The notes under the pieces were generated by a model. It was given only the letters and a program-made list of their open reading frames with translations, was not told where the DNA came from and did not search any database. From an uncultured Selenomonadaceae bacterium (GTDB taxonomy: Bacteria; Bacillota; Negativicutes; Selenomonadales; Selenomonadaceae), in assembly GCA_905234195.1 (NCBI GenBank), contig CAJOFR010000002.1, forward strand, positions 1 through 64,000: a stretch of 64,000 nt of DNA, in the 5' to 3' direction. Below are positions 1 through 64,000 of the stretch, in pieces. The translations under genes and the position numbers were made by a program. Positions within the stretch are counted from its first letter, which is position 1. Each line of letters starts with the position of its first letter.

Positions 1-1
1 A

Positions 2-460
2 AATTCACACGACATTAGGCTTGACGGAAGTAACGGTGTCAGCTATCTCTACATTGCGAACATAAACGCAAGCGGGTCTTCGGGCAATGACACACTTTAC
101 GGCAACGCGGGGAGCAACGAAATTCGTGCGGGCAGCGGCAATTCGACTTTATGGGGAGGACAATACGACGGCACGGCAGATATTTTGATTGGCGGCGACG
201 GCGTCGATACCTTTCTTGTCGGGAAAAATGACGGCAACGACGTAATTCAAAGTTCCTCTTACAACGACGTAATAAATCTCTACGACGTCAGCTTGAGTGA
301 AATTTCGACGAGCACCGACGAAAATAATATCTACCTTTCGCTGAACAACGGCTCACAAATTACGATACAGAACAGCGATAATTTAAGCTCGGCCGTGTGG
401 ACTTCGGACGGCGGTCGCTACAGATATAATCGCTCGTCGTCTTCTTGGCAATCCGCGTGA
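2..460 (+). CDS. RTX-like repeat protein, C-terminal fragment
   Basis: This is the last 152 residues of a gene that begins before the window; the frame is open from base 2. The visible part is rich in Gly, Asn, Asp and Ser. It contains short GND and GGDG turns (for example NDTLYGNAG and IGGDGVDTF) like the Ca2+-binding nonapeptide repeats of haemolysin-type (RTX) proteins, and ends in a Ser/Trp-rich tail. Proteins of this type are usually exported by type I secretion and act outside the cell as adhesins, enzymes or S-layer-like proteins. The catalytic or adhesive part, if any, lies outside the window, so the function is unknown. A hairpin-rich intergenic stretch follows. Confidence 0.6.
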   Translation, partial: NSHDIRLDGSNGVSYLYIANINASGSSGNDTLYGNAGSNEIRAGSGNSTLWGGQYDGTADILIGGDGVDTFLVGKNDGNDVIQSSSYNDVINLYDVSLSEISTSTDENNIYLSLNNGSQITIQNSDNLSSAVWTSDGGRYRYNRSSSSWQSA

Positions 461-513
461 CAGAAAAAATTTCCCCCTGTCCCTTTTCACTTATCCCTTA
501 ACAAGGGGGATTT

Positions 514-540
514 ACTTTTCTTTTCTAGAAAAAGAAAAGT
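514..540. repeat. A/T-rich inverted repeat
   Basis: A near-perfect palindrome has arms ACTTTTCTTTT and AAAAGAAAAGT around CTAG. It is followed by AACAAAAGAAAA and then the hairpins at 556-612. It lies between convergent genes and looks like part of a dispersed intergenic repeat, but only one copy is in the window. Confidence 0.45.
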
Positions 541-544
541 AACA

Positions 545-590
545 AAAGAAAAATCGCCCGCTGAGATTGCATCACGCAATCAACGCGGGC
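545..590 (-). terminator. Intrinsic terminator downstream of the Gdx gene
   Basis: On the minus strand GCCCGC...GATTGC pairs with GCAATC...GCGGGC (556-590), and the stem is followed by GATTTTTC. It sits about 50 bases past the Gdx stop codon and probably ends that transcript. Confidence 0.6.
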
Positions 591-592
591 AT

Positions 593-612
593 GGCCGTCA
601 TCCATGACGGCC
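593..612. repeat. Short perfect hairpin
   Basis: GGCCGTCAT (593-601) and ATGACGGCC (604-612) form a 9-bp perfect stem with a 2-base spacer, directly beside the terminator hairpin. Its role is unknown. In the plus direction it is followed by a pyrimidine-rich stretch and could help end the RTX-like transcript. Confidence 0.5.
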
Positions 613-642
613 TCTTCCTTTACTTTTACTAACCGCCAACCC

Positions 643-963
643 CTAGCCACTAGTAACCAGTCTAAGACCGATAATCCCGCAAACAATCATCACGATACAA
701 ATTATGTGCGGCAGGCTTATCGTTTCATGGAAATAAATCGCACCGAAAATTACCATGCCGACTGTGCCTATGCCCGTCCAAATTGCGTAGGCGATCGACA
801 GCGGTAATTTTTTCAGCGCGAACGACAGAAACGCGAAACTTGCGACCATTCCCGCCGCCGTTAAAATACTCGGCAAGATTTTTGAAAAGCCGTGCGACAT
901 TTTTAATTCGACTGCCCAAAAAATTTCAAACAAGCCCGCGACTAAAAGATATACCCAGCTCAA
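643..963 (-). CDS. gdx: SMR-family guanidinium exporter (Gdx/SugE type)
   Basis: This 106-residue, four-helix membrane protein belongs to the small multidrug resistance family. It carries the Gdx (SugE) subtype residues: Glu13 and Trp16 in helix 1, Ser42 in helix 2, and Tyr59 and Trp62 in the AYAIWTGIG segment of helix 3. Characterised Gdx proteins form dual-topology dimers in the inner membrane and exchange guanidinium for protons. A TTG start is chosen because GGAGGGG lies 6 bases upstream and the resulting N-terminus (MSWVYLL) matches the family; the frame stays open upstream without another good ribosome site. A structured leader with a T-run precedes it. Family is certain; the substrate is inferred from the binding-site residues. 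Confidence 0.88.
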   Translation of the reverse strand: MSWVYLLVAGLFEIFWAVELKMSHGFSKILPSILTAAGMVASFAFLSFALKKLPLSIAYAIWTGIGTVGMVIFGAIYFHETISLPHIICIVMIVCGIIGLRLVTSG

Positions 964-1080
964 TTTTTTCCCCTCCAAAAAAATTTGGGGCGTCTGCAAC
1001 CAAACTTTCCTACGCAATGCGCTTGCCTGCGGTTCGGTTGTAAACGCCCTCCAAACATTATCCGGCGACAATGTTTTGAC
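964..1080 (-). promoter_or_regulatory. Structured 5' leader of gdx, possible attenuator
   Basis: Read on the minus strand the leader shows a hairpin AAACATT/AATGTTT (1053-1076). A long stem follows, closed by GGGCGT (1044-1049) and ACGCCC (988-993), with inner pairs CAACCGAAC/GTTTGGTTG. The long stem is followed by AAATTTTTTT and then by the GGAGGGG ribosome site. CCCC beside the stem could instead pair with that site. Guanidinium exporters are often controlled by guanidine riboswitches, but I could not match this leader to the guanidine-I, -II or -III consensus. Confidence 0.4.
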
Positions 1081-1086
1081 GATTAT

Positions 1087-2157
1087 TCAATGTTCAATTA
1101 TTTTCGCGATTTCTGCGGCGGCATCTGCCCTGCCGATTTTTTTTGCGCTTAGTTTCATTTCGGCAAGCCGCGCGGAATTTTTTAACAGCCCCGCGACGAC
1201 TGCAGAAATTTTCATTCCGCCGACGGACACCGCCGCGCCGTTTTTTATCGCGAACTCCGCGTTCTTTGCTTCGGGGCCGGGTATTGGCGCGTGCAAAATC
1301 ATCGGCAACCCGACGGCGAACGCCTCCGACATTGTCAGCGCGCCCGGTTTTGTAATTAATAAGTCCGCCGCGCCCATAAGCTCCGAAATATTTTCGACGC
1401 AACCAAAAATTTCTGTGTCGTGCCGAAAATTTTTTTGCAGCCCCTTCAGCCGCGCGAAGAGTGATTCGTTTTGCCCGACGACGACGATTATTTTTAGCGG
1501 CAGTTCGACGTTGTTCAGCTCCGCTAAAGTTTCTTCGATTGAGCCCAAGCCGAGCCCGCCGCCCATGATTAAAATTGCCGGCTTTGAAAATTTTTTCGCG
1601 CCGCCGACTTTTCCAAACTCCGCTCCGATTGGGATGCCCGCCGCGTGAATTTCCTGGTTCGGTCGTGACTGCGCGGAAAGTTCCAGTTGCATTTCTTCCG
1701 TTGCGACAAAATAAATGTCGACTTCGCTGAAAATCCAGATCTCGTGCAGTGAATAATCCGTCAACACCGCCGCCAACAAAAATTTTCGCGCGGATTTTGC
1801 ATGCAGGAATTTCCACAACGCCGCCGCCGCTTCGGGAAAGGGGTGCGTGCAGATGACGACTTCGGGGCGAAATTTTTTCAGCAGGCGGGCAAAGGGGAAG
1901 TACATCAGCGACGAAGTAAACAGCCGCGCCAACGCTCCGATTTTTCGCGCGCCCGCAACCCTGTAGATTCTGTCGTAGAGGTCGGGAATAAATTTCAGTG
2001 CCGCGAGATAAAATTTTTTTATCAGCCAGTTCAGCGTGGAAAAATCCCGCGCCATGAAGTCAATTATTTCGACGTCACTGCCCAGCGCGCGCCCGATTGA
2101 TTCCGCCGCCTTCGTGTGTCCGAAACCGATTGACGCCGACAAAATTAAAATCCTCAT
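1087..2157 (-). CDS. MGDG synthase/UgtP-like glycosyltransferase
   Basis: The 356-residue protein belongs to the GT28 group of MurG, UgtP and monogalactosyldiacylglycerol synthase. The N-terminus (MRILILSASIGFGHTKAAES) has the acceptor-side SxGxGH loop typical of diacylglycerol glycosyltransferases. A Gly-rich segment (MGGGLGLGSIEE) starts the C-terminal Rossmann domain, and KPGALTMSEA is the donor-binding motif. It probably moves a sugar from a nucleotide donor to a membrane lipid at the inner face of the cytoplasmic membrane. The ATG start overlaps the stop of the upstream SDR gene (ATGA), so the two are translationally coupled. A much longer open frame upstream is ignored because it runs through the SDR gene. 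Acceptor and donor are not determined. Confidence 0.8.
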   Translation of the reverse strand: MRILILSASIGFGHTKAAESIGRALGSDVEIIDFMARDFSTLNWLIKKFYLAALKFIPDLYDRIYRVAGARKIGALARLFTSSLMYFPFARLLKKFRPEVVICTHPFPEAAAALWKFLHAKSARKFLLAAVLTDYSLHEIWIFSEVDIYFVATEEMQLELSAQSRPNQEIHAAGIPIGAEFGKVGGAKKFSKPAILIMGGGLGLGSIEETLAELNNVELPLKIIVVVGQNESLFARLKGLQKNFRHDTEIFGCVENISELMGAADLLITKPGALTMSEAFAVGLPMILHAPIPGPEAKNAEFAIKNGAAVSVGGMKISAVVAGLLKNSARLAEMKLSAKKIGRADAAAEIAKIIEH

Positions 2158-2879
2158 GCCGTCAAGCCGCCGTCGACTTTCAAAATTTCTCCGGTGATAA
2201 AACTTGATTCGGACGACGCCAAAAAATAAATCGCGGCGGCAACTTCTTCCGGCTTGCCGATTCTTTTCAGCGGATAAATTTTCGCCAGGTCTTCGAGAGT
2301 TTCGCCGGATTTTTTCAGCTGATTTTCTGTCAGCGGCGTCAAAATATCGGCGGGCGCGACACAATTCACGCGGACGGGAAAATTTGCCAGCTCCAGCGCG
2401 AGGGATTTCGTGAAGGCGACGACTGCGCCCTTGCTTGCCGCGTAGAGTGCGCAAAAATAATTCCCGCTAATCCCCGCGTCACTTGCCACGTTGACAATAT
2501 TGCCGCGCGTCTTGATAAGTTCGTCGACGGCCGCGCGCGCCATGAAAAAAGTCCCTTTGACGTTCGTGGAAAAAATCTCGTCAAATTCGGATTCAGTCAC
2601 GAAATTTATCGCGCCTTCGGTGTAAATCCCGGCACAATTAATCAGCACGTCGACGCCTCCGAAAAATTCAACAGTCCGGCGAATAATTTTTTCGCAGTCA
2701 AAAATTTTTCCGACGTCCGCAGAAATAAATTTCGTTTGTTGCGGAAGTTGGGATTTAATTTTTTCAAACTTATTCGCGTTTCGTCCGACGAGGACGCAAT
2801 TATAATTTTCGGCGGAAAATTTTTTGGCGGTTGCCAGCCCTATTCCCGAAGTCCCGCCGGTAATTATTGCCGTCTTCAA
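2154..2879 (-). CDS. SDR-family oxidoreductase, FabG-like
   Basis: A classical short-chain dehydrogenase/reductase of 241 residues. It has the dinucleotide motif TGGTSGIG (about 7-14), NCAG (about 81-84) and the catalytic set Asn106, Ser133, Tyr146, Lys150 (YAASK). FabG-like enzymes reduce a ketone or oxidise an alcohol with NAD(P)H; the substrate is unknown. A TTG start at 2879 is preferred because TTGGAG sits 9 bases upstream; an earlier TTG at 2894 overlaps that ribosome site. Coupling to the glycolipid glycosyltransferase suggests a lipid or surface-sugar role, but this is inference. There are no other fatty-acid genes nearby. Confidence 0.82.
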   Translation of the reverse strand: MKTAIITGGTSGIGLATAKKFSAENYNCVLVGRNANKFEKIKSQLPQQTKFISADVGKIFDCEKIIRRTVEFFGGVDVLINCAGIYTEGAINFVTESEFDEIFSTNVKGTFFMARAAVDELIKTRGNIVNVASDAGISGNYFCALYAASKGAVVAFTKSLALELANFPVRVNCVAPADILTPLTENQLKKSGETLEDLAKIYPLKRIGKPEEVAAAIYFLASSESSFITGEILKVDGGLTA

Positions 2880-2898
2880 AATTTTTTTCTCCAAGATA

Positions 2899-2935
2899 AC
2901 AAAAACAGAGCCGAGTTTTTTACGACCCGACTCTG
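2899..2935 (-). terminator. Intrinsic terminator of hup
   Basis: On the minus strand CAGAGTCGGG pairs with CTCGGCTCTG (two G-U pairs), followed by TTTTTGTT. It lies 14 bases after the HU stop codon, so the SDR-glycosyltransferase pair probably has its own promoter or lives on read-through. Confidence 0.75.
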
Positions 2936-2948
2936 CGAGATTTTCAAA

Positions 2949-3227
2949 TTAAGCGTTGTTGACAGCTTCCTTGAAAGTTTTGCCCGCCTTGAAAGAAGGC
3001 AACTTCGAGGCCGGAATGTCAATCTCTTCGCCGGTGCGGGGATTGCGTCCCTTGCGCGGGCTACGGTCGCGGTTTTCAAAAGTACCAAAACCGATAACCT
3101 GAACTTTATCGCCACCGATAAGCGCGCTTTTAATGATTTCAAATGTCGTAGCTACAACACGGTCAGCCTTTTTGCGGTCAAGTCCGGTCTCCTCTGCAAC
3201 CGCCGCAACCAATTCTGCTCTTGTCAT
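2949..3227 (-). CDS. hup: HU-family DNA-binding protein
   Basis: A 92-residue nucleoid protein of the HU/IHF family. The helical N-terminus (MTRAELVAAVAEETG) forms the dimer interface. GFGTFENRDRSPRKGRNPRTG contributes the beta-arm, with the conserved RNP turn that intercalates in DNA. HU bends and compacts DNA and is usually abundant. The second of two close ATG codons is taken as start because AGGAGG lies 8 bases before it, while the first sits almost on the ribosome site. A promoter with 17-bp spacing lies upstream and a strong terminator lies downstream, so the gene is probably monocistronic. Confidence 0.95.
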   Translation of the reverse strand: MTRAELVAAVAEETGLDRKKADRVVATTFEIIKSALIGGDKVQVIGFGTFENRDRSPRKGRNPRTGEEIDIPASKLPSFKAGKTFKEAVNNA

Positions 3228-3258
3228 AAACATTTCCTCCTTTGTAAATTACCGCCAA

Positions 3259-3287
3259 ACTTTAGCAGAAACTAACGGAAAAATCAA
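3259..3287 (-). promoter_or_regulatory. Probable sigma-70-type promoter of hup
   Basis: On the minus strand TTGATT (3282-3287) and TAAAGT (3259-3264) are separated by 17 bp, about 30 bases upstream of the HU start codon. Confidence 0.55.
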
Positions 3288-3294
3288 GTTTTTT

Positions 3295-3474
3295 TTAAGC
3301 CATGATGTCAATGTTGTTTCCAAGCGCGGGATCCAAACTTTCGACAACCTCCAAAGCTTCCTCCATCATTGAAGTGTCCGCCTCCATCGCCATTTTCATG
3401 ACGGCGATTCCAAAATCCTGCTGTGTTTGTGCAAGTTTCATGTCAACAGACAACGCCGCTATACTCATATCCAT
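3295..3474 (-). CDS. YjfB-family putative motility protein
   Basis: A 59-residue protein beginning MDMSIAALSVDMKLAQTQQ. It matches the small YjfB family: an N-terminal MD-IAALS segment, a central hydrophobic/Gln stretch and a VMKMAMEAD helix. In Bacillus this family belongs to the motility regulon, but its molecular role is not known. The ATG has a purine-rich GGAAGGGGGCGG upstream. It lies between hup and a chemoreceptor gene on the same strand, which suits a motility link. The C-terminus is acidic and helical, and no membrane segment is visible. Confidence 0.75.
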   Translation of the reverse strand: MDMSIAALSVDMKLAQTQQDFGIAVMKMAMEADTSMMEEALEVVESLDPALGNNIDIMA

Positions 3475-3557
3475 AAATGCCGCCCCCTTCCGTAGTTCGC
3501 GCTTATCTTAACACAAGGCGCGCCGCTATGCAATACTTTTTCGCGGCTTTTTGGAAT

Positions 3558-5534
3558 TTACATTTTAAATTTATTTATAGCGGCCTGCATTTCGACGGCG
3601 AGTTGTGCCAAAGCTTGAGAGGCGGCGGCGATTTCCTGATTGGATGCCGACTGCGATTCCGTAGCGTTTGAAATTGAATTGGTGTACTCGGAAGTTTGGC
3701 GGCTGACTTCGTCGATAGAATCGACTGCCGCGACTATCCTGGACGCGCCGTCTGAAACCGTATGCATTGAAACCCCAATGCCTTCCATTTGCTGTTTGAT
3801 GCCGTCGACGCGCTGCATAATTCTCTGGAACTGTTCGCCGACTTCGCGAATGGCGGCGGTGCCCTCTTCGACGTCCTTCGTGCCGCTCTCCATAGCCTCG
3901 ACGGCAAGCGCGGTATCATTTTGGATATTCAAAATTCTTTCGCGGATTTGTTCAGCCGAAGTTTGAGATTCTGCGGCGAGCTTGCGGACTTCTTCAGCGA
4001 CGACAGCAAAGCCGCGACCTTGTTCACCTGCGCGCGCCGCCTCGATAGCCGCGTTGAGTGCAAGCAGGTTTGTTTGTTCGGCGATAGAAGAAATTGCCTC
4101 GATAATCTGCCCGATTTGTTGAGAACTTTCGCCGAGTTTCTTGACGACGTCCGCAGAAGAAAGAACGCTCTTTTCTATGTTGTTCATTTTCTGCACGGCG
4201 GTGCCCATGAGTTTTTCGCCGCGCTGTGCAGCTTCGGCAGTTTCGTTTGAAGTTTGAGTGACGAGCTTGGTTTTCTCCGACATTTTTTCAATATCGTTGA
4301 AGACAATGTTCACGTTTTGTTTCGCCGCCTCAATATCCTCAAGTTGTTTTGCCATGTTGCCGTTGACTTCGCCGACATTTTCCGCAACGTGTACTGAAGT
4401 ATCTGCGGACTGTTGAGCACTTGCGGTCAGCTCTTCGGAAGACGAGGCAACTTGATGGGAAGTGCTTGACATTTTCCCGATAAGATTTCTTAGCCCTGTA
4501 CTCATCTCGTTAAAAGCGGTGGCAAGGGATCCAATTTCGTCTTTGGAGCTGATAGCGATATTTTCCAGGCGCAAATTACCCTTCGCCAACTCCACAGCAT
4601 GTTCTTGCAGTTTCGCAATGGGTGTCGTGATTGACGAAGACATTTTCATACAAACGAGAATCATGACCACAAGACCGGCTATAGTCAACACAAGATAAGT
4701 CATGCGGAGAGTTTTTATCGCGCCGAAAACAAAATCGTCGCTTACGGCAATGCCCAAAATCCAGCCGGAACTTTCAAGCGTGGTATATGCAAAAACCCTG
4801 CTGCCAAATTTTTCGTCCTTCGGCAACTCAAAATATCCCGTGCCCTTTGTCAACATCTCGTCGAAGTGTTCGGAGATACCGGGAATTTCCTGCGCAGTTT
4901 TTACGCCACGATCCGTAGTTGTCGCAAGGAGCGTGCCATTTCGTTCGACAATAATCCCGTCGCCCTGCCCGCGATACTTAAGCTTTTGCACTTGCTCCTG
5001 GAGGACGTCCAAACTGATATCGACGCAGGTCGAGCCGACGAACTGCCCGTTAGCTTTTATCGGGCAAACCGCCGAAACAATTTGCTTTTTCGTAAAGTTG
5101 TCAAGATAAGATTCGGTGAAAGTCTGTTTGTTCGCGTCCTTCGCCAAATTGTACCAAGGTCTGACAGTCGGATCCAGCTTGCCCGTAAAATCTCCGGCGT
5201 TATAGCCGAAAAAATATTTGTCCTCCAGCCCTATGGTGACTTCCAAAATATCTTTGTCCGAAGTGGTGAGCGCGAAGAGTTCGCGATTTTTCATTCTGTT
5301 TATATCGCCCAAACCACCGAGCAGATCCGCAAGATGCGAACTGGCTGACGCCCTAGCCTGAAGCCAAGCGTCCAACTCTTTTCCTTGAGCGTCGACGACG
5401 GAAGAAATTTCACTTGCCAGCGTTTCCGATAAATTCAAGTAGGAAGTGTAGTAGCCGATAATCGACACGATTGCAACCAGTGCCCCTGACAAAAACGCCA
5501 ACATGGAAAATTTTTGTCGTAGTTTCAAATTCAT
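3558..5534 (-). CDS. Methyl-accepting chemotaxis protein
   Basis: A 658-residue transmembrane chemoreceptor. An N-terminal membrane helix (about 10-32) is followed by a periplasmic sensor of dCache type (about 35-275). A second membrane helix (about 278-298) leads into a HAMP domain ([15 protein letters not shown] onward). The cytoplasmic signalling domain contains the almost invariant hairpin tip [20 protein letters not shown], which contacts CheA and CheW. It senses a small ligand outside the inner membrane and controls the flagellar motor; the ligand cannot be told from sequence. The ATG has AGAAGG upstream and a TATAAT-like box lies in the intergenic region. No che genes are adjacent. Confidence 0.95.
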
Positions 5535-5622
5535 TAAGTCAACCTTCTTTCCAATTTTTCCGAAAAATTATAACATAGCCCGCCGTCATTTTGAAAGACG
5601 TATTTAAAATTTTTTTGCCGAA

Positions 5623-6804
5623 TTATTTTGCGGCGTGATAAATTGCAATCATGTCATCCTTTTTGAGTTTTTTCGCCGAACCTATACCGCCGCCCGTTGC
5701 TCTTTCGCAGGACTCCGCCATTTTTTCTATCTGCGCGTCCGTCGGCTGAATACCCAAGTCGCGCAAATTTGTAGGCATATTAATTTTGTAGAAGAAAGCT
5801 TCCGTCGCGGCGATACCCTTCAGTGCGGTTTCTTCCTTGTTAAATCCGGATTCGACACCCATGACATTTTCGGCGTACTTGACGAAACGCGGCAGACAAT
5901 CTTTGTGAACATAACGCGCCCAACTTCCCCAAAGAGCAGACAGCCCCGCGCCGTGCGTCACGTTAAACATTCCGCTAAGTTCGTGTTCAAGATTGTGCGT
6001 CGCGAAATCCCCGCCGTCACTGCCGCAACCCGTCAAGCCGTTGTGAGCAAGACTGGACGCCCACATAATTTCTGCGCGCGAATCGTAATCGTTCGGCTTA
6101 ATCCGCAAAATGTTCGCGTGTTTCATGACGGTGCGCAATAATCCTTCGGCGATAGAGTCTGTAATATCCATGTTGCCGCCGTTCGTGAAATACCTTTCCA
6201 TTGTGTGCATCATTATATCGACGCAACCGCAGGCAGTCTGAAAAGCGGGCAAAGTCATCGTCAATTCCGGATCCATTATCGCAAATTTCGGGCGCGCAAG
6301 TGTATCGCCATAGCTGCGCTTTTCCATAGTCTGTTCGTTGGTGATAACGACACTGCGACTCATTTCACTGCCCGCCGCCGCGATTGTCAAAATGGAGCCG
6401 ACAGGCAACGATGCCTTCGCCCTGCGCGTGTGCTCAAAAAGTTCCCAGACATTAGTTTCAGGTTCGGCAAGCGCAAAAGCAATCGCCTTAGACGAATCAA
6501 TAACACTGCCGCCGCCAATCGCCAAAATAAAATCGACTTGATTCAGCGTGCCGAGAGCAAAACCCGTGCGGACTTTGTCAAGATGGGGATTGGGAACGAC
6601 GCCACCGAGCTCCACGTGGAAAAGCCCCGCCTCGTCCAGAATGTTTTTCACGCGATTAAGCAAACCGGAACGAATCGCGCTACCCATGCCGTAATGAATC
6701 AAGACGCGAGAGCCGCCATAAGATTTTATTAAATCCCCGACGCGATTTTCTGCCCCCCTGCCAAAAACAATTTTCGTTGGCGTGTGATAATCGAAGTTAA
6801 ACAA
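5623..6804 (-). CDS. Iron-containing alcohol dehydrogenase (BdhA/YugJ-like)
   Basis: This 393-residue protein belongs to the group III alcohol dehydrogenases. The NAD(P) pocket is marked by GGGS at 97-100 and the metal site by Asp196, His200, His274 and His284 (DIMMH, NLEHELSG and VTHGAG). The closest recognisable type is the butanol dehydrogenase/YugJ group, which reduces aldehydes to alcohols, often during fermentation. The start is a TTG with GGAAGGAAGAG just upstream. A promoter with 17-bp spacing is present, and the gene stands alone between genes of unrelated function. The natural aldehyde is unknown. Confidence 0.9.
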   Translation of the reverse strand: MFNFDYHTPTKIVFGRGAENRVGDLIKSYGGSRVLIHYGMGSAIRSGLLNRVKNILDEAGLFHVELGGVVPNPHLDKVRTGFALGTLNQVDFILAIGGGSVIDSSKAIAFALAEPETNVWELFEHTRRAKASLPVGSILTIAAAGSEMSRSVVITNEQTMEKRSYGDTLARPKFAIMDPELTMTLPAFQTACGCVDIMMHTMERYFTNGGNMDITDSIAEGLLRTVMKHANILRIKPNDYDSRAEIMWASSLAHNGLTGCGSDGGDFATHNLEHELSGMFNVTHGAGLSALWGSWARYVHKDCLPRFVKYAENVMGVESGFNKEETALKGIAATEAFFYKINMPTNLRDLGIQPTDAQIEKMAESCERATGGGIGSAKKLKKDDMIAIYHAAK

Positions 6805-6837
6805 TCCAAACTCTTCCTTCCGAATAATTTTTACTGC

Positions 6838-6866
6838 AGTCTAACAGTTTTTGCGTCGGCGGTCAA
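6838..6866 (-). promoter_or_regulatory. Promoter of the alcohol dehydrogenase gene
   Basis: On the minus strand TTGACC (6861-6866) and TAGACT (6838-6843) are 17 bp apart and about 34 bases upstream of the TTG start. Confidence 0.6.
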
Positions 6867-6903
6867 ATATTATGTTCAGAAAATTTTTTGCGGCGTTATA
6901 TTT

Positions 6904-8154
6904 TTAATCCCGAATCAAATTGCAAATCGGGTTCATGATTTTTTCTTCAAAGATATAATTACTGCTGAACTCCCCTTTCGCGCGCGGATCCTCGTCCAAA
7001 TCAATCGCGGTGCCGTTCATCATGTAAATAAATCCGATTTTCGTCTTCGGAACAAAAAAAATTCCGGAGAGCATCCCAAAAGCTTCGCCGGTGTGCCCGA
7101 CCAAATTTATCTCGAAATTTTTGCAGACGCGGTTGCTACTCCCGCCGTCGATAAAATAAATTCCCAGCCCGTACGAAAGAATTGCGCCGCCGTAAGTATC
7201 GCCGTTTTTGTTTTCGGGATTGTAAACCCAGTGCGGCGTTAAAATTGTGTCGACAGATTTTTCACTCAAGATTTTTTTGCCGCGATAAACCCCGCCATTC
7301 ATGAGCATTTCAAGCGCGTGAGTCATTTCCTCGAAGGAAATCCTAAGCCCGCCCTGCGGAGAAAAAATAGTTGCGTTCGTGCCGACACGATAATTTTTCA
7401 GACTGTAACGCGGCTGAAAATTTCTGTCGTAAGGATTTTCCAAAGCAATCGTATCGCGCGCGGGCTGAACATTTTTATGATCGTCGACGACGCCGTGAAT
7501 GTCGGTGACCGCGCCGAGCATCTCAAATTCTGCGCGCTCAAGGTTGCCGGGAAGATAGTCCGCCTTCGTTTCGAGTTGCCGCAAAATATTTTTCCGCTGG
7601 TACACGTCAAATCTTTCGCCGGTCACATTTTCGATAATCGTGCCCAAAATTCCGTAATTCAAGTTGCAATAATGGAAGTGCTCGCCGATTTTTTCTTCAG
7701 CCGGAGCAAAATGCGCGCCGCCCTCCCAAAATTTTCCTGCAGGCGAAAAAATTTCCTCGATACCGTTTTCCGGGGGTATGCTGTAAATTTTCCCGTCGCG
7801 AATGGACGAAGTATGGCAGGCAAGCATTTTCACGGTGATTTTTTTTTGCGGGCAGTTCGGGTTGCGCAGCGGGAAGTTCAAATATTTTCCGGCGTCGTCG
7901 TCGAGATTTATTTTCCCCTCCTCAAAAAGTTGCATGACCGTAAAAATCGTAAACATTTTAGAAATTGACGCCGCCCTAAATCTCGTATCCCTCGTGACGG
8001 GTTTTGAAAGATTTTTGTCGATATTGCGCCTGCCGAGAAATTTTGAATAAATCTCCGCGCCGTCCTTGTAAACTATCACGCCCAGCCCGCGAACTTTAAT
8101 CCCCGCGTCGCCGATTAAATTTTCCAGCTCAAAATCCAAATGCTTAGCGTCCAT
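6904..8154 (-). CDS. Serine hydrolase, class C beta-lactamase fold
   Basis: A 416-residue member of the beta-lactamase/D-alanyl-D-alanine carboxypeptidase superfamily. Ser63 and Lys66 form the SxxK motif (SISK). Tyr162-Cys-Asn164 is the YxN motif. A GHTGE segment near residue 360 fits the HxG position of esterase-type members. There is no signal peptide, so it probably works in the cytoplasm as an esterase or peptidase rather than as a beta-lactamase. The ATG has AAAGGAG 7 bases upstream. The family contains many different hydrolases, so no substrate is proposed. Confidence 0.82.
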   Translation of the reverse strand: MDAKHLDFELENLIGDAGIKVRGLGVIVYKDGAEIYSKFLGRRNIDKNLSKPVTRDTRFRAASISKMFTIFTVMQLFEEGKINLDDDAGKYLNFPLRNPNCPQKKITVKMLACHTSSIRDGKIYSIPPENGIEEIFSPAGKFWEGGAHFAPAEEKIGEHFHYCNLNYGILGTIIENVTGERFDVYQRKNILRQLETKADYLPGNLERAEFEMLGAVTDIHGVVDDHKNVQPARDTIALENPYDRNFQPRYSLKNYRVGTNATIFSPQGGLRISFEEMTHALEMLMNGGVYRGKKILSEKSVDTILTPHWVYNPENKNGDTYGGAILSYGLGIYFIDGGSSNRVCKNFEINLVGHTGEAFGMLSGIFFVPKTKIGFIYMMNGTAIDLDEDPRAKGEFSSNYIFEEKIMNPICNLIRD

Positions 8155-8172
8155 TGCCGCGCTCCTTTCGGC

Positions 8173-8202
8173 TTGACATTTAATTTCTTCATTTGATATT
8201 AT
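8173..8202 (+). promoter_or_regulatory. Candidate promoter pointing into a gene-free gap
   Basis: Perfect TTGACA at 8173-8178 is followed after 18 bp by TATTAT (8197-8202). No plus-strand protein gene follows for nearly 2 kb, so it would drive only a non-coding transcript. Confidence 0.4.
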
Positions 8203-8208
8203 AACAGA

Positions 8209-8352
8209 AATTTTAGCAACCGTTACAGATTTTTCGGCGTCAAAATTATTTTGAACGACGAGCCGAAAATCACCGTTGAGTTACTGAATCTGCACAAACG
8301 ACACACAAACAAGTAAAAAAATCCCCGCTAAACGATTCAGCGGGGGAGCTTT
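8209..8352 (+). ncRNA. Candidate small RNA
   Basis: Between the plus-strand promoter at 8173-8202 and a GC-rich hairpin at 8323-8345 followed by GAGCTTTTG lies a stretch of about 140 bases without an ORF. It contains a long stem, GATTTTTCGGC (8228-8238) with GCCGAAAATC (8262-8271). Promoter, stem and terminator-like end together resemble a small RNA gene. The hairpin at the end is also explained by the convergent minus-strand gene, so this is a hypothesis. Confidence 0.28.
8311..8345 (-). terminator. Intrinsic terminator after the immunity-like gene
   Basis: On the minus strand CCCCGCT (8339-8345) and AGCGGGG (8323-8329) form a 7-bp stem followed by ATTTTTTTAC. Confidence 0.75.
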
Positions 8353-8369
8353 TGATTTCATTCGTTATA

Positions 8370-8714
8370 TTATTGTCGCGATTCTTCTTCCTCAGTAATA
8401 ATGTCGCAAAGTTCCTTCCATTCGTCAAGAGAAATATCCTCCAGCAATTCTGCGAACTGGATATTTTGTTCGGCAAGAAAATTTTTCACCGCATTATAAG
8501 CTGTCTCCGCGTCGACTTCATCACCAATATTCTGCTTGTCCATAAATTTATCGAAGTCAGCTTGAATTGCCGGATCGGCGGTGCTGTGATCTGCCCAGAT
8601 ATAAGGATTTGCGTCGCTTAAGAAGGTCGAAAGCACTTCCGGCGGAGTTTTCATCTCATCATAAAGACAATCTATCGCTCTGAACATTGCAACATGCAAA
8701 TATTTCCTTTTCAT
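8370..8714 (-). CDS. Acidic protein, possible immunity partner
   Basis: I do not recognise the family of this 114-residue protein. It is strongly acidic at the C-terminus (ending ITEEEESRQ), mostly helical in appearance, has no membrane segment, and includes a LSDANPYIWADHSTADP stretch. The ATG at 8714 overlaps the stop of the upstream gene (ATGA) and has GGAGG 8 bases before it; an in-frame ATG at 8729 is less well placed. Small, acidic and coupled just downstream of a basic toxin-like protein, it fits an immunity protein by position. That role is inferred from context only. Confidence 0.5.
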   Translation of the reverse strand: MKRKYLHVAMFRAIDCLYDEMKTPPEVLSTFLSDANPYIWADHSTADPAIQADFDKFMDKQNIGDEVDAETAYNAVKNFLAEQNIQFAELLEDISLDEWKELCDIITEEEESRQ

Positions 8715-9124
8715 TTCGGTTTCCTCCATTTGTTGACCTTTTTTGGATTTCGCGAATAGCCCGTCTCAGGATCCCAATTTCTTGACGTTGAATTCTTGCC
8801 TGCATTTTGAATTCTTCCGGCACGAGTGCTCACCCAAACTTGAGATCCATCGTTCTCCATTCTTGAGTACCATTCATTACCATATTTGTCTTTACCTTTG
8901 TAATTTGCCGGATCGTTTGCTGTTGTTTCTATCAATTTGCGGTTTTCCGGAGTATCTGATAAATGACCTTCTTTTGGTCTGAAAATGTGTTTGATTTGCG
9001 AATCATTCTGTGGAAATTTGTTTGCCAAATTATCGACTACGTTATCGTACTCGTTTTGTTCGAGAGTACCTTGAGGACTGCCGCCTGCACCGTGCCCCAA
9101 ACCCGAATCGTCATGTCGTCCCAT
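8711..9124 (-). CDS. Toxin-like C-terminal domain protein
   Basis: The protein has 137 residues. A Gly/His-rich start (MGRHDDSGLGHGAGG) is followed by KHIFRPKEGHL, ENRKLIE, DKYGNEWYSR and GSQVWVSTRAGRI, and a Lys/Arg-rich end. The layout (a linker, then a compact basic domain with conserved-looking His, Glu and Arg) resembles nuclease-type tips of polymorphic toxins, but I could not assign a named family. There is no signal peptide or delivery domain, so it may be an orphan tip left after recombination. The ATG has GGGAGG 6 bases upstream. The next gene overlaps by 4 bases and may encode immunity. Confidence 0.5.
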   Translation of the reverse strand: MGRHDDSGLGHGAGGSPQGTLEQNEYDNVVDNLANKFPQNDSQIKHIFRPKEGHLSDTPENRKLIETTANDPANYKGKDKYGNEWYSRMENDGSQVWVSTRAGRIQNAGKNSTSRNWDPETGYSRNPKKVNKWRKPK

Positions 9125-9125
9125 G

Positions 9126-9827
9126 TTAAGCCTCCCGCCTGCTTCTGTTAGCGGGTAGTATCAGCTTAATGTTACGGTTAACGGCATAATCGAACCATGA
9201 ATAAATTTTTTTGTCGTCTTTGGACAGCGTGTATATTATTATCGTCCGTAACCTTTGAAGATTATCGACCGTGTAGCGGAGAGCCTTCTTCATTAGCGAC
9301 AATTTTTTACCGCTGTTGCGCAAACCTTTGGTGCTGAACGCGACCTTCACAATTTGCCATACCATCCAACATGTTCGGGAAAATTTTTTCATTTGAGTAA
9401 GTAATATTTGGAATAACGACGGCATTTAGCTCAAGTGTTAGCCAAATCGAAACGATACGAGCCCGAAAAAGTCTGTGCAAGTTTTCAATTTTATTTATGT
9501 CGCCGCAAAGTGAATAATCGGGCGCGATGAAATATTTTACACCGGCAAAACGATTACGATAGAAATCTTTCCACTCTTCAACGTCATAGTAAATTGCGTT
9601 CCAAATACCGCAAAGTCCGTCAAAAGCATTGTCGTAATTGTAAAAAGAGACGCACGTTCTGTCTGTTCGGAGATAATCGCCTTTGTCTTTATAAAGAGCG
9701 ATATAATCAGGATATTGGTTATTTTCGCCGCAACGTATGGTAAATCGTATTCACCTACTAAATAAGTTTTATTGGAAATCTCCGTGAAGTTGAGATTCAG
9801 TAGTTTTTTTAGATTTTTCTTAGTCAA
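9126..9827 (-). pseudogene. DUF4417 gene with two compensating frameshifts
   Basis: Three segments in two frames join into one DUF4417-like protein. The first runs from a TTG start at 9827 (AGGAGG 9 bases upstream) and reads LTKKNLKKLLNL to about base 9735. The second is in another frame from about 9730 to 9375 (PDYIALYKDKGDY, KYFIAPDYSLCGDINK, LELNAVVIPNI). The third returns to the first frame (VAFSTKGLRNSGKK, SWFDYAVNRNIKL) and stops at 9126. DUF4417 proteins are about 230 residues and often plasmid- or phage-linked; their function is unknown. One base seems lost near 9733 and one gained near 9370. This is a decayed gene or a pair of sequencing errors. Confidence 0.65.
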
Positions 9828-10053
9828 TGTTAAATTCCTCCTTCTATTTTCCACACCAAAAGAGGAATCGCCAAAAACCATTGAAATTTTTTTGTAAACC
9901 TGTTAAAATGTGTGTGAATTTTGTATTTTCTCAATCGGCGTCGGCAATTCTCTTTGTCGGCGTAATTTTTTACCCTCTCACGCGAAGATCTATATTTGAA
10001 TAATTTGCTTAAAAGTTTTTTCCCTCAAGAAAGGCGGCGAATTTTTTATCATT

Positions 10054-10941
10054 ATGAAACCATTGCTCAAGGTTGAAAATCTTCGACAACATTTTAAAAT
10101 TTCGCGCAGTTTCACGGTTAAAGCGGTGAACGGCGTTTCGTTTGAGATTTATCCCGGCGAAACTTACGGGCTTGTCGGCGAGAGCGGCTCCGGCAAAACG
10201 ACAATCGGGCGCAGTATTATTCGGCTGTACGATCCCACCGAAGGCGAAATTATTTTCAACGGCAAAAAAATTTCCGGCGCGCTCGACGGCGAAACAAATA
10301 AAATGCTCCGCCAAAATATGCAGATGATTTTTCAAGACCCGATGTCAAGTTTGAATCCGCGAAAAAAAATCGGTGACATTATCGCCGAAGGGCTGGACAT
10401 TCACCGACTTTATTCGAGCGTGGAGGAGCGCAACGGAATTGTCAGCGGAATTTTAAAAAAGGTCGGGCTGTCACCCGCGCACGCCGAAAGATACCCGCAA
10501 CAATTTTCCGGAGGACAAAGGCAGCGCGTCGGAATTGCCCGCGCCCTTGTCATGAATCCAAAGCTGATTATCGCGGACGAATGTATTTCCGCGCTCGATG
10601 TTTCCATTCAAGCGCAGGTCGTCAATCTCATGAAAGATATTCAAGACGAAACCAAATGCGCTTATCTTTTTATCGCCCACGATTTGAGTATGGTGAAATA
10701 TATTTCGGACAGGATTGGGGTTTTGCACAAAGGTTATCTCGTCGAAACCGGTTTGACACGGGAAATTTTTTCTACCCCCGCGCACCCTTACACGCAAAGT
10801 CTTTTGTCGGCAGTGCCGCACCCAAATCCCAGAGTCGAAAAAAATCGTCAGCTCGTGATCTACGACGCGAACAACGCGAACTACGAAAATGCAACCATGC
10901 GCCGGCTTAGCGATACCCATTTTGTTTTGGAGAATGCTTGA
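10054..10941 (+). CDS. Peptide ABC transporter ATP-binding protein (OppF/DppF-like)
   Basis: A 295-residue ABC ATPase. Walker A is GESGSGKT (42-49), the Q-loop is IFQDP near 93, the signature is SGGQR (152-156) and Walker B is LIIADE (171-176). The insert DPMSSLNPR and the C-terminal HPYTQSLLSAVP segment are typical of the oligopeptide/dipeptide subfamily, which powers peptide or nickel uptake with a second ATPase, two permeases and a binding protein. None of those partners is in this window, so it is an orphan here. The nearest ribosome site (AAAGGCGG) is unusually far (about 17 bases) from the ATG. A strong terminator follows. Confidence 0.9.
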   Translation: MKPLLKVENLRQHFKISRSFTVKAVNGVSFEIYPGETYGLVGESGSGKTTIGRSIIRLYDPTEGEIIFNGKKISGALDGETNKMLRQNMQMIFQDPMSSLNPRKKIGDIIAEGLDIHRLYSSVEERNGIVSGILKKVGLSPAHAERYPQQFSGGQRQRVGIARALVMNPKLIIADECISALDVSIQAQVVNLMKDIQDETKCAYLFIAHDLSMVKYISDRIGVLHKGYLVETGLTREIFSTPAHPYTQSLLSAVPHPNPRVEKNRQLVIYDANNANYENATMRRLSDTHFVLENA

Positions 10942-10957
10942 ATAAATAATTTTTTTC

Positions 10958-10987
10958 AAGCCGTCTTCGGGCGGCTTTTTGTTTTTT
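10958..10987 (+). terminator. Intrinsic terminator
   Basis: AAGCCGTC and GGCGGCTT form an 8-bp stem around a stable TTCG tetraloop, followed by TTTTTGTTTTTTG. Confidence 0.85.
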
Positions 10988-11026
10988 GAAAAGCGTGTTA
11001 TAATTCCGCGGTGAGGTGTTTAAAAA

Positions 11027-11377
11027 ATGTTTGGAATAGGCGCGGGCGAATTTATCGTGATTTTAATCGTCGGGTTGATAGTTTTCGGACCCAGCAAGTT
11101 GCCGGAAGTCGGGCGGGCTTTAGGCAGGGGCTTGCGTGAATTTCGGAAGGCGCAGGCGGCTTTTTCGGCGACACTGGAAGAAACGGCCGAAGAGCCCCCA
11201 AAAAAATCTGCCGCTGAAAAAATTTCCGTCGAAAAAATTTCTACAGAGAAAAAGTTTGACGAGAAAGTTTCCGCTGAAAAAAATTCTGCCGCCGAAACTC
11301 AACCTGCGCGGCTTACCGTCGAAGAAGTCATAGAGGGTGCAAAAAACAATCCGATCGTTAAAGAACGAACGGATTGA
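11027..11377 (+). CDS. Twin-arginine translocase subunit TatA/TatB
   Basis: A 116-residue protein with one N-terminal membrane helix ([20 protein letters not shown]), the conserved [14 protein letters not shown] hinge and amphipathic helix, and a long charged tail rich in Glu-Lys repeats. The Glu at position 8 of the membrane helix and the extended tail lean towards TatB, but TatA-like proteins of this shape also exist. Tat exports folded proteins across the inner membrane. No tatC is in the window. A TATAAT box lies upstream and GAGGTG precedes the ATG. The 3' end of the gene is itself part of a terminator hairpin shared with the convergent LysR gene. Confidence 0.85.
11341..11376 (-). terminator. 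Shared bidirectional terminator
   Basis: CAATCCG (11347-11353) and CGGATTG (11370-11376) with inner CGTT/AACG pairs form a stem that lies inside the last codons of the Tat gene. On the minus strand it is followed by TTTTTT, ending the LysR transcript; on the plus strand AAAAATTTTTT follows. Confidence 0.7.
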
Positions 11378-11397
11378 AAAATTTTTTCGCGCTGAAT

Positions 11398-12288
11398 TTA
11401 GTCGATGTAACTTGCTTTGAACATGTCGAGGAAGTTTTTGCACGCCGTCGAAAGCGTTTGGTTTTTCAGCCACGAAACAACTGTGTGCGTCGTCATTTCC
11501 GGTTCGACAAGTCTCTTGTAGACGAGATCCCCGTCAGTCAAAAGTTTTTGGCTGGAAATAGGAATCATCGCGATGCCGAGCCCCATTTTCACGAGCAACA
11601 AATCCTGTACGACGCTATCAGACACGCAAATAACTTCCGGTTCAAAACCAACTTTTCTGCAGTTCGATTCAAAAATCGACTTCCAACGAAGAGGCAGAAT
11701 TATCGGCTTGCCCTTCAGCTCCTTGAGGCGAACGGTGCTTTCATCTTTGCCGCAAGTGTTTTTTGCGTTCATGACCATGACGAGCGGTTCATTCGGCAGG
11801 ACGAGAGATTCATAAGAGAGGTTGTCGACCTGCGTCCTTGTAATCGCAATTTCGATCAAGTGATTGTCAAGGAGTTCCAAAACGCGCGCGCCTTCCGCCT
11901 CGCAAATCTCAAAAGTGATGCCCGGATAAGCTTGGTGGAACGAGGAAATTAAATCGGGCAAAATCATCGCGCCGGAAGTCGTTATCGTTCCAATCCTAAT
12001 CGTGCCCTTCGAGCCGCTGCCAATCTCCGTAATTTCACGGACTGCGCCGTCAACCATGCCGAGAATACTTTCGACGCGACCATAAAGCAAACGCCCAGCT
12101 TCGGTCAGCCGAATACGACGAGAGCCGCGCTCAAAAAGTTTGACGTGCAATTTTTCTTCAAGGTGTTTCATTTGGCGGCTGAGCGCGGGCTGTGCAACTG
12201 CCAATCTCTGCGCGGCGTGGCTGATATTTCCCTCCTCGACTATCGCAAAAAATGCGCGCATATCCTTAATTCCGATACCCTTTTCCAT
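11398..12288 (-). CDS. LysR-family transcriptional regulator
   Basis: A 296-residue LysR regulator. The winged helix-turn-helix (about 5-65) contains the family segment AAQRLAVAQPALSRQMKHLE, and a periplasmic-binding-protein-like effector domain follows (about 90-290). The ATG at 12288 gives a family-standard N-terminus and has GGGGAT upstream; an in-frame TTG 39 bases earlier lacks a good site. A promoter with TTGACG and TATGAT lies in the shared upstream region with the divergent dhaL gene. LysR proteins often control the divergent neighbour, so dhaL (and possibly the GH32 genes) is a candidate target. The inducer is unknown. Confidence 0.9.
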   Translation of the reverse strand: MEKGIGIKDMRAFFAIVEEGNISHAAQRLAVAQPALSRQMKHLEEKLHVKLFERGSRRIRLTEAGRLLYGRVESILGMVDGAVREITEIGSGSKGTIRIGTITTSGAMILPDLISSFHQAYPGITFEICEAEGARVLELLDNHLIEIAITRTQVDNLSYESLVLPNEPLVMVMNAKNTCGKDESTVRLKELKGKPIILPLRWKSIFESNCRKVGFEPEVICVSDSVVQDLLLVKMGLGIAMIPISSQKLLTDGDLVYKRLVEPEMTTHTVVSWLKNQTLSTACKNFLDMFKASYID

Positions 12289-12330
12289 TTTCAAATCATC
12301 CCCAAAAAATTTTTCCTTTCTTCTCAAAAA

Positions 12331-12359
12331 ATCATAATTATTATAGCACAGTTCGTCAA
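12331..12359 (-). promoter_or_regulatory. Promoter of the LysR gene
   Basis: On the minus strand TTGACG (12354-12359) and TATGAT (12331-12336) are 17 bp apart. A second -10-like TATAAT lies inside the spacer. The region is shared with dhaL and is the natural place for LysR binding. Confidence 0.6.
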
Positions 12360-12410
12360 GTTATGATACAATTAGAATGATTATTTTTATTTTAGAAAGG
12401 GGAGTCAAAA

Positions 12411-13028
12411 ATGATAAGGGAGGCAGTGGACGCGGCGATAAAGGCAATTTTGTCGGAGAAAGATTATTTGTCACAGCTGGACGAAAAAACAGGAGACGGG
12501 GATCACGGCTTGAACATGGCGCGCGGAGCACAGGCGGCGCAGGAGGCAATGGACGAACTCGACGAGCCGGAAGATTTGAAAAAAGTTTTGTCGGCAATAG
12601 GCGAGGCGTTCGCGACAAACGTCGGCGGGACTGCGGGTCCTCTTTACGGCGCGGGACTTTTGGCGGCGGCTGAAGTCGTTGACGAAAATGCAACGCCGGA
12701 TATTCCCACGCTGGAAAAAATTTTCGGCGCGGCTGTCGAGGAAATTAAAAAGCGCGGGCACGCCGATAAGGGCGACAAAACTATGCTTGATGTTCTTATT
12801 CCGATTCACGAATGTTTTGTTGCGGGAAATGTTTCCGGAAAATCTTTTGAGGAAGTTTTGGCGCAGGCAAGGGATGCCGCTCGTGACGGGGTGAATTACA
12901 CAAAAGATATTCCTGCGCGGCGCGGGCTGGCAAGTCATCTCGGCGAAAAAAGTATCGGCTTTGAAGACCCCGGCGCAATGTCGTCCTTTATAATTTTTCG
13001 CACCCTCTGCAGTTTCCGCAAAAGCTAA
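12411..13028 (+). CDS. dhaL: Dihydroxyacetone kinase subunit DhaL-like
   Basis: A 205-residue DAK2-domain protein, the ADP-binding subunit of PTS-dependent dihydroxyacetone kinase. It has the nucleotide/Mg site DGDHGLNM (about 29-36), GGTAGPLYG, DKTMLDVLIP and ARRGLASHLGE. In the last family motif IGHxDPGA the His is replaced by Phe (IGFEDPGA). DhaL normally works with DhaK, which binds dihydroxyacetone, and the phosphoryl carrier DhaM. Neither is adjacent, so the partner is elsewhere or the role has changed. AAAGGGGAG precedes the ATG. It is divergent from a LysR gene and followed by GH32 genes. Confidence 0.85.
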   Translation: MIREAVDAAIKAILSEKDYLSQLDEKTGDGDHGLNMARGAQAAQEAMDELDEPEDLKKVLSAIGEAFATNVGGTAGPLYGAGLLAAAEVVDENATPDIPTLEKIFGAAVEEIKKRGHADKGDKTMLDVLIPIHECFVAGNVSGKSFEEVLAQARDAARDGVNYTKDIPARRGLASHLGEKSIGFEDPGAMSSFIIFRTLCSFRKS

Positions 13029-13093
13029 ATTATTTTAAGAAAATATCCCGTCGCTTTTGGCGGTGATAAATTTAATAAAAAGGAGAACACTCT

Positions 13094-14551
13094 ATGCAAG
13101 AAAAATCTGTAGTAACAAATTCTCGTTGGTATCCGTCGTATCACATTGCCGCGCCTTCGGGCTGGGTCAACGACCCGAACGGCTTTTGTTTTTTCAACGG
13201 GCAGTATCATTTTTTCTATCAGCATTACCCGTATGCTCCGCAGTGGGGTCCCATGCACTGGGGGCACGTCGTCGGCAAGGATTTAGTTCACTGGAAACAT
13301 TTGCCCATTGCGCTCGCGCCTGATAAGCCCTACGACAAGGACGGCTGTTTCAGCGGTTGCGGTCTCGAAAAGGACGGCAAACTTTATCTCGTGTATACCG
13401 GACATTGTCAGCTGCCCGAAGGTAACGAACTCGGCTTGCCGCACACGCAGACGCAGTGCATTGCCTTTAGCGAAGACGGAATTAATTTTACGAAGCTCGA
13501 AGAAAATCCCGTCATTGCAGTTCCGGAAAATGAAGAGATTCATAAAGGAGACTTCCGCGATCCGAAAGTTTGGTCGCATGACGGAAAATATTATATGGTC
13601 GTCGGCTCGCGCACGCCTGACGAAACTACAGGGCAGCTTTTGCTTTTTGAGTCCGAAGATTTGATTGATTGGAAGTTCAAAAATATTTCTGCGCGCGCTG
13701 AAGGAAATCAAGGCAATATGTGGGAATGCCCGAACTTCGCGGAAATTGACGGGCAAGACGTTTTGATTATGTCGCCGCAGGGAATCGAGCGCGAAGAAAA
13801 TAAATTCGTGAACGTCTACCAATCCGGCTACATGGTCGGCAAAATGAACTACGACACGGGGATTTTTACGCACGGCGATTTTGATTTGCTTGACTACGGT
13901 TTTGATTTTTACGCGCCGCAAATTATTCAGACTCCCGACGGGCGCACGGTTTTAATCGGCTGGCTTGACATGTGGTTTAGCCCCATGCCCGAAAATCAAG
14001 ACGGCTGGTCCTGCATGATGACTGTTCCGCGTGAATTGCATGTTCGTAACGGAAAAATTTTCAGCACGCCGATTAGGGAACTCGAAAGCTTGAGAACGTC
14101 CAAAAAAATTTACAGGTACGTCAAAATTGACAAGCCGAAGAAATTTAAAGACGTTCGCGGGGAAATCGGGGAGCTCGTCGCGAAAATTGACGCTTCGGGC
14201 GCGAAGAAATTTTATATTGAGTTTAGAAGTTCCGAAGAGCAGAAAACAGTTTTGAGTTTCGACACGGAAAGCGGGCTCGTCCAACTGAATCGCGACAGAT
14301 CCGGCGAGGGCGTCGAAGGCACGCGCGAAGTCACAATCAAGCCGACGAAAATTTTTAATCTGCGCGTCTATCTCGACAGGTCGTCTCTGGAAATTTTCAT
14401 TAACGACGGCGAGGCGATTTTGTCCTCACGGATTTACTCGAATAAATTTTCGCGGGATATTGTCTTCGCGCCGGAGGACGGCACGTTAAATTTGAAGAGG
14501 GTAATTTTCTACACGCTCGAAGAATCTTTTCCGCAACCCGAAGTAAAATAA
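13094..14551 (+). CDS. GH32 beta-fructosidase, cytoplasmic type
   Basis: A 485-residue glycoside hydrolase family 32 enzyme. The nucleophile is Asp27 in WVNDPNG, the transition-state stabiliser is Asp156 in RDPK, and the acid/base is Glu211 in ECP. A five-bladed propeller is followed by the family beta-sandwich. There is no signal peptide, so it is expected to cleave sucrose, sucrose-6-phosphate or short fructans inside the cell. Closely related residues run along the whole length of the next gene, which shows a duplication. AAGGAG lies before the ATG. No PTS or sugar permease is adjacent; a strong terminator follows. Confidence 0.92.
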   Translation: MQEKSVVTNSRWYPSYHIAAPSGWVNDPNGFCFFNGQYHFFYQHYPYAPQWGPMHWGHVVGKDLVHWKHLPIALAPDKPYDKDGCFSGCGLEKDGKLYLVYTGHCQLPEGNELGLPHTQTQCIAFSEDGINFTKLEENPVIAVPENEEIHKGDFRDPKVWSHDGKYYMVVGSRTPDETTGQLLLFESEDLIDWKFKNISARAEGNQGNMWECPNFAEIDGQDVLIMSPQGIEREENKFVNVYQSGYMVGKMNYDTGIFTHGDFDLLDYGFDFYAPQIIQTPDGRTVLIGWLDMWFSPMPENQDGWSCMMTVPRELHVRNGKIFSTPIRELESLRTSKKIYRYVKIDKPKKFKDVRGEIGELVAKIDASGAKKFYIEFRSSEEQKTVLSFDTESGLVQLNRDRSGEGVEGTREVTIKPTKIFNLRVYLDRSSLEIFINDGEAILSSRIYSNKFSRDIVFAPEDGTLNLKRVIFYTLEESFPQPEVK

Positions 14552-14577
14552 AACCTCAACATAAAAATTTTTTCACA

Positions 14578-14602
14578 GGCAGAGTAATTTCTGCCTTTTT
14601 TT
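14578..14602 (+). terminator. Intrinsic terminator between the GH32 genes
   Basis: GGCAGA (14578-14583) and TCTGCC (14590-14595) form a 6-bp stem followed by seven T. The two GH32 genes are therefore probably transcribed separately, at least in part. Confidence 0.75.
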
Positions 14603-14669
14603 CACGCAAAAATCACCCGCCTATATTATCATGTGCGAAAAATTTTTTGCGCGAAAGGAGCGATTTTTG

Positions 14670-16217
14670 ATGAAGAGGTTTTTCTTGAGGGCATCGGCAA
14701 TTTTGTCGATAATGTTTTGCCTGACGCTGCTGGCGTTCTCGAAAAATGTTGATGCCGCCGTTGAGCGCGTACCTGTTTCCGTGACAAATGCGCGCTGGTA
14801 TCCGCTGTATCACATTGCCCCGCCGGCGGGCTGGGTCAACGATCCGAACGGCTTTTGCACTTTCAAAGGCGAATACCACTTTTTCTATCAGCATTACCCC
14901 TACGACGTGAAGTGGGGGCCCATGCACTGGGGGCACGTCGTCAGCAATGACTTGGTTCACTGGGAGCATCTGCCCGTTGCGCTCGAACCCAATCAACTTT
15001 ACGACGCGGGCGGCGGTTGTTTTTCGGGTAGCGGTATCGAAAAGGACGGCAAACTTTATCTCATGTACACCGGTCACGTAGATTTACCCGTCTTGACGCC
15101 GGAAGGTATCGACCGCATTGAATCGCAGAATATTGCCGTGAGCGAAGACGGAGTTCATTTCACGAAGATTAAAGAAAATCCCGTGCTCTTCGTTCCGAAA
15201 TCCGACGAGATTCATCAAGGCGACTTCCGCGATCCAAAAGTTTGGTCACACAACGGAAAATATTACTCGATTATCGGTTCGCGCACGCCCGACGCAACTA
15301 CCGGACAGATTCTGATTTTTGAATCGCCTAATCTGATTGACTGGACGTTCAAAAATATCATGGCGCAGGGTTCCGAAAATCAAGGCAACGTTTGGGAATG
15401 CCCGAACTTCGCGACGATTGACGGGCAGGACGTTTTGATTTTCTCCCCGCAGGCAGTCAAGCCCGAAGGCAAAAAATATTTGAACGTTCACCAATCTGTT
15501 TACATGCTCGGCAATTTTAATTACAACACGGGAATTTTTACGCACGGCAATTTTGATATTCTCGACTATGGTTTTGATTTTTACGCGCCGCAAATCACGC
15601 AGACTTTTGACGGACGCACGGTTTTAATCGGCTGGCTTGATATGTGGGAAAATCCCTTTCCCGAACAAGCTGACGGCTGGTCCTGCATGATGACTGTCCC
15701 GCGTGAACTCCATGTTCGCAAAGGAAAACTTTTCACCACGCCCGTTAAGGAACTCGAAAGCTTGAGGACTTCCGAAAAAAGCTACAGCAACTTGACGATT
15801 AACAAGGCGACAAAACTTGACAGCGTTCGCGGCGAAACAGGAGAACTCCTTGCGACTGTCGACACGTCGAAAAATTTTGCGATTGAGTTGAGAAGTTCCG
15901 GCAAAGAGAAAACCGTTTTGAGTTACGACGCGGCGACGAGAATTTTCAAAATAAATCGCGATAAAGCCGGCGAAGGTGCCGGGGGCGAACGCGAAGTTCA
16001 GCTTGCTCCCGCCGGCGAAATGAATCTGCGCATTTTCCTCGACAGATCTTCCATTGAAATTTTCCTCAACAACGGCGAAGCGGTCATGTCTTCGCGCGTT
16101 TATCCGAAGAGCACTTCGCAAGATATCGTTTTCGTTCCGCAGGGCGGTACTCTCAATCTGAAGAACGTAACTTTCTACACGCTCGGTCAAGGAATCCCGC
16201 AGCCTAACGTTAAATAA
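14670..16217 (+). CDS. GH32 beta-fructosidase, exported
   Basis: A 515-residue paralog of the preceding enzyme with an added N-terminal signal peptide: MKRFFLRAS, a hydrophobic core to about residue 23, and likely cleavage after VDA near 29. The catalytic residues are Asp58 (WVNDPNG), Asp in RDPK and Glu in WECPNF. It probably hydrolyses levan, inulin or sucrose in the periplasm or outside. No lipobox is seen. The ATG at 14670 is preferred because AAAGGAG lies 9 bases upstream; an in-frame ATG 39 bases earlier would bury the signal. It ends in a bidirectional terminator. Confidence 0.92.
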   Translation: MKRFFLRASAILSIMFCLTLLAFSKNVDAAVERVPVSVTNARWYPLYHIAPPAGWVNDPNGFCTFKGEYHFFYQHYPYDVKWGPMHWGHVVSNDLVHWEHLPVALEPNQLYDAGGGCFSGSGIEKDGKLYLMYTGHVDLPVLTPEGIDRIESQNIAVSEDGVHFTKIKENPVLFVPKSDEIHQGDFRDPKVWSHNGKYYSIIGSRTPDATTGQILIFESPNLIDWTFKNIMAQGSENQGNVWECPNFATIDGQDVLIFSPQAVKPEGKKYLNVHQSVYMLGNFNYNTGIFTHGNFDILDYGFDFYAPQITQTFDGRTVLIGWLDMWENPFPEQADGWSCMMTVPRELHVRKGKLFTTPVKELESLRTSEKSYSNLTINKATKLDSVRGETGELLATVDTSKNFAIELRSSGKEKTVLSYDAATRIFKINRDKAGEGAGGEREVQLAPAGEMNLRIFLDRSSIEIFLNNGEAVMSSRVYPKSTSQDIVFVPQGGTLNLKNVTFYTLGQGIPQPNVK

Positions 16218-16232
16218 ATTTTTACTCGAAAA

Positions 16233-16275
16233 AAAAATCGGGGAAGGCTGAAAAATTTTCGCCTTCCCTTTTTTT
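16233..16275. terminator. Bidirectional terminator
   Basis: GGGAAGGC (16241-16248) pairs with GCCTTCCC (16261-16268). T7 follows on plus and CGATTTTTTTTT follows on minus. It serves the exported GH32 gene and the convergent DUF1858 gene. Confidence 0.85.
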
Positions 16276-16305
16276 ATCGTAAACCTTTTTATCCAAAAAT
16301 TTTTA

Positions 16306-16554
16306 TCAGTTCGTCGCGGCAACCTCTGCGGACTCTTCCTTGTCGGCTCCTTCTTCGGCGGCGTCTACAACTTCGTTGAGCGCGGCAACCAATTCATCCG
16401 GGTCAATCCCATGCGCCATCGCGCCCTGCTCGATATTTTCAAAGCGCGCCGCCATGCAACCGAAACAACCCATTCCCGCATACATAAAAACGCCAATAGT
16501 GTCAGGATATTTTTGCACGACCTCAATAATTCCCATGTCCTTAGTAATTTTCAC
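16306..16554 (-). CDS. DUF1858 redox disulfide protein
   Basis: An 82-residue protein of the DUF1858 family. Cys30 and Cys33 form a CxxC pair (GMGCFGC) after an N-terminal helix (MKITKDMGIIEVVQKYP), and the C-terminal tail is acidic. Related proteins are described as hybrid-cluster-protein-associated redox disulfide proteins, but no biochemical role is established. A GTG start is chosen because GGAAGGAG lies 8 bases upstream; an earlier GTG overlaps that site. It stands alone between a terminator and the divergent rsmH promoter. Confidence 0.8.
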   Translation of the reverse strand: MKITKDMGIIEVVQKYPDTIGVFMYAGMGCFGCMAARFENIEQGAMAHGIDPDELVAALNEVVDAAEEGADKEESAEVAATN

Positions 16555-16632
16555 AACAAACACTCCTTCCGGATAACGAGATTATATCACGCTAAATTTG
16601 ATAGTCAAATGAAATTTTACTGAAAATTTTTC

Positions 16633-16660
16633 TTGCAAGAAAGGAATTTTTTGGTATAAT
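16633..16660 (+). promoter_or_regulatory. Promoter of rsmH-ftsL
   Basis: TTGCAA (16633-16638) and a perfect TATAAT (16655-16660) are 16 bp apart, 20 bases before the rsmH start. Confidence 0.7.
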
Positions 16661-16680
16661 CTATTCGGGAGGGAAGGAAG

Positions 16681-17613
16681 TTGGAGTTTAGTCACGAAAG
16701 CGTTATGCCGAATGAGATTATCGACGCGCTGAAGATTCAGCCGGAAGGAATTTATGTGGATTGCACGCTGGGCGGCGGCGGTCACTCTTTCCGAATCGGA
16801 GAGCGTCTAAATTCCGGCGGGCTGATAATCGGGATTGATCGCGACGAAGATGCAATTTCTGCGGCGACTGAAAAATTATCGGGCTTGAGTTGCGGAATTA
16901 AAATCGTGCACGGAAATTTCAGCGACCTCGAAAAAATTTTGGACGGCTTGGGCGTCGAAAAGATTGACGGCGTGATTTTTGACTTGGGTGTTTCTTCTCA
17001 CCAAATCGACACGGCGGAGCGCGGTTTCTCCTACATGAAAAATTCTCCTCTCGATATGAGAATGGATCGTTCGCAAAAATTTACAGCGGCGGACGTTGTG
17101 AACAGCTACGGCGAAGAAAAATTGGTGAGGATTTTCAGCGAATACGGCGAAGAAAAATTTTCAAAGCGCATTGTCAAAGCGATTGTTGCGGCGAGAAAAA
17201 TTTCCCCGATTGAAACTACCGGCGAGCTCGTGAAAATTGTCGAAGACTCCACGCCGAAAATTTCCGGCGGCGGACATCCTGCCAAAAGAATTTTTCAGGC
17301 TATCCGGATTGAAGTCAATAACGAGCTGGAAATTTTGAACAGGGCGATTGTTTCTGCGGTTAATCGTCTGAAAATCGGCGGCAGGATTGCGGTTATAACT
17401 TTCCACTCTCTTGAAGACAGAATCGTTAAGAATACTTTCCGAAGTCTTGCGCAGGATTGTATTTGTCCGAAAAATTTTCCGGTGTGCACTTGCGGGCACA
17501 AGGCCGAGATAAAAATTTTGGGCAAGGCGAAGACCGCGACGATTGACGAAGTTAATAAAAATTCCCGTGCGAAATCTGCCAAACTTCGTGCGGCTGAAAA
17601 ATTGGGGACCTAA
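16681..17613 (+). CDS. rsmH: 16S rRNA (cytosine-1402-N4)-methyltransferase RsmH
   Basis: A 310-residue MraW/RsmH enzyme that uses S-adenosylmethionine to methylate N4 of C1402 in the ribosomal decoding centre. The SAM site is DCTLGGGGHSF near residue 24, followed by DRDEDAI, GVIFDLGVSSHQID and the family end RAKSAKLRAAEKL. A TTG start is used with GGGAGG upstream. rsmH normally follows mraZ at the head of the division and cell-wall cluster; here mraZ is missing and the unit starts at its own promoter. ftsL follows after 23 bases. Confidence 0.95.
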   Translation: MEFSHESVMPNEIIDALKIQPEGIYVDCTLGGGGHSFRIGERLNSGGLIIGIDRDEDAISAATEKLSGLSCGIKIVHGNFSDLEKILDGLGVEKIDGVIFDLGVSSHQIDTAERGFSYMKNSPLDMRMDRSQKFTAADVVNSYGEEKLVRIFSEYGEEKFSKRIVKAIVAARKISPIETTGELVKIVEDSTPKISGGGHPAKRIFQAIRIEVNNELEILNRAIVSAVNRLKIGGRIAVITFHSLEDRIVKNTFRSLAQDCICPKNFPVCTCGHKAEIKILGKAKTATIDEVNKNSRAKSAKLRAAEKLGT

Positions 17614-17636
17614 AAAAATTTTTGAGGGGGATTTTA

Positions 17637-18032
17637 ATGGCGGCACGGCGTACAACAAAATCAAGGACACAAAATAACTCACACCTCCCGCTGAATCGCA
17701 ACGGCGAGAATGAAGTTTCACAGGGGAGGGCGCAATTAACGTTAATTAAATGTCGCCCGAAACTGGATCATCTTTTGCGGTCGCGTTGCCGGTTGGCGTT
17801 TATCGTCATATCAGTTTTGGCGATGCTCGTCGTAATTCGTAGCGGGATTAGTGCAAGTCGCGGCTACGCGCTTGTCGAGACGCACAACCAGGCGCAGAGA
17901 ATCGAACAGGAAAATGAAAGGCTCCGAATTGAAATTGCAAGACTGAAATCGCCGCAGAGGATACAGCAAATCGCTTCGGAAGAACTTGGAATGGGAGTAC
18001 CAAACAAAATGTATTTTTCGCACGAGAAATAA
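17637..18032 (+). CDS. ftsL: FtsL-like cell division protein
   Basis: A 131-residue bitopic membrane protein. A basic cytoplasmic start (MAARRTTKSR) leads to one membrane helix (about 54-75, LAFIVISVLAMLVVI), then a short periplasmic coiled coil (AQRIEQENERLRIEIARLKSPQRIQ). Size, topology and position directly after rsmH identify FtsL, which joins FtsB/DivIC and FtsQ in the divisome. GAGGGGG precedes the ATG by 6 bases. The usual next genes (pbpB, murE, mraY) are absent; a strong terminator ends the unit. The identification relies partly on synteny, because FtsL sequences diverge strongly. Confidence 0.82.
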   Translation: MAARRTTKSRTQNNSHLPLNRNGENEVSQGRAQLTLIKCRPKLDHLLRSRCRLAFIVISVLAMLVVIRSGISASRGYALVETHNQAQRIEQENERLRIEIARLKSPQRIQQIASEELGMGVPNKMYFSHEK

Positions 18033-18036
18033 AATA

Positions 18037-18073
18037 AGGAACCTGCAACAAAAATGCAGGTTCCTATTTTTTT
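18037..18073 (+). terminator. Strong terminator after ftsL
   Basis: AGGAACCTGCA (18037-18047) and TGCAGGTTCCT (18055-18065) form an 11-bp perfect stem followed by ATTTTTTT. It can also act on the convergent TAXI transcript. Confidence 0.9.
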
Positions 18074-18091
18074 ATCGAGACTGTTCAAAAA

Positions 18092-19048
18092 TTATTCCTT
18101 AAGAAATTTTTCTGCGCCGCCGTTCATTTTAATAAAGCCCATGCCGGCGAGTGCTCTTTCTTTGGTAATTTGTTTCGCGACGGGGTGAGCTTCGGAGAGT
18201 TTGCCGAGATTATTGAAGATAGCTTTTGTAACGTCGCCGCCCGTTTTGTCGTCAATCTTATCCGTCGTGACGAGGATAGCCATTACGCTGACGGTGGGGA
18301 TGTCTTTATCGATACCGGCGTAAGTCCCTGCGGGGATAACTGTCTTTGTGTAGAAAGGATAATCAATCGTGAGAGCCGTAATTTTGTCTTCGTCAAGGGG
18401 AATAATGTAAATCGGCTTTTGTTTCGCGACGTCCTGCACGGAAACTGTGGGATAACCCGCCGTCAAGCAAAGGACTTCTGCCGTGCCGTCTTTCAGAGCG
18501 TTCGCGCCTTCGGCGAAGGAAAGGAACTGTTCGTCAATGTCGTCGTAAGTTATGTTGTACGCCTTCAAAATTTGGCGGACGTTTGCTTCGACGCCGCTAC
18601 CCTGCGCGCCGACGACAACTTTTTTGCCGCGCAAATCGTTGATCGTTCTGATGCCCGAAGATTCAAAAGTCACGAACTGGCAAGTTTCGGGGTAGAGGGA
18701 GGCGATACCGCGCAAGTCGTCAACTTTTTTATCAAACATATCTGTCCCGTTGATAGCGTAGTAAGCAATATCGTTCTGAACAATCGCCATATTAACATTG
18801 CCGTCTTTGAGCATGTTGATATTCGCGACGGACGCGCCAGTACTCTGCGCGTTGCTCTCGACGTTAAAAACGTCCTTAGTAATAAGTTCCGCCATAGCCA
18901 CGCCGATTGGGTAATAAGTTCCTGACGTACTACCGGTTGCAATGTTAATGGTTTGCTTTTCATTATTTTCACTGCAACCGGCAACGCCGACAGCCAACGC
19001 AAGCGCAAGACAGACCGTCGCTAGACGCTTTAGGATACCAAATTTCAT
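18092..19048 (-). CDS. TAXI-family TRAP transporter receptor, lipoprotein
   Basis: A 318-residue extracytoplasmic solute-binding protein. The start is a lipoprotein signal with Cys25 in VAGC. The mature protein has the TAXI segments IATGSTSGTYYPIG, QSTGASVANINML, VVVGAQGSGVE and CLTAGYPTVSV. TAXI receptors deliver solutes (dicarboxylates or amino acids in the few known cases) to a fused TRAP permease. No permease gene is adjacent. The ATG at 19048 has AAGGAAG 8 bases upstream and is preferred over an in-frame GTG 9 bases earlier. TTGCAA and TATAAT boxes lie upstream, but only 15 bp apart. Confidence 0.9.
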   Translation of the reverse strand: MKFGILKRLATVCLALALAVGVAGCSENNEKQTINIATGSTSGTYYPIGVAMAELITKDVFNVESNAQSTGASVANINMLKDGNVNMAIVQNDIAYYAINGTDMFDKKVDDLRGIASLYPETCQFVTFESSGIRTINDLRGKKVVVGAQGSGVEANVRQILKAYNITYDDIDEQFLSFAEGANALKDGTAEVLCLTAGYPTVSVQDVAKQKPIYIIPLDEDKITALTIDYPFYTKTVIPAGTYAGIDKDIPTVSVMAILVTTDKIDDKTGGDVTKAIFNNLGKLSEAHPVAKQITKERALAGMGFIKMNGGAEKFLKE

Positions 19049-19156
19049 CTTAAACACTTCCTTTTTAACTGATAAATAATTTCCAGAGGATTATAACACA
19101 CTTTCCCAATTTGCAACATTACTTTTGAAAGATATTTTGTGAAAATTTTTAGAAAT

Positions 19157-19606
19157 TTAAGCTCGCCGCATGTGGAGCTGTAATCCAATCTCGTCAAGCA
19201 TTTTTTGTTCCTCAAAAAGTAATTCCTCGTTGTATTCGCGCAGACGTTTCTCCTTGAGTTGTTCGATACTCTTGAGATAAGTCATCAAGTCCATTAAAAT
19301 TTTCAACTTCTGCTGTTTTTCCTGCATCGTCTTCAAAATAACCTGCTGTTGCTTTTCTATCTGCTCGCGTTTCCAATTAAAAAAATTATTATAAGTCACG
19401 ATAACGCCCACGTTCACGGTGTGCCCTTCGCTCGTCATTTGAGCATACTCGTTTTGCCCTTCCTGCATTTGTTGCAAAAGGTTCTGCAAATGCGCGCGGT
19501 GCTCTTCCAGGCGGCGCGAAACTTCCGCGAATTTCATTTCGGCGTCGTCTTTTTTTCTCTGCGTAAATTTTAGCAGCGTCTCAAGTTGGAATTTAAATTT
19601 TTTCAT
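19157..19606 (-). CDS. fliJ: Flagellar export chaperone FliJ
   Basis: A 149-residue protein that is almost entirely coiled coil. It begins MKKFKFQLETLLKFTQRKKDDAE and has a Gln/Glu-rich middle, as in FliJ. FliJ is the central stalk of the flagellar type III export ATPase, inserted into the FliI hexamer, and escorts export chaperones. It follows fliI after 11 bases in the order fliH-fliI-fliJ, which supports the call where sequence alone would be weak. It is the last gene of this flagellar unit; no fliK or later genes follow. Confidence 0.88.
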   Translation of the reverse strand: MKKFKFQLETLLKFTQRKKDDAEMKFAEVSRRLEEHRAHLQNLLQQMQEGQNEYAQMTSEGHTVNVGVIVTYNNFFNWKREQIEKQQQVILKTMQEKQQKLKILMDLMTYLKSIEQLKEKRLREYNEELLFEEQKMLDEIGLQLHMRRA

Positions 19607-19617
19607 CGCGAATCACC

Positions 19618-20964
19618 CTAGCCGGCGGCAAGAGGCTTGCCGGAAATGGAAATTAATTTGCGCTCGGTTTCTTCGTAGCTGTCAACTTCAAAAATCCCTT
19701 GACACAGAAAAGCATTTATGTCGTCGATTTTCGCAATGGCGGCGTCGATTCTCTTGCTGGAGCCCTTGACGTACGCGCCAATGTGAATCAGATCCTCCGC
19801 GTCTTTGTAAACCGCCATGAGTGCACGCATATTTTGCGCCGCCTGAAGATGCTGTTTGGTCACGACTTCATTCATGACGCGGCTGACACTTGCCAAAACG
19901 TCAATCGCGGGAAAATGATTCTGCGCGGCTATTGCCCGACTCAAAACGATATGTCCGTCAAGAATCGAGCGGACGGCATCGGCAATGGGTTCGTTCATGT
20001 CGTCGCCGTCAACGAGCACTGTATAAATTCCGGTGATTGAGCCGCGTTCGCTGGTGCCCGCCCTCTCCAAAAGTCTGGGCAGGAGCGCGAAAACCGAAGG
20101 AGTATAACCGCGCGTGGCGGGCGGTTCTCCGATTGTCAGACCAACTTCGCGTTGTGCCATTGCAAAGCGCGTGACAGAATCCATCATCAAAATAACTTTG
20201 TGCCCTTGATCCCGAAAATATTCGGCAATAGCCGTGCCGGTCATTGCGCCCTTAATTCTGACGAGTGCCGGCTGATCCGAAGTGGCAACGACGACGACCG
20301 CGCGCTTTAATCCCTCTTCGCCCAAGTCCCTTTCGATAAAATCACGCACTTCGCGCCCGCGTTCGCCAATCAGTGCGATAACGCTAATATCCGCCTCCGT
20401 GTTGCGGGCAATCATGGAAAGCAGGGTTGACTTGCCGACGCCGGAGCCCGCCATAATTCCTATTCGTTGCCCGTCGCCCATTGTAATAAGCCCGTCGACT
20501 GTCCTCACGCCCACATAAAGCGATTCATGTATTCGCGGTCTTGTCAACGGCGGCGGCGGCGGTGCCTGCAGGGGGTATTCGGTTTTTGAAAGTATTGGTC
20601 CCAAATCGTCCATCGGGTTGCCCAGCCCGTCAAGCACGCGCCCCAAAAGTTCTTCGCCGACTTTGACTTGCAACATTTTTTGCGCAGCGACGACTTCGCA
20701 ACCGGGTCCGACGCCTTGCATTTCGCCAACGGGCATTAACATGACGTAGCCTTGACGAAAGCCGACGACTTCTGCGGGTATCGGCGGCGCGTTCGGATTT
20801 TTCGGATAAATATAGCACAGTTCGCCGACGCTGACTGTTGGCCCCTGCGTCTCGATAACCAGCCCGACAACTTGAGTGACTTTGCCGGTAAGTTTAATCG
20901 TCTTGCATTCTTCGATAGCGTCCTTTAATTTTTGTAGATTGATTGAATTTTTTATCTCGCCCAT
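19618..20964 (-). CDS. fliI: Flagellar export ATPase FliI
   Basis: A 448-residue ATPase of the FliI/YscN group, related to the F1 beta subunit. Walker A is GSGVGKST (about 168-175), Walker B is VILMMD (about 250), and GERGREVRDF and TRFAMAQREVGL are family hallmarks. It forms a hexamer under the flagellar export gate and helps unfold and deliver substrates. The ATG lies 17 bases after the fliH stop, with GGGCGGG upstream. Length is normal and no key residue is missing. Confidence 0.96.
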   Translation of the reverse strand: MGEIKNSINLQKLKDAIEECKTIKLTGKVTQVVGLVIETQGPTVSVGELCYIYPKNPNAPPIPAEVVGFRQGYVMLMPVGEMQGVGPGCEVVAAQKMLQVKVGEELLGRVLDGLGNPMDDLGPILSKTEYPLQAPPPPPLTRPRIHESLYVGVRTVDGLITMGDGQRIGIMAGSGVGKSTLLSMIARNTEADISVIALIGERGREVRDFIERDLGEEGLKRAVVVVATSDQPALVRIKGAMTGTAIAEYFRDQGHKVILMMDSVTRFAMAQREVGLTIGEPPATRGYTPSVFALLPRLLERAGTSERGSITGIYTVLVDGDDMNEPIADAVRSILDGHIVLSRAIAAQNHFPAIDVLASVSRVMNEVVTKQHLQAAQNMRALMAVYKDAEDLIHIGAYVKGSSKRIDAAIAKIDDINAFLCQGIFEVDSYEETERKLISISGKPLAAG

Positions 20965-20981
20965 AATTTTTTACCCGCCCG

Positions 20982-21812
20982 TCACTTATTTAACACGGCT
21001 TGAATGGAATTTTTCATAAGCTCAATTTGAGTGGCAAGCCGCGCGTCTATTCCGCCGTTGGGAGTTTCAATCACGCAATCGCCCGGCTTTAGCGCGTCGT
21101 CCGAAACAACTTCCAAAACCGCCGTGCCATCCGTGAGCATGGACTGAAAATCTCCGCGCGCCATTAAAATTAAATCGTAACTCTCCGGCTCAACGTGCAC
21201 GATAATTTCTTTCTGGTCGCGAACATATTTGATAGCCTCGCGGACGACCGGCAAAACGGCTTGCGGCATGTCAATAAAAATCTGTGGCAAAATCTTTTCA
21301 ATCGACTTCATTACCACTTCCGCAATATCATCTTCCGCGTCGATAAAATAATTCGCCGTCTGCTCCTTCGCGTCCTGAAGAGTTTTTTGCGCCTTAGCGT
21401 TCGCCTGCTTGATTATGTCAGCCGATTCTTTTTTGACGGCGTCCTTTCCGTCCGTTCGCCCCTTCTTGACGCCTTCGGCGTGCCCTTTTTTAAAGCCGTC
21501 GTCATACCCCTTCTTATAAGCCTCGTCGGTAACTCTTTTCGCGTCGGCGTCGGCTTTGGCTTTCGTGTCGGCGATAAGCTGATCTCTTTCGTCCTGCGCC
21601 TGTTTTTTCAGAATCTCGGCTTGAAGTTCGGCGTCCTTCAATTTTTCGGCGGCTCTCTTTTCCTTGAGCAGCGCGTCCGTCAAAAGTCGTCTGGCATTTT
21701 CTTCGTCTTCGCTAAGATTTTCGGAGGAGTCAGCGGAATTTTTTCCCTTCGTGCCGATAACGACGGGATCCCCGTCAAGCGTCGTGTACCTTACAATTCT
21801 CTTGTTAATCAA
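20982..21812 (-). CDS. fliH: Flagellar assembly protein FliH
   Basis: A 276-residue protein. A variable N-terminus and a long Lys/Glu/Ala coiled coil are followed by the GYDDGFKKGHAEGVKKG stretch of Gly-x3-Gly repeats typical of FliH, then a V-ATPase subunit E-like C-terminal domain. FliH binds and restrains FliI and links it to the C-ring. The start is a TTG with GAGGG 8 bases before it. It is the first gene of fliH-fliI-fliJ; fliG and fliF, which usually precede it, are not adjacent. Confidence 0.9.
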   Translation of the reverse strand: MINKRIVRYTTLDGDPVVIGTKGKNSADSSENLSEDEENARRLLTDALLKEKRAAEKLKDAELQAEILKKQAQDERDQLIADTKAKADADAKRVTDEAYKKGYDDGFKKGHAEGVKKGRTDGKDAVKKESADIIKQANAKAQKTLQDAKEQTANYFIDAEDDIAEVVMKSIEKILPQIFIDMPQAVLPVVREAIKYVRDQKEIIVHVEPESYDLILMARGDFQSMLTDGTAVLEVVSDDALKPGDCVIETPNGGIDARLATQIELMKNSIQAVLNK

Positions 21813-21887
21813 AATATTTCCCTCGCTGAATAAAAAATATCGACTCGAACAAAATTTTCGTTACGAGCCGCAAAAATTATCGACGTG

Positions 21888-22292
21888 TTATTTTTTTGTC
21901 TGTGTAAGTTGCTGATAAATATATTCCGAAAGCCCAATGCCGCCGTCCATTGCCATTTTCTTTGTCAGTTCCTCGTGATACATGTCGCGATAAATATCCA
22001 TCGCGTTGTCGTCGCCGTAAAGCGAATCCTTCGGGACAGTCTTCCACATTTCGCCGTAAAGCATCTTCAACATGATAGCCTCCAACTGAACGCTGGCGTC
22101 TTTAATATCTTTGTCGCGTTGGGCAAGCTGTTCGGGAGTCATCACGCCGGATTTTGCCGCTTGGTTAATTCTGCGGTGGGCTTGGTCGAGTTCCGCTTGA
22201 AACCTTGCCTCTTTGTTAATCGAGTACGCGCCGATATGCCCGGTGTTCGTGGAATTCATCTTCGGCATTAATTCTGCGCCGCTTATCTGCAT
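21888..22292 (-). CDS. Rod-binding protein, FlgJ N-terminal type
   Basis: A 134-residue protein with the rod-binding domain seen at the N-terminus of FlgJ (QLEAIMLKMLYGEMWKTVP, DIYRDMYHEELTKKMA, GGIGLSEYIYQQL). The muramidase half found in proteobacterial FlgJ is absent, as is common in Firmicutes. It probably caps or scaffolds the flagellar rod in the periplasm. An ATG 6 bases after GGGGTG is used instead of the GTG that overlaps that site. It lies 75 bases upstream of fliH on the same strand and may be co-transcribed. Confidence 0.85.
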   Translation of the reverse strand: MQISGAELMPKMNSTNTGHIGAYSINKEARFQAELDQAHRRINQAAKSGVMTPEQLAQRDKDIKDASVQLEAIMLKMLYGEMWKTVPKDSLYGDDNAMDIYRDMYHEELTKKMAMDGGIGLSEYIYQQLTQTKK

Positions 22293-22371
22293 TTTAGTCA
22301 CCCCATTTTTATTTCTGAAGTCATGAAAAAAAATTCGCCGCGAGTAAATTTTTTCCTGCAGAAATTTGTAA

Positions 22372-22406
22372 ACGAAAGGAGCCCCCGATTAAATCGGAAG
22401 CCCCTC
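22372..22406 (-). terminator. Likely terminator of the porin gene
   Basis: A long stem is formed by GGAGCCCCCGATT (22378-22390) with AATCGGAAGCCCC (22392-22404), including G-U pairs, and is followed on the minus strand by TTTCGTTT. Confidence 0.6.
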
Positions 22407-22476
22407 TTTTATTCACGCCGCTTGGGCGTAATCTCCATTTAAGTTTACGACTGACTGTCGTCCAAAAATTCTCGGC

Positions 22477-23781
22477 TTAGAAGAAGAATTCAGCACGAGC
22501 AAAGATTTTCTTGTACTTTGTACCGTCAGCGATGAATTTGCCGTCAGAATATCTTGCAATGAGACCAACATTCTTGAAGGGAGCATAAGCCGCACCGACG
22601 TGCCAGCCTCTTGCACCGGTCTGAACATCATCGCCCTGGTTGGAGACGATACCGACGCCGTCACCGAATCTTGCATAGCCTGCCCAAATAGCCCAGTTGC
22701 CTTTTTCGGAATAATCGCCATAGTTACCATAGCGGAGGTCAGCCGCCCAGCCGTATTTCTGCGTATCAGCTTTGCCATTTCTAGCATAGCTGCCGTGGAG
22801 GTCGAGTTTGTCGTTGAATTTGTAACCGAGACCCGCAGCCCAAATGCTGGCTTTGTCTTCGCCGGCTCTGTAAGCATTGAAATCATCGTCTTTTGCATAG
22901 TAGTAGCTCGCGCCGCCATACAGACCATTTTCGCCCGGTTGATACTGAACGTTGAGAGCGATAACATCGGTCGGATCGTCAGTAGTACCGCCGTCACGGT
23001 TGCGCGCATTCCACGTTGCTTGACCTGCGTATTCAGGCTCGTCACCGCCGCCTGCACGACCAACGGTGAGTATGCCCTTCCACTTGGAACCAAAGGTAAG
23101 CTGGACGCCCGAAGTGACGGTATCAGCAATAAGACCATCTTCAATGTCAGGGCAGAAACCGAAACGACCGAGTTTCACGTTGAATTTGCTGTAGTCGCCT
23201 TCCACGTAAAGTCTCTTGAGCTTGGTATCAAATGTCTGGTCGTCTTTGCCGTTGTATTCGGAATCGAGACGAGCTTTTGCCGCCCAATGGCTATTAATTT
23301 CAGCTCTCGGCTCAAGACGGAAGACGCCGCCATGATTCATGCTCTTGGTCTTGCCGCTGTTGGGCTTGTATTCCATGTGGTGATAGGTGTACTCAACTTT
23401 ACCTGTCCACTTTACAAGGTCAGCGTTTCTTTCGAGGTTTTCAACACGAACGCCGAGATTGTCGAGTTCTTCACGGAATTCAGCCGCGAGTTTTTCGAGT
23501 TCCGCACGATTCGCGCCGCTAATGTTTGTGGAGCCCTTCGGATATCTCGCAAGAGCTTTAGCAACCATCTGCGCCATTTCGTAACGGGTGATGTTGCGGT
23601 TACCACGATAAGTTCCATCGCCATAACCTTCGATGATTCCCTGCGAAGCGAGCGTCGTGACAGAGTCATAAGCCCAGTGACCTGCAGGAACATCGCTGAA
23701 CGGGTTAGCTGCGGCAAAAGTCGTAGCGGTCGCACCAACGACCAAAGCACCTGTCAAAGCAGCAACTAAAGATTTTTTCAT
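22477..23781 (-). CDS. SLH-domain outer-membrane porin (OmpM-like)
   Basis: A 434-residue exported protein. A signal peptide ends near TTFAA; an SLH domain (about 25-80, NPFSDVPAGHWAYDSV) follows, then a short coiled coil. The rest is a beta-barrel of alternating strands ending in Phe (RAEFFF). This layout is typical of the major porins of Negativicutes, where the SLH domain ties the outer membrane to peptidoglycan, often through cadaverine-modified wall. ATG 23781 is chosen because AGGAGG lies 9 bases upstream; the frame is open another 129 bases upstream, but that part is leader. A perfect-spacing TTGACA/TACAAT promoter and a long leader suggest very high expression. Confidence 0.93.
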   Translation of the reverse strand: MKKSLVAALTGALVVGATATTFAAANPFSDVPAGHWAYDSVTTLASQGIIEGYGDGTYRGNRNITRYEMAQMVAKALARYPKGSTNISGANRAELEKLAAEFREELDNLGVRVENLERNADLVKWTGKVEYTYHHMEYKPNSGKTKSMNHGGVFRLEPRAEINSHWAAKARLDSEYNGKDDQTFDTKLKRLYVEGDYSKFNVKLGRFGFCPDIEDGLIADTVTSGVQLTFGSKWKGILTVGRAGGGDEPEYAGQATWNARNRDGGTTDDPTDVIALNVQYQPGENGLYGGASYYYAKDDDFNAYRAGEDKASIWAAGLGYKFNDKLDLHGSYARNGKADTQKYGWAADLRYGNYGDYSEKGNWAIWAGYARFGDGVGIVSNQGDDVQTGARGWHVGAAYAPFKNVGLIARYSDGKFIADGTKYKKIFARAEFFF

Positions 23782-24117
23782 TTTGAACATCCTCCTTAAG
23801 ATGAACCCTCTGAAAACAATTCGTTTAACTTTCTCGGCGTCGCTCAGAAGAGTTTCTGTCTGGAGTGTCCATGTTTCCTCTAAACTCCGTCTTCTTTGCT
23901 TGACCTTCAAGTTGCGCTGATTGTAATACAGAAATTTTCTCTTGTCAAGAGCTTTTTTAAAAAATTTTTAATATTTTTTTCAGGTCTTTTTCAGATTAAA
24001 AATATTTTTCCGCATAAAATATAGCGTTCGTAAAATCACTTACAGGCGTTTTTCAGATTGGGCTAAACGAAAAAATCCCTCCAATTGGCAAAAAAGCTTG
24101 ACTTGAAAGGAAAATTT
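23782..24117 (-). other. 336-base gap: porin leader and upstream region
   Basis: From the promoter at 23920-23948 a leader of about 130 bases runs to the porin start. It has no stop codon in the porin frame and no known riboswitch that I can recognise. The part from 23949 to 24117 is A/T-rich with several T-runs, holds no gene I can support, and probably contains the end of the proline-rich gene's transcript. Confidence 0.6.
23920..23948 (-). promoter_or_regulatory. Strong promoter of the porin gene
   Basis: On the minus strand a perfect TTGACA (23943-23948) and TACAAT (23920-23925) are separated by exactly 17 bp. It is among the best consensus promoters in the window. Confidence 0.85.
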
Positions 24118-24657
24118 TTACTTTCTGAAGGCGGCGCGTGGCGGGCTGAAATTTTTCCTGCTACGCGAGCCGCGCCAATCCGCCGAAGTCGACGGGAGTT
24201 TCGGGACATAAATAGGGGCGGGTCTTTTCGGTTGTCGTTGCACGTAGGGTAAGGGCGATTCGTTTTGGTATTGCCTGTGCGGCGCGCGATAAATTGTTCG
24301 CGTGAAAGGGCGCGCGATAGATCTGTTGCGGCGCAGTCTTTCGGGGAGGACGGGCATCAAAAATTTTCCCTGCAACTCTTGAAGTTCCACGCCGGAATTT
24401 GTTTTGGGCTTGAAGGGTTCTTTCAGGGACGGCAAAGGCGGCTCGGTGGGCGGCGTCGGCGGTCCGTATCGTTTGGCAGTTCCCGGGCGATTGATTTTCG
24501 GGGGAGCCGGCGGCGTGTAGCGCGGGGGCGGCGGGTCGACGCGCGGCGGGCTGTAAAATTCTTGCAAGTCCGGCGTGATTTCCGCCTCCGCGAAACTGAA
24601 TCCGACGCCCGAAATTAAAATCGCAAGCACGAGGAGTATTTTAGAAAATCTTTTCAC
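24118..24657 (-). CDS. Proline-rich exported protein
   Basis: I do not recognise a family for this 179-residue protein. It has a clear signal peptide (MKRFSKILLVLAILISGVGF, cut near FAEA). A proline-rich middle (SPPRVDPPPPRYTPPAPP, PTPPTEPPLP) leads to a basic Arg/Tyr/Pro tail. The composition suggests an extended, possibly wall-spanning periplasmic protein. A GTG start is used since AAAGGCGG is 8 bases upstream; an earlier in-frame GTG overlaps this site. It follows rlmB by 24 bases and may be the last gene of the cysS operon. Confidence 0.65.
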   Translation of the reverse strand: MKRFSKILLVLAILISGVGFSFAEAEITPDLQEFYSPPRVDPPPPRYTPPAPPKINRPGTAKRYGPPTPPTEPPLPSLKEPFKPKTNSGVELQELQGKFLMPVLPERLRRNRSIARPFTRTIYRAPHRQYQNESPLPYVQRQPKRPAPIYVPKLPSTSADWRGSRSRKNFSPPRAAFRK

Positions 24658-24681
24658 AGTGAACACCGCCTTTCAAAAAAT

Positions 24682-25425
24682 CTAAGACAAATTGCGCCGG
24701 CGAAAAATCTCGTACATGAGCACCGCGCCCGCAACGGAAGCATTAAGGGAATTAATTTTGCCGACCATCGGAATTTTAACGAGCAGGTCACAATTTTCGC
24801 GCGTCAAGCGGCGCATGCCCTTGCCCTCGCTGCCGATAATCAAAACAATTCCGCCGGTTAAGTCCGCGTCCGAAAAATTTTTGTCGCCGTCCATATCGCT
24901 GCCAACAATTTTCAAATTCATATCTCGAAAAATTTTAAGAGTTTGAGCAACGTTTGTGACCTGCGCGACTTTGACATATTCAACCGCGCCCGCAGAAGTT
25001 TTAGCAACCGTCGAATTAAGCGGCGCACTCCTGCGTTTTGGAATTATCACGCCATGAGCCCCGACAGCGTCCGCCGTCCGCAAAATCGCACCGAAGTTGT
25101 GAGGATCTTCCAGCTCATCGAGTAAAATTATAAACGGCGGTTCCTTTTTTTCTTCGGCAAGCGCGAAAATTTCTTCGAGTGTCGCGAACTGAACGGCGGC
25201 CGCCTGCGCGATAACTCCTTGATGGCGCGCGCCTTCGGAAATTTTATCCAGTTTCGAGCGGCTGACAAATTCAAAGACAACGCCCGCCGCCCGCGCCAAG
25301 TCTAAAATTTTTTTAACGGAATTATCGCGGGTGCCCTCCGCCAAAAAAATTTTGTTGATACTTCGTCCCGCCGTCAACGCTTCAGTCACGGCGTTCCTTC
25401 CGAAAATAAAATCGTCCTTAGTCAT
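24682..25425 (-). CDS. rlmB: 23S rRNA 2'-O-methyltransferase RlmB (TrmH family)
   Basis: A 247-residue SPOUT methyltransferase. An N-terminal substrate-binding domain (FIFGRNAVTEAL) precedes the knotted catalytic domain with the three family motifs LDELEDPHNFGAILRTADA, IIGSEGKGM and IPMVGKINSLNASVAGAV. RlmB-type enzymes methylate the 2'-OH of G2251 in 23S rRNA. It lies in the cysS-mrnC-rlmB order that is common in Firmicutes, here interrupted by a PagL-like gene. The exact target base is assumed from the family. Confidence 0.92.
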   Translation of the reverse strand: MTKDDFIFGRNAVTEALTAGRSINKIFLAEGTRDNSVKKILDLARAAGVVFEFVSRSKLDKISEGARHQGVIAQAAAVQFATLEEIFALAEEKKEPPFIILLDELEDPHNFGAILRTADAVGAHGVIIPKRRSAPLNSTVAKTSAGAVEYVKVAQVTNVAQTLKIFRDMNLKIVGSDMDGDKNFSDADLTGGIVLIIGSEGKGMRRLTRENCDLLVKIPMVGKINSLNASVAGAVLMYEIFRRRNLS

Positions 25426-25464
25426 TTTAAAATCCTGTTTGTTAAAAAATTTTTAGACACGTCT

Positions 25465-26091
25465 TTAAAATTTGTGGTTGACGCCCAAAGAAAATCCCAT
25501 TGTATTGTAGCCGGGGTTGTGAGATTTCATGCCGTTCGAGACGTGGCTGACGTAATAACCGACCGTGAAAGAATCGTCGTCGCGGTAGTTCCAGGTAAAA
25601 CTGGGACCCGTGCGCCAAAGAAAACCGTACGCTCTGCCCTGTGCGGGGTGTGCGCGATTATATAAAAGAAAACTGCCGGAAAGATCCCAGTTCATGTAAA
25701 ATTTTCCGGAAACGTGTCTTTTCCAGCGGAACATGCCCGCCACGCCGATACCAACCGCGTTGCTGTCGCGCAAAATCCCTTCGAGGTTGCGGTTCGTGTA
25801 GCCCGTCGCCCGCGAAAAAGTCAAGCCGCGATAAAATGTCAACGCCCTGTGCTCGTGCATTTTCTGCATCAAGTGCACGTTATAATTATCGACCTGCCTG
25901 TCGCTGCCCAATCTTCCCTGCAAATAATCCAGCTGTATCTCAAAATTTCTTTTGGTGTCGTTGCCTTCGGAATTTTCGGCAAGCGTCATTTCCGGCAAGT
26001 CTTCGGCGGGGGCGGCGGGGATTTTTTCAGCGGCGGCAGAATTTACCAGCATGGCAGTGGAAATAAAAACTGCGCTCAAAAATTTTTTCAA
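25465..26091 (-). CDS. PagL-like lipid A deacylase (acyloxyacyl hydrolase family)
   Basis: A 208-residue exported beta-barrel. A signal peptide (MKKFLSAVFISTAMLVNSAAA) is followed by amphipathic strands and the signature HVSNG near the C-terminus, with NPGYNTMGFSLG and a terminal Phe. PagL enzymes sit in the outer membrane and remove the 3-O acyl chain of lipid A using a His-Ser pair, which fits HVSNG. This supports a lipopolysaccharide-bearing outer membrane. The TTG start overlaps the mrnC stop (TTGA), with GAGGAG 8 bases upstream, so it is coupled to mrnC. Activity is inferred. Confidence 0.82.
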   Translation of the reverse strand: MKKFLSAVFISTAMLVNSAAAEKIPAAPAEDLPEMTLAENSEGNDTKRNFEIQLDYLQGRLGSDRQVDNYNVHLMQKMHEHRALTFYRGLTFSRATGYTNRNLEGILRDSNAVGIGVAGMFRWKRHVSGKFYMNWDLSGSFLLYNRAHPAQGRAYGFLWRTGPSFTWNYRDDDSFTVGYYVSHVSNGMKSHNPGYNTMGFSLGVNHKF

Positions 26092-26510
26092 GTTGCCATC
26101 TCCTCAAAAATCGAATTAAAAGCGGCGGCGCAAATTTCATCGAGGCGCGAAAATTTTTTTGTCAAGAACAATTCGCCGAGCAGAGCCTCAAAACCTGTGC
26201 TGGCGTGATATTCCTTGACGGTGGACGAGCGCGGCGCGTGGGTCTTTGCATTTCTGCCGCGCCGAAAAATTTCCCGCTCGTCGTCCGTCAAAAAATTTTC
26301 GATATTTTTGTAAGCTTCAGCTTGAGAAATTGCGGAAACTATTTTCGCGCTAAGTTCGTGAAGATTGTTTATTCGGTGAGTGACTTTCAAAAGCCGCGTC
26401 CTCGTGTACAAATGAAAGTAAGCGTCGCCAATGTGAGCGGTGACAAGCGGCGAAAGAGTTCGCACTTCCTGCGCCGAAATGTCCGACAAAAAATTCAAGC
26501 TTTCTTCCAT
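26088..26510 (-). CDS. mrnC: Mini-ribonuclease III
   Basis: A 140-residue RNase III catalytic domain without a double-stranded-RNA-binding domain. Acidic residues in LVTAHIGDAYFHLYTR and FEALLGELFL form the metal site. MrnC matures the ends of 23S rRNA in Bacillus. The start lies inside the last codons of cysS (16-base overlap) and the end overlaps the PagL-like gene. The cysS-mrnC order is conserved across Firmicutes. Length and motifs are normal. Confidence 0.93.
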   Translation of the reverse strand: MEESLNFLSDISAQEVRTLSPLVTAHIGDAYFHLYTRTRLLKVTHRINNLHELSAKIVSAISQAEAYKNIENFLTDDEREIFRRGRNAKTHAPRSSTVKEYHASTGFEALLGELFLTKKFSRLDEICAAAFNSIFEEMAT

Positions 26511-27991
26511 TTTACGCCCTGCGGAGTGTCTTCGAGGACAATGCCCGCGTTTTTCAACTCGTCGCGAATTTTGTCAGCCGCCGCCCAATTTTTGGAGCTG
26601 CGCGCGTCTTGACGAATCGAAATAATAATTTCCAGGAGCTTATCGACAAGTTTGGAGTTTGCGGAATTTTCTTCGACGTCGGAAATATTTTCAAAGATAC
26701 CGATAATCGACGCCATGTCCAAAAAAATTTCACGAACGCGCATAATTATAAAAGCGTCCGCGCCGCGCGGGAAAATTTTTCCGCCGATATAATCGTTGTA
26801 ATAAGCGTTGACGTCGCGCGAAAGTTCAAACATGTAGCTAATCGCAAGCGCGGTGTTGAAGTCGTCATTCATCGCGTCTTCAAAACTCGACATCAATCTT
26901 TCGGCAAGTTCGACGAGACCGCCCGCTTGCGAAACGGTTATCATTGCGGATTTTTCCCCGCCGCTCTTGACAAATTTTCCGGACTCAATTTCTTTCGCCA
27001 AATAGTTCAGATTGTCGAAGGCGTGTTTCAAACGATTGTAAGCAATCTGCGTTTCCTTAATCCTGTCTTCGCTGAAATCAAGCGGACTGCGGTAATGAGT
27101 TTGCAGGAGGAAAAAGCGAATGACTTCGCCGGGATATTTTTTGAGAATGTCCTCGACAGTGAAAAAATTTCCGGCGGACTTGCTCATCTTTTCCTGATTG
27201 ATTGTAATAAATCCGTTGTGCAACCAATACTGCGCGAAAGAATTTTCGTCGCCGATAGCCGCTTGAGATTGGGCAATTTCATTTTCGTGGTGCGGGAAAA
27301 TCAAATCTGCGCCGCCGCCGTGAAAATCAAATTTTTCGCCGAGATATTTTAAAGACATCGTGGAGCATTCAATGTGCCAGCCGGGGCGACCTTTACCCCA
27401 AGGACTGTCCCAAGCGGGCTCGTCGGGTTTCGCAGCCTTCCACAGCGCAAAATCCATAGGGTGGCGTTTTCTGTCGTCGACTTCGACGCGCGCGCCCGCC
27501 TGCATATCTTCAACCTTCCGCCCGCTAAGTTTTCCGTAGTGCTCATCTTTTTCGACGCTGTAAAAAACGTCGCCGTTATCCAGCTGATAAGCAAAGCCCT
27601 TGTCGACCAAAGTTTCAATCATGGAAATAATATCGGGCATCGTCTCTGAAACTTTCGGATAAAGATCCGCGTGCCGAACGTTAAGCGCGTCCATTGCCTT
27701 GAAGTAAGCTTTTATGTAGCGGTCGGAAATTTCTTTCCACGTGACTTCTTCGCGATTGGCGGCGGCGATAATTTTGTCGTCGACGTCCGTAAAATTTTGA
27801 ATGTAGCGAACTTTGTAGCCGAGTTTTGAAAAATAACGGCGGATAACATCCCACGTCACGAAGGGGCGCGCGTTGCCGATATGCGGCGGATTGTAGGGCG
27901 TCACACCGCAGCAATAAATACTTACTTCATTTTTTTTCAACGGTTTAAAAATTTCTTTTTGTCTGTTCATCGTGTTGTAAACAAATATCAT
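26495..27991 (-). CDS. cysS: Cysteinyl-tRNA synthetase
   Basis: A 498-residue class I synthetase. HIGN in PPHIGNARPF is the HIGH motif, KMSKS is at EKMSKSAGN, and Cys residues near 28 (YCCGVTPYN) and in the WHIECS region bind zinc. The C-terminal DALR domain is present. It attaches cysteine to tRNA-Cys. ATG 27991 has a GGGGGG-containing site upstream and a TATAAT box lies in the intergenic region. It leads a minus-strand operon of cysS, mrnC, PagL-like, rlmB and perhaps the proline-rich protein. Confidence 0.97.
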   Translation of the reverse strand: MIFVYNTMNRQKEIFKPLKKNEVSIYCCGVTPYNPPHIGNARPFVTWDVIRRYFSKLGYKVRYIQNFTDVDDKIIAAANREEVTWKEISDRYIKAYFKAMDALNVRHADLYPKVSETMPDIISMIETLVDKGFAYQLDNGDVFYSVEKDEHYGKLSGRKVEDMQAGARVEVDDRKRHPMDFALWKAAKPDEPAWDSPWGKGRPGWHIECSTMSLKYLGEKFDFHGGGADLIFPHHENEIAQSQAAIGDENSFAQYWLHNGFITINQEKMSKSAGNFFTVEDILKKYPGEVIRFFLLQTHYRSPLDFSEDRIKETQIAYNRLKHAFDNLNYLAKEIESGKFVKSGGEKSAMITVSQAGGLVELAERLMSSFEDAMNDDFNTALAISYMFELSRDVNAYYNDYIGGKIFPRGADAFIIMRVREIFLDMASIIGIFENISDVEENSANSKLVDKLLEIIISIRQDARSSKNWAAADKIRDELKNAGIVLEDTPQGVKWKKA

Positions 27992-28121
27992 CTTCGGAAC
28001 CCCCCGAAAAAAATTTTTCTTCTAAAATTATAACATACTTCTTGAAAAAAAAATAATCGGCAGGAAAATTTTTTGTCGTCAACGAAAATACAAGAGAAAT
28101 TATTTTTGGACGGTGATTGCT

Positions 28122-31100
28122 TTGAAACAAGTCACTTATAAGATGAGAACGCGCGAAGAGTTTTTTAAATTTGTCGACGATGTTAAAAAGAGCCCTGATT
28201 ACAGAAACGCGAAGGAAATTTTGTTCAAAGTTTTGACCGCGCAACTTATGGACAAAGAGTTAAAAGATCTGTACAGCCTGTCTCAAAAACTTTTTCCTAA
28301 GGCAAAAATTGTCGGCGTTTCCATGACGAACTTTACCGGCAAGGAATTTGACGAAAACCTTGAGGTGCCGGAGTGGGCAAAAAAAATGTCGGACTTCCTG
28401 GAAAATTTTGTGCTTATCAGTTGCTGTTATTTTTATTCTTCCGAAGTAGCAGTAGTGGAAGTTGACGCGAGCGAGATGGATAATTTTTCGGCAACCGCCG
28501 CCGATTTTAGCGGGTTCCTTAAATCGATTCCCGACCTAAAAGGCGTCGAAGTTCTCTGCGCGGGCGGCAAGGAGTACATTGCGTCGTTCATTGACATTAT
28601 CACGCAAGGGCTTGAGAATGTTCCTTTCTTCGGCGCGGAAGCCGGGCTTGTCGAGATAAAAAACAAAACTTGCAAATGTTATACGACTATGGAATGGCAA
28701 GATCAGGTAACCTACACTCAATACGTCATGGGCGAAGAATATCACACGGAAGGAATTGTTATCGTGGCTTACAGCGGAAAAGATCTGCATATCACGACGG
28801 AATATAATTTCGGCTGGAAACCGCTGGGCAAGGAGATGAAAATTACCGAAACTCTCGGCGTGAACTGCATATCGAAAATTGACGACGTGCCCGCCGTTGA
28901 AATTTACAAGAGATATTTGAACGTCGAACCGAATGATTTTTTGCTGTTCAATGTCTTTGATTTTCCCTTCCTTGTGGATCGCGGCGGGTTGCCTGCGTCG
29001 CGCGTCGCTGCTATCTACGACGAAGAAGGGCGGCTTTACATGACGGGCAACGTTAAGCTCGGCGAAAAAATTCGTCTCAGCTACGGCAACCCCGAAGAAA
29101 TTTTGGCGGAAACCTGGCAGTCAAGCGAGCGTGTCAGAAAATTTGACCCGCAGGGGATTTTTGCTTACATTTGCGGAGCGCGGACGGTCTTTCTTGGTTT
29201 TGACGCGAACAGGGAGCTAAAAGACTTCCTGCGGATAGTTCCCAACACTGTGCCTTGTTTCGGCGGCGGGGAAATTTATAAATACAAGAACAGGGGCGGG
29301 CAACTTGCAACGGCATTTTTGGCGGTGGCTCTTCGCGAAGGGGAGGGCTGTGCCTGCGAAGAGATTTTGATTCCGCAAACCGAGCAGAAAACCAGAAGAG
29401 CGGTTGAACCTCTGTCGAAAAGACTTGCCGCATTTTTGAAGGCGTCCACCGACGATTTGAAGGAGTCCAACGAAAAATTTCGTGAGGCCGCGCTTGCCGC
29501 AGAGGCCGCCAATAAAGCTAAGTCGCAGTTCCTTTCAAACATGAGCCACGAGATTCGCACGCCTATTAACGCGATTTTGGGAATGAACGAAATGATTTTG
29601 CGCGAGTCCGACAACGAAACGATTCTTGAGTACGCGGAAAATATTCGCAACGCCGGAAATACTTTGCTGGGTATCGTCAACGACATTCTTGACTTTTCAA
29701 AAATCGAGGCGGGCAAAATGGAAATTATCCCCGTCGAATATGCGTTGAGTTCTCTGCTGAATGATTTGGTCAACATGATTCAGAGCCGCGCGCAGAAAAA
29801 AAGTTTGGAGTTTCATGTCAAAGCCGACGAAAATTTACCGAGCGTCCTTTTCGGCGACGAGATCCGCCTGAAACAAGTCGTCACGAATATTTTGACGAAC
29901 GCCGTCAAGTACACCGAAAAGGGCAGCGTCACTTTAACCGTGAACTTTACGAAGACCGCCGAAAACACCGCGAAAATTTTTTTCAGCGTGAAAGATACGG
30001 GAATTGGAATCAAGCCCGAAGATATTAAAAAACTTTTCAGCGCGTTCGACAGGATAGAGGAAAAAAGAAACCGCACGATTGAAGGCACGGGGCTGGGCAT
30101 GAATATCACGCAACGCCTGCTGAATATGATGGGCACTTCGCTAAATGTTTCGAGTGTCTACGGAGAAGGGTCGGAGTTCAGTTTTGAGATTGAGCAGAAA
30201 ATTGTCAACAGCCACCCGCTCGGAGATTTTGAAACGAGTTTCCGCCACGCACTTAGTCAGCACACGAAGTACCGCGAAAAATTTATCGCGCCGAATGCAA
30301 AAATTCTTGTCGTCGACGATACCGTCATGAACTTAACCGTTGTCAAAGGTCTCCTCAAGCAGACGAAAATTAAAATCGACACGGCGAACAGCGGTTACGA
30401 ATGTTTGAATCTCGTCTCGAAAAATCACTACGATATTATTTTTCTTGACCACAGGATGCCCGGGCTTGACGGTATCGAAACTCTTCAGCACATGCAAGCC
30501 ATGCACAATAATTTAAATGCTGACACGCCGGTTATCTCTCTCACGGCGAACGCAATCAGCGGCGCGCGCAAGCAGTATATCGACGCGGGCTTTCAAGATT
30601 ATTTGACGAAGCCCATCGACAGCGAAAAACTTGAGGCGATGATTATAGAGTACCTTCCGAAAAATAAATTTGAGATTATCGGTTCGAACGACGCCGCAGA
30701 AAATGAAGTCGAAGAAAAAGTTTTGCCGGATTGGTTGAAAAGAGTCGAAGGGTTGAATATTTCGGACGGGCTGGATCATTGCGGAGGGGTTGACGCTTAT
30801 CTTGACGCGCTGACTGTTTTTGCGCAGTCCGTTGTCGGCGGCGCGAAGGAGATAGCGAATTTTTACAAGACCGCCGATTGGAAAAATTACACGACGAAAG
30901 TTCACGCGCTGAAAAGTTCCGCGCGGGTTATCGGGGCGAATGAACTTTCTGAGCGCGCCCGCCGCCTGGAAGACGCGGGAAATTCCGGCTACATTAACGA
31001 GATTTGTGACTCGACGGACGGGCTTTTGGAGCTGTACATAAGTTTTGCCTACAAGCTCGCGCCGCTTTTGCATTCGGACGAAGACGAAGAGTCAAAGCCC

Positions 31101-31304
31101 ATGATTGAAGACGGCGCACTTGCCGAAGCCTACGAAACTTTGCAGGACGCCGCCGCCTCTTTCGATTATGACACGCTGGAATTTGTTTTTCAGTCGTTGG
31201 AAGATTATCGCCTGCCCGAAAATGAAAAGGAGAAGTTCGCGCAGATGAAGTCCGCCGCCACAAATTTGGATTGGGAAAAAATTAATTCGTTGCTTGCCGG
31301 ATAA
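28122..31304 (+). CDS. FIST-domain hybrid histidine kinase
   Basis: A cytoplasmic hybrid kinase of about 1060 residues without membrane segments. FIST sensor domains (about 35-385) are followed by a short coiled coil and HisKA with His476 (SHEIRTPINAILGM). HATPase_c has the G boxes DTGIGI and GTGLGM. A receiver domain carries Asp776 (FLDHRMPG), and an Hpt domain carries His928 (HALKSSARVIG). FIST domains are proposed to bind small ligands such as amino acids. A TTG start at 28122 follows GGTGAT; a GTG at 28113 is the alternative, so the first residues are uncertain. No cognate response regulator is adjacent; the output partner must be elsewhere. Confidence 0.88.
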   Translation: MKQVTYKMRTREEFFKFVDDVKKSPDYRNAKEILFKVLTAQLMDKELKDLYSLSQKLFPKAKIVGVSMTNFTGKEFDENLEVPEWAKKMSDFLENFVLISCCYFYSSEVAVVEVDASEMDNFSATAADFSGFLKSIPDLKGVEVLCAGGKEYIASFIDIITQGLENVPFFGAEAGLVEIKNKTCKCYTTMEWQDQVTYTQYVMGEEYHTEGIVIVAYSGKDLHITTEYNFGWKPLGKEMKITETLGVNCISKIDDVPAVEIYKRYLNVEPNDFLLFNVFDFPFLVDRGGLPASRVAAIYDEEGRLYMTGNVKLGEKIRLSYGNPEEILAETWQSSERVRKFDPQGIFAYICGARTVFLGFDANRELKDFLRIVPNTVPCFGGGEIYKYKNRGGQLATAFLAVALREGEGCACEEILIPQTEQKTRRAVEPLSKRLAAFLKASTDDLKESNEKFREAALAAEAANKAKSQFLSNMSHEIRTPINAILGMNEMILRESDNETILEYAENIRNAGNTLLGIVNDILDFSKIEAGKMEIIPVEYALSSLLNDLVNMIQSRAQKKSLEFHVKADENLPSVLFGDEIRLKQVVTNILTNAVKYTEKGSVTLTVNFTKTAENTAKIFFSVKDTGIGIKPEDIKKLFSAFDRIEEKRNRTIEGTGLGMNITQRLLNMMGTSLNVSSVYGEGSEFSFEIEQKIVNSHPLGDFETSFRHALSQHTKYREKFIAPNAKILVVDDTVMNLTVVKGLLKQTKIKIDTANSGYECLNLVSKNHYDIIFLDHRMPGLDGIETLQHMQAMHNNLNADTPVISLTANAISGARKQYIDAGFQDYLTKPIDSEKLEAMIIEYLPKNKFEIIGSNDAAENEVEEKVLPDWLKRVEGLNISDGLDHCGGVDAYLDALTVFAQSVVGGAKEIANFYKTADWKNYTTKVHALKSSARVIGANELSERARRLEDAGNSGYINEICDSTDGLLELYISFAYKLAPLLHSDEDEESKPMIEDGALAEAYETLQDAAASFDYDTLEFVFQSLEDYRLPENEKEKFAQMKSAATNLDWEKINSLLAG

Positions 31305-31333
31305 AAATTCTTTCCAAAATTTTTCAAAGGCTA

Positions 31334-31361
31334 TCGACAAATCTATAACTTGTGATAAAAT
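31334..31361 (+). promoter_or_regulatory. Promoter of the rubredoxin gene
   Basis: TCGACA (31334-31339) and TAAAAT (31356-31361) are 16 bp apart, upstream of the rubredoxin ribosome site. Confidence 0.5.
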
Positions 31362-31395
31362 TGTTCTAACCAAAAATTTTTAGGAGGGTTTATCA

Positions 31396-31551
31396 ATGAA
31401 ATATATCTGCAACGTTTGCGGCTACGAGTACGACGAAGAGGCAGGCGACCCCGATAACGGGATTGAACCCGGCACGAAATTTGAAGACTTGCCGGAAGAT
31501 TGGGTGTGTCCTCTTTGCGGAGTCGGCAAGGAAGATTTTTCCGAAGAGTAA
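31396..31551 (+). CDS. Rubredoxin
   Basis: A 51-residue electron carrier that binds one iron with four Cys in two CxxCG knuckles, CNVCGY (6-9) and CPLCGV (about 39-42). Typical rubredoxin residues ([20 protein letters not shown]) lie between them. It shuttles electrons at low potential in anaerobes, often to oxygen- or superoxide-detoxifying enzymes. The ATG has TAGGAGGG upstream. It has its own promoter and no redox partner gene beside it. Confidence 0.96.
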
Positions 31552-31653
31552 AATTTTTTTTCGGAGAAAAAATTTTTTGTGGCAAGTTAATTTAATTTGT
31601 GCTAGAATGTTTTAAGAGAAATTTTTTAAAAGTAAATTGGAGGAATGTTTAAA

Positions 31654-32604
31654 ATGAAAGTAACAGTTGTTGGTTCCGGTAATGTCGGCGCGACCGTCGG
31701 AAATGTTTTGGCGACAAAAGGTTTTGCAAGCGAAGTCGTCCTTATCGATATTAAAGAAGGTCTTTCCGAAGGCAAGGCAATGGACATTATGCAGACTGCG
31801 CACATGCTTAATTTTGATACGACGGTTACCGGCGTGACGAACGATTATGCGGCGACGGCAGGTTCGCAAGTCGTTGTTATCACTTCCGGCATTCCGCGCA
31901 GACCCGGCATGAGCCGCGAAGACCTTATCGGTACCAACGCGAAGATTGTCAAGAGTGTTGTCGACAGAATTTTGGAATATTCGCCCGACGCGATTTTGAT
32001 TATTATTTCCAACCCGATGGACGCGATGACTTATCTCACGCTGAAAGATTCAAAACTTCCGCGCAATCGCATTCTCGGTCAAGGCGGCATGCTCGACAGC
32101 AGTCGTTTCCGTTATTACCTCGCCGAAGCTCTGAAAGAGGCAGGCTACCCCGCAACCCCCACTGACGTTGACGGAATGGTCGTCGGCGGTCACAGCGACA
32201 AAACGATGGTTCCGCTGGTAAGTCTTGCAACTTATCGCGGCATCCCCGTCACCCAGCTCCTCAGCGAAGAACAAATTTCTAAAGCTGTGGAGGCTACAAA
32301 AGTTGGCGGCGCGACTCTTACAAAACTTCTCGGAACTTCCGCGTGGTATGCTCCCGGCGCGGCGGCGGCGGCTATGGTCGAAGCCATTGCACTCGACGCG
32401 AAAAAACTTATTCCCTGCTGCGTTTACCTTGACGGCGAATACGGCGAAAAAGATCTTTGTATCGGCGTGCCCGTCATTCTCGGCAAAAATGGTTGCGAAA
32501 AAATCGTTGAAGTTAAATTCTCTGACGAAGAGAAATCTAAATTTGATGAGAGTGTTGCAGCTGCGCGCGCGACTAATTCCAAACTCGGTGACGCCCTTAA
32601 ATAA
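31654..32604 (+). CDS. mdh: Malate dehydrogenase
   Basis: A 316-residue LDH-like NAD-dependent malate dehydrogenase. The nucleotide motif is GSGNVGA (7-13) with Asp32 selecting NAD. Arg83 in IPRRPGMSR marks malate rather than lactate specificity, and His180 in GGHSDKTM is the proton acceptor. It interconverts malate and oxaloacetate, probably in the reductive branch to succinate or propionate. The ATG at 31654 follows GGAGG by 10 bases; an in-frame ATG 9 bases earlier sits on the ribosome site. A terminator follows after a CTA-rich tract. Confidence 0.95.
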   Translation: MKVTVVGSGNVGATVGNVLATKGFASEVVLIDIKEGLSEGKAMDIMQTAHMLNFDTTVTGVTNDYAATAGSQVVVITSGIPRRPGMSREDLIGTNAKIVKSVVDRILEYSPDAILIIISNPMDAMTYLTLKDSKLPRNRILGQGGMLDSSRFRYYLAEALKEAGYPATPTDVDGMVVGGHSDKTMVPLVSLATYRGIPVTQLLSEEQISKAVEATKVGGATLTKLLGTSAWYAPGAAAAAMVEAIALDAKKLIPCCVYLDGEYGEKDLCIGVPVILGKNGCEKIVEVKFSDEEKSKFDESVAAARATNSKLGDALK

Positions 32605-32643
32605 GGGGTAAGAGAAAACTTTTCCCTATCCCCTACCCACTAG
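32605..32643. repeat. CTA-rich intergenic tract
   Basis: This stretch contains CCCTATCCCCTACCCACTAG and a GGGGTAAGAG segment. It resembles tracts at 473-501, 629-660, 40772-40822 and 47640-47697. It is possibly a worn dispersed repeat. Confidence 0.4.
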
Positions 32644-32648
32644 AAAAA

Positions 32649-32682
32649 ACTCTGCCGTAAATTTTTCGGCGGAGTTTTTTTT
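32649..32682 (+). terminator. Intrinsic terminator of mdh
   Basis: ACTCTGCCG (32649-32657) and CGGCGGAGT (32667-32675) form a 9-bp stem followed by seven T. Confidence 0.85.
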
Positions 32683-32758
32683 AATCTTTAAGGAAGGAGA
32701 ATTTTTATTCGATATTAAAGGTGAAAGCACTTTCGCTTTTGCCAAGGAGGGGTTTAAA

Positions 32759-33010
32759 ATGGTAGAAAGGATCGAAAAAATTGCACGCATTAAGCCGATT
32801 GATTACGACGTCGGACGCAGATTCGACAGCCGCAACCAACGCGACGACAAGAAGGGAAGCTTCGCCGCAGAGTTAAAGCGCGTGCTGAACAAAAAAAATG
32901 AAAACAAGACCGGCGAAATTCCCGAAGCGTACAGCTTGGAACTGAACGCAAGCGAAAATAATTACTTGTTTTATTTCGGCAGTCTTGACTTGAACGCTCT
33001 GCTCAACTGA
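32759..33010 (+). CDS. Small hypothetical protein
   Basis: The 83-residue protein matches no family I know. The first half is basic (IEKIARIKPIDYDVGRR, RDDKKGSFAAELKRVLNKK); the end is hydrophobic and acidic (NNYLFYFGSLDLNALLN). No membrane helix is evident. An excellent AAGGAGGGG lies 7 bases before the ATG, in the common TTTAAA spacer context, which supports translation. It lies between the mdh terminator and tadA on the same strand and may be the first gene of the tadA-GT9-rnhA run. Confidence 0.6.
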   Translation: MVERIEKIARIKPIDYDVGRRFDSRNQRDDKKGSFAAELKRVLNKKNENKTGEIPEAYSLELNASENNYLFYFGSLDLNALLN

Positions 33011-33037
33011 ACAAAAATTCTAAGGAAGTGTTGAAAA

Positions 33038-33499
33038 TTGTTTCATGACGAAAAAAATATGCGCCTTGCTCTTGCGGAGGCAGTGAAGGCGTACGAAGAA
33101 GGCGAAGTTCCAATCGGTGCCGTTCTCATTGACGAGAGCGGCATTTTAATTTGCGGCGAACACAATCGAATCGAACAAATGAAGGACGCGACTGCCCACG
33201 CGGAGATTTTGGCTTTGCGCGCGGCAAGCAAAAAACTTGACAAGCGACGGTTGCAAAACTGCACGATTTATGTAACAATAGAGCCGTGCCCAATGTGCGC
33301 GGGCGCGTTGGTTTTGAGCCGCGTCAATCGTTTGGTTTATGGCGCGGTCGATTCAAAGTTCGGCGCGGCTGAATCTCTATTCAACGTCGTTAATAATCCC
33401 GCGCTGAATCATCAGTTGCAGGTCACCGCAGGAGTTTTGGAAGGCGATTGCCGCGAATTGATGCAAAGATTTTTTACTGAACGCCGCAATAAATTTTAA
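33038..33499 (+). CDS. tadA: tRNA-specific adenosine deaminase
   Basis: A 153-residue cytidine-deaminase-fold enzyme. His54-Ala-Glu56 (HAE) and Cys84/Cys87 (PCPMC) bind the catalytic zinc. TadA converts A34 to inosine in tRNA-Arg(ACG). The start is TTG with AAGGAAG 9 bases upstream; the N-terminus MFHDEKNMRLALAEA fits the family. It is followed 13 bases later by the first GT9 gene, an unusual partner. Length is normal. Confidence 0.95.
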   Translation: MFHDEKNMRLALAEAVKAYEEGEVPIGAVLIDESGILICGEHNRIEQMKDATAHAEILALRAASKKLDKRRLQNCTIYVTIEPCPMCAGALVLSRVNRLVYGAVDSKFGAAESLFNVVNNPALNHQLQVTAGVLEGDCRELMQRFFTERRNKF

Positions 33500-33512
33500 G
33501 GAGGTAATTTTT

Positions 33513-34847
33513 TTGAGCAGAGTGCCGCAGAAAAACATTGACGCCGTCGTCAACGCTTTGGAAGAATTTCATAATCGCATGGTCGAAACACAACAGTTCA
33601 ACCTGCAGGAATTTTTTAACTTCATGGAGCCAAAATTTGCTGAAGCCGGCTACCGCGACACCACTACCCCCCCCCGTTGCCGCAGTAACATCTTGATTAT
33701 TCATGACTGCGGTGCCGGAGATTTCGTGGTGCAAACGGGGCTTATTCGTGAAGTTCGCAGAATTTATCCTGAAGCGTACATAACGTTAATGGTTTCGCCT
33801 GTTGCGTTTGAACTCGCGGAGCATTGTCCTTATGCGGACGAGATTATCCCGAACCTCAAACAATTTGCATTCACTCAAAATTTTATCGAACTTTATAAAT
33901 GGTGCGCTGATTTATCCAAACAGTTGCTGAAAAATCGTATAGACGTCTGTTACGCGGTTGCCCATAATCCTTGCACGCCGTTTTTAATGTACATGTGCGG
34001 GGCGCGCTCTCGTGTGTCTCACTACATTGCGGACGAAAAGGAGGCAACTTGGTGTCAAGACGGCGAAGTCCCTGTACCATATTCGTTGCAGTTGGCCACA
34101 AATCTTTTTCCTATGTTCGCGTACGGCAAGCACGCTGTGGATATTTGTTTCTCTCTTCTAGATCACACGCTCCATTCTCCTGTTGCGAATCGTAGCCTTG
34201 AAATTTGGTATACCGCTTTTGAAATGAATATCGCAAAATCTATCTTGGAAAATGCAAAACAAAAAGTTTATGCCTTGACAATGGGCGGCAGCGGTCTCAA
34301 CAGACATTATCCGCCGGAAAAATACGCTCGTCTCCTTGAAATAATTCTGCGTGAAGATCCGACGGCTACCTTTGTAATTTTGGGCGCAGGTCAGAATGAT
34401 TTAATCTCTGCAGAAATAGTAAAAAATACCGCGCCGGAAATTTACGAAAAGCATGTCATTGATTTGACGAACAGAATCAATTACCGACGGAGCGCGGCGA
34501 TTTTGAGTTTATGCGATATGTATATCGGCAATGACACAGGAACAATGCATGTCGCGGCGGCTGTTAAATGTCCGGTACTGCTTGTCAGTTGTTATTCTGC
34601 AAATTTCCCGTTTAGTCACAATGTATCCATTTCCAAATACAGACCGTATCTTGTCCCCAGTGTCGTGATTCAACCAAAGAAAGCTCTGCCGGAATGTGAA
34701 ATTAATGAACCGTACAACCATTGGGGTTGCAGGTCTATGAAACCCCACTGCATAACTCAAATTGAGCCGGAAACAGTCTACAGTGGATTTAAACTCTTAA
34801 ATCAACGTATAGCTGAAAAAAATATCGAGACAGTTTATATTTCATGA
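33513..34847 (+). CDS. GT9 (heptosyltransferase-family) glycosyltransferase
   Basis: A 444-residue GT9 protein. A helical N-terminal extension (TQQFNLQEFFNFMEPKFAEA) is followed by two Rossmann domains: the acceptor side with HDCGAGDFV, and the donor side with GGSGLNRHYPPEKYA, VILGAGQ and IGNDTGTMHVAAA. The GNDTGxxH segment is the conserved nucleotide-sugar site. It probably adds a heptose or another sugar to lipopolysaccharide core or a protein at the inner membrane. A TTG start has AAGGAGG 8 bases upstream. A run of nine C at codons 52-55 could allow on/off switching by slippage. A paralog follows directly. Confidence 0.85.
   Translation: MSRVPQKNIDAVVNALEEFHNRMVETQQFNLQEFFNFMEPKFAEAGYRDTTTPPRCRSNILIIHDCGAGDFVVQTGLIREVRRIYPEAYITLMVSPVAFELAEHCPYADEIIPNLKQFAFTQNFIELYKWCADLSKQLLKNRIDVCYAVAHNPCTPFLMYMCGARSRVSHYIADEKEATWCQDGEVPVPYSLQLATNLFPMFAYGKHAVDICFSLLDHTLHSPVANRSLEIWYTAFEMNIAKSILENAKQKVYALTMGGSGLNRHYPPEKYARLLEIILREDPTATFVILGAGQNDLISAEIVKNTAPEIYEKHVIDLTNRINYRRSAAILSLCDMYIGNDTGTMHVAAAVKCPVLLVSCYSANFPFSHNVSISKYRPYLVPSVVIQPKKALPECEINEPYNHWGCRSMKPHCITQIEPETVYSGFKLLNQRIAEKNIETVYIS
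33667..33675 (+). repeat. C9 homopolymer inside the first GT9 gene
   Basis: Nine consecutive C encode part of TTTPPR near codon 52. A change of one base would shift the frame early in the gene. Homopolymeric C/G tracts in surface glycosyltransferases are classic phase-variation sites. Confidence 0.7.
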
Positions 34848-34863
34848 GAAAGGATTGATTTTT

Positions 34864-36093
34864 TTGAGCATGGAAAAAAAAGAAGGAATTGATATTATCG
34901 TTGAGGCGATGAATCAGTATTTAACGCACGTCGTCGAAACCACGCAGTTTAATTTGCAGGAACTTTTTAATTTCATGGAGCCGAAGTTTGTAGAGGCGGG
35001 CTATCGTGCGCAAAGTAATTTCGGCGAAAAAAATAACGTGCTGATTATTCACGACGCGGGTGCAGGAGATTTTGTTTTGCAATCGGCGGCAATTCGTGAG
35101 ATACGTCGAATTTATCCCGACGCGAATATAACTTTGGTCGTCACTCCCCCCGCCGCCGAACTTGCCGAGTGTTGTCCTTACGTCGACGAACTGCTTATAA
35201 ACAATCGTCAATTCGACGCGGAAAATATTTTAAGCGTCATTCAATGGAATTTTGAACTTGCCACTAATCTTTTGAGGAAACGTTTCGATATTTGTTACGC
35301 CTTTGCCTACAATTTCGACACGCCGATTTTAATGTACATGAGCGGCGCGAAAAACCGCGTGACGACTTATCCTTACAATGACGTTGAAGACGAAACTTTT
35401 TGGATAGGCAAAAAAAATCTCCCCCTCGCCATGTCAATAAATTTTGCCACGCAAATTGTTCCGCGCTACGAAAATGCGCACCGCGTCGATTTGAATCTTT
35501 CGCTCGTCGATAACACTTTGCACGCTCCTGTTTCCAATCGCGCGCTTGAAATTTGGTACACTGCCTACGATTTTTCTGTTGCAAAATTTTTGTTGCAGGG
35601 CACGAAAGATTCTGTGTACGCGCTGTCTATTGTCGGTGGCTACCCTCCCGAACAGTACGCAAAACTTGTCGAAAGTGTCTCCAAAAAAGAAACAAAGACC
35701 ACTTTCGTTATTGTGGGCGCGGGCGACGAGGCTTTAAAGGCTGTCGAAACTTTTAAAGACGCCGTTCCGAGAATTTACGAGAAAAAAATTATCGACTTGA
35801 CTGGCAAAATAAATTATCGTCAAAGCGCGGCGATTTTGAGTTTGTGTGATATTTATATCGGAAATGCCGGCGACATGATGCAAATTGCCGCCGCCATGAA
35901 ATGTCCGGTGCTTGCTCCCTGCGACTTCCCAGAGGATAAAAATTATTATCCCTACGGCGTTCCGAGCGTCATAGTTCAACCGGAAAAAGGACTCATGGAA
36001 ATTCACATTGATCCCAAAATTTTGCTCAAGGGATTTAAACAGCTCAAAGAATGCATTGCAAAAAAAATTAACGAGCCAATTTACATATCATGA
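34864..36093 (+). CDS. GT9 paralog with degenerate donor motif
   Basis: A 409-residue paralog of the preceding gene, sharing the N-terminal helices (TTQFNLQELFNFMEPKF), HDAGAGDFV and NYRQSAAILSLCDIYIGN. The donor motif differs: GNDTGTMHVAAA has become GNAGDMMQIAAA, losing the Asp and His, and the GSGLNRHYPPE segment is shortened to VGGYPPE. It may be inactive, a regulator or partner of the first protein, or specific for another donor. TTG 34864 is chosen because AAAGGA is 9 bases upstream and it aligns with the TTG-AGC start of the first copy. Its stop overlaps rnhA (ATGA). Confidence 0.8.
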   Translation: MSMEKKEGIDIIVEAMNQYLTHVVETTQFNLQELFNFMEPKFVEAGYRAQSNFGEKNNVLIIHDAGAGDFVLQSAAIREIRRIYPDANITLVVTPPAAELAECCPYVDELLINNRQFDAENILSVIQWNFELATNLLRKRFDICYAFAYNFDTPILMYMSGAKNRVTTYPYNDVEDETFWIGKKNLPLAMSINFATQIVPRYENAHRVDLNLSLVDNTLHAPVSNRALEIWYTAYDFSVAKFLLQGTKDSVYALSIVGGYPPEQYAKLVESVSKKETKTTFVIVGAGDEALKAVETFKDAVPRIYEKKIIDLTGKINYRQSAAILSLCDIYIGNAGDMMQIAAAMKCPVLAPCDFPEDKNYYPYGVPSVIVQPEKGLMEIHIDPKILLKGFKQLKECIAKKINEPIYIS

Positions 36094-36605
36094 CTACAAA
36101 AATTTTCACTGACGGTTCATGTCTCGGCAATCCGGGCGCGGGCGGCTATGCGGCAGTTATTATTGACACAGCAGGAAAATGTTTTGAAATTTCCGGCGGC
36201 GAAGCGTACACAACGAATAATCGAATGGAACTCACGGCGGCTATTGTTGCCCTGAAAAAAATTCCCGCCGGCAGTTCAGTAGAACTTTTCACCGACAGCA
36301 GCTACCTGAAGAATGCTTTTACTCAAGGCTGGCTTGCCAACTGGAAAAGGTGTAACTGGAAAAATGCCGCAAAAAAATCCGTACTCAACAAAGATCTGTG
36401 GCTTGAACTCGACGCGCTTATTTCAAGACACAACGTGAAATTTCATTGGATTAAAGGGCACGCCGGTCACCCTCTCAACGAACGTTGCGACCAACTTGCG
36501 CGCGCCGAAGCCGCCTTGATTAAACTGCGGACGCCTCCCGAAAGTATTCCCCCCGCCGCAAAAAATTTCAACAAATCTCCCGTTCAGTTGAGTTTGTTTG
36601 AATGA
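36090..36605 (+). CDS. rnhA: Ribonuclease HI with clamp-binding-like tail
   Basis: A 171-residue RNase HI that cuts RNA in RNA-DNA hybrids. The metal-binding residues are Asp8, Glu47, Asp69 and Asp134, with His124 in the loop (IKGHAGH). A C-terminal extension after residue 145 ends in QLSLF-Glu (166-171), which matches the beta-sliding-clamp-binding pentapeptide QLSLF. That could tether the enzyme to the replication clamp; this is inference. The ATG overlaps the GT9 stop. The last 38 bases overlap the convergent oxidoreductase gene, so the tail lies in the overlap. Confidence 0.93.
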   Translation: MTTKIFTDGSCLGNPGAGGYAAVIIDTAGKCFEISGGEAYTTNNRMELTAAIVALKKIPAGSSVELFTDSSYLKNAFTQGWLANWKRCNWKNAAKKSVLNKDLWLELDALISRHNVKFHWIKGHAGHPLNERCDQLARAEAALIKLRTPPESIPPAAKNFNKSPVQLSLFE

Positions 36606-38154
36606 AGGCTTGCGCGGATTTAATTCCGTCGATTGCCGAACTCATAATCCCGCCCGCGTAGCCGGCACCTTCGCCGATTGGGTAAAGCCCCGCGTTGCTC
36701 ACCGATTGGCGGGTAATTTTGTCGCGCAAAATTCTGCAGGGCGCACTTGTCCGCGTCTCGACTCCGGTTATCGGAACATCGTCCGCCGCAAAATTTTTAA
36801 TCTTGCCGTCCCAAAAAATCAGAGCGTCCTTTAGCGTCGCGGCAACTTCAGCGGGCAAACACCTGCGCAAGTCGGAAATTTTAAAGCCGAGCGGATAAGT
36901 CGGGCTGACCAAAAAATTTTTAGACTCCGCGCGATCATTCAGAAAATCCCCTACAGTTTGAACGGGAGCACGATAATTTTTGCCGCCGTTTTCAAAGGCA
37001 CAACTTTCAAAATGACGCTGAAAACGAATCCCGCTTAGGACGTCGTTGCCAAAATTTTTGAAGTTCCTCGCGTCGACGGTGACAAGCAGCGCGCTATTCG
37101 CCACTCCGGAATTTCTGGAAAAATTACTCATCCCATTCGTCACCACGCGATTATTTTCCGAAGTCGCCGCAACCACTTGCCCGCCGGGACACATGCAAAA
37201 ACTGTACGCACCGCGACTCCTTTTCAAGTCCTTGAAAGTCAACATGTAATCGGCGGCGGGAAGTTTCGGGTGCAAAAAATCTTCTCCGTACTGCGCGCGG
37301 TCTATAAATTCTTGCGGGTGCTCAATCCGAACTCCAACCGCAAAAGATTTAATTTCCATTGCCGTACCGTGACGATTTAACATTTCGTAAGTATCGCGGG
37401 CAGAATGACCCACACAAAAAAAAATCGTGTCCGCAGAAATTTTTTCACTGCCGTTGATTATCGCCGCAGAAATTTTCCCGTGCGAATCAAATTCCAAATC
37501 GGTAACCTGCGCGTTGAAAAAAATTTTGCCGCCGAGATTTAAAATTTTTTGGCGAATATTTTTAACCACGTCTCGAAGTTTGTCCGTTCCGATATGCGGC
37601 TTTTGCAAATACAGAATATCTCGCGGCGCGCCCGCCTCGACGAAAATTTTCAAGACATAATCAATTAAGTCATCGTTCAGGCGCGTGGTGAGCTTGCCGT
37701 CCGAAAAAGTTCCCGCGCCGCCTTCGCCGAACTGCACATTAGAATTTTCGTCAAGCAACCCCGCGCGAAAAAATTTTTCAACCGCCGCCGTTCTGTCGTC
37801 GATATTCCCGCCGCGCTCGTAAATAATCGGAGCAAGCCCCGCTTCAGCCAAAACGAGCGCAGTAAAAATTCCCGCCGGTCCAAAACCAACGACGACGGGA
37901 TTTTTTTTGATGCCCGAAATTTTTGGAATGACAAGGGGATTTTTTTCAGCGGCGGGAGATTTTTTGCCGGTGTCGACGTCGACGACGTAATTAAATTTAA
38001 TTTCCGCGCCGCGATAGCGTCTGGCGTCAATCGCCTGCCGAATCAACTTGACGCCGCGAATTTTTTTCACGTCAATTTTCAAATGCGCCGCCGCCAATTC
38101 CTCAAGACTGCGGGCGTCGTCAAGCGCGGCGGTAAGATTATTTATCCTAATCAT
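36568..38154 (-). CDS. FAD-dependent dehydrogenase (COG2509 type)
   Basis: A 528-residue flavoprotein. A small N-terminal domain is followed by the FAD-binding GFGPAGIFTALVLAEAG (about 91-107), ENSNVQFGEGGAGTFSDGKL and a C-terminal IGEGAGYAGGIMSSA FAD-contact segment. COG2509 proteins are widespread in Firmicutes and Bacteroidetes but have no proven substrate. The ATG overlaps the stop of the YbbR gene (ATGA), so the two are coupled. The 3' end overlaps rnhA on the other strand by 38 bases. Confidence 0.88.
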   Translation of the reverse strand: MIRINNLTAALDDARSLEELAAAHLKIDVKKIRGVKLIRQAIDARRYRGAEIKFNYVVDVDTGKKSPAAEKNPLVIPKISGIKKNPVVVGFGPAGIFTALVLAEAGLAPIIYERGGNIDDRTAAVEKFFRAGLLDENSNVQFGEGGAGTFSDGKLTTRLNDDLIDYVLKIFVEAGAPRDILYLQKPHIGTDKLRDVVKNIRQKILNLGGKIFFNAQVTDLEFDSHGKISAAIINGSEKISADTIFFCVGHSARDTYEMLNRHGTAMEIKSFAVGVRIEHPQEFIDRAQYGEDFLHPKLPAADYMLTFKDLKRSRGAYSFCMCPGGQVVAATSENNRVVTNGMSNFSRNSGVANSALLVTVDARNFKNFGNDVLSGIRFQRHFESCAFENGGKNYRAPVQTVGDFLNDRAESKNFLVSPTYPLGFKISDLRRCLPAEVAATLKDALIFWDGKIKNFAADDVPITGVETRTSAPCRILRDKITRQSVSNAGLYPIGEGAGYAGGIMSSAIDGIKSAQAFIQTNSTEREIC

Positions 38155-39071
38155 TTTTTAGCCTCTACTGTGACTTCTACTTCTTCGGTCTCGCTCGTTA
38201 CTTCGTCCGGCAAAATAATTTTCACCTTGCCGAAAAATTTTATCTGCCCCTCTGCCAATATTATCGGCTCGGTTTTTATTGAGTTAACCGAACTTATGAC
38301 GTTCTGACGCGCGGTAATTTTTACGACTTCGGGATTAATTTCCAACTTCTCAATTTTAGCATCGTTAGGCGTCGTGACATCTGCGACGACCGTCACAAAT
38401 TTTTCCTGCTTGCCCTCTTCGATATTGACGTTAACATTTATCACCGAAGGGACAACCCGAACATGCCGAACCTCGCGCCCGTTCTCGTCAATAGCACTCA
38501 ACGGCACGGAAATTTCAAAATCCTTTACGTTCCCCGCAAGTGAGACGTATCCGATAACGCGCTTGACTTCATCCAGCGAAGTTTTTGAACCTATCAGCGT
38601 AACATTTTCCGCAGACTTTTTCATATCCATAATGTAATGATTCATAGCCGGCGAACCGCTCGTTATAATATCAACGGGAAACTGCACTTCGGAAAAAGGA
38701 TCCAACATCACGTGCATTGTGTCGGGAACTTCTTTTTCAAGCTCAAAACCTTTAGGGAAGGAAACCTCAATCGGGATATCATGTTCGCCCGCCGGATAAT
38801 TTGCCACGTTCACGAAGGCGCGAATATCGCTTGCGTTGTACATAGCAAAATAAGATCTCGGCGCGTTCACGCTGACGGTGGTTTCCTGTTCGTTATAAAT
38901 CGCGCGAAAAGTACTGCTCACATTCATGACGGAAACCGGCACCGTGAAAGAGCCGTCGATAACCGGATCTTGACTGCCCATGACGAAAAACCAAAGAGCC
39001 ACCGCCACGATAAGCGCGATAAATTTTTTTTGAAAGTTTCTTTGAAGAGAATTTTTAATTTGGTCAAACAT
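38151..39071 (-). CDS. YbbR-domain protein (CdaR-like)
   Basis: A 306-residue protein. One N-terminal membrane helix (FIALIVAVALWFFVM, about 17-31) is followed by about three YbbR repeats (strand-rich units starting near VPVSVMN, PVDIITSG and FVTVVADV). In Firmicutes CdaR, such a protein sits beside cdaA and regulates the cyclic-di-AMP synthase; here neither cdaA nor glmM is adjacent. It faces the periplasm. TTGAGG lies upstream of the ATG. The role is inferred from the family only. Confidence 0.85.
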   Translation of the reverse strand: MFDQIKNSLQRNFQKKFIALIVAVALWFFVMGSQDPVIDGSFTVPVSVMNVSSTFRAIYNEQETTVSVNAPRSYFAMYNASDIRAFVNVANYPAGEHDIPIEVSFPKGFELEKEVPDTMHVMLDPFSEVQFPVDIITSGSPAMNHYIMDMKKSAENVTLIGSKTSLDEVKRVIGYVSLAGNVKDFEISVPLSAIDENGREVRHVRVVPSVINVNVNIEEGKQEKFVTVVADVTTPNDAKIEKLEINPEVVKITARQNVISSVNSIKTEPIILAEGQIKFFGKVKIILPDEVTSETEEVEVTVEAKK

Positions 39072-39083
39072 AGCGGCAAAACC

Positions 39084-39425
39084 TCAACGAACTTTCGCGG
39101 AGAAAAGAAAAATCAGCACGGTTATGACGATACCCGCCATGCCATACAGCGGACCTTCTTCGACGAAAGCATAAATCGTCGCGGCAAGACAAAAAAGCGT
39201 GGCGAATAAAGTTTGCTTGGCTGCCTCGCGGCGAAACATGAACGTTTTATAATCGACGCCGACTTCCTTTTCAAAACACTCGTGGCAAATAATTTCCTGC
39301 TCGCCCCGCGAATTTTTATGAACCAAAGCTTCTTCCTGCGAAAGTTTTTTTCCACACAGGGCGCAGTTGAGTTTAATTTTTTTAGCCGGCTTGGATATTT
39401 GCACCGTCTCTTTTTTTTCTGTCAT
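39084..39425 (-). CDS. Zinc-ribbon membrane protein
   Basis: A 113-residue protein. Two Cys pairs (CALC near 21-24 and CHEC near 47-50) form a likely zinc ribbon in the N-terminal half. Two membrane helices follow (FATLFCLAATIYAFV and GMAGIVITVLIFLF). I do not recognise a named family. Its ATG shares one base with the hemL stop (TAATG), so it is translated from the hemL message, and YbbR follows 12 bases later. The operon hemL, this gene, YbbR, COG2509 gives no clear functional link. Confidence 0.7.
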   Translation of the reverse strand: MTEKKETVQISKPAKKIKLNCALCGKKLSQEEALVHKNSRGEQEIICHECFEKEVGVDYKTFMFRREAAKQTLFATLFCLAATIYAFVEEGPLYGMAGIVITVLIFLFSAKVR

Positions 39426-40726
39426 TATTCCAACTCCGAAGAAATTTTTTTGAAAGCGACTTCAGCGGCGGCAAGAGTTTTTTGGATATCCTCCTCGTTG
39501 TGCGCGGCTGACATGAACAGAGTTTCAAACTGCGAAGGCGCAAGATAAATCCCCTGCTCCAACATTTCGATGAACCACTTTTTAAAAATATTTTGGTTGG
39601 CGGCGGCGGACTCTTCGTAATTCGTGACGTCGTTCGCGCTGAAAAAAATCCCGAACATCGAACCTGCCTGGTGTATCTGCGCGCTGACAGAAAATTTTTT
39701 CGCCACAAGTTTCAAGCCGTCGACAAGCGCGGAAGTTTTTTTCGTGATATTCTCCGTAAAATTCGGCGTGTCGATTAAAATTTTCAGCGTCTCAATTCCG
39801 GCAGTCATTGCAAGGGGATTTCCGCTAAGTGTGCCCGCCTGATAAACTTTCCCGTCCGGCGAAACATTGCGCATAATATCTTCGCGCCCGCCGTACGCCG
39901 CGCAGGGCAACCCGCCGCCGATAATTTTCCCCAGACAAGTCAAATCGGGCGTTATTTTATATTTTTCCTGCGCGCCGCCGAGAGCTACGCGAAAACCGCA
40001 CATGACTTCATCAAAAATCAAAAGCGCGCCGAATTTTTGAGTGACTTCGCGAAGTTTCGGCAGGAAATTTTCTTTCGGCAGGACAAGCCCCATATTTCCC
40101 GCGACAGGCTCCACGATAACGGCGGCAATTTTTTCTCCGCACTCTTCAAAAATTTTTTCGACGGCGTCAATATCGTTGTAGGGGAGCGCGATTGTGTCCT
40201 GCGCAGTGCCGCGCGTGACGCCCGGGCTGGACGGCTCACCAAAAGTTGCCGCGCCCGAACCTGCATTGACCAAAAGACCGTCGCTGTGCCCGTGATAACA
40301 GCCGACGAATTTTACAATCTTATCGCGCCCCGTGAACCCGCGCGCCAACCTAAGCGCGCTCATCGTCGCTTCGGTGCCGGAATTAACCATGCGCAAAACT
40401 TTCATGCTCGGAAAAATTTTCTGCACGAGTTCCGCAAGTTGAGTTTCAAGTTCGGTGGGCGCGCCGTAGCTCGTACCGCGTTCGACGGATTTTTTCAGCG
40501 CGTCAACAACTTTCGGATTAGCATGCCCCAAAATCATCGGACCCCACGAGCCGACATAATCGACATAAATATTTCCGTCAATGTCAAAAATTTTGCTACC
40601 CTGCGCGCGCGCGATGAACGGCGGATTACAATCGACGCTCAAGTAAGAACGAACAGGACTATTAACGCCGCCGGGCATAAAATTTTTTGCTCTATCGAAG
40701 GCGGCGGCAGATTTTTTCAGATTCAA
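39425..40726 (-). CDS. hemL: Glutamate-1-semialdehyde 2,1-aminomutase
   Basis: A 433-residue class III pyridoxal-phosphate enzyme that makes 5-aminolevulinate, the tetrapyrrole precursor. Lys266 in TCLGKIIGGGLP carries the cofactor. NSGTEA (115-120), YHGHSDG and IVEPVAGNMG are family motifs, and the N-terminal MPGGVNSPVRS is typical of HemL. The start is TTG with AAGGAGG 10 bases upstream. Other hem genes are not nearby. It leads a four-gene minus-strand operon. Confidence 0.95.
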   Translation of the reverse strand: MNLKKSAAAFDRAKNFMPGGVNSPVRSYLSVDCNPPFIARAQGSKIFDIDGNIYVDYVGSWGPMILGHANPKVVDALKKSVERGTSYGAPTELETQLAELVQKIFPSMKVLRMVNSGTEATMSALRLARGFTGRDKIVKFVGCYHGHSDGLLVNAGSGAATFGEPSSPGVTRGTAQDTIALPYNDIDAVEKIFEECGEKIAAVIVEPVAGNMGLVLPKENFLPKLREVTQKFGALLIFDEVMCGFRVALGGAQEKYKITPDLTCLGKIIGGGLPCAAYGGREDIMRNVSPDGKVYQAGTLSGNPLAMTAGIETLKILIDTPNFTENITKKTSALVDGLKLVAKKFSVSAQIHQAGSMFGIFFSANDVTNYEESAAANQNIFKKWFIEMLEQGIYLAPSQFETLFMSAAHNEEDIQKTLAAAEVAFKKISSELE

Positions 40727-40771
40727 TTTCGTGAAACCTCCTTCAAAAATTTTAAGTTAGATTTTAAATTT

Positions 40772-40822
40772 GTAGGAGAGGCCGCCCCCCTAGCCTCTAA
40801 AAACTAATCTCTAAAATCTTTT
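40772..40822. repeat. CTA-rich intergenic tract
   Basis: CCCCCCTAGCCTCTAA and CTAATCTCTAAAATC occur here, like the tract at 47640-47697, which reads TAGAGATTAGAGATTAG on the other strand. It lies between hemL and the DUF4931 gene. Confidence 0.4.
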
Positions 40823-40872
40823 GCGCCAAAAGAAAAGAAGAACTCCAAACTCTTTGGAAGAAAAAATTTTAA

Positions 40873-41658
40873 TCAATCAAAAAAATTTTTACGTTCGTCG
40901 CCAAAATAAATCCGCTTGACCTCTTCAGCAATGCGCTCAATATTATTCGGCAGAAAATGAATGTTGTAGCCGACGAAGTAAGGCGAAGTCGCGAAACGCG
41001 GCATAATTTTCGCGAAAATATTTTCGTCGCGGTGATAGAAAAAAATATTGTAGCTACTCAAATTTTTTCGGAAAAAGTTTTTCAAATAATGCACGCCGGT
41101 CTGCAAAAAATCCGCAAATGTGTCGACGTTCCCGCCGCGCTCAAAAATAACATTCAGTTCGCCAAAACCGACGCGCGGAAAATTTGAAACGTTCAACTCT
41201 ACGCCGTCCTTCGCGGCAACAAAAATCCCGTGCAGTTCTTCAGACTTAAAAAGCAAATCGGAATTTAATTTCGGGAAGGCAACAAGTTGCATGTGCGGAT
41301 GCTTAATCGTGCCGCCGGACATCGGACCAAAGTTTTTGAAAAAAAGAACTTCGTCATATTTTTCGGAGCCCAAAAGTTTTCGCCAATGTTTCAAGCCCAT
41401 TTTGATAACGCGGCGCATGTGCTCGCGCGTGTAGTTCGGCATATCGACGTCGCAACTTTTTCCCTCAATCAAAACAAATTGGTCAGCCCCTTCAATGACA
41501 ATGTACTTGTTCTTCAGAAAAATAATGTCGCCGTCCGTATCGATTATGTTCGTGAGATTTTCGACGTCGCAGAAAGGACAATAGTCGCTCGTGTTCACGA
41601 TATTTTCGGGCTTTGTTTTTCCGACGTCCGTATTAAATTTTATCAGATTAATGTCCAT
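40873..41658 (-). CDS. DUF4931 HIT-like protein
   Basis: A 261-residue protein related to galactose-1-phosphate uridylyltransferase and other HIT-fold nucleotidyl enzymes. It has CPFC near the N-terminus (zinc-type pair) and KHPHMQLVAFPK, the His-x-His centre of the fold. DUF4931 members are found in Firmicutes and have no established function. ATG 41658 has GCGGTGA 6 bases upstream; an open frame of 90 bases before it runs into the upstream terminator and is not used. It stands alone. Confidence 0.75.
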   Translation of the reverse strand: MDINLIKFNTDVGKTKPENIVNTSDYCPFCDVENLTNIIDTDGDIIFLKNKYIVIEGADQFVLIEGKSCDVDMPNYTREHMRRVIKMGLKHWRKLLGSEKYDEVLFFKNFGPMSGGTIKHPHMQLVAFPKLNSDLLFKSEELHGIFVAAKDGVELNVSNFPRVGFGELNVIFERGGNVDTFADFLQTGVHYLKNFFRKNLSSYNIFFYHRDENIFAKIMPRFATSPYFVGYNIHFLPNNIERIAEEVKRIYFGDERKNFFD

Positions 41659-41698
41659 AATTTCACCGCGAAAAATAAATTCTTGAGAAAATTTTAGC

Positions 41699-41733
41699 AC
41701 AAAAAAAAGGAAGGCGCAAGGCACTTTCCTTTT
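41699..41733 (-). terminator. Intrinsic terminator of the DUF3084 gene
   Basis: On the minus strand AAAAGGAAAGTGC pairs with GCGCCTTCCTTTT around CTT, followed by TTTT. The stem begins at the stop codon itself. Confidence 0.8.
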
Positions 41734-43027
41734 AAGTTCGTCTGTCAATTTCGCGCTGAAGTTTTATATTCAACCTCAAAGGACCGATTGACTTTGTATT
41801 TTCGCGAGAATAAGCCGTCAGCAAAATTTTCCCGCGAACTTCTTCAATCGACTCAATCAGCCCGTAAAGCTGTGAGCCCTCCATAACGCCGACGCTACCG
41901 GTTATCGGGTCGGGCAAAATTCCTTTGGCAACCGCCGCATGATTAATCTCGTTCAAAAATTCGCCGACGATTTTTTCAGCGTCGTCACTGCTTTTAATTT
42001 CGTACTCCTGCGAAAAAACAAACTCGTCCTTAGAGTAGACAAGATTATTCGGATAAACGGTCAGGCTTGTGCGAATCGGCTCCCCGCGAATCAAATTCCC
42101 AGCCGCGATTATCCGCAAAATCATATCCTGTTTGCTTTCGTGAATCGTGTCAATCACGCGCTGCATTTCCGGCTGATAAATCCAAACGGAAGTATCGACG
42201 TCGGTGCCGAAACGCTCGGCTATATTTTTTGAGGCGGCGTCGGCAAGCTTGTTAATTTCCTCTGTGATTTCTTCGACGGAGCGCGCGCCATTAATTACAC
42301 CGCTCGACAAAATTTCTCCCGCCCTGAAAATTATATCGCCTTCCCGAATCGCGATAAGACCTTCGCGCAGATTTTTCGCGTGCTCCTCCAGCTCGGAATT
42401 ATTCTGCACCAATTTTTCATTATCCGCGCTAAGTTTTTCGTTGTCGGCCGTCAACGTCACATTAAATTCGCTAAGCTTTTTATTATCCGTTTCGAGATTG
42501 GCGTTTGTCGAGGCAAGACTTTTGTTGTCGTTTTCCAGAGAAGCGTTTGTCGAAGAGAGATTTTCGTTTTGCGCAGTGAGTTCGGATTTTTCAATCTCAA
42601 GACGTTCGTTGCCGGCTTTCAGTCGTTCGGATTCTGCGGTGAGTTCTTCATGTTCTGCCTTTAGCGCGGCAATTTCCTGCTTGGCTTTTTTCAGCTCGGC
42701 ATCCGCCCGATGAATTTCCTGCTCGGCTTGCGTGAGTTCGTTTATCGTTTCGGCAAGCGCGATTTTTGTCGAATACATTGTTGCGTTTAATTCTTCCATG
42801 CCGAAAAGCGCGGTGCGAACGTCCTTAGAAATTATCGCCAGCGTCCCGATTGAGATAGCCGTTATCAAAATTCCGGTGACAATGGTCACGATAATGGAAG
42901 TGTGACGAGGACGAAGACCGAAAATCGACAGGCGCTTCTTGCCGACTTTGGTGCCGATTCTGTCGCCGATAAAAGCAATCGCGCCGCCGGTAATAATCAT
43001 GACGGCAATCAAGTACAATCCGTACAC
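41732..43027 (-). CDS. DUF3084 membrane coiled-coil protein
   Basis: A 431-residue protein. Two membrane helices (about 1-22 and 50-72) flank a basic loop with IFGLRPRHTSIIVTIVTG, the DUF3084 mark. A long coiled coil of imperfect heptads follows (about 95-240, with repeats such as NENLSSTNASLENDNKSLAS), then a soluble C-terminal domain. The family is found in cyanobacteria and Negativicutes and has no known function. A GTG start with AGGAAGGA upstream is used; the frame continues upstream through the tRNA-Pro gene and cannot be coding there. A terminator separates it from the tRNA. Confidence 0.85.
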   Translation of the reverse strand: MYGLYLIAVMIITGGAIAFIGDRIGTKVGKKRLSIFGLRPRHTSIIVTIVTGILITAISIGTLAIISKDVRTALFGMEELNATMYSTKIALAETINELTQAEQEIHRADAELKKAKQEIAALKAEHEELTAESERLKAGNERLEIEKSELTAQNENLSSTNASLENDNKSLASTNANLETDNKKLSEFNVTLTADNEKLSADNEKLVQNNSELEEHAKNLREGLIAIREGDIIFRAGEILSSGVINGARSVEEITEEINKLADAASKNIAERFGTDVDTSVWIYQPEMQRVIDTIHESKQDMILRIIAAGNLIRGEPIRTSLTVYPNNLVYSKDEFVFSQEYEIKSSDDAEKIVGEFLNEINHAAVAKGILPDPITGSVGVMEGSQLYGLIESIEEVRGKILLTAYSRENTKSIGPLRLNIKLQREIDRRT

Positions 43028-43055
43028 AAAAAAAATCCTTCCTGCACTAAACGCC

Positions 43056-43094
43056 GAAAAACCGCCGCCGGGTAAAACGCCCTGCACGGCGGTT
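43056..43094 (-). terminator. Terminator after tRNA-Pro
   Basis: On the minus strand ACCGCCG...GGG pairs with CCCGGCGGCGGT, followed by TTTTTC. It lies between the tRNA 3' end and the DUF3084 start. Confidence 0.75.
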
Positions 43095-43108
43095 GTTAAT
43101 TTCTTTTT

Positions 43109-43185
43109 TGGTCGGAACGACGAGATTTGAACACGCGACCTCTTCCACCCCAAGGAAGCGCTCTACCAAGCTGAGCTACGTCCCG
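43109..43185 (-). tRNA. tRNA-Pro (anticodon GGG)
   Basis: The cloverleaf is complete. The acceptor stem is CGGGACG with CGTTCCG (one G-U), the D-arm is GCTC...GAGC, and the anticodon stem CTTCC/GGAAG carries loop TTGGGGT, giving anticodon GGG. The T-arm contains GTTCAAATC. The discriminator is A and CCA is encoded, for 77 bases including CCA. Confidence 0.95.
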
Positions 43186-43243
43186 AATACTGGAGTAGTT
43201 TACCACAAGATTTTTATAAATGCAAGTGCAAAAAAAATTTTCT

Positions 43244-44881
43244 TCATTTAAAAATTCCGAGACGAGTAAAAATTTTCAAAGCGAACCTGCCGACCATCGG
43301 GATTCTTTCCAAATCTTCCTTGAGCAAGCCGCCGATTAAAGCGAGTGTGGCGACGTAAACCACACAGCCGACGAAAACCGCGCCGAACGTCGAAATAATT
43401 TCCATAGACCAAGCGGTCATTGTGAACTCGTAGAAAAATTTGGTGACGACTGCCATGACGCCCGCAGCGCAGATTGTTTTCAGCAGCTGCCCCAATTCCA
43501 TTTTGTAGCCGATATATTTGTAGATGAAATACAAATTTATGAACGCCGCCACGCCCATATCCGCCGCCGTCGCCCAAGCCGCGCCCATTATTCCGAACAT
43601 AGGCATTGCCGTTAAATTCCAGTTCAGAAAAACTTTTGCCGCCGCCGCCAAAATCATGTTGACCATTGGGATTGTCGTGTGACCGAGCCCTTGCAAGACG
43701 CCCGTCGAAACTTGATGCAACCCCAACAAGATTATCGACACTGCGGAAATCATCACGGCGGGACCTGCGCCCGGCGCATTGTAGATTATCGTGGAAATGG
43801 GAGTTGCCAAGAAAAAAATTATCACGAACGCGGGAAAGCACACGAAGTTTGAAATTCTGACTGCCGCCGCCGTTTGTCTGTAGATTCGCGCGGTGTCTTT
43901 CAAGGCGCGCGCTTCGGAAATTGCCGGCACGATAGAGACTGCCAAAGACGCCGTCAAAATTGTTGCGAGATTTATCAGCGGCACCGCCATTCCGTTCAGG
44001 TAGCCGAAAAGTTCTGTGGCTTGCCGAACGGAATAGCCCGCCACTTCCAGACGCTGAGGGACAATCATTAAATCTAAGTTCGAGACGACCGGCAACATGA
44101 TTGACGCCGCGCTGACCGGCAACGCCAATTTGAAAAGCCGTTTGATAATCGAAAAGGTTGATTCGTTTTGAGATTGGGGCGTTGGTTTTAAGTCGACGCC
44201 GTATTTTTTTTCGATGTCGCGGTTTAATTTTATGTGGAAGTAGACCAAAACAATCAAGCCCGTCACGGCTCCCGCCAATGCTCCCAAACTTGCGCCCGCC
44301 GCCGCGTAATCCAAACCCCACGGCAAAAGTAAATCCGCCAAAACTATCATCGTTATGACGCGGAAAATTTGTTCGACGATTTGGCTGACGGCGGTTGGTG
44401 TCATTCGTTGCCAGCCCTGCAGGTATCCGCGAGACGCCGCTAAAAATGTCACGAAAAAAACTGTGGGCGCGAGCACCACGACGGACATGTAGGCGCGCGC
44501 GTCACGAATGAACTGCAAGTCGATTAGCCAACGCGCCGAAAAATACGTCATGAGCGAAAAAAATAATCCCGTTGCCAACATCAACGCCATCGAAATTTTG
44601 AAAACGCGCCGCGCCCCGAAAATATCATTGAGTGCCACGCGCTCCGCAGTGATTATCGAAATTGCGACGGGTACGCCGGCTTGCGAAACTGTCATTGCGA
44701 AAAAATAAATCGGGAACGCCATTTGATAAAGCCCGATGCCTTCGCCGCCCAAAATCCGCGAAACAAAAATCCAGTTCAGCGAACCAATTACCTTGACGAC
44801 AAAGCTTGCGATTGTCAAAATGAAAGTTCCCTTTAAAAATTTTTCGCTGTTGCTCCGTTCGTCAGATTTTATTTCTGTCAT
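43244..44881 (-). CDS. SpoVB/MurJ-like polysaccharide or lipid II flippase
   Basis: A 545-residue membrane protein with about 14 helices from the MOP superfamily. It has the SpoVB-type start (FLKGTFILTIASFVVKVIG, GGEGIGLYQMAFPIY) and internal segments such as SRGYLQGWQRMTPTAVSQ. Members flip undecaprenyl-linked glycans; in Firmicutes this subtype includes lipid II and spore-cortex flippases. ATG 44881 follows AAAGGTG; an in-frame TTG 27 bases earlier lacks a site. It follows truB by 88 bases where ribF is often found. The substrate is not certain. Confidence 0.88.
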   Translation of the reverse strand: MTEIKSDERSNSEKFLKGTFILTIASFVVKVIGSLNWIFVSRILGGEGIGLYQMAFPIYFFAMTVSQAGVPVAISIITAERVALNDIFGARRVFKISMALMLATGLFFSLMTYFSARWLIDLQFIRDARAYMSVVVLAPTVFFVTFLAASRGYLQGWQRMTPTAVSQIVEQIFRVITMIVLADLLLPWGLDYAAAGASLGALAGAVTGLIVLVYFHIKLNRDIEKKYGVDLKPTPQSQNESTFSIIKRLFKLALPVSAASIMLPVVSNLDLMIVPQRLEVAGYSVRQATELFGYLNGMAVPLINLATILTASLAVSIVPAISEARALKDTARIYRQTAAAVRISNFVCFPAFVIIFFLATPISTIIYNAPGAGPAVMISAVSIILLGLHQVSTGVLQGLGHTTIPMVNMILAAAAKVFLNWNLTAMPMFGIMGAAWATAADMGVAAFINLYFIYKYIGYKMELGQLLKTICAAGVMAVVTKFFYEFTMTAWSMEIISTFGAVFVGCVVYVATLALIGGLLKEDLERIPMVGRFALKIFTRLGIFK

Positions 44882-44969
44882 TCTATGAATTACACCTTTT
44901 TCTTTCAATTAGTTGCGTGAAAAGATTATAACATGTTTGACGAACGCTGAATAGACTTTTTTATTTTTT

Positions 44970-45824
44970 CTAATCTCTAAGCACCTTAGCCGGACACAAT
45001 TCCCCCGCGCAAATTTTGCCGACGCCCAAAAATTTTCCCGCCGAATAAACTTTAACAAGCGCGTCGTCCTCTTGAATTGTCGTGGGCAGTCCGTCCAGAA
45101 AAGCCTTTGTCCGATTTTCCGGCAAGTCAAAAATTTTCAAGTGGGCAAGACAATTTTCAATCGGCTGTAAAAATTTTTCGCCCGAAGTTTTTAATTCGTC
45201 GACAGTCACGGAATTTTCGAGAAAAAAATCTCCAACCCTCGTACGTTGTAAAAATTTCAGCGTCGAAGGAATTTTTAAACTCTCCCCAATATCAACCGCC
45301 AGACTGCGAATGTAAGTACCCTTCGAGCAATCAATTTCCAGCGTCAAAATATTTTCCGCGACGTCCAAAATTTCCAGCCGATTGATTGTGACAACCCGAC
45401 GCGGTATTTCAAAATCGACGTTCTTCCGCGCGAGGTCGTAAGCCTTTCGCCCGTTAATTTTAATCGCGGAAAATTTCGGCGGCGTCTGTTCAATCTGCCC
45501 GACAAAATTTTTCAAAGCGGCGTTGAGTTTTTCGGCGGGGGGCATCGAAAAATTTTCTTCGCGGATAATTTTCCCTTCAAGGTCTCCGCTGTCGGTCGCC
45601 GTGCCGAATAAAATTTCAGCGCGATAAGTTTTGTCGCAATCGGCAAGATATTCGATAAACTTTGTCGCGCGGTTGACGGCGATTATCAAAACACCGACTG
45701 CCGCCGGATCCAGCGTGCCCACGTGCCCGACCTTCCGCGTGCCAAAAATTTTCCGCACGATATTAACGGCGTCGTGGCTCGTCATTTCGGCGGGCTTATT
45801 CAAATTTATAAAACCGTCAGTCAT
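44970..45824 (-). CDS. truB: tRNA pseudouridine-55 synthase
   Basis: A 284-residue TruB enzyme that makes the pseudouridine at position 55 in the T-loop of most tRNAs. Asp39 in GHVGTLDP is the catalytic residue. The start GFINLNKPAEMTSHDAV and the RSLAVDIGESLK segment are typical, and a C-terminal PUA-like domain completes it. It starts 3 bases after the nrnA stop, in the conserved order rbfA-nrnA-truB. Confidence 0.96.
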   Translation of the reverse strand: MTDGFINLNKPAEMTSHDAVNIVRKIFGTRKVGHVGTLDPAAVGVLIIAVNRATKFIEYLADCDKTYRAEILFGTATDSGDLEGKIIREENFSMPPAEKLNAALKNFVGQIEQTPPKFSAIKINGRKAYDLARKNVDFEIPRRVVTINRLEILDVAENILTLEIDCSKGTYIRSLAVDIGESLKIPSTLKFLQRTRVGDFFLENSVTVDELKTSGEKFLQPIENCLAHLKIFDLPENRTKAFLDGLPTTIQEDDALVKVYSAGKFLGVGKICAGELCPAKVLRD

Positions 45825-45827
45825 TTT

Positions 45828-46844
45828 TCAATCCGAAATTTCAAAATCGGCAAGCGCGGTTTCGCGATCCTCCTCAAAATCTGCGGAGAGAAGGTAGCCG
45901 GTTTCGACCATAAATTCGCCAATCGCGCTCACCAAAATATTTTTCGCCTCTTCAAAATTTTTGTAGATACTACAGCCCGCCGCGCGAACATGTCCGCCGC
46001 CGCCGAGACGCTTTGCAATTTGCGAAACGTCAACCGCCTTTGAACGCATGCTCACCCGACAAAAATTTTCGCTCTTGCACGTCAACAGAAAAGCCACGTC
46101 GACGCTGTCAATCACGCGAATTAAATCGATAAGCCCTTCGGTTGTTTCGACTTTGCGGGAAATTTCTTCGCTGATAAACATTCCGACAACCTTCCCGCCG
46201 TAAAAAAGTTTCGTCGTCTGCAGCGCGGCACTCACAATTTTTACGTCAAGGAAAGTTCGCCTTTCGACCTGCTCCGAAATAACATTCGGCTCCACTCCGA
46301 GTTCGACGAGTTCGGCAACAGCACGAAGAGTCGCCGGCTTCGTGTTGGAGTAATTAAAAAATCCGGTGTCGGTGGCGATGCCCATGTAAAGACAAACGGC
46401 AATGTTTTTTGTAATTTCGACGTCAAGTTCGCGGCACAGCTTGAAAATAATTTCGCAGGTGGCGGCGGCGTCGGATTCGACGTGCAGAAAATCCACGTCG
46501 CTCTTGTTAGTGATATGGTGGTCGATATTTAAAATCGGCGCGTCAGTCATCTCGATAACCTTGCCGATTCTGTCGGGCGCGGTGTCCAAAATAACGAGCA
46601 AGTCCGCGTCAAATTTTTCGCCGTCGACGGGGCGTTTAATTTCCTCCTCGAAGGGCAGGACGGAAAAATTTCGCGGCAGTTTGTCGTCGATATAAACCTG
46701 CGCGAATTTTCCCATAGCGCGCAGAATTTGCATCATAGCCAGCGTCGAACCGATAGCGTCGCCGTCGGGATTTATATGCGCCGTCAATAAAATTTTTTCA
46801 GCTGATTTTAGTTTCGCCGCCGCTTCCTGCAGGGTTATCTTCAA
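45828..46844 (-). CDS. nrnA: Bifunctional oligoribonuclease/PAP phosphatase NrnA
   Basis: A 338-residue DHH-DHHA1 phosphoesterase. HINPDGDAIGS (about 22-32), LDTAPD and NIDHHITN give the metal-binding motifs, and GGGGHVRAAGC lies in the DHHA1 domain. NrnA degrades very short RNAs and removes the 3' phosphate from PAP. A TTG start at 46844 is chosen because AAAAGGAG lies about 10 bases upstream and the N-terminus matches the family. The start lies 47 bases inside rbfA, in another frame. Confidence 0.93.
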   Translation of the reverse strand: MKITLQEAAAKLKSAEKILLTAHINPDGDAIGSTLAMMQILRAMGKFAQVYIDDKLPRNFSVLPFEEEIKRPVDGEKFDADLLVILDTAPDRIGKVIEMTDAPILNIDHHITNKSDVDFLHVESDAAATCEIIFKLCRELDVEITKNIAVCLYMGIATDTGFFNYSNTKPATLRAVAELVELGVEPNVISEQVERRTFLDVKIVSAALQTTKLFYGGKVVGMFISEEISRKVETTEGLIDLIRVIDSVDVAFLLTCKSENFCRVSMRSKAVDVSQIAKRLGGGGHVRAAGCSIYKNFEEAKNILVSAIGEFMVETGYLLSADFEEDRETALADFEISD

Positions 46845-47208
46845 TCGGTTCACGCTCCTTTTCTTCATGACTGATTTTCAGCAAAAGTTTTTGAATGTGT
46901 TCGCCGTAGTCCAGCGAAGTATCCAGCGCGAAAGAAATTTCCGGCGTAAAACGAAGGCGAATCCTCCTGCCAATTTCCCGCCGAATAAATCCGAGCGCGC
47001 TCTGCAATCCTTCCAGCGACTCTTGAATTTTTTCTTCGCCGCCCATAACGCTGACATAAATTTTTGCCTCGCGCAGGTCTCCGGTAACTTCCACGTCGGT
47101 GACCGTCACGAAACCTATGCGCGGGTCTTTAATTTCTTTCAGGAGCATTTTACTCATTTCCTGTTTAATCAGCTCTTGAAGTCTCTCGACTCGAAGTTGA
47201 CTGCTCAT
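46798..47208 (-). CDS. rbfA: Ribosome-binding factor A
   Basis: A 136-residue KH-fold protein needed for late 30S maturation and cold growth. The family start SSQLRVERLQELIKQEMSKML, the KDPRIGFVTVTDVEVTGDL core and FTPEISFALDTSLDYG are all present, followed by an acidic tail. It normally follows nusA-infB; here nothing precedes it on this strand. It overlaps nrnA by 47 bases and begins the rbfA-nrnA-truB-flippase run. Confidence 0.95.
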   Translation of the reverse strand: MSSQLRVERLQELIKQEMSKMLLKEIKDPRIGFVTVTDVEVTGDLREAKIYVSVMGGEEKIQESLEGLQSALGFIRREIGRRIRLRFTPEISFALDTSLDYGEHIQKLLLKISHEEKEREPIEDNPAGSGGETKIS

Positions 47209-47327
47209 TTTTTTAGCCTCGATTCAAAAAAAATTCGTCTTATAAATTCTGCCAACGAAAAATTTTTCCTGCAAACTTATCGCTAATCTGCAACGCTTTA
47301 AATTTGAAAATTTTTCGCAAAAAAAAT

Positions 47328-47356
47328 TTGCCAACGCCAAAAAATTCGTTTAAAAT
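47328..47356 (+). promoter_or_regulatory. Promoter for the plus-strand genes after rbfA
   Basis: TTGCCA (47328-47333) and TAAAAT (47351-47356) are 17 bp apart, 24 bases before the ATG of the small gene at 47381. Confidence 0.6.
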
Positions 47357-47380
47357 ATTTTTAGACTGGGGGTTTTTAAA

Positions 47381-47641
47381 ATGAAATTACAAGGCGCAGT
47401 TATCATAGAACAGGGAGTGACTTTTGCAATCGTCGCGGTAAAACAATCTGTAACTAATTATACTTCGCGGATTATAAAAACCCGACAGGAGCTACAATAT
47501 TTTTTCCCGAACATGCCAATAATTTTGATGTCACAAGATTCTTCGGGGACGCCGCATTATTACGGCAGGCGGGACATTGTGGAATTTTTGAAGACCATAC
47601 GTCTTGACCAAATTCCCTGGAAAGAATTTCACATTTACTAG
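47381..47641 (+). CDS. Small hypothetical protein
   Basis: The 86-residue protein belongs to no family I recognise. It starts MKLQGAVIIEQGVTFAIVAV and includes IKTRQELQYFFPNMPIILMSQD and YYGRRDIVEFLKTIRL, suggesting a small mixed alpha/beta fold without membrane segments. GGGGG precedes the ATG by 8 bases in a TTTTTAAA spacer and a good promoter is upstream, so it is very likely real. accC follows 69 bases later, after a CTA-rich tract, and may be co-transcribed. Confidence 0.65.
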   Translation: MKLQGAVIIEQGVTFAIVAVKQSVTNYTSRIIKTRQELQYFFPNMPIILMSQDSSGTPHYYGRRDIVEFLKTIRLDQIPWKEFHIY

Positions 47642-47697
47642 AGATTAGAGATTAGAAAAAACCAACCCCTATTCCCTATCCCCTAATAACTAAATAC
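47640..47697. repeat. CTA-rich intergenic tract
   Basis: TAGAGATTAGAGATTAG is followed by CCAACCCCTATTCCCTATCC and CCTAATAACTAAATAC. It is the longest of five similar tracts in the window. Confidence 0.45.
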
Positions 47698-47710
47698 GGA
47701 GGTGTTGTGA

Positions 47711-49153
47711 ATGTTTAAAAGAGTGCTGATAGCAAATCGCGGAGAAATCGCCGTCAGAATAATCCGCGCCTGTCAAGAGTTGGGAATCGAAACAGTTGCA
47801 GTTTATTCCGACGCCGACAAAAACGCGCTCCACGTTCAAATGGCGGATATGCGCTGCAGAATCGGTCCCGAAGACGCGGCGGAAAGTTATCTCAACAAAG
47901 AGGCTCTTCTCTACGCGGCTTACGAATCCGAATCCGACGCAGTCCACCCCGGCTACGGATTTTTGTCGGAGGACGCGGAGTTTGCAAAAATGATCGTAAG
48001 GGCGGGCTTGACGTGGATTGGTCCTTTGCCCGAAACAATTTCTCTCGTCGGTGACAAGGACGCCGCGCGCGCAGCGATTGAGCCTTCGGGTATCCCAATG
48101 GCGAAAGGCAGCGAGCCCCTCAAAAATAACGAAATGGCTTTGGCGGCGGCGAAGGAAGTCCTCTACCCCGCAATCTTGAAACCGGTATCCGGCGGCGGCG
48201 GCAAAGGAATGTTTATCGTGCACGACGAAAACGAGCTGAAAAAAGTTTTGCAGGTCGTCGACGTCACGAAGATCCGCTATTATTTTGAACACTATATCGA
48301 ACGTTCGCGCCATATCGAAGTTCAAATCGTCGCGGATAATTTCGGCGAGGTAATTCATCTCGGTGAACGTGAATGTTCAATTCAGCGGCGCAATCAAAAA
48401 CTTTTGGAGGAATGCCCGTCAATCGCCTTGAGTGACGAAATGCGCGAGCGCGTCGGAAAATTGGCGGTGGCCGCCGCGAAAAGCGTACACTATTCGAGTA
48501 TCGGCACTGTTGAGTTTTTGTTTGACTTGGCGACGCACGAATTTTACTTCATGGAAATTAATCCGCGCGTCCAGGTTGAGCACGGGATAACCGAAGCTAT
48601 AACCGGAGTCGACCTTGTTCGCACGCAAATAAAAATTGCCGCAGGGGAGCCGCTGGATTTTGCGCAGAAGGATATTAAATTCAGAGGGCACGCAATAGAA
48701 TGCAGAATCAATGCCGAAGATCCCGACAACAATTTCATGCCCGCGCCCGGCAAAATTTCTTTCATGCACGAGCCGTCGGGTCCGCGCATTCGTTTCGACA
48801 GCGGTGTTACTGCCGGTCTTTCGATTGAGCCTTATTATGATTCGCTTATCGCAAAAGTTATCGCGCACGGCAGGACACGCGGAGACGCAATTAAAATTAT
48901 GCAACGCGCGTTGAACGAATTTATTATCGAGGGCGAAGACATAAAGACGACAATTTCTTTGCACAAGAGAATTTTGGACGACAATTATTTTCGCACGGGA
49001 AATATCGACACGCAATTTATTAACAAGCGTCTGCCGATTTACAACAAGGAGCCCAAAAAACTTTCGCTCAAGGAAAAATTAAATCTCAAGTCCATGATTA
49101 GCGAAAACTTGACGATGGTTTTTGACGCCGGAATAAATGATTTTGAAGAATAA
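47711..49153 (+). CDS. accC: Biotin carboxylase (acetyl-CoA carboxylase AccC-like)
   Basis: A 480-residue ATP-grasp biotin carboxylase. It has the start FKRVLIANRGEIAVRIIRAC, the Gly-rich ATP loop GGGGKGM (about 163-169), HLGERECSIQRR, and the catalytic MEINPRVQVEH (about 282-292). It carboxylates biotin on a carrier protein. No accB, accD or accA is nearby, so it could serve acetyl-CoA carboxylase or a biotin-dependent decarboxylase or carboxylase of the propionate pathway. About 30 C-terminal residues exceed the E. coli length. GGAGGTG precedes the ATG. Confidence 0.92.
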   Translation: MFKRVLIANRGEIAVRIIRACQELGIETVAVYSDADKNALHVQMADMRCRIGPEDAAESYLNKEALLYAAYESESDAVHPGYGFLSEDAEFAKMIVRAGLTWIGPLPETISLVGDKDAARAAIEPSGIPMAKGSEPLKNNEMALAAAKEVLYPAILKPVSGGGGKGMFIVHDENELKKVLQVVDVTKIRYYFEHYIERSRHIEVQIVADNFGEVIHLGERECSIQRRNQKLLEECPSIALSDEMRERVGKLAVAAAKSVHYSSIGTVEFLFDLATHEFYFMEINPRVQVEHGITEAITGVDLVRTQIKIAAGEPLDFAQKDIKFRGHAIECRINAEDPDNNFMPAPGKISFMHEPSGPRIRFDSGVTAGLSIEPYYDSLIAKVIAHGRTRGDAIKIMQRALNEFIIEGEDIKTTISLHKRILDDNYFRTGNIDTQFINKRLPIYNKEPKKLSLKEKLNLKSMISENLTMVFDAGINDFEE

Positions 49154-49172
49154 ATTTTTTTCCCTGCAAACT

Positions 49173-49207
49173 AAAAATCCCGACGAACAATCGGGATTTT
49201 TTTTTGG
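49173..49207. terminator. Bidirectional terminator between accC and aspS
   Basis: AAATCCCGA (49175-49183) and TCGGGATTT (49191-49199) form a 9-bp stem with T-runs on both strands. Confidence 0.9.
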
Positions 49208-49220
49208 AGACAAAATTTTA

Positions 49221-51017
49221 TCAAGGAGTGACAGTTTTTTTCGCGGTCGATTTAATGTAGAGTTCGCGCAGTTGTTTTTCGTCGACTTCGCTGGGCGCGT
49301 GGCTCATCGGGTCAATCGCGCTCTGCGTCTTCGGGAAGGGAATGACGTCGCGAATAGATTTTTTCTTCGCCATAAGCATAATCAGTCTGTCAAGACCAAA
49401 AGCAATTCCGCCGTGCGGAGGCGTGCCGTACTCGAAAGCGTCCATCAAAAATCCGAACTTGGAGCGCGCTTCTTCGGCGGTGAGACCAATCGCCTCGAAA
49501 ACTTTTTGTTGCAAATCGCGCTGATAAATTCTCAAACTGCCGCCGCCAATTTCTACGCCGTTCAAAACAATATCGTAGGCATTCGCCTTGACTTTTTCGG
49601 GATCCGTCAACAAAAATTCGATATCCTCTTCGCGCGGCGCGGTGAACGGGTGATGCATTGCCTTGTAGCGTTTGTCCTCCTCGACGTACTCGAACATAGG
49701 GAAATCGACAATCCACAGGAAACAAAGTTTATCGGCGTCAATCAAATTTCTGCGACGCCCCATTTCAAGACGGAGCTCGCCGAGAGCCTGCGCGACGACT
49801 GAAGGTTTATCGCCGACAACCAAAAGCAAATCGCCTGTTTCAGCGTTGACTGCCTTTTTAATCTGCTCAAAAGTTTCGTCGCTGTAAAATTTCTTGAACG
49901 GAGATTTAACGCCCTCGTTCGTGTACTGAATCCACGCAAGACCTTTCGCGCCATAAGTTTTCACGTACTCGACAAGCCCGTCAAGTTCCCTGCGCGGAAT
50001 ATTTGCGTAGCCTTCGACGTTGATAACTTTGACCTGCCCGCCGTTTTCCAGCACGCTCGAAAAAACTTTGAAGTCCGAACCTTTTACGAACTCGGAAATA
50101 TCTTTCAGCTCCATACCGAAACGAACGTCGGGTTTGTCGGTGCCGTAACGGTCCATTGCCTCTTGCCAACTCATGCGCTTAAACGGAATGGGAACTTCAA
50201 CTTTCAGCGTCGTCTCGAAAATATTTTTGATAAGCCCTTCCATTAAAGTCAGAATCGTATCTTGATTGAGGAAGGAAGTTTCAATATCGAGTTGCGTAAA
50301 TTCCGGCTGACGATCTGCGCGCAAATCCTCGTCACGGAAACAGCGAACAATCTGGAAATATTTTTCAAAGCCGGAAACCATTAACAGCTGCTTGAAAATT
50401 TGCGGCGACTGCGGGAGCGCGTAAAATTGTCCGGGATTTAAGCGGCTCGGTACAAGAAAATCTCTTGCGCCTTCAGGAGTACTGCGGCAGAGCATCGGAG
50501 TTTCAATTTCCAAAAATCCGTGCTCGTCAAGATAATCGCGAATGATTTTTGCGACGCGGTGGCGCAACATAATATTCTGCTGCATTTCCGGACGGCGCAG
50601 GTCAAGGTAACGATAGCGCAGGCGAACATTTTCGTCGACGTCAATCCCGTCTTGAATGTAAAACGGCGGCGTCTTCGCCTTGTTCAAAATTCTCAATTCT
50701 TCCACGACAATTTCAATTTCGCCCGTCGGCATTTTCGGATTAATTGTTTCGATACTGCGCGCGCGAACTTTTCCGCGAACGCCGATAACAAATTCGTTGC
50801 GCAGAGTTTCCGCCTCGTCGAAAGCCCCTTCGCCCATTGTCGCCTCGTCGAAAACAACCTGCACAATTCCACTGCGGTCGCGCATATCCACAAAAATCAA
50901 TCCGCCGTGATCACGACGACGAGAAACCCAGCCCGCCAAATTAATTTCTTTGCCTTCGTCAATTTTTCGGAGTTCGCCGCAATTATGCGTGCGCTCCATT
51001 CCCTTCAAAGTTTTCAA
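49221..51017 (-). CDS. aspS: Aspartyl-tRNA synthetase
   Basis: A 598-residue class II synthetase. An OB-fold anticodon domain (about 1-105, starting MKTLKGMERTHNCGEL) precedes the catalytic core with motif 2 (FRDEDLRADRQPEFTQLD) and motif 3 (GGIAFGLDRL), and the bacterial GAD insertion. It charges tRNA-Asp, or also tRNA-Asn if non-discriminating. A TTG start is chosen because GGAGG lies 9 bases upstream and the N-terminus matches the family. A perfect -35 promoter precedes it. hisS, its frequent neighbour, is absent. Confidence 0.96.
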   Translation of the reverse strand: MKTLKGMERTHNCGELRKIDEGKEINLAGWVSRRRDHGGLIFVDMRDRSGIVQVVFDEATMGEGAFDEAETLRNEFVIGVRGKVRARSIETINPKMPTGEIEIVVEELRILNKAKTPPFYIQDGIDVDENVRLRYRYLDLRRPEMQQNIMLRHRVAKIIRDYLDEHGFLEIETPMLCRSTPEGARDFLVPSRLNPGQFYALPQSPQIFKQLLMVSGFEKYFQIVRCFRDEDLRADRQPEFTQLDIETSFLNQDTILTLMEGLIKNIFETTLKVEVPIPFKRMSWQEAMDRYGTDKPDVRFGMELKDISEFVKGSDFKVFSSVLENGGQVKVINVEGYANIPRRELDGLVEYVKTYGAKGLAWIQYTNEGVKSPFKKFYSDETFEQIKKAVNAETGDLLLVVGDKPSVVAQALGELRLEMGRRRNLIDADKLCFLWIVDFPMFEYVEEDKRYKAMHHPFTAPREEDIEFLLTDPEKVKANAYDIVLNGVEIGGGSLRIYQRDLQQKVFEAIGLTAEEARSKFGFLMDAFEYGTPPHGGIAFGLDRLIMLMAKKKSIRDVIPFPKTQSAIDPMSHAPSEVDEKQLRELYIKSTAKKTVTP

Positions 51018-51042
51018 TTCCAAAAACCTCCTTAACCTGTAA

Positions 51043-51071
51043 ATAATAATTAAACCGGCGCGCTCTGTCAA
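51043..51071 (-). promoter_or_regulatory. Promoter of aspS
   Basis: On the minus strand a perfect TTGACA (51066-51071) and TATTAT (51043-51048) are 17 bp apart. Confidence 0.8.
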
Positions 51072-51096
51072 CCGTCATTTATTTAAAAAAATTTTT

Positions 51097-51125
51097 TTGC
51101 AATTATCGACGCCATTTAATATAAT
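51097..51125 (+). promoter_or_regulatory. Promoter of the glycan/acyl operon
   Basis: TTGCAA (51097-51102) and a perfect TATAAT (51120-51125) are 17 bp apart, 27 bases before the ketosynthase ATG. It is divergent from the aspS promoter. Confidence 0.8.
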
Positions 51126-51152
51126 TGTTTCAAAAATCGAAGGAGATTTTTC

Positions 51153-52169
51153 ATGTTTGCAAAAATCAGGGCGGTGTCTTCGTACCTGCCGGAAATTATT
51201 GAGAGTAACGAAAAAATTATCGACGAGCGTTCAATAAAAAAAATCGGCGTCATAAATCGTCATATCGCCGCGAAAAATGAATCAGCGGGAGATTTGGCGA
51301 TAAGGGCGGCGGAAAATCTTTTCAGCGACTACGAAATCAATCGTGACGAAACGGATTTTATTTTGCTCTGCAATCAGCACCCCGATTATCAAATGCCGCA
51401 CACCGCCGTTTTGGTTCAAGATAAACTCGGTCTTGCTCAATCTGTCGGCACGATGGATATCGGGCTGGGCTGTTCGGGTTATATTTACGGCTTGGCGACG
51501 GCGAAAGGCTTAATCGAAACGGGGCTTGCCAAAAAAATTTTGTTCATTACTTCCAGCATCTACACGAAATATATCAACCCGAAAGACACTTCAACGCGCC
51601 CGCTTTTCGGCGACGGCGCAACCGCCACTTGGATTGAAGGAGTTGACGACGAAAAAGAAAATCTGCGCGCCTTTGTTTTCGGCTCGGACGGCTCCAGGTT
51701 CGACAAACTTTACATTCCCGCCGGCGGCAGCCGCAACGACCCGCGCAACACCCCCGAAATTTTTTCCGTCGACGATAACGGCAACTATCATTCCAATTAC
51801 GAATTTTATATGGACGGCACGGCGATAGCTTATTTCACTTTGCACGTCGTCCCCCGCCTCGTCGATGAAGTCCTTGACGCCGCGAATATCTCCCGCGAAA
51901 ATCTTGACTACTGCATTTTTCACCAGGCGAACAAACTTTTGATGGATTACGTCCAAAAAAAATCCGCGCTCGAAAATATTCCCTACTTCAACGACGTGCA
52001 ACATACCGGCAACCTTGCTTCGGGCAGCGTCCCCCGCGCGATTGAACAAGTTATAAATTCCGTCGACACTTCCAATTTGAAAAATGTTTTGCTGGCGGGA
52101 TTCGGCGTCGGCTTGAGTTGGGCGGGATGCCTCGCGGATTTGTCCGGCGTCCTCAAAAAAAGGAGGTGA
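51153..52169 (+). CDS. FabH-like 3-oxoacyl-ACP synthase III
   Basis: A 338-residue thiolase-fold ketosynthase. Cys107 (GLGCSGYIYGLA), His257 (FHQANK) and Asn287 (HTGNLASGS) form the KAS III triad. Such enzymes condense an acyl-CoA with malonyl-ACP, or in secondary pathways transfer acyl groups. It lies alone at the head of a glycosyltransferase operon with no other fatty-acid genes, so a role in making an acyl or branched group for a surface glycan is more likely than bulk lipid synthesis; this is inference. AAGGAG precedes the ATG, and the next gene's ribosome site overlaps its stop. Confidence 0.85.
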   Translation: MFAKIRAVSSYLPEIIESNEKIIDERSIKKIGVINRHIAAKNESAGDLAIRAAENLFSDYEINRDETDFILLCNQHPDYQMPHTAVLVQDKLGLAQSVGTMDIGLGCSGYIYGLATAKGLIETGLAKKILFITSSIYTKYINPKDTSTRPLFGDGATATWIEGVDDEKENLRAFVFGSDGSRFDKLYIPAGGSRNDPRNTPEIFSVDDNGNYHSNYEFYMDGTAIAYFTLHVVPRLVDEVLDAANISRENLDYCIFHQANKLLMDYVQKKSALENIPYFNDVQHTGNLASGSVPRAIEQVINSVDTSNLKNVLLAGFGVGLSWAGCLADLSGVLKKRR

Positions 52170-52173
52170 AGTC

Positions 52174-55100
52174 ATGCCGAAAAATAAATCTTCCGCGCCA
52201 AAAATCAGCGTCATTTTGTCGAGCTACAACCACGAAAATTATATCGCGCAGGCAATTCAGAGCGTCCTTGACCAAACTTTTTCGGACTTCGAGCTTTTGA
52301 TTTACGACGACGGCTCAAAAGACAACAGCCGCGAAATTATAAAAAGTTTCGACGACCCGCGCATAAAAACTTTTCTCTACAAGGAAAATCACGGACCGCG
52401 CATTGCCGCGCAGGAGGCACTCGACGCCGCGCGGGGAAAATATATCGCGATTCATCATTCCGACGACGTCTGGAAACCGGATAAACTTGAAAAGCAATTT
52501 AATTTTTTGGAGACACACCGAGAATATGTTGCTTGTTTCAGTTACGCGGATTTCGTTGACGAGGAAGGAAATTTGCGGGAGCTGGACGACGGCGATTTCT
52601 ACAAAAAAATTTTTGAGCAACCGAATCGTTCGCGCGCGGAGTGGCTGAGATATTTTTTCCATAACGCGAATTGTCTTTGTCATCCAAGCGTTTTGATTCA
52701 GCGTCGCGCTTATTTTGATTATGATTTGCTTGACATAACCGGGCTTTGGCAACTGCCGGACTTGTCGACGTGGATTAATCTTTGTTTTCACGCAGATTTT
52801 TACATCATGCCTGAAAAACTTGTCGACTTTCGTTTAAGGCGCGAGAGCCGCGAAAATATGTCGGCGTCGAATTTAGATAAAAGGATTCGTGTCGAAACGG
52901 AAATGTTTTTTATTTTGAGCAAGTTCGTTGAAAAATTTCGCAATGACAAATTTTTTCTTGAAGTCTTCCCCGAAGCCGAAAAGTTTATCGTCAAGGGGAA
53001 AATTGTTCGCGAGTTTGCTTTTGCGCAGATCTGCCTTGAAAATTCGTCGACTGCTTTTCCGAGTGCGATGCATTTGGTGGGAATAAATCTCTTGAAAAAA
53101 ATTCTTTCGGACAAAAATAAATCCGACAAGATAAAAAAATTTTATGGCTACGACGAAAAATCTTTCCTTGTCGATACGGGCAAGCGCGATATTTTTGGGT
53201 TGCGGCAAAAACTTTCGACGATACACGCGATAATTTACGCGGACACCGGCGGCGGGTTCAACGAGACTGAAAAAATCGACCGGTTTGTTTTGGTTGAGCC
53301 TTCGGGGAAATTTTTCGCGAAGTACAATTATATTTCGGACAAGCCCGTTAAATTTTTGCGCTTCGATCCCGCTGAAAATTTTGTTTCGATTAAATTGGAC
53401 AGTTTCAAAATTAACGGGCGGCACTACGAAAATCCCGCCGGAAATTTTTTTGAGATAAAGAATGATTTTTACAGGTTCATGACTCCCGACCCGCAACTTG
53501 TTTTTGAAATGGACGCGGAGGCAGGCGCGGCGAAAAATTTTGTGGTAGAAATTCTAGGCACGATTGATTTAAATTATGTTTTTATTCTCGAAGAGGAAAT
53601 TTCAAAATTTATTCGGGATAACGCGGCGGCGAAAGATAAAATTTCCGAGCTACAAGAAATAAACTCCGCGCAGGAGAAAAATATTTCCGAACTACGAGAA
53701 ATAAATTCCGCGCAGGAGAAAAATATTTCCGAGCTACGAGAAATAAATTCCGCGCAGGAGAAAAATATCTCCGAACTTCAAGAAATAAATTCCGCGCAGG
53801 AGAAAAATATCTCCGAACTTCAAGAAATAAATTCCGCGCAGGAAAAAAATATTTCCGAACTCAAGCGGATTAATTCTGCGCACGAGGAAAAACTTGCCGA
53901 ACTTCAAGGAATGAATATTGCGAAGGAACAGATTATCGCCGAGCTTACGAGAACTAATCGGGAGCTGAATGATTTCAAGGAGGCGGTTTTAAATTCAAAT
54001 TCGTGGAAGGCGACCGAGCCGCTTAGGAATATCGGGCAGTGGGTTCGCGGCAACAAAAAGGATGAAATTCTTTCCGTCGCGAAAAGTTTTTACAAGGCAT
54101 TGCCCTTCGACGAGGAGACGAAAGTTTCGCTCAAAAATAAATTCTATAAAAATCTTGCGCCCTTCATAAAAAATACTTACCACTACAAAGTTTGGCAAAA
54201 CAGTTTAAATTCCACGACGCAAATTGAAAATTCATCGAAACTTTTTATCGGCGCAACCCGTTTTAAATTCGACGGCGAATATTTTAATCAGCCGGGCAAA
54301 ATTGCAATTCACGCGCACATTTTTTATCTTGACCTCACCGAAGAAATTGTGAACTATTTTTCAAACATGCCTTATAAATTCGACGCGCTGATTTCTGTCG
54401 TGGACGCCGCCGCCGAAGAAAAAATCCGGACGACCTTTGAAAAAATTGACAACGTCGAAAATTGTATCGTCCGAGTTGTTCCAAATCGCGGGCGGGACGT
54501 CGCGCCGTTCATTGTCGGTTTCGGAGACCTAATCGGAAATTATGATTTTATCGCGCACGTCCACTCAAAAAAATCTCTTTACACCGGCGCGGAGCAAAAA
54601 AATTGGCGGCAATATCTTTTCGACGCGCTGATTGGCAGCCCCGAAAGAGTTCGCAAAATTTTTAGGGCGTTCGCGGATAACGAAAAGGTCGGCTTGATTT
54701 ATCCGACGCCGCCGGAAAATGTTCCCTACCAGGCTTTTACGTGGCTATCGAATCAGCAAATCGGCGGCTATCTTCTGAATCGACTGGACGTCCCGCCGAA
54801 CAAGACGGATTATTTTGATTTTCCTGCGGGCACGATGTTTTGGGCGCGAACTTCCGCGCTGAAAAAATTTTTGCAGACCGGCTTTACCTTTGAAGATTTT
54901 CCTGCCGAAAGCGGGCAGAACGACGGCACACTTGCCCACGCCTTCGAGCGCGCGGTTTCTCTGACGGTGAACGCGGAGGGCATGGATTTTTACGAGTTCA
55001 GTCCGGCTGACGAAACCTACACCGTGAATATCGGCGGCAAAAATCTTTGGCAATATTGGTCGGCTCGTCGCGAATCCGACATAAACTGGATTATCGAACG

Positions 55101-56904
55101 CTGGGAAATTATTTCCTTCGACATTTTCGACACGCTGATTATGCGCTACGTTGCCAAGCCAAATTTGGTGAATGACCTTATCGCGATAAAAGTTGAGGAG
55201 CTTTTGGGCAGGAAGTTCGATTTCAAAAAAATTCGCTTGCAGGCTGAAAACAACGCGCGCGAAAAAAAATCCGGCGACGTTAATTTTGATGAGATTTACG
55301 AAAGTTTTGCGGCGTTGACGAATTTTGACGAGGAGACCTGCAAAAATATTCGTGAGCTTGAAATTTCCGTCGAACTCGGTTTAATTTTGCCGCGCGAAAA
55401 AATTGTTGCCTGGCTGAATCGCGCGGTTGCCTCCGGAAAAAAAGTTTGGCTTATTTCCGATATGTACCTGCAGAAAAATTATCTCGAAAGGCTGCTGAAA
55501 AGATGCGGCGTCGTCGGCTACGAAAAGCTGATGATTTCTTGCGAAACAGGCATGCGAAAAGATACGGCGGCGGTGTGGAATTATCTTGTGGAAAAAAATT
55601 TTGTCGGCAAGCTGATTCATATCGGCGACAACGAGACGAGCGATTATCAAAAGCCAATGGACAGAAAATTTGATTCGTATCACGTCATGAGTTCGATAAA
55701 TCTTTTTTCACAAACACTTTTCGGGCGAATCGCGCTGGGCTGGTTCGGTCACGACATGAGCACCTACGCGGGAATTTTTCTGGGAATTATTTTGGCGAAA
55801 AAGTTTAACGATCCTTTCCTGCTGAAAAATCGCGGCGACGGCGGCGGAAAATTTCAGATTAAAACTTTTCGCGAACTCGGCTATATTTTTTACGGGACGC
55901 CGCTTTTGACTTTCATGCTTTGGCTGATAAAAAAATCGAAGGCTGACGGAATCAAACGCATTTTATTTTTGGCGCGCGACGGATATTTTTTGCAACCGCT
56001 TTACAAACTCGTGACAAAACTTTTGAAAATCGAGGAGCTACCCAATAATTATTTTTACGCTTCGCGCAGGGCGGTGACTGTTGCTTCAATCCGCGAAATT
56101 TCTCACGCCGAAGAGCTTTTGAAATTAATTTTTATAGGTACGACGAAAAAATTTTTCGACGTTCGATTTGACCTTGAGCTTGGCGACGATACGGAAATTC
56201 ATTTGCCGGAGGAGCCGAGTACAAAAATTATGAAGAAGATTATGGACGAGCACGAAGGCGAAATTTTGGAGCGCGCCGCGCTTGAAAGGAGGCACTACGA
56301 AAAATATTTAGCCGGTCTCGGAAATAATTTCGATAACGTCGGCGTGGTTGATATGGGTTATGCGGGGACGATTCAGTTTTATTTGCAGCGGCTGCTCGGC
56401 AAAAATTTGACGGGCTATTATTTCGCGACGAATGTCAACAATCGTTTTGGGGTTTCCGCCGCCGAACGCATGCGCGGCTGTTTCACGGAGAACGACGACT
56501 ACGGGCTGACGACTTCCGCGATTTACAAATACCACCTTTTGTTTGAGTCCATCCTCACTGCGCCCGACGCGCAGCTGAAATTTTTTGACGAGGAGGGCAA
56601 TCCGATTTTCGGGAATCCGGAGCCGGCGCAGTTTCAAATTGGGGACATACGCGAAGTGCACGAGGGGATAAGTGCTTTTTGTCGAGACGTACTTGAGATT
56701 TTCGGCGAATATATTTTGAAAATACCAATCGATTTTGATTTTGTTGATAAGTGGGTCCGTTCGTTCGTGGACGACGAAGAAATTATCGCGCCGGAAGTAA
56801 AAAATATTTTCAATTTCGACGACGAGTACTGCAACACTTTTACCGGCAACGCTTTCGATTTGTACCTGCACGGGCTGAACGGCATAAACTTCAAGCTAAA
56901 ATGA
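52174..56904 (+). CDS. 1576-residue GT2/coiled-coil/RgpF/HAD fusion protein
   Basis: A giant cytoplasmic protein. A GT2 glycosyltransferase (about 9-230) begins ISVILSSYNHENYIAQAI and has DDGS and HHSDDVWKPDK. After a linker, eight 14-residue coiled-coil repeats follow (490-601). An RgpF-like rhamnan-synthesis domain (about 705-930) carries PNRGRDVAPF and HVHSKKS. A HAD-type domain (about 977-1190) carries SFDIFDTLI, SDMYL and GDNETSD. The COG5610-like end (about 1225-1480) carries RILFLARDGYFLQPL. This suggests several steps of one surface polysaccharide on one chain, with the repeats as a spacer. AAGGAGGTGA lies 4 bases before the ATG. The exact sugars are unknown. Confidence 0.85.
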   Translation: MPKNKSSAPKISVILSSYNHENYIAQAIQSVLDQTFSDFELLIYDDGSKDNSREIIKSFDDPRIKTFLYKENHGPRIAAQEALDAARGKYIAIHHSDDVWKPDKLEKQFNFLETHREYVACFSYADFVDEEGNLRELDDGDFYKKIFEQPNRSRAEWLRYFFHNANCLCHPSVLIQRRAYFDYDLLDITGLWQLPDLSTWINLCFHADFYIMPEKLVDFRLRRESRENMSASNLDKRIRVETEMFFILSKFVEKFRNDKFFLEVFPEAEKFIVKGKIVREFAFAQICLENSSTAFPSAMHLVGINLLKKILSDKNKSDKIKKFYGYDEKSFLVDTGKRDIFGLRQKLSTIHAIIYADTGGGFNETEKIDRFVLVEPSGKFFAKYNYISDKPVKFLRFDPAENFVSIKLDSFKINGRHYENPAGNFFEIKNDFYRFMTPDPQLVFEMDAEAGAAKNFVVEILGTIDLNYVFILEEEISKFIRDNAAAKDKISELQEINSAQEKNISELREINSAQEKNISELREINSAQEKNISELQEINSAQEKNISELQEINSAQEKNISELKRINSAHEEKLAELQGMNIAKEQIIAELTRTNRELNDFKEAVLNSNSWKATEPLRNIGQWVRGNKKDEILSVAKSFYKALPFDEETKVSLKNKFYKNLAPFIKNTYHYKVWQNSLNSTTQIENSSKLFIGATRFKFDGEYFNQPGKIAIHAHIFYLDLTEEIVNYFSNMPYKFDALISVVDAAAEEKIRTTFEKIDNVENCIVRVVPNRGRDVAPFIVGFGDLIGNYDFIAHVHSKKSLYTGAEQKNWRQYLFDALIGSPERVRKIFRAFADNEKVGLIYPTPPENVPYQAFTWLSNQQIGGYLLNRLDVPPNKTDYFDFPAGTMFWARTSALKKFLQTGFTFEDFPAESGQNDGTLAHAFERAVSLTVNAEGMDFYEFSPADETYTVNIGGKNLWQYWSARRESDINWIIERWEIISFDIFDTLIMRYVAKPNLVNDLIAIKVEELLGRKFDFKKIRLQAENNAREKKSGDVNFDEIYESFAALTNFDEETCKNIRELEISVELGLILPREKIVAWLNRAVASGKKVWLISDMYLQKNYLERLLKRCGVVGYEKLMISCETGMRKDTAAVWNYLVEKNFVGKLIHIGDNETSDYQKPMDRKFDSYHVMSSINLFSQTLFGRIALGWFGHDMSTYAGIFLGIILAKKFNDPFLLKNRGDGGGKFQIKTFRELGYIFYGTPLLTFMLWLIKKSKADGIKRILFLARDGYFLQPLYKLVTKLLKIEELPNNYFYASRRAVTVASIREISHAEELLKLIFIGTTKKFFDVRFDLELGDDTEIHLPEEPSTKIMKKIMDEHEGEILERAALERRHYEKYLAGLGNNFDNVGVVDMGYAGTIQFYLQRLLGKNLTGYYFATNVNNRFGVSAAERMRGCFTENDDYGLTTSAIYKYHLLFESILTAPDAQLKFFDEEGNPIFGNPEPAQFQIGDIREVHEGISAFCRDVLEIFGEYILKIPIDFDFVDKWVRSFVDDEEIIAPEVKNIFNFDDEYCNTFTGNAFDLYLHGLNGINFKLK
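53641..53976 (+). repeat. In-frame 42-bp tandem repeat
   Basis: Eight 42-bp units encode ISELREINSAQEKN-type 14-mers. Five are near identical (units 4 and 5, and 2 and 3, differ by one base each) and three are progressively degenerate. Gain or loss of units keeps the frame and changes only the coiled-coil length. Confidence 0.9.
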
Positions 56905-57929
56905 TAAAAGATTTTTATTTTGCGAGACGTGCCGGAGATTTTTTGGCGATTAATTTTCCGAAGGCTTACGATTTTATTCACCGAACAATTCACGGAATAA
57001 CCTACGAGGATCGCGGCGAATTTTTTCTCGTCAAAATGCGCGACGGCACCAAAACTTTGAGGCTCAAGGAAAATTTTGACTTCGCGTTAAAACTTCCCCT
57101 CGACTTCGCGTCGAAAATTTTTAATCCGAAAGTTGCCGCCGTCATTCATATTTTTTATCCGGAGCTGGCGGAAGAAATTAAAACCTTTTTGAAAAATATT
57201 CCTTGCAAAGTTGACGTCTTTATTTCGACGGTCAATGAAGATAAAAAAATTTCGCTGGAAAAAATTTTTCGCGACTTCGACAAAGGCAACGTCGTCATAA
57301 AAATTTTTGAAAATCGCGGCAGGGACATTGCGCCGGCGTTCGTCGGGTTCAGGGAAATTTATCAGAATTACGAGCTTTGTCTGCATATTCATTCTAAAAA
57401 ATCTCCGCACGCGACGGGCAGACTCTTCGGCTGGCGGGAATTTCTTTATCGAAATTTGATTGGCAACCCCGAAATTATCAGCGGAATTTTTCAAGTTATG
57501 TTGACGAGCGACGTAGGAATTTTATTCCCGCAACATTTTGCGCCTATTCGTCTTTCGATAAACTGGGGGGAAAATTTTTTGAGCGCGGAAAATTTTTTGG
57601 CGCGGCTCGGAATAAAAATTGACGGCGAAAAATTTCTTGATTTCCCCGCCGGCTCGATGTTTTGGTTTAAGCCGCAAGCACTTGCCCCCCTTTTTGAAAG
57701 CGACATTGCCTTTGAAGATTTTCCGCAGGAGCGCGGGCAGACCGACGGCACACTTGCGCACGCGCTCGAACGATCTTTTCTCTACATTGCCGAAGCCGCC
57801 GGGTTTTCGTGGATAAAAGTTGCCGTCGACGAAAAAAAAATCGGCGATGCTCCTCTGCTGAAGTCTTCAAACGAAAAGGAGCTTGCCGAAAATCTGAAAA
57901 AGTTTTTTAAACGAACATGTCAGGAGTGA
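56901..57929 (+). CDS. RgpF-like rhamnan synthesis protein
   Basis: A 342-residue protein with the same domain as the third part of the upstream fusion: VAAVIHIFYPELAEEI, FENRGRDIAPAFVGF, HIHSKKSPHATG, DFPAGSMFWFKPQAL and EDFPQERGQTDGTLAHALER. RgpF-family proteins help build or modify rhamnose-glucose cell-wall polysaccharides in streptococci. An N-terminal 60 residues (FYFARRAGDFLAINFPKAYDF) is unassigned. The ATG overlaps the upstream stop (ATGA), and the longer open frame upstream is a shadow. A run of nine A near the 3' end could slip. Confidence 0.82.
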   Translation: MIKDFYFARRAGDFLAINFPKAYDFIHRTIHGITYEDRGEFFLVKMRDGTKTLRLKENFDFALKLPLDFASKIFNPKVAAVIHIFYPELAEEIKTFLKNIPCKVDVFISTVNEDKKISLEKIFRDFDKGNVVIKIFENRGRDIAPAFVGFREIYQNYELCLHIHSKKSPHATGRLFGWREFLYRNLIGNPEIISGIFQVMLTSDVGILFPQHFAPIRLSINWGENFLSAENFLARLGIKIDGEKFLDFPAGSMFWFKPQALAPLFESDIAFEDFPQERGQTDGTLAHALERSFLYIAEAAGFSWIKVAVDEKKIGDAPLLKSSNEKELAENLKKFFKRTCQE

Positions 57930-57935
57930 TTTTTG

Positions 57936-58577
57936 ATGAAACATTTAATTTTTACAGCTACAATTATTTTGGCGATGCTTTTCGCGAATTTTGCATCCGC
58001 CGCGCAAATTAGTCAAGCGTATTATCGTGGCGACAAAGATTTAATTTATCCGGTTGTCACTACCGAAAATAAAAAAGTTTCCAAAAAAATCAACGCCGAA
58101 ATTTTTAAGGAAGTCGACCGCTACGTCAAAAGTATGGAAAGGCAGGCTAAGGAGAACGGTCACAAAATCGCGGGGCTTGGGATAAATTTTGAGACGCCTT
58201 GCAACGAGGAAGGCGGAATTTTGAGCGTTGTCTTGACTGAATATATTTTTATCGAGATGGCGGCGCATCCTTCCACATTTAAACGCACGTTCAATTTTAA
58301 TTCTGATTCCGGCGCAAAACTTTCCGTCGACAGCTTGAGCGAAATTGCGCGTGTGGAAAATGGCGAGTCCGCTTATTCGCCGAGAAATGTTTCGCGCAAA
58401 TTGAGAGACTACGCCGAGAAAAATAATTTATTCCTGTTTGATAAAAATATTGAGCTGAAAAAAGTCCCCGACGATTTTTATTTCGACGAAAATTTGCACG
58501 TGCATTTTATTTTTCAGCAATACGAAGTTGCGCCGTACGCGGTGGGGATTATCGACCTTGACGCCGACGCGGAATAA
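57936..58577 (+). CDS. Exported DUF3298-type protein
   Basis: A 213-residue protein with a signal peptide (MKHLIFTATIILAMLFANF, cut near ASAA). The C-terminal DUF3298-like domain has FNFNSDSGAKLSVDSL, then VPDDFYFDENLHVHFIF and YEVAPYAVGI. The domain also forms the extracellular part of the anti-sigma factor RsiV, where it binds lysozyme; isolated exported copies are of unknown function. It may sense or bind a wall component. ATG 57936 has AGGAG 9 bases upstream. It is translated with the glycan operon, 6 bases after the RgpF-like stop. Confidence 0.78.
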   Translation: MKHLIFTATIILAMLFANFASAAQISQAYYRGDKDLIYPVVTTENKKVSKKINAEIFKEVDRYVKSMERQAKENGHKIAGLGINFETPCNEEGGILSVVLTEYIFIEMAAHPSTFKRTFNFNSDSGAKLSVDSLSEIARVENGESAYSPRNVSRKLRDYAEKNNLFLFDKNIELKKVPDDFYFDENLHVHFIFQQYEVAPYAVGIIDLDADAE

Positions 58578-58600
58578 TTTTACAAAGGGAGTTGAGTAAT

Positions 58601-60427
58601 TTGGAACTTCAGGCAGAAGAGAAAAGAATTTTGGAGCAAGTTTACGGGCACCAAATCGCGAACTCAATCGGCTACAATCCGAATCAAATTAAGGAAGTTC
58701 GTGAGCTGACGACGGACGAGACGAAATTTTTCGACAGGACGGCACTAATCGCGCCGAATTTTGCCGTGCAGACGCTTTACAAAGTCAAGGGCAATATCAC
58801 GCCGCTGATTTTTAATCGCGTCGTTCGCAACATGATTAAGGAGGACGAAAATTTTCGCGCGAATTATTGCAACGTCGGCAAGCGCACGGTCAAAGTTATT
58901 CTTGTCAATCGAAAAAATCCGCCGGAGATTGTTTATCGCAACCTCAATCAGCTTTACGGGGAAGAGCTGGACGAAATGCTGACAAAAATCATGGAGGCGG
59001 ACAGGCGCGTTGATTTCGATATAAAGCTGGGAAATTTGATACGTTTTGCGGTTTTTCGGACGGGCGAAAATGAAAACGCAGTGCTCGTGACAATATCGCA
59101 GCTGCTTGTAAATTTCTTCGACAGCAAAAATTTTTTTAGGGCGGTTTTGGAAAATACACCTTACAAAAAAATCGAAATACCGCAAACAAATTTATCCATG
59201 CCGCAAGTTGAAGGACCTGCCCGCGAATATTGGGCGAACTTCCTGCAAAATTTGCCGCCGCCGTCGATTATTCCCTACTCAAAAAAATTTTCCGGCATCT
59301 ACAAAGAAAAAATTTATCGCCTGAAAATTTCCGCCGATATTTTTTCGGACTTGCGCGCGCGTGCTCAATCGAACAAGGCGATGCTTATGACGATTCTGCA
59401 GAGCGCGTGGGGATTTTTCTTGCAGGTGACGAATCATTCAAGCGAAGTCATGTTTTGTCAGCTGACGTCCAACGCGAAATCTGCAATGAATCTTAGCGTT
59501 ATTCCCGTGCGGATGAAAATTTCCGGAGAACTCACCGTCGAAAAAATTATAAATCAGCAATTTCGGCAGCTTGTAGTTTCGCAACCGTACAGCTTTTTTG
59601 ATTGGAACAACTTAGACAATTTGCCTTTGGGCAGGGAAAAAATTTTCGATCACTTTTTAAATTTCCTCGACTTCCGGACAAATCAAGAGACTTATTCTGA
59701 AGAGTTTGCCGAGCCGGATGGAAAGTTTGTCACGAGAAATTCTTGGGGCATGCACGGAATGAAATTGGGCGTGCATTTTCAGTACACTCAATCGAATTTA
59801 TCGGTGACTTTTATTTATGACGAGAATCAGTTCAGTTTTAATGCGGGCGAAAATCTTGCGCGGACTTACGGTTTGATTTTGAAACAAATGCTGGTTTATT
59901 GGCACGCGCCCTTCAAAAATTTTGCCGAGCATCTTCAAGAGCAAATCGCCGCCGACAAAGAGAGCACCGAAAAAATTGCGCGCGACACGAAAAATAAAAT
60001 TATCATTGATTTTATTTCAAGGAACAGTATTTTGCATGACGAAGGCACAGGCACGGTTTATCTGTATGCCGAAAATTCGGATCTTGTCACTTGTTTTGAA
60101 GGCGACAGAATTTACGGCGACATTCTTGAAGAAAATTTGGTCTTCGTCGTCGAGGGCAAGCTGGCGAGAAATGTGGACACCGGCGACGGCTGGTTCAATG
60201 CGCTTGATATAATTTCGGCGGGCGGCTGGATTAACGAGACTGTTTTTTTGCAGGAACGCCGCTTGAAAATTTCCGCAGAAGTTTTGACGGAAAAGGCAAC
60301 GCTGATGTTGATACCGTTCACGAGAATGGAAAATATTTTGCGCGGACACCCGGAAATCGCAAAACCAATTTTGAAACACATTCTGCGGCAAATGGAAAAA
60401 TATCAAATGCTTTGGTTGCAAAGCTGA
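58601..60427 (+). CDS. Condensation-domain-like protein with cNMP-binding-like end
   Basis: A 608-residue protein. The first about 440 residues resemble an NRPS condensation fold: an N-lobe (LYKVKGNITPLIFNRVVRN), RVDFDIKLGNLIRFAVFR before the active-site strand, and a C-lobe (YWANFLQNLPPPS, MTILQSAWGFFLQV). Where HHxxxDG should be, the sequence reads SQLLVNFFDSK, so both His are missing. The last about 150 residues (GDRIYGDILEENLVFVVEG, GGWINETVF, RMENILRGHPEIAKP) resemble a Crp-type cyclic-nucleotide-binding domain. It may be a regulated scaffold or atypical acyltransferase for the operon; this is hypothesis. TTG 58601 follows AAGGGAG by 9 bases. Confidence 0.65.
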   Translation: MELQAEEKRILEQVYGHQIANSIGYNPNQIKEVRELTTDETKFFDRTALIAPNFAVQTLYKVKGNITPLIFNRVVRNMIKEDENFRANYCNVGKRTVKVILVNRKNPPEIVYRNLNQLYGEELDEMLTKIMEADRRVDFDIKLGNLIRFAVFRTGENENAVLVTISQLLVNFFDSKNFFRAVLENTPYKKIEIPQTNLSMPQVEGPAREYWANFLQNLPPPSIIPYSKKFSGIYKEKIYRLKISADIFSDLRARAQSNKAMLMTILQSAWGFFLQVTNHSSEVMFCQLTSNAKSAMNLSVIPVRMKISGELTVEKIINQQFRQLVVSQPYSFFDWNNLDNLPLGREKIFDHFLNFLDFRTNQETYSEEFAEPDGKFVTRNSWGMHGMKLGVHFQYTQSNLSVTFIYDENQFSFNAGENLARTYGLILKQMLVYWHAPFKNFAEHLQEQIAADKESTEKIARDTKNKIIIDFISRNSILHDEGTGTVYLYAENSDLVTCFEGDRIYGDILEENLVFVVEGKLARNVDTGDGWFNALDIISAGGWINETVFLQERRLKISAEVLTEKATLMLIPFTRMENILRGHPEIAKPILKHILRQMEKYQMLWLQS

Positions 60428-60429
60428 CG

Positions 60430-60906
60430 TCACAAGTGAATTATCTCCATGCCGTCAAAAACTTCGGCGAACTTTTCCGCGACAAGCCGGCGTTGACAAA
60501 AATTCGCGCTCGGCTCCGCGCAGAGCAAACAGTAACGCACTTCAGGCGAATCGGAATAATTTTGCGTTATGTGCCGCACAATCCGCCGTTCGTTCATGTT
60601 CGTTTCAAAATCCTTGACGTAATCTTCCCAGTCGATTAGCCCCCGCTTATATAAATTCAAAGACTCTTCCGCCGGCGTGAACTTCAAGTCGTGCTTGTAC
60701 TCAATGGCGGAAATCCTCTTCAGAAAAAATTTTAAATCGGCGGACTTGGCGAAACCGGAAAGTTGCGTGTTGTTGTAAAGGCGCACGTCGATAACGTTCG
60801 TGATGTTGTGCAACTCCAGCAACTCAAAAAATTGTTCCGCGCTTTTTTTCGTGAATCCGATCGTGTAAATTTTTGCAGCTGTCGGATTTTTTTTCGCCTT
60901 AGACAT
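60430..60906 (-). CDS. DUF488 family protein
   Basis: A 158-residue protein of DUF488: KIYTIGFTKKSAEQFFELL, a VIDVRLYNNTQLSGFAK strand-loop, and a Cys-containing CLLCAEPSANFCQRRLVAE near the end, where most members have CHR. The function is unknown. Its stop lies only 2 bases from the stop of the convergent operon gene, with no room for a terminator. GGAGG plus TTTAAA precedes the ATG. It follows rsgA by 21 bases and is probably the last gene of that operon. Confidence 0.82.
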   Translation of the reverse strand: MSKAKKNPTAAKIYTIGFTKKSAEQFFELLELHNITNVIDVRLYNNTQLSGFAKSADLKFFLKRISAIEYKHDLKFTPAEESLNLYKRGLIDWEDYVKDFETNMNERRIVRHITQNYSDSPEVRYCLLCAEPSANFCQRRLVAEKFAEVFDGMEIIHL

Positions 60907-60927
60907 TTTAAACCTCCACGCAAAATT

Positions 60928-61797
60928 TTAATCGGTCGACAATTCTTTCAGCAGTGCAAGATAAATTTCGTAGCGTTCGCGTAAAATTTCCCCGCGCTCG
61001 ACGGCGGCTTTGACTCCGCAATTCGGCTCGTGGCTGTGGCTGCAACCGTTCAGGAATTTACAAGTCGTCGCAAAATTTTTAAACTCCTTGAAACAGTGGC
61101 GCAAAACTTTTTCGTCTATTCCGCATTCCTTCAAATCAACCGCGCTAAAGCCGGGCGTATCGACGACAAAGCCGCCGCCAATTTTAATCAGTTCAGAAAT
61201 TCTCGTCGTGTGTTTGCCGCGCAAAATTTTTTCGCTGACTTCGCCGACCTTCAAACTCAACGAAGGCTCAATCGAATTTAAAAGGGAAGACTTCCCGACG
61301 CCCGAAGGTCCCGCAAAAACTGTGACGCCGCCAGAAATAATTTCCTTGAGATTTTCGACGCCCTCCCCCGTCCGCGCGGAAGTCCGAATAATTTTGTAGA
61401 GCGGCTCATAACTTTTCAAAAAATTTTCTCCGTCCGCGATAAGGTCGATTTTATTCAGGCAAATAATAATCTCGTCAACCTTCGACCACTCCGCCTGCGC
61501 GATAAATCTGTTCAAAAGCAGCGGGTGCAAATCGGGCTGGGCGGCGGCGAAAGTCAAAATCACTCTGTCGACGTTGGCAACGGCAGGACGATTCAAAAGA
61601 CTGCGGCGCGGCAAAATTTTTTCGATAACGCCGGAGCCGTCCTTCAGCCGCGAAATTTCCACGAAGTCACCTGGAAAAACCGCACTGCCGATTTTTTTAT
61701 CGCGCTTGATAATCCCGCGCAACTTGCAGGGAATCAGCTCGCCGGCAACCTCCACGAAAAAAAAGCTGTTGTAAAATTTAATAACTCTTCCCGTCAT
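60928..61797 (-). CDS. rsgA: Ribosome small-subunit GTPase RsgA
   Basis: A 289-residue circularly permuted GTPase that assists late 30S assembly. An OB fold comes first, then the G motifs in permuted order: LNKIDL (G4), GPSGVGKSS (G1) and DTPGF (G3). A zinc domain follows with CGIDEKVLRHC...C...CSHSHEPNCGV. It lies 9 bases after the prkC stop, in the common Firmicutes order stp-prkC-rsgA. The usual followers rpe and thiN are absent. Confidence 0.96.
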   Translation of the reverse strand: MTGRVIKFYNSFFFVEVAGELIPCKLRGIIKRDKKIGSAVFPGDFVEISRLKDGSGVIEKILPRRSLLNRPAVANVDRVILTFAAAQPDLHPLLLNRFIAQAEWSKVDEIIICLNKIDLIADGENFLKSYEPLYKIIRTSARTGEGVENLKEIISGGVTVFAGPSGVGKSSLLNSIEPSLSLKVGEVSEKILRGKHTTRISELIKIGGGFVVDTPGFSAVDLKECGIDEKVLRHCFKEFKNFATTCKFLNGCSHSHEPNCGVKAAVERGEILRERYEIYLALLKELSTD

Positions 61798-61806
61798 AAA
61801 AATTTC

Positions 61807-63564
61807 TCACTGACTTTTGACACTGCTGTTTTCGCGCGAAGGCACATTGACTTCGACGGCGGGGGACTCGGCAGGCGCGGAAAGATTTTCACTGCCGGAA
61901 TTATTCTGCGCGGAATTTTCCGGCTCGTCGAAGGTAATGACTTCGTCGGCGGGCGCAAACTCTTCGTGTTGCTGGGTGGAAGTGTTCGGCGTGCTGTTGG
62001 AGTTATAATTTTCGGCGCGGTAACTGCGATTATTTTCGACGGGCGTGGGTTCGTCGTAATAAGGCGCGCTGTTCTCGTTGCTCCTCGCGATAGTTTTTGC
62101 CTGCCCGCGCGAAACAATCAGGTCAACGGACTGCCCGCGATTAATTTTCGTGCCGGTCGTCGGATCCTGCGAAAGGACAGTGCCCGGCTCTGAATCAGAA
62201 TCCTTTTCATAAACGGATCCGAGTTGCAGACTCAATTTTTGAATGCGTTCGGTGGCGGCGGATTTATTCAAGCCGACAAGGTCAGGCATATCGATTGTTT
62301 CGCCGCCCTTGCTCACGTAAATTGTAACCAGCCTGTCGCTTTTGACATTCCTGCCGGAAATCGGATCTTGCGAAACGACTTCGCCGGCGGGGACATTCGC
62401 GTCATAAGTTTCAGCGACATTGACGCGCAGTTTTCCGTCCTCCAAAATTTGACGGGCAAGGGCAAGTTGTTTGCCGGTGACATCGGGCACGGGTACTTCA
62501 TTGCCGCCGTCGACGACATTCCCGAACGCCATAAAAATCCCCACGCCAAACCCCATGCACAAAACAAAAGCCATTGCCGCAAAAAAGGTCTTCGTCGTGA
62601 AGAAAGATTTTTTCGCGGGCGCGTCGTTCGTCTTCGATTTTGAATTGGCGGCGGCGTTTTGTCTGACAGTTCTGCGCGGCGGCAGGTTCGCGACCTGGAC
62701 GCGCGGCAAAACTTGTGTGGCTTCGGGATCGTTTTCCGCGTCGACCTTCAGAGCTGCCTCGACGTTCGTCAAAGCTTGAATCATTTCAAAACTTGTCGGG
62801 CGGGTCTCCGGATTTTTGCTCATCGCCTTTAAAATTATCGCCTCAAGCATCGGCGGAATCTGAATACGAAATTGACTGGGTGGCGTCGGCTCCTCGTTGA
62901 CGTGTTTCAGCGCAATCGCAACGGCATTATCTCCGGTGAAGGGCAAACGATTCGTCAGCATCTCGTACATGACAACGCCGAGAGAATAGACGTCAGACTT
63001 TGGGGTAATCGCGCCGCCCTCCGCCTGCTCCGGCGAAAGATAATGGACAGAGCCGACGACGTTGCCGCTGTAAGTCATAGTCGATTCGGTGACGGCGCGT
63101 GCAATTCCAAAATCGGCAATCTTCGCGCGCCCGTCGCTCGTCATCAAAATATTATGCGGCTTTATATCGCAGTGCACCAGATTATTTGCGTGGGCATGCG
63201 CCAGCCCGTTGGCAATGTCTTTGGCGATAGAAACCGCCTCCGAAATTTTCAGCGAACCTTCTTCGCGAATTTTATTCTTCAGCGAACTGCCGCGAACGTA
63301 CTCCATAACGATATAATGGTCGTCGCCGTCTGCACCGACGTCATAAATATTAACGATATTCGGATGTGCAAGGCGGGCGGCGGCTTTTGCTTCGCGGTGA
63401 AATCTTTCGATAAACTCGGCGTCAGCGCGATAGGCTTCGTGCAAAATTTTCACGGCAACAAGACGATCAAGCAGGGCGTCGTGAGCTTTGTAGACTTCCG
63501 CCATGCCGCCGCTGCCGATTTTTTCTTGAATCTCGTACCTTTCGCCCAAAACTCTTTCTATCAT
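61807..63564 (-). CDS. prkC: PASTA-domain Ser/Thr protein kinase
   Basis: A 585-residue membrane kinase. The kinase domain (1-270) has the Gly loop (GSGGMAEVYKA), Lys in VAVKIL, HCDIKPHNIL and ADFGIA. A juxtamembrane Ser/Thr/Arg linker and one membrane helix (about 328-348) follow. Only two PASTA repeats (PVPDVTGKQLALARQ and DMPDLVGLNKSAATE) are visible, then an Asn/Ser/Glu-rich tail of about 100 residues. It senses wall fragments and phosphorylates cell-division and wall targets. PrkC of Bacillus has three PASTA domains, so this is a shorter form. GGAGGTG precedes the ATG. Confidence 0.95.
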   Translation of the reverse strand: MIERVLGERYEIQEKIGSGGMAEVYKAHDALLDRLVAVKILHEAYRADAEFIERFHREAKAAARLAHPNIVNIYDVGADGDDHYIVMEYVRGSSLKNKIREEGSLKISEAVSIAKDIANGLAHAHANNLVHCDIKPHNILMTSDGRAKIADFGIARAVTESTMTYSGNVVGSVHYLSPEQAEGGAITPKSDVYSLGVVMYEMLTNRLPFTGDNAVAIALKHVNEEPTPPSQFRIQIPPMLEAIILKAMSKNPETRPTSFEMIQALTNVEAALKVDAENDPEATQVLPRVQVANLPPRRTVRQNAAANSKSKTNDAPAKKSFFTTKTFFAAMAFVLCMGFGVGIFMAFGNVVDGGNEVPVPDVTGKQLALARQILEDGKLRVNVAETYDANVPAGEVVSQDPISGRNVKSDRLVTIYVSKGGETIDMPDLVGLNKSAATERIQKLSLQLGSVYEKDSDSEPGTVLSQDPTTGTKINRGQSVDLIVSRGQAKTIARSNENSAPYYDEPTPVENNRSYRAENYNSNSTPNTSTQQHEEFAPADEVITFDEPENSAQNNSGSENLSAPAESPAVEVNVPSRENSSVKSQ

Positions 63565-63582
63565 AAATCACCACCTCCGCTT

Positions 63583-64000
63583 TCAAACCTTGACGACGAT
63601 AACGGTAATGTTGTCGTGCCCGCCGTTATCCAGCGCGGCTTTAACGAGACTTTCGGCGGGATTTTCGCTTGAAATCAAAATTTCGGCGATTGTTTCATCT
63701 TCAACCATATTGGTCAAGCCGTCAGTGCAGAGCAAAAAAATATCGCCGTCGTTCAGCGGAAAATTATCGGCGTCGATAGAAATATCGTCAATGGCTCCGA
63801 CAGCCTGAGTCAAAATATTTTTCAGCGGGTGGACGCGCGCTTCGGCGGGGGTGAGTTCACCGAGACGGACTAGGGTTTCAACGTAGGAATGGTCCTCCGT
63901 CATTTGCGTGAAAAAATCTCCACGCAAAAGATAAATCCTGCTGTCACCGACGTGCGCAAAATAAGCTTGCCCCTTGTAAAAATGGAGGAGGGTCGCGGTT
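63583..64000 (-). CDS. PP2C-type Ser/Thr phosphatase (Stp/PrpC), partial
   Basis: The C-terminal about 138 residues of a PPM/PP2C phosphatase; the start lies beyond the window. AHVGDSRIYLLR, EDHSYVETLVRLGELT and LCTDGLTNMVED carry the metal-binding Asp residues, and GGHDNITVIVV is the family end. It reverses phosphorylation by the adjacent PrkC kinase, whose gene starts 18 bases downstream. Order and spacing are standard for Firmicutes. Confidence 0.95.
   Translation of the reverse strand, partial: TATLLHFYKGQAYFAHVGDSRIYLLRGDFFTQMTEDHSYVETLVRLGELTPAEARVHPLKNILTQAVGAIDDISIDADNFPLNDGDIFLLCTDGLTNMVEDETIAEILISSENPAESLVKAALDNGGHDNITVIVVKV

Follow-up and report, generated by a model that had tools for sequence, protein, structure and literature searches.

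Five genes in the window (the whole 64,000-nucleotide stretch that was analyzed), here designated P1 to P5, are read with moderate confidence as a lineage-specific transcription unit of two modules, a glycan module (P1 to P4) and a regulatory or binding protein (P5). The glycan locus and the P5 locus seem to have been brought together in the genome of the window (G000, a 2.09-Mb assembly of 47 contigs), and the joint row is ordinary as a unit and of interest in two of its parts. In this gut-type bacterium, the row probably directs the synthesis of a surface glycan that contains ribose and is decorated with acyl groups. A testable chemistry, the use of PRPP as a source of ribofuranose, can be assigned to a large glycosyltransferase fusion that is common in the genus. 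In addition, members of the P5 family pair what looks like an inactive peptide-synthetase fold with a sensor-like one, and they tend to occur together with partner-switch genes; the reuse of a non-ribosomal peptide synthetase (NRPS) fold for signalling would be unexpected.

The ORF list placed all five genes on the plus strand in the order that the first-pass annotation had described, and confirmed their tight or overlapping spacing, with gaps between successive ORFs of 4, -4, 3 (6 from the P4 ATG) and 14 bases (Table 1). The KAS III, second RgpF-like, DUF3298 and condensation-like families named at that stage were recovered by Pfam. The tight spacing suggests that the row is one transcription unit, and it is no proof of a conserved system. 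Of the single promoter proposed earlier, what stands is a promoter-like site before the row, a match to the consensus only, in a scanned stretch that has 28 such sites versus 15.0 expected in shuffles. Terminator-like sites in the region were fewer than in shuffles (13 found versus 24.5 expected).

Table 1. Features of the P1 to P5 row and its flanks, with positions in the window.
Feature	Position	Strand	Basis
Divergent promoter-like site, facing the gene on the other side of the row	51071-51043		consensus match only
Promoter-like site TTTGCA-18-TATAAT, just 5' of P1	51096..51125	+	consensus match only
P1, KAS III-like ketosynthase	51153..52169	+	ORF, Pfam, motif, PDB match
P2, predicted fusion GT2 - coiled coil - RgpF - HAD phosphatase - PRPP ribofuranosyltransferase, 1576 aa	52174..56904	+	ORF, Pfam, profile
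P2 GT2 domain, aa 12-168	52207..52677	+	Pfam
P2 in-frame tandem repeat of 42 bp (6.8 copies) within the presumed coiled coil	53634..53916	+	coiled coil judged by eye
P2 RgpF domain, aa 706-936	54289..54981	+	Pfam
P2 CrpP-like HAD phosphatase domain, about aa 980-1175	55111..55698	+	profile alignment to Bcs3
P2 CriT-like PRPP ribofuranosyltransferase domain, about aa 1176-1576	55699..56901	+	profile alignment to Bcs3
P3, RgpF-like glycosyltransferase, 342 aa from ATG	56901..57929	+	ORF, Pfam
P4, DUF3298/PdaC-like protein	57936..58577 (alternative start TTG 57933)	+	ORF, Pfam
P5, pseudo-condensation protein with degenerate cNMP-binding-like domain	58592..60427	+	ORF, Pfam, profile
P5 condensation-like domain, about aa 23-442	58658..59917	+	profile, alignment
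P5 cNMP-binding-like domain, about aa 468-600	59993..60391	+	Pfam, profile
DUF488 gene, convergent with P5, 2 bp past the P5 end	60430..60906	-	

Conservation of the row and its sub-units

The first-pass annotation had proposed a check for co-occurrence of the five families, and when this was run in 66 genomes of the genus the full set did not hold together. Homologues of P1 (E <1e-60) were identified in 52 of the genomes and homologues of P5 in 56. Both were present in 44, and only in the genome of the window were they less than 30 kb apart. In three further genomes (G058, G103 and G150) P1 and P5 share a contig at a distance of about 31 to 72 kb, and in the other 40 they lie on different contigs, where some links may be hidden as the assemblies consist of 20 to 460 contigs. 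A conserved five-gene system was rejected on the basis of this genus-wide search. The same count argues against a single five-gene pathway in which P1 and P5 would acylate the glycan while the tail of P5 senses a second messenger. Such a pathway would suit the tight spacing on one strand, and the KAS III and condensation folds are both folds of acyl-chain chemistry, but we consider it improbable.

Smaller units within the row are conserved. The neighborhoods of P1 were read at 37 of its 54 places in the genus, the window included, and P2 or part of it was found within 0.41 kb after P1 at 24 of these loci (the RgpF part was present at 20, two were truncated by contig ends and two matched P2 only in part). 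A DegT gene is upstream of P1 at 16 of the 37 loci, and P4 follows P1 at four of the 36 besides the window. In none of these other 36 stretches was P1 followed on its own strand by a separate P3 or by a P5. Among them, the misses at L164, L262, L263 and L279 say little because the stretches end within 0.7 kb after P1.

The four genomes closest in P5 (G136, G637, G646 and G149) have a DUF488 gene 3' of P5, with one gene between, and on the 5' side of P5 a divergent SPFH gene is present in three of them, the fourth being cut by a contig end. DUF488 was not tagged near P5 in the stretches from the next relatives that were read (G643, G633, G634, G649, G636, G092, G098 and G070). In the window, DUF488 is 3' of P5 and the glycan genes occupy the place of SPFH, and based on this arrangement two loci have seemingly been joined. 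We also considered whether the near relative G637 might have this row split between two contigs, which found no support: only 110 bases separate its P4 from the contig end, a P5 start is absent from these, and upstream of its P5 lies a partial repeat of the 5' end of that gene. A longer gap between the two genes is possible.

If a rearrangement had merely placed the glycan genes upstream of P5, the five genes would be unrelated neighbors whose closeness has no function. This would be consistent with the DUF488 gene standing beside P5 as in the four closest relatives, with the absence here of the SPFH gene seen in three of them, and with the occurrence of the joint row in this genome only, of the 66. 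However, the 14-bp gap between P4 and P5 has a good ribosome-binding site, which suggests co-expression, and the other four genes are equally tightly packed. We therefore regard functionless proximity as rather unlikely, and the two-module transcription unit is the reading that is followed below.

The glycan genes P1 to P4

P2, with P1 and together with P3 and P4, would constitute the surface-glycan module. Pfam matches were obtained for a GT2 and an RgpF part of P2 (3.3e-32 and 5.1e-54, respectively, the latter at 184.2 bits versus a cut-off of 25 bits for PF05045). The earlier description of P2 as a four-part fusion gave too low a number of parts: at least five are predicted, since the C-terminal region is made up of both a HAD phosphatase and a ribofuranosyltransferase. 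The RgpF matches of both P2 and P3 cover profile positions 268-502 of 503 only.

The last 597 residues of P2 had no Pfam match better than E 0.12. A profile was built of this region from 14 sequences (the window and 13 relatives), namely all those with the RDG motif of the transferase in a set of 18 P2-like proteins; the Pfam HAD hydrolase model matched 10 of the 14 aligned C-termini, with P2 of the window not among these. The profile matched Bcs3 of Haemophilus influenzae b at 1.2e-22, a match that ends near aa 1430, and the PDB entry 7shg, 'Ribofuranosyl transferase', at 6.2e-21. Residues were matched by counting along the alignment, with a one-residue offset between the chain and the published numbering. 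In this way D983 and K1129 of P2 were aligned with D386 and K548 of Bcs3, which passages of the Bcs3 report describe as the HAD nucleophile and the motif III Lys (PMC10299916), and both were invariant in all 14 aligned sequences. D1269, R1298 and D1393 aligned with D680, R708 and E818, described in the same passages as belonging to the PRPP site, with a Glu to Asp exchange at E818; the three columns were invariant in the 14 aligned sequences, all of which carry the RDG motif. Together, these matches newly identify the C-terminus of P2 as a predicted HAD phosphatase and PRPP-dependent ribofuranosyltransferase of the Bcs3 type. The RDG motif was missing in four of the 18 P2-like fusions (L154, L158, L162 and L179), and the ribofuranose step is therefore not universal among P2-like proteins.

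The order of a HAD domain followed by a transferase is shared with two known systems. In Bcs3, the H. influenzae type b capsule polymerase (CroT-CrpP-CriT), the HAD and PRPP-ribofuranosyltransferase domains are likewise joined to a further glycosyltransferase-type domain, and its catalytic positions are those matched in P2. In Cj1432 of Campylobacter (GT4-HAD-PRT) the order is the same and ribofuranosyltransferase activity has been shown (PMC12096443). P2 differs from both in its N-terminal parts, which are GT2, coiled coil and RgpF rather than CroT or GT4, and in having no SH3 domain by Pfam. These findings strengthened the earlier proposal of polysaccharide assembly and made it more specific. 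P2 would be a multi-enzyme chain builder: sugars would be added by the GT2 and RgpF domains, and ribofuranose-5-phosphate, taken from PRPP, by the C-terminal domain, while removal of the 5-phosphate by the HAD domain would allow further growth of the chain. The resulting glycan would lie at the cell surface.

Between its catalytic parts P2 has a 42-bp tandem repeat, from which a coiled coil was judged by eye; this putative coil segment ranges from 50 to 171 aa across 23 fusions and is longest in P2. Coiled coils act as chain-length rulers in ABC-transporter-dependent O-antigen systems, and in WbdD, WbbB and O7 ORF6 of Klebsiella and Escherichia coli a coil whose length varies is described as separating the catalytic modules (PMC11231755). 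The putative coil of P2 resembles such rulers and may space the domains in a similar manner, although P2 differs from these three proteins in having no methyltransferase or kinase domain by Pfam.

P1 has the domains and the catalytic triad of a KAS III enzyme: Pfam identified ACP_syn_III (8.8e-23) and ACP_syn_III_C (6.7e-18), the Cys-His-Asn triad was located by motif at Cys107, His257 and Asn287, and the best PDB match was 3gwa (2.8e-74). The neighbors of distant P1 relatives include SDR genes, DegT aminotransferases and a protein of 71-86 residues, which looks like an acyl carrier protein (one example tested with Pfam had no match), and, at one locus, an acyltransferase-3 gene. Because of this company, P1 is likely to be linked to a product in which an amino sugar carries an acyl group. 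P1 may provide a short 3-ketoacyl chain that enzymes encoded elsewhere would turn into an acyl group of the glycan or of an amino sugar. No ACP, SDR, DegT or acyltransferase gene is among the five. The acylation proposed in the first-pass annotation is thus plausible, since P1 keeps its triad and DegT, SDR and ACP-sized genes are found near its relatives; these neighbors, with the single acyltransferase-3, would also suit the single five-gene pathway considered above. What counts against acylation within the row is the lack of an acyltransferase or ACP and of a catalytic His in P5. No paper title among those listed by a literature search fitted 3-hydroxybutyryl decoration of O-antigens by a KAS III.

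P3 would add one further sugar. Its match to RgpF (1.7e-51) is well above the PF05045 cut-off (175.9 versus 25 bits), and matches to P3 were found in 30 of 151 genomes of the family, a count that also covers P2-like fusions matched in their RgpF part. P4 is a candidate exported envelope protein based on an N-terminus that by eye is signal-like. It matched DUF3298 (PF11738) at 2.4e-8 (35.2 bits versus a cut-off of 24.1) and PdaC at 28.3 bits, just under the cut-off of 29.1, and matches to it occur in 58 of the 151 family genomes.

The pseudo-condensation protein P5 and its neighbors

The condensation fold of P5 was evident from Pfam (Condensation, 1.8e-22) and from a profile of 38 sequences, which matched the condensation domains of NRPSs (bacitracin, tyrocidine and surfactin synthetases) over their full length at aa 23-442, at 1e-38 for bacitracin synthase 3. 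Over aa 468-600 the profile matched Crp-type proteins weakly, and the Pfam match to cNMP_binding (9.9e-4, 19.5 bits) was below the cut-off of 27.5; a distant short relative, L223, passes it. The earlier description of a degenerate condensation-like protein with a nucleotide-sensor-like end was therefore borne out. An alternative start of P5, TTG at 58601 after AAAGGGAG, is equally good. An AlphaFold model made from two sequences had a pLDDT of 31, too low to be used.

The mark of NRPS condensation enzymes is the HHxxxDG motif, with its catalytic second His. At this place P5 reads SQLLVNF, and it also differs from NRPS condensation domains in standing alone and in its added sensor-like domain; the five genes include neither a carrier nor an adenylation protein. 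Among 61 aligned P5 members, the catalytic column is His in two and Gln in 45. One of the two, L222, has kept PHxxxDG and shares its locus with genes for a PP-binding protein and a phosphopantetheinyl transferase, which suggests that the family was derived from a working enzyme. P5 itself is probably enzymatically dead. It could still transfer acyl or peptidyl groups with the help of another residue such as His354, which is present in 57 of the 61 members (three of the other four are gapped there), and L222 would fit such an activity. However, the prevalence of Gln at the normal catalytic position, the finding of a carrier protein only at L222 among 30 neighbor proteins chosen for Pfam analysis, and the regulatory character of the STAS and RsbW neighbors described below make an active P5 improbable. 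The near absence of the catalytic His likewise speaks against P5 as the acylating partner of P1 in a single pathway.

Glu and Arg are the canonical residues of cNMP pockets, where they contact the ribose and the phosphate. In P5 these positions are poorly kept (Glu549 in 31 and Arg556 in 32 of the 61 members), which does not indicate a cyclic-nucleotide-binding protein and is a further point against the single pathway with its sensing tail. The second-messenger control proposed in the first-pass annotation was thus not supported, and the relatives of P5 point to partner switching instead.

Genes typical of a stress switch, for SpoIIE phosphatase, HATPase and STAS proteins, stand in the same rows as relatives of P5. 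Of the 52 genomes from other genera that have a P5 match, 33 (in 10 genera) had a STAS gene (Pfam) no more than 4 kb from P5, versus about 1.1 expected, and the other 19 were misses; probabilities for this association overstate independence because the genomes are related. As the first 25 of these genomes had been picked partly after their neighborhoods had been seen, the remaining 27 were counted separately, and the outcome was similar: 17 of 25 versus 0.48 expected, and 16 of 27 versus 0.62 expected, one of the 16 (G001) resting on a 59-residue P5 fragment. A match to HATPase_c_2 (RsbW-type) was within 4 kb of P5 in at least 11 of the first 25. At 18 of 58 P5 loci an Rsb-type gene was found no more than 4 kb away on the strand of P5, versus 2 of 60 control stretches with such a gene anywhere, a count that leans toward an Rsb link because the models were built from the same loci. 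Within the genus of the window such a neighbor is rare (2 of 25 loci). No Rsb gene adjoins P5 in the window, where P5 is not part of a partner-switch operon, and the STAS and HATPase matches of this genome are on other contigs than P5.

Based on these observations, module 2 would consist of a binding or regulatory protein that combines a condensation domain without catalysis and a Crp-type sensor fold, and that in many relatives would be part of a switch like RsbU/RsbV/RsbW, whereas here it would stand under the glycan promoter. P5 itself is no sigma factor. We tentatively assign it as the binding or output protein of a switch, our best guess for its role, with a sensor next and an enzyme last. 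A more speculative and rather doubtful extension is that P5 founds a family in which an NRPS condensation domain lost its catalysis, acquired a Crp-type sensor and became a component or output of an RsbU/V/W switch, wired here to a glycan operon whose coiled-coil ruler is specified by a 42-bp repeat prone to slippage. If this speculation is correct, both the production and the length of the glycan could be tunable.

A P5-type protein was absent from the titles and abstract starts covered by a literature search of open-licence PMC papers. P5 is 59% identical to its match in an uncultured Selenomonadaceae assembly, and matches, mostly of full length, were present in 76 of the 151 family genomes sampled. 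Beyond the family, the full architecture was found in three of 250 genomes of the class (G442, G452 and G544). In a sample of 299 genomes of the phylum, full-length P5 was found in three genomes only, all of the same family and including that of the window, and elsewhere in this sample the tail of P5 alone matched Crp-sized proteins.

P2 and related fusions

P2 is the fusion of GT2, presumed coiled-coil, RgpF, HAD phosphatase and PRPP ribofuranosyltransferase domains. A 42-bp tandem repeat lay in its coiled-coil segment, the length of which ranged from 50 to 171 aa across 23 fusions. The RDG motif that marks the ribofuranosyltransferase domain was absent from four P2-like fusions (L154, L158, L162 and L179). 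The loci L260 (genome G633) and L144 (genome G092) were from the relatives with the closest P1, the KAS III-like ketosynthase. The gene 3' of the KAS III gene matched P2 over just a portion of its length at these loci (704 and 423 bits, respectively), with no RgpF-type match in that gene at either locus.

Features of the window and of relatives' loci
Feature	Location	Strand	Details
Row convergent with P5	window 60430-63999	minus	DUF488, RsgA GTPase, PASTA protein kinase, window-end gene
Tandem repeat in P2	window 53634-53916		in-frame, 6.8 copies, 88% matches
Short P5 form	L223:6912-8018		~369 aa
Partial copy of P5 5' end	L269:1-168		stop-terminated, immediately upstream of P5
P5 relative	L222:6284-10066		PHxxxDG kept

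Forms and copies of P5

A short form of P5, the protein with condensation-like and degenerate cNMP-binding-like domains, was found in L223, L224 and L225. In all three an N-terminal portion of the condensation domain was followed by a cNMP domain, which in L223 scored above the Pfam cut-off. The P5 relative of L222, with its PHxxxDG form of the condensation motif HHxxxDG, adjoins a 2064-aa protein that itself matched the P5 profile, as well as a PP-binding protein and a phosphopantetheinyl transferase. Paired adjacent copies of P5 were observed at L036, L048 and L221, and a partial copy at L269.

Genes facing P5

The last gene of the convergent row, truncated by the window end, gave a weak match to a SpoIIE-type phosphatase.
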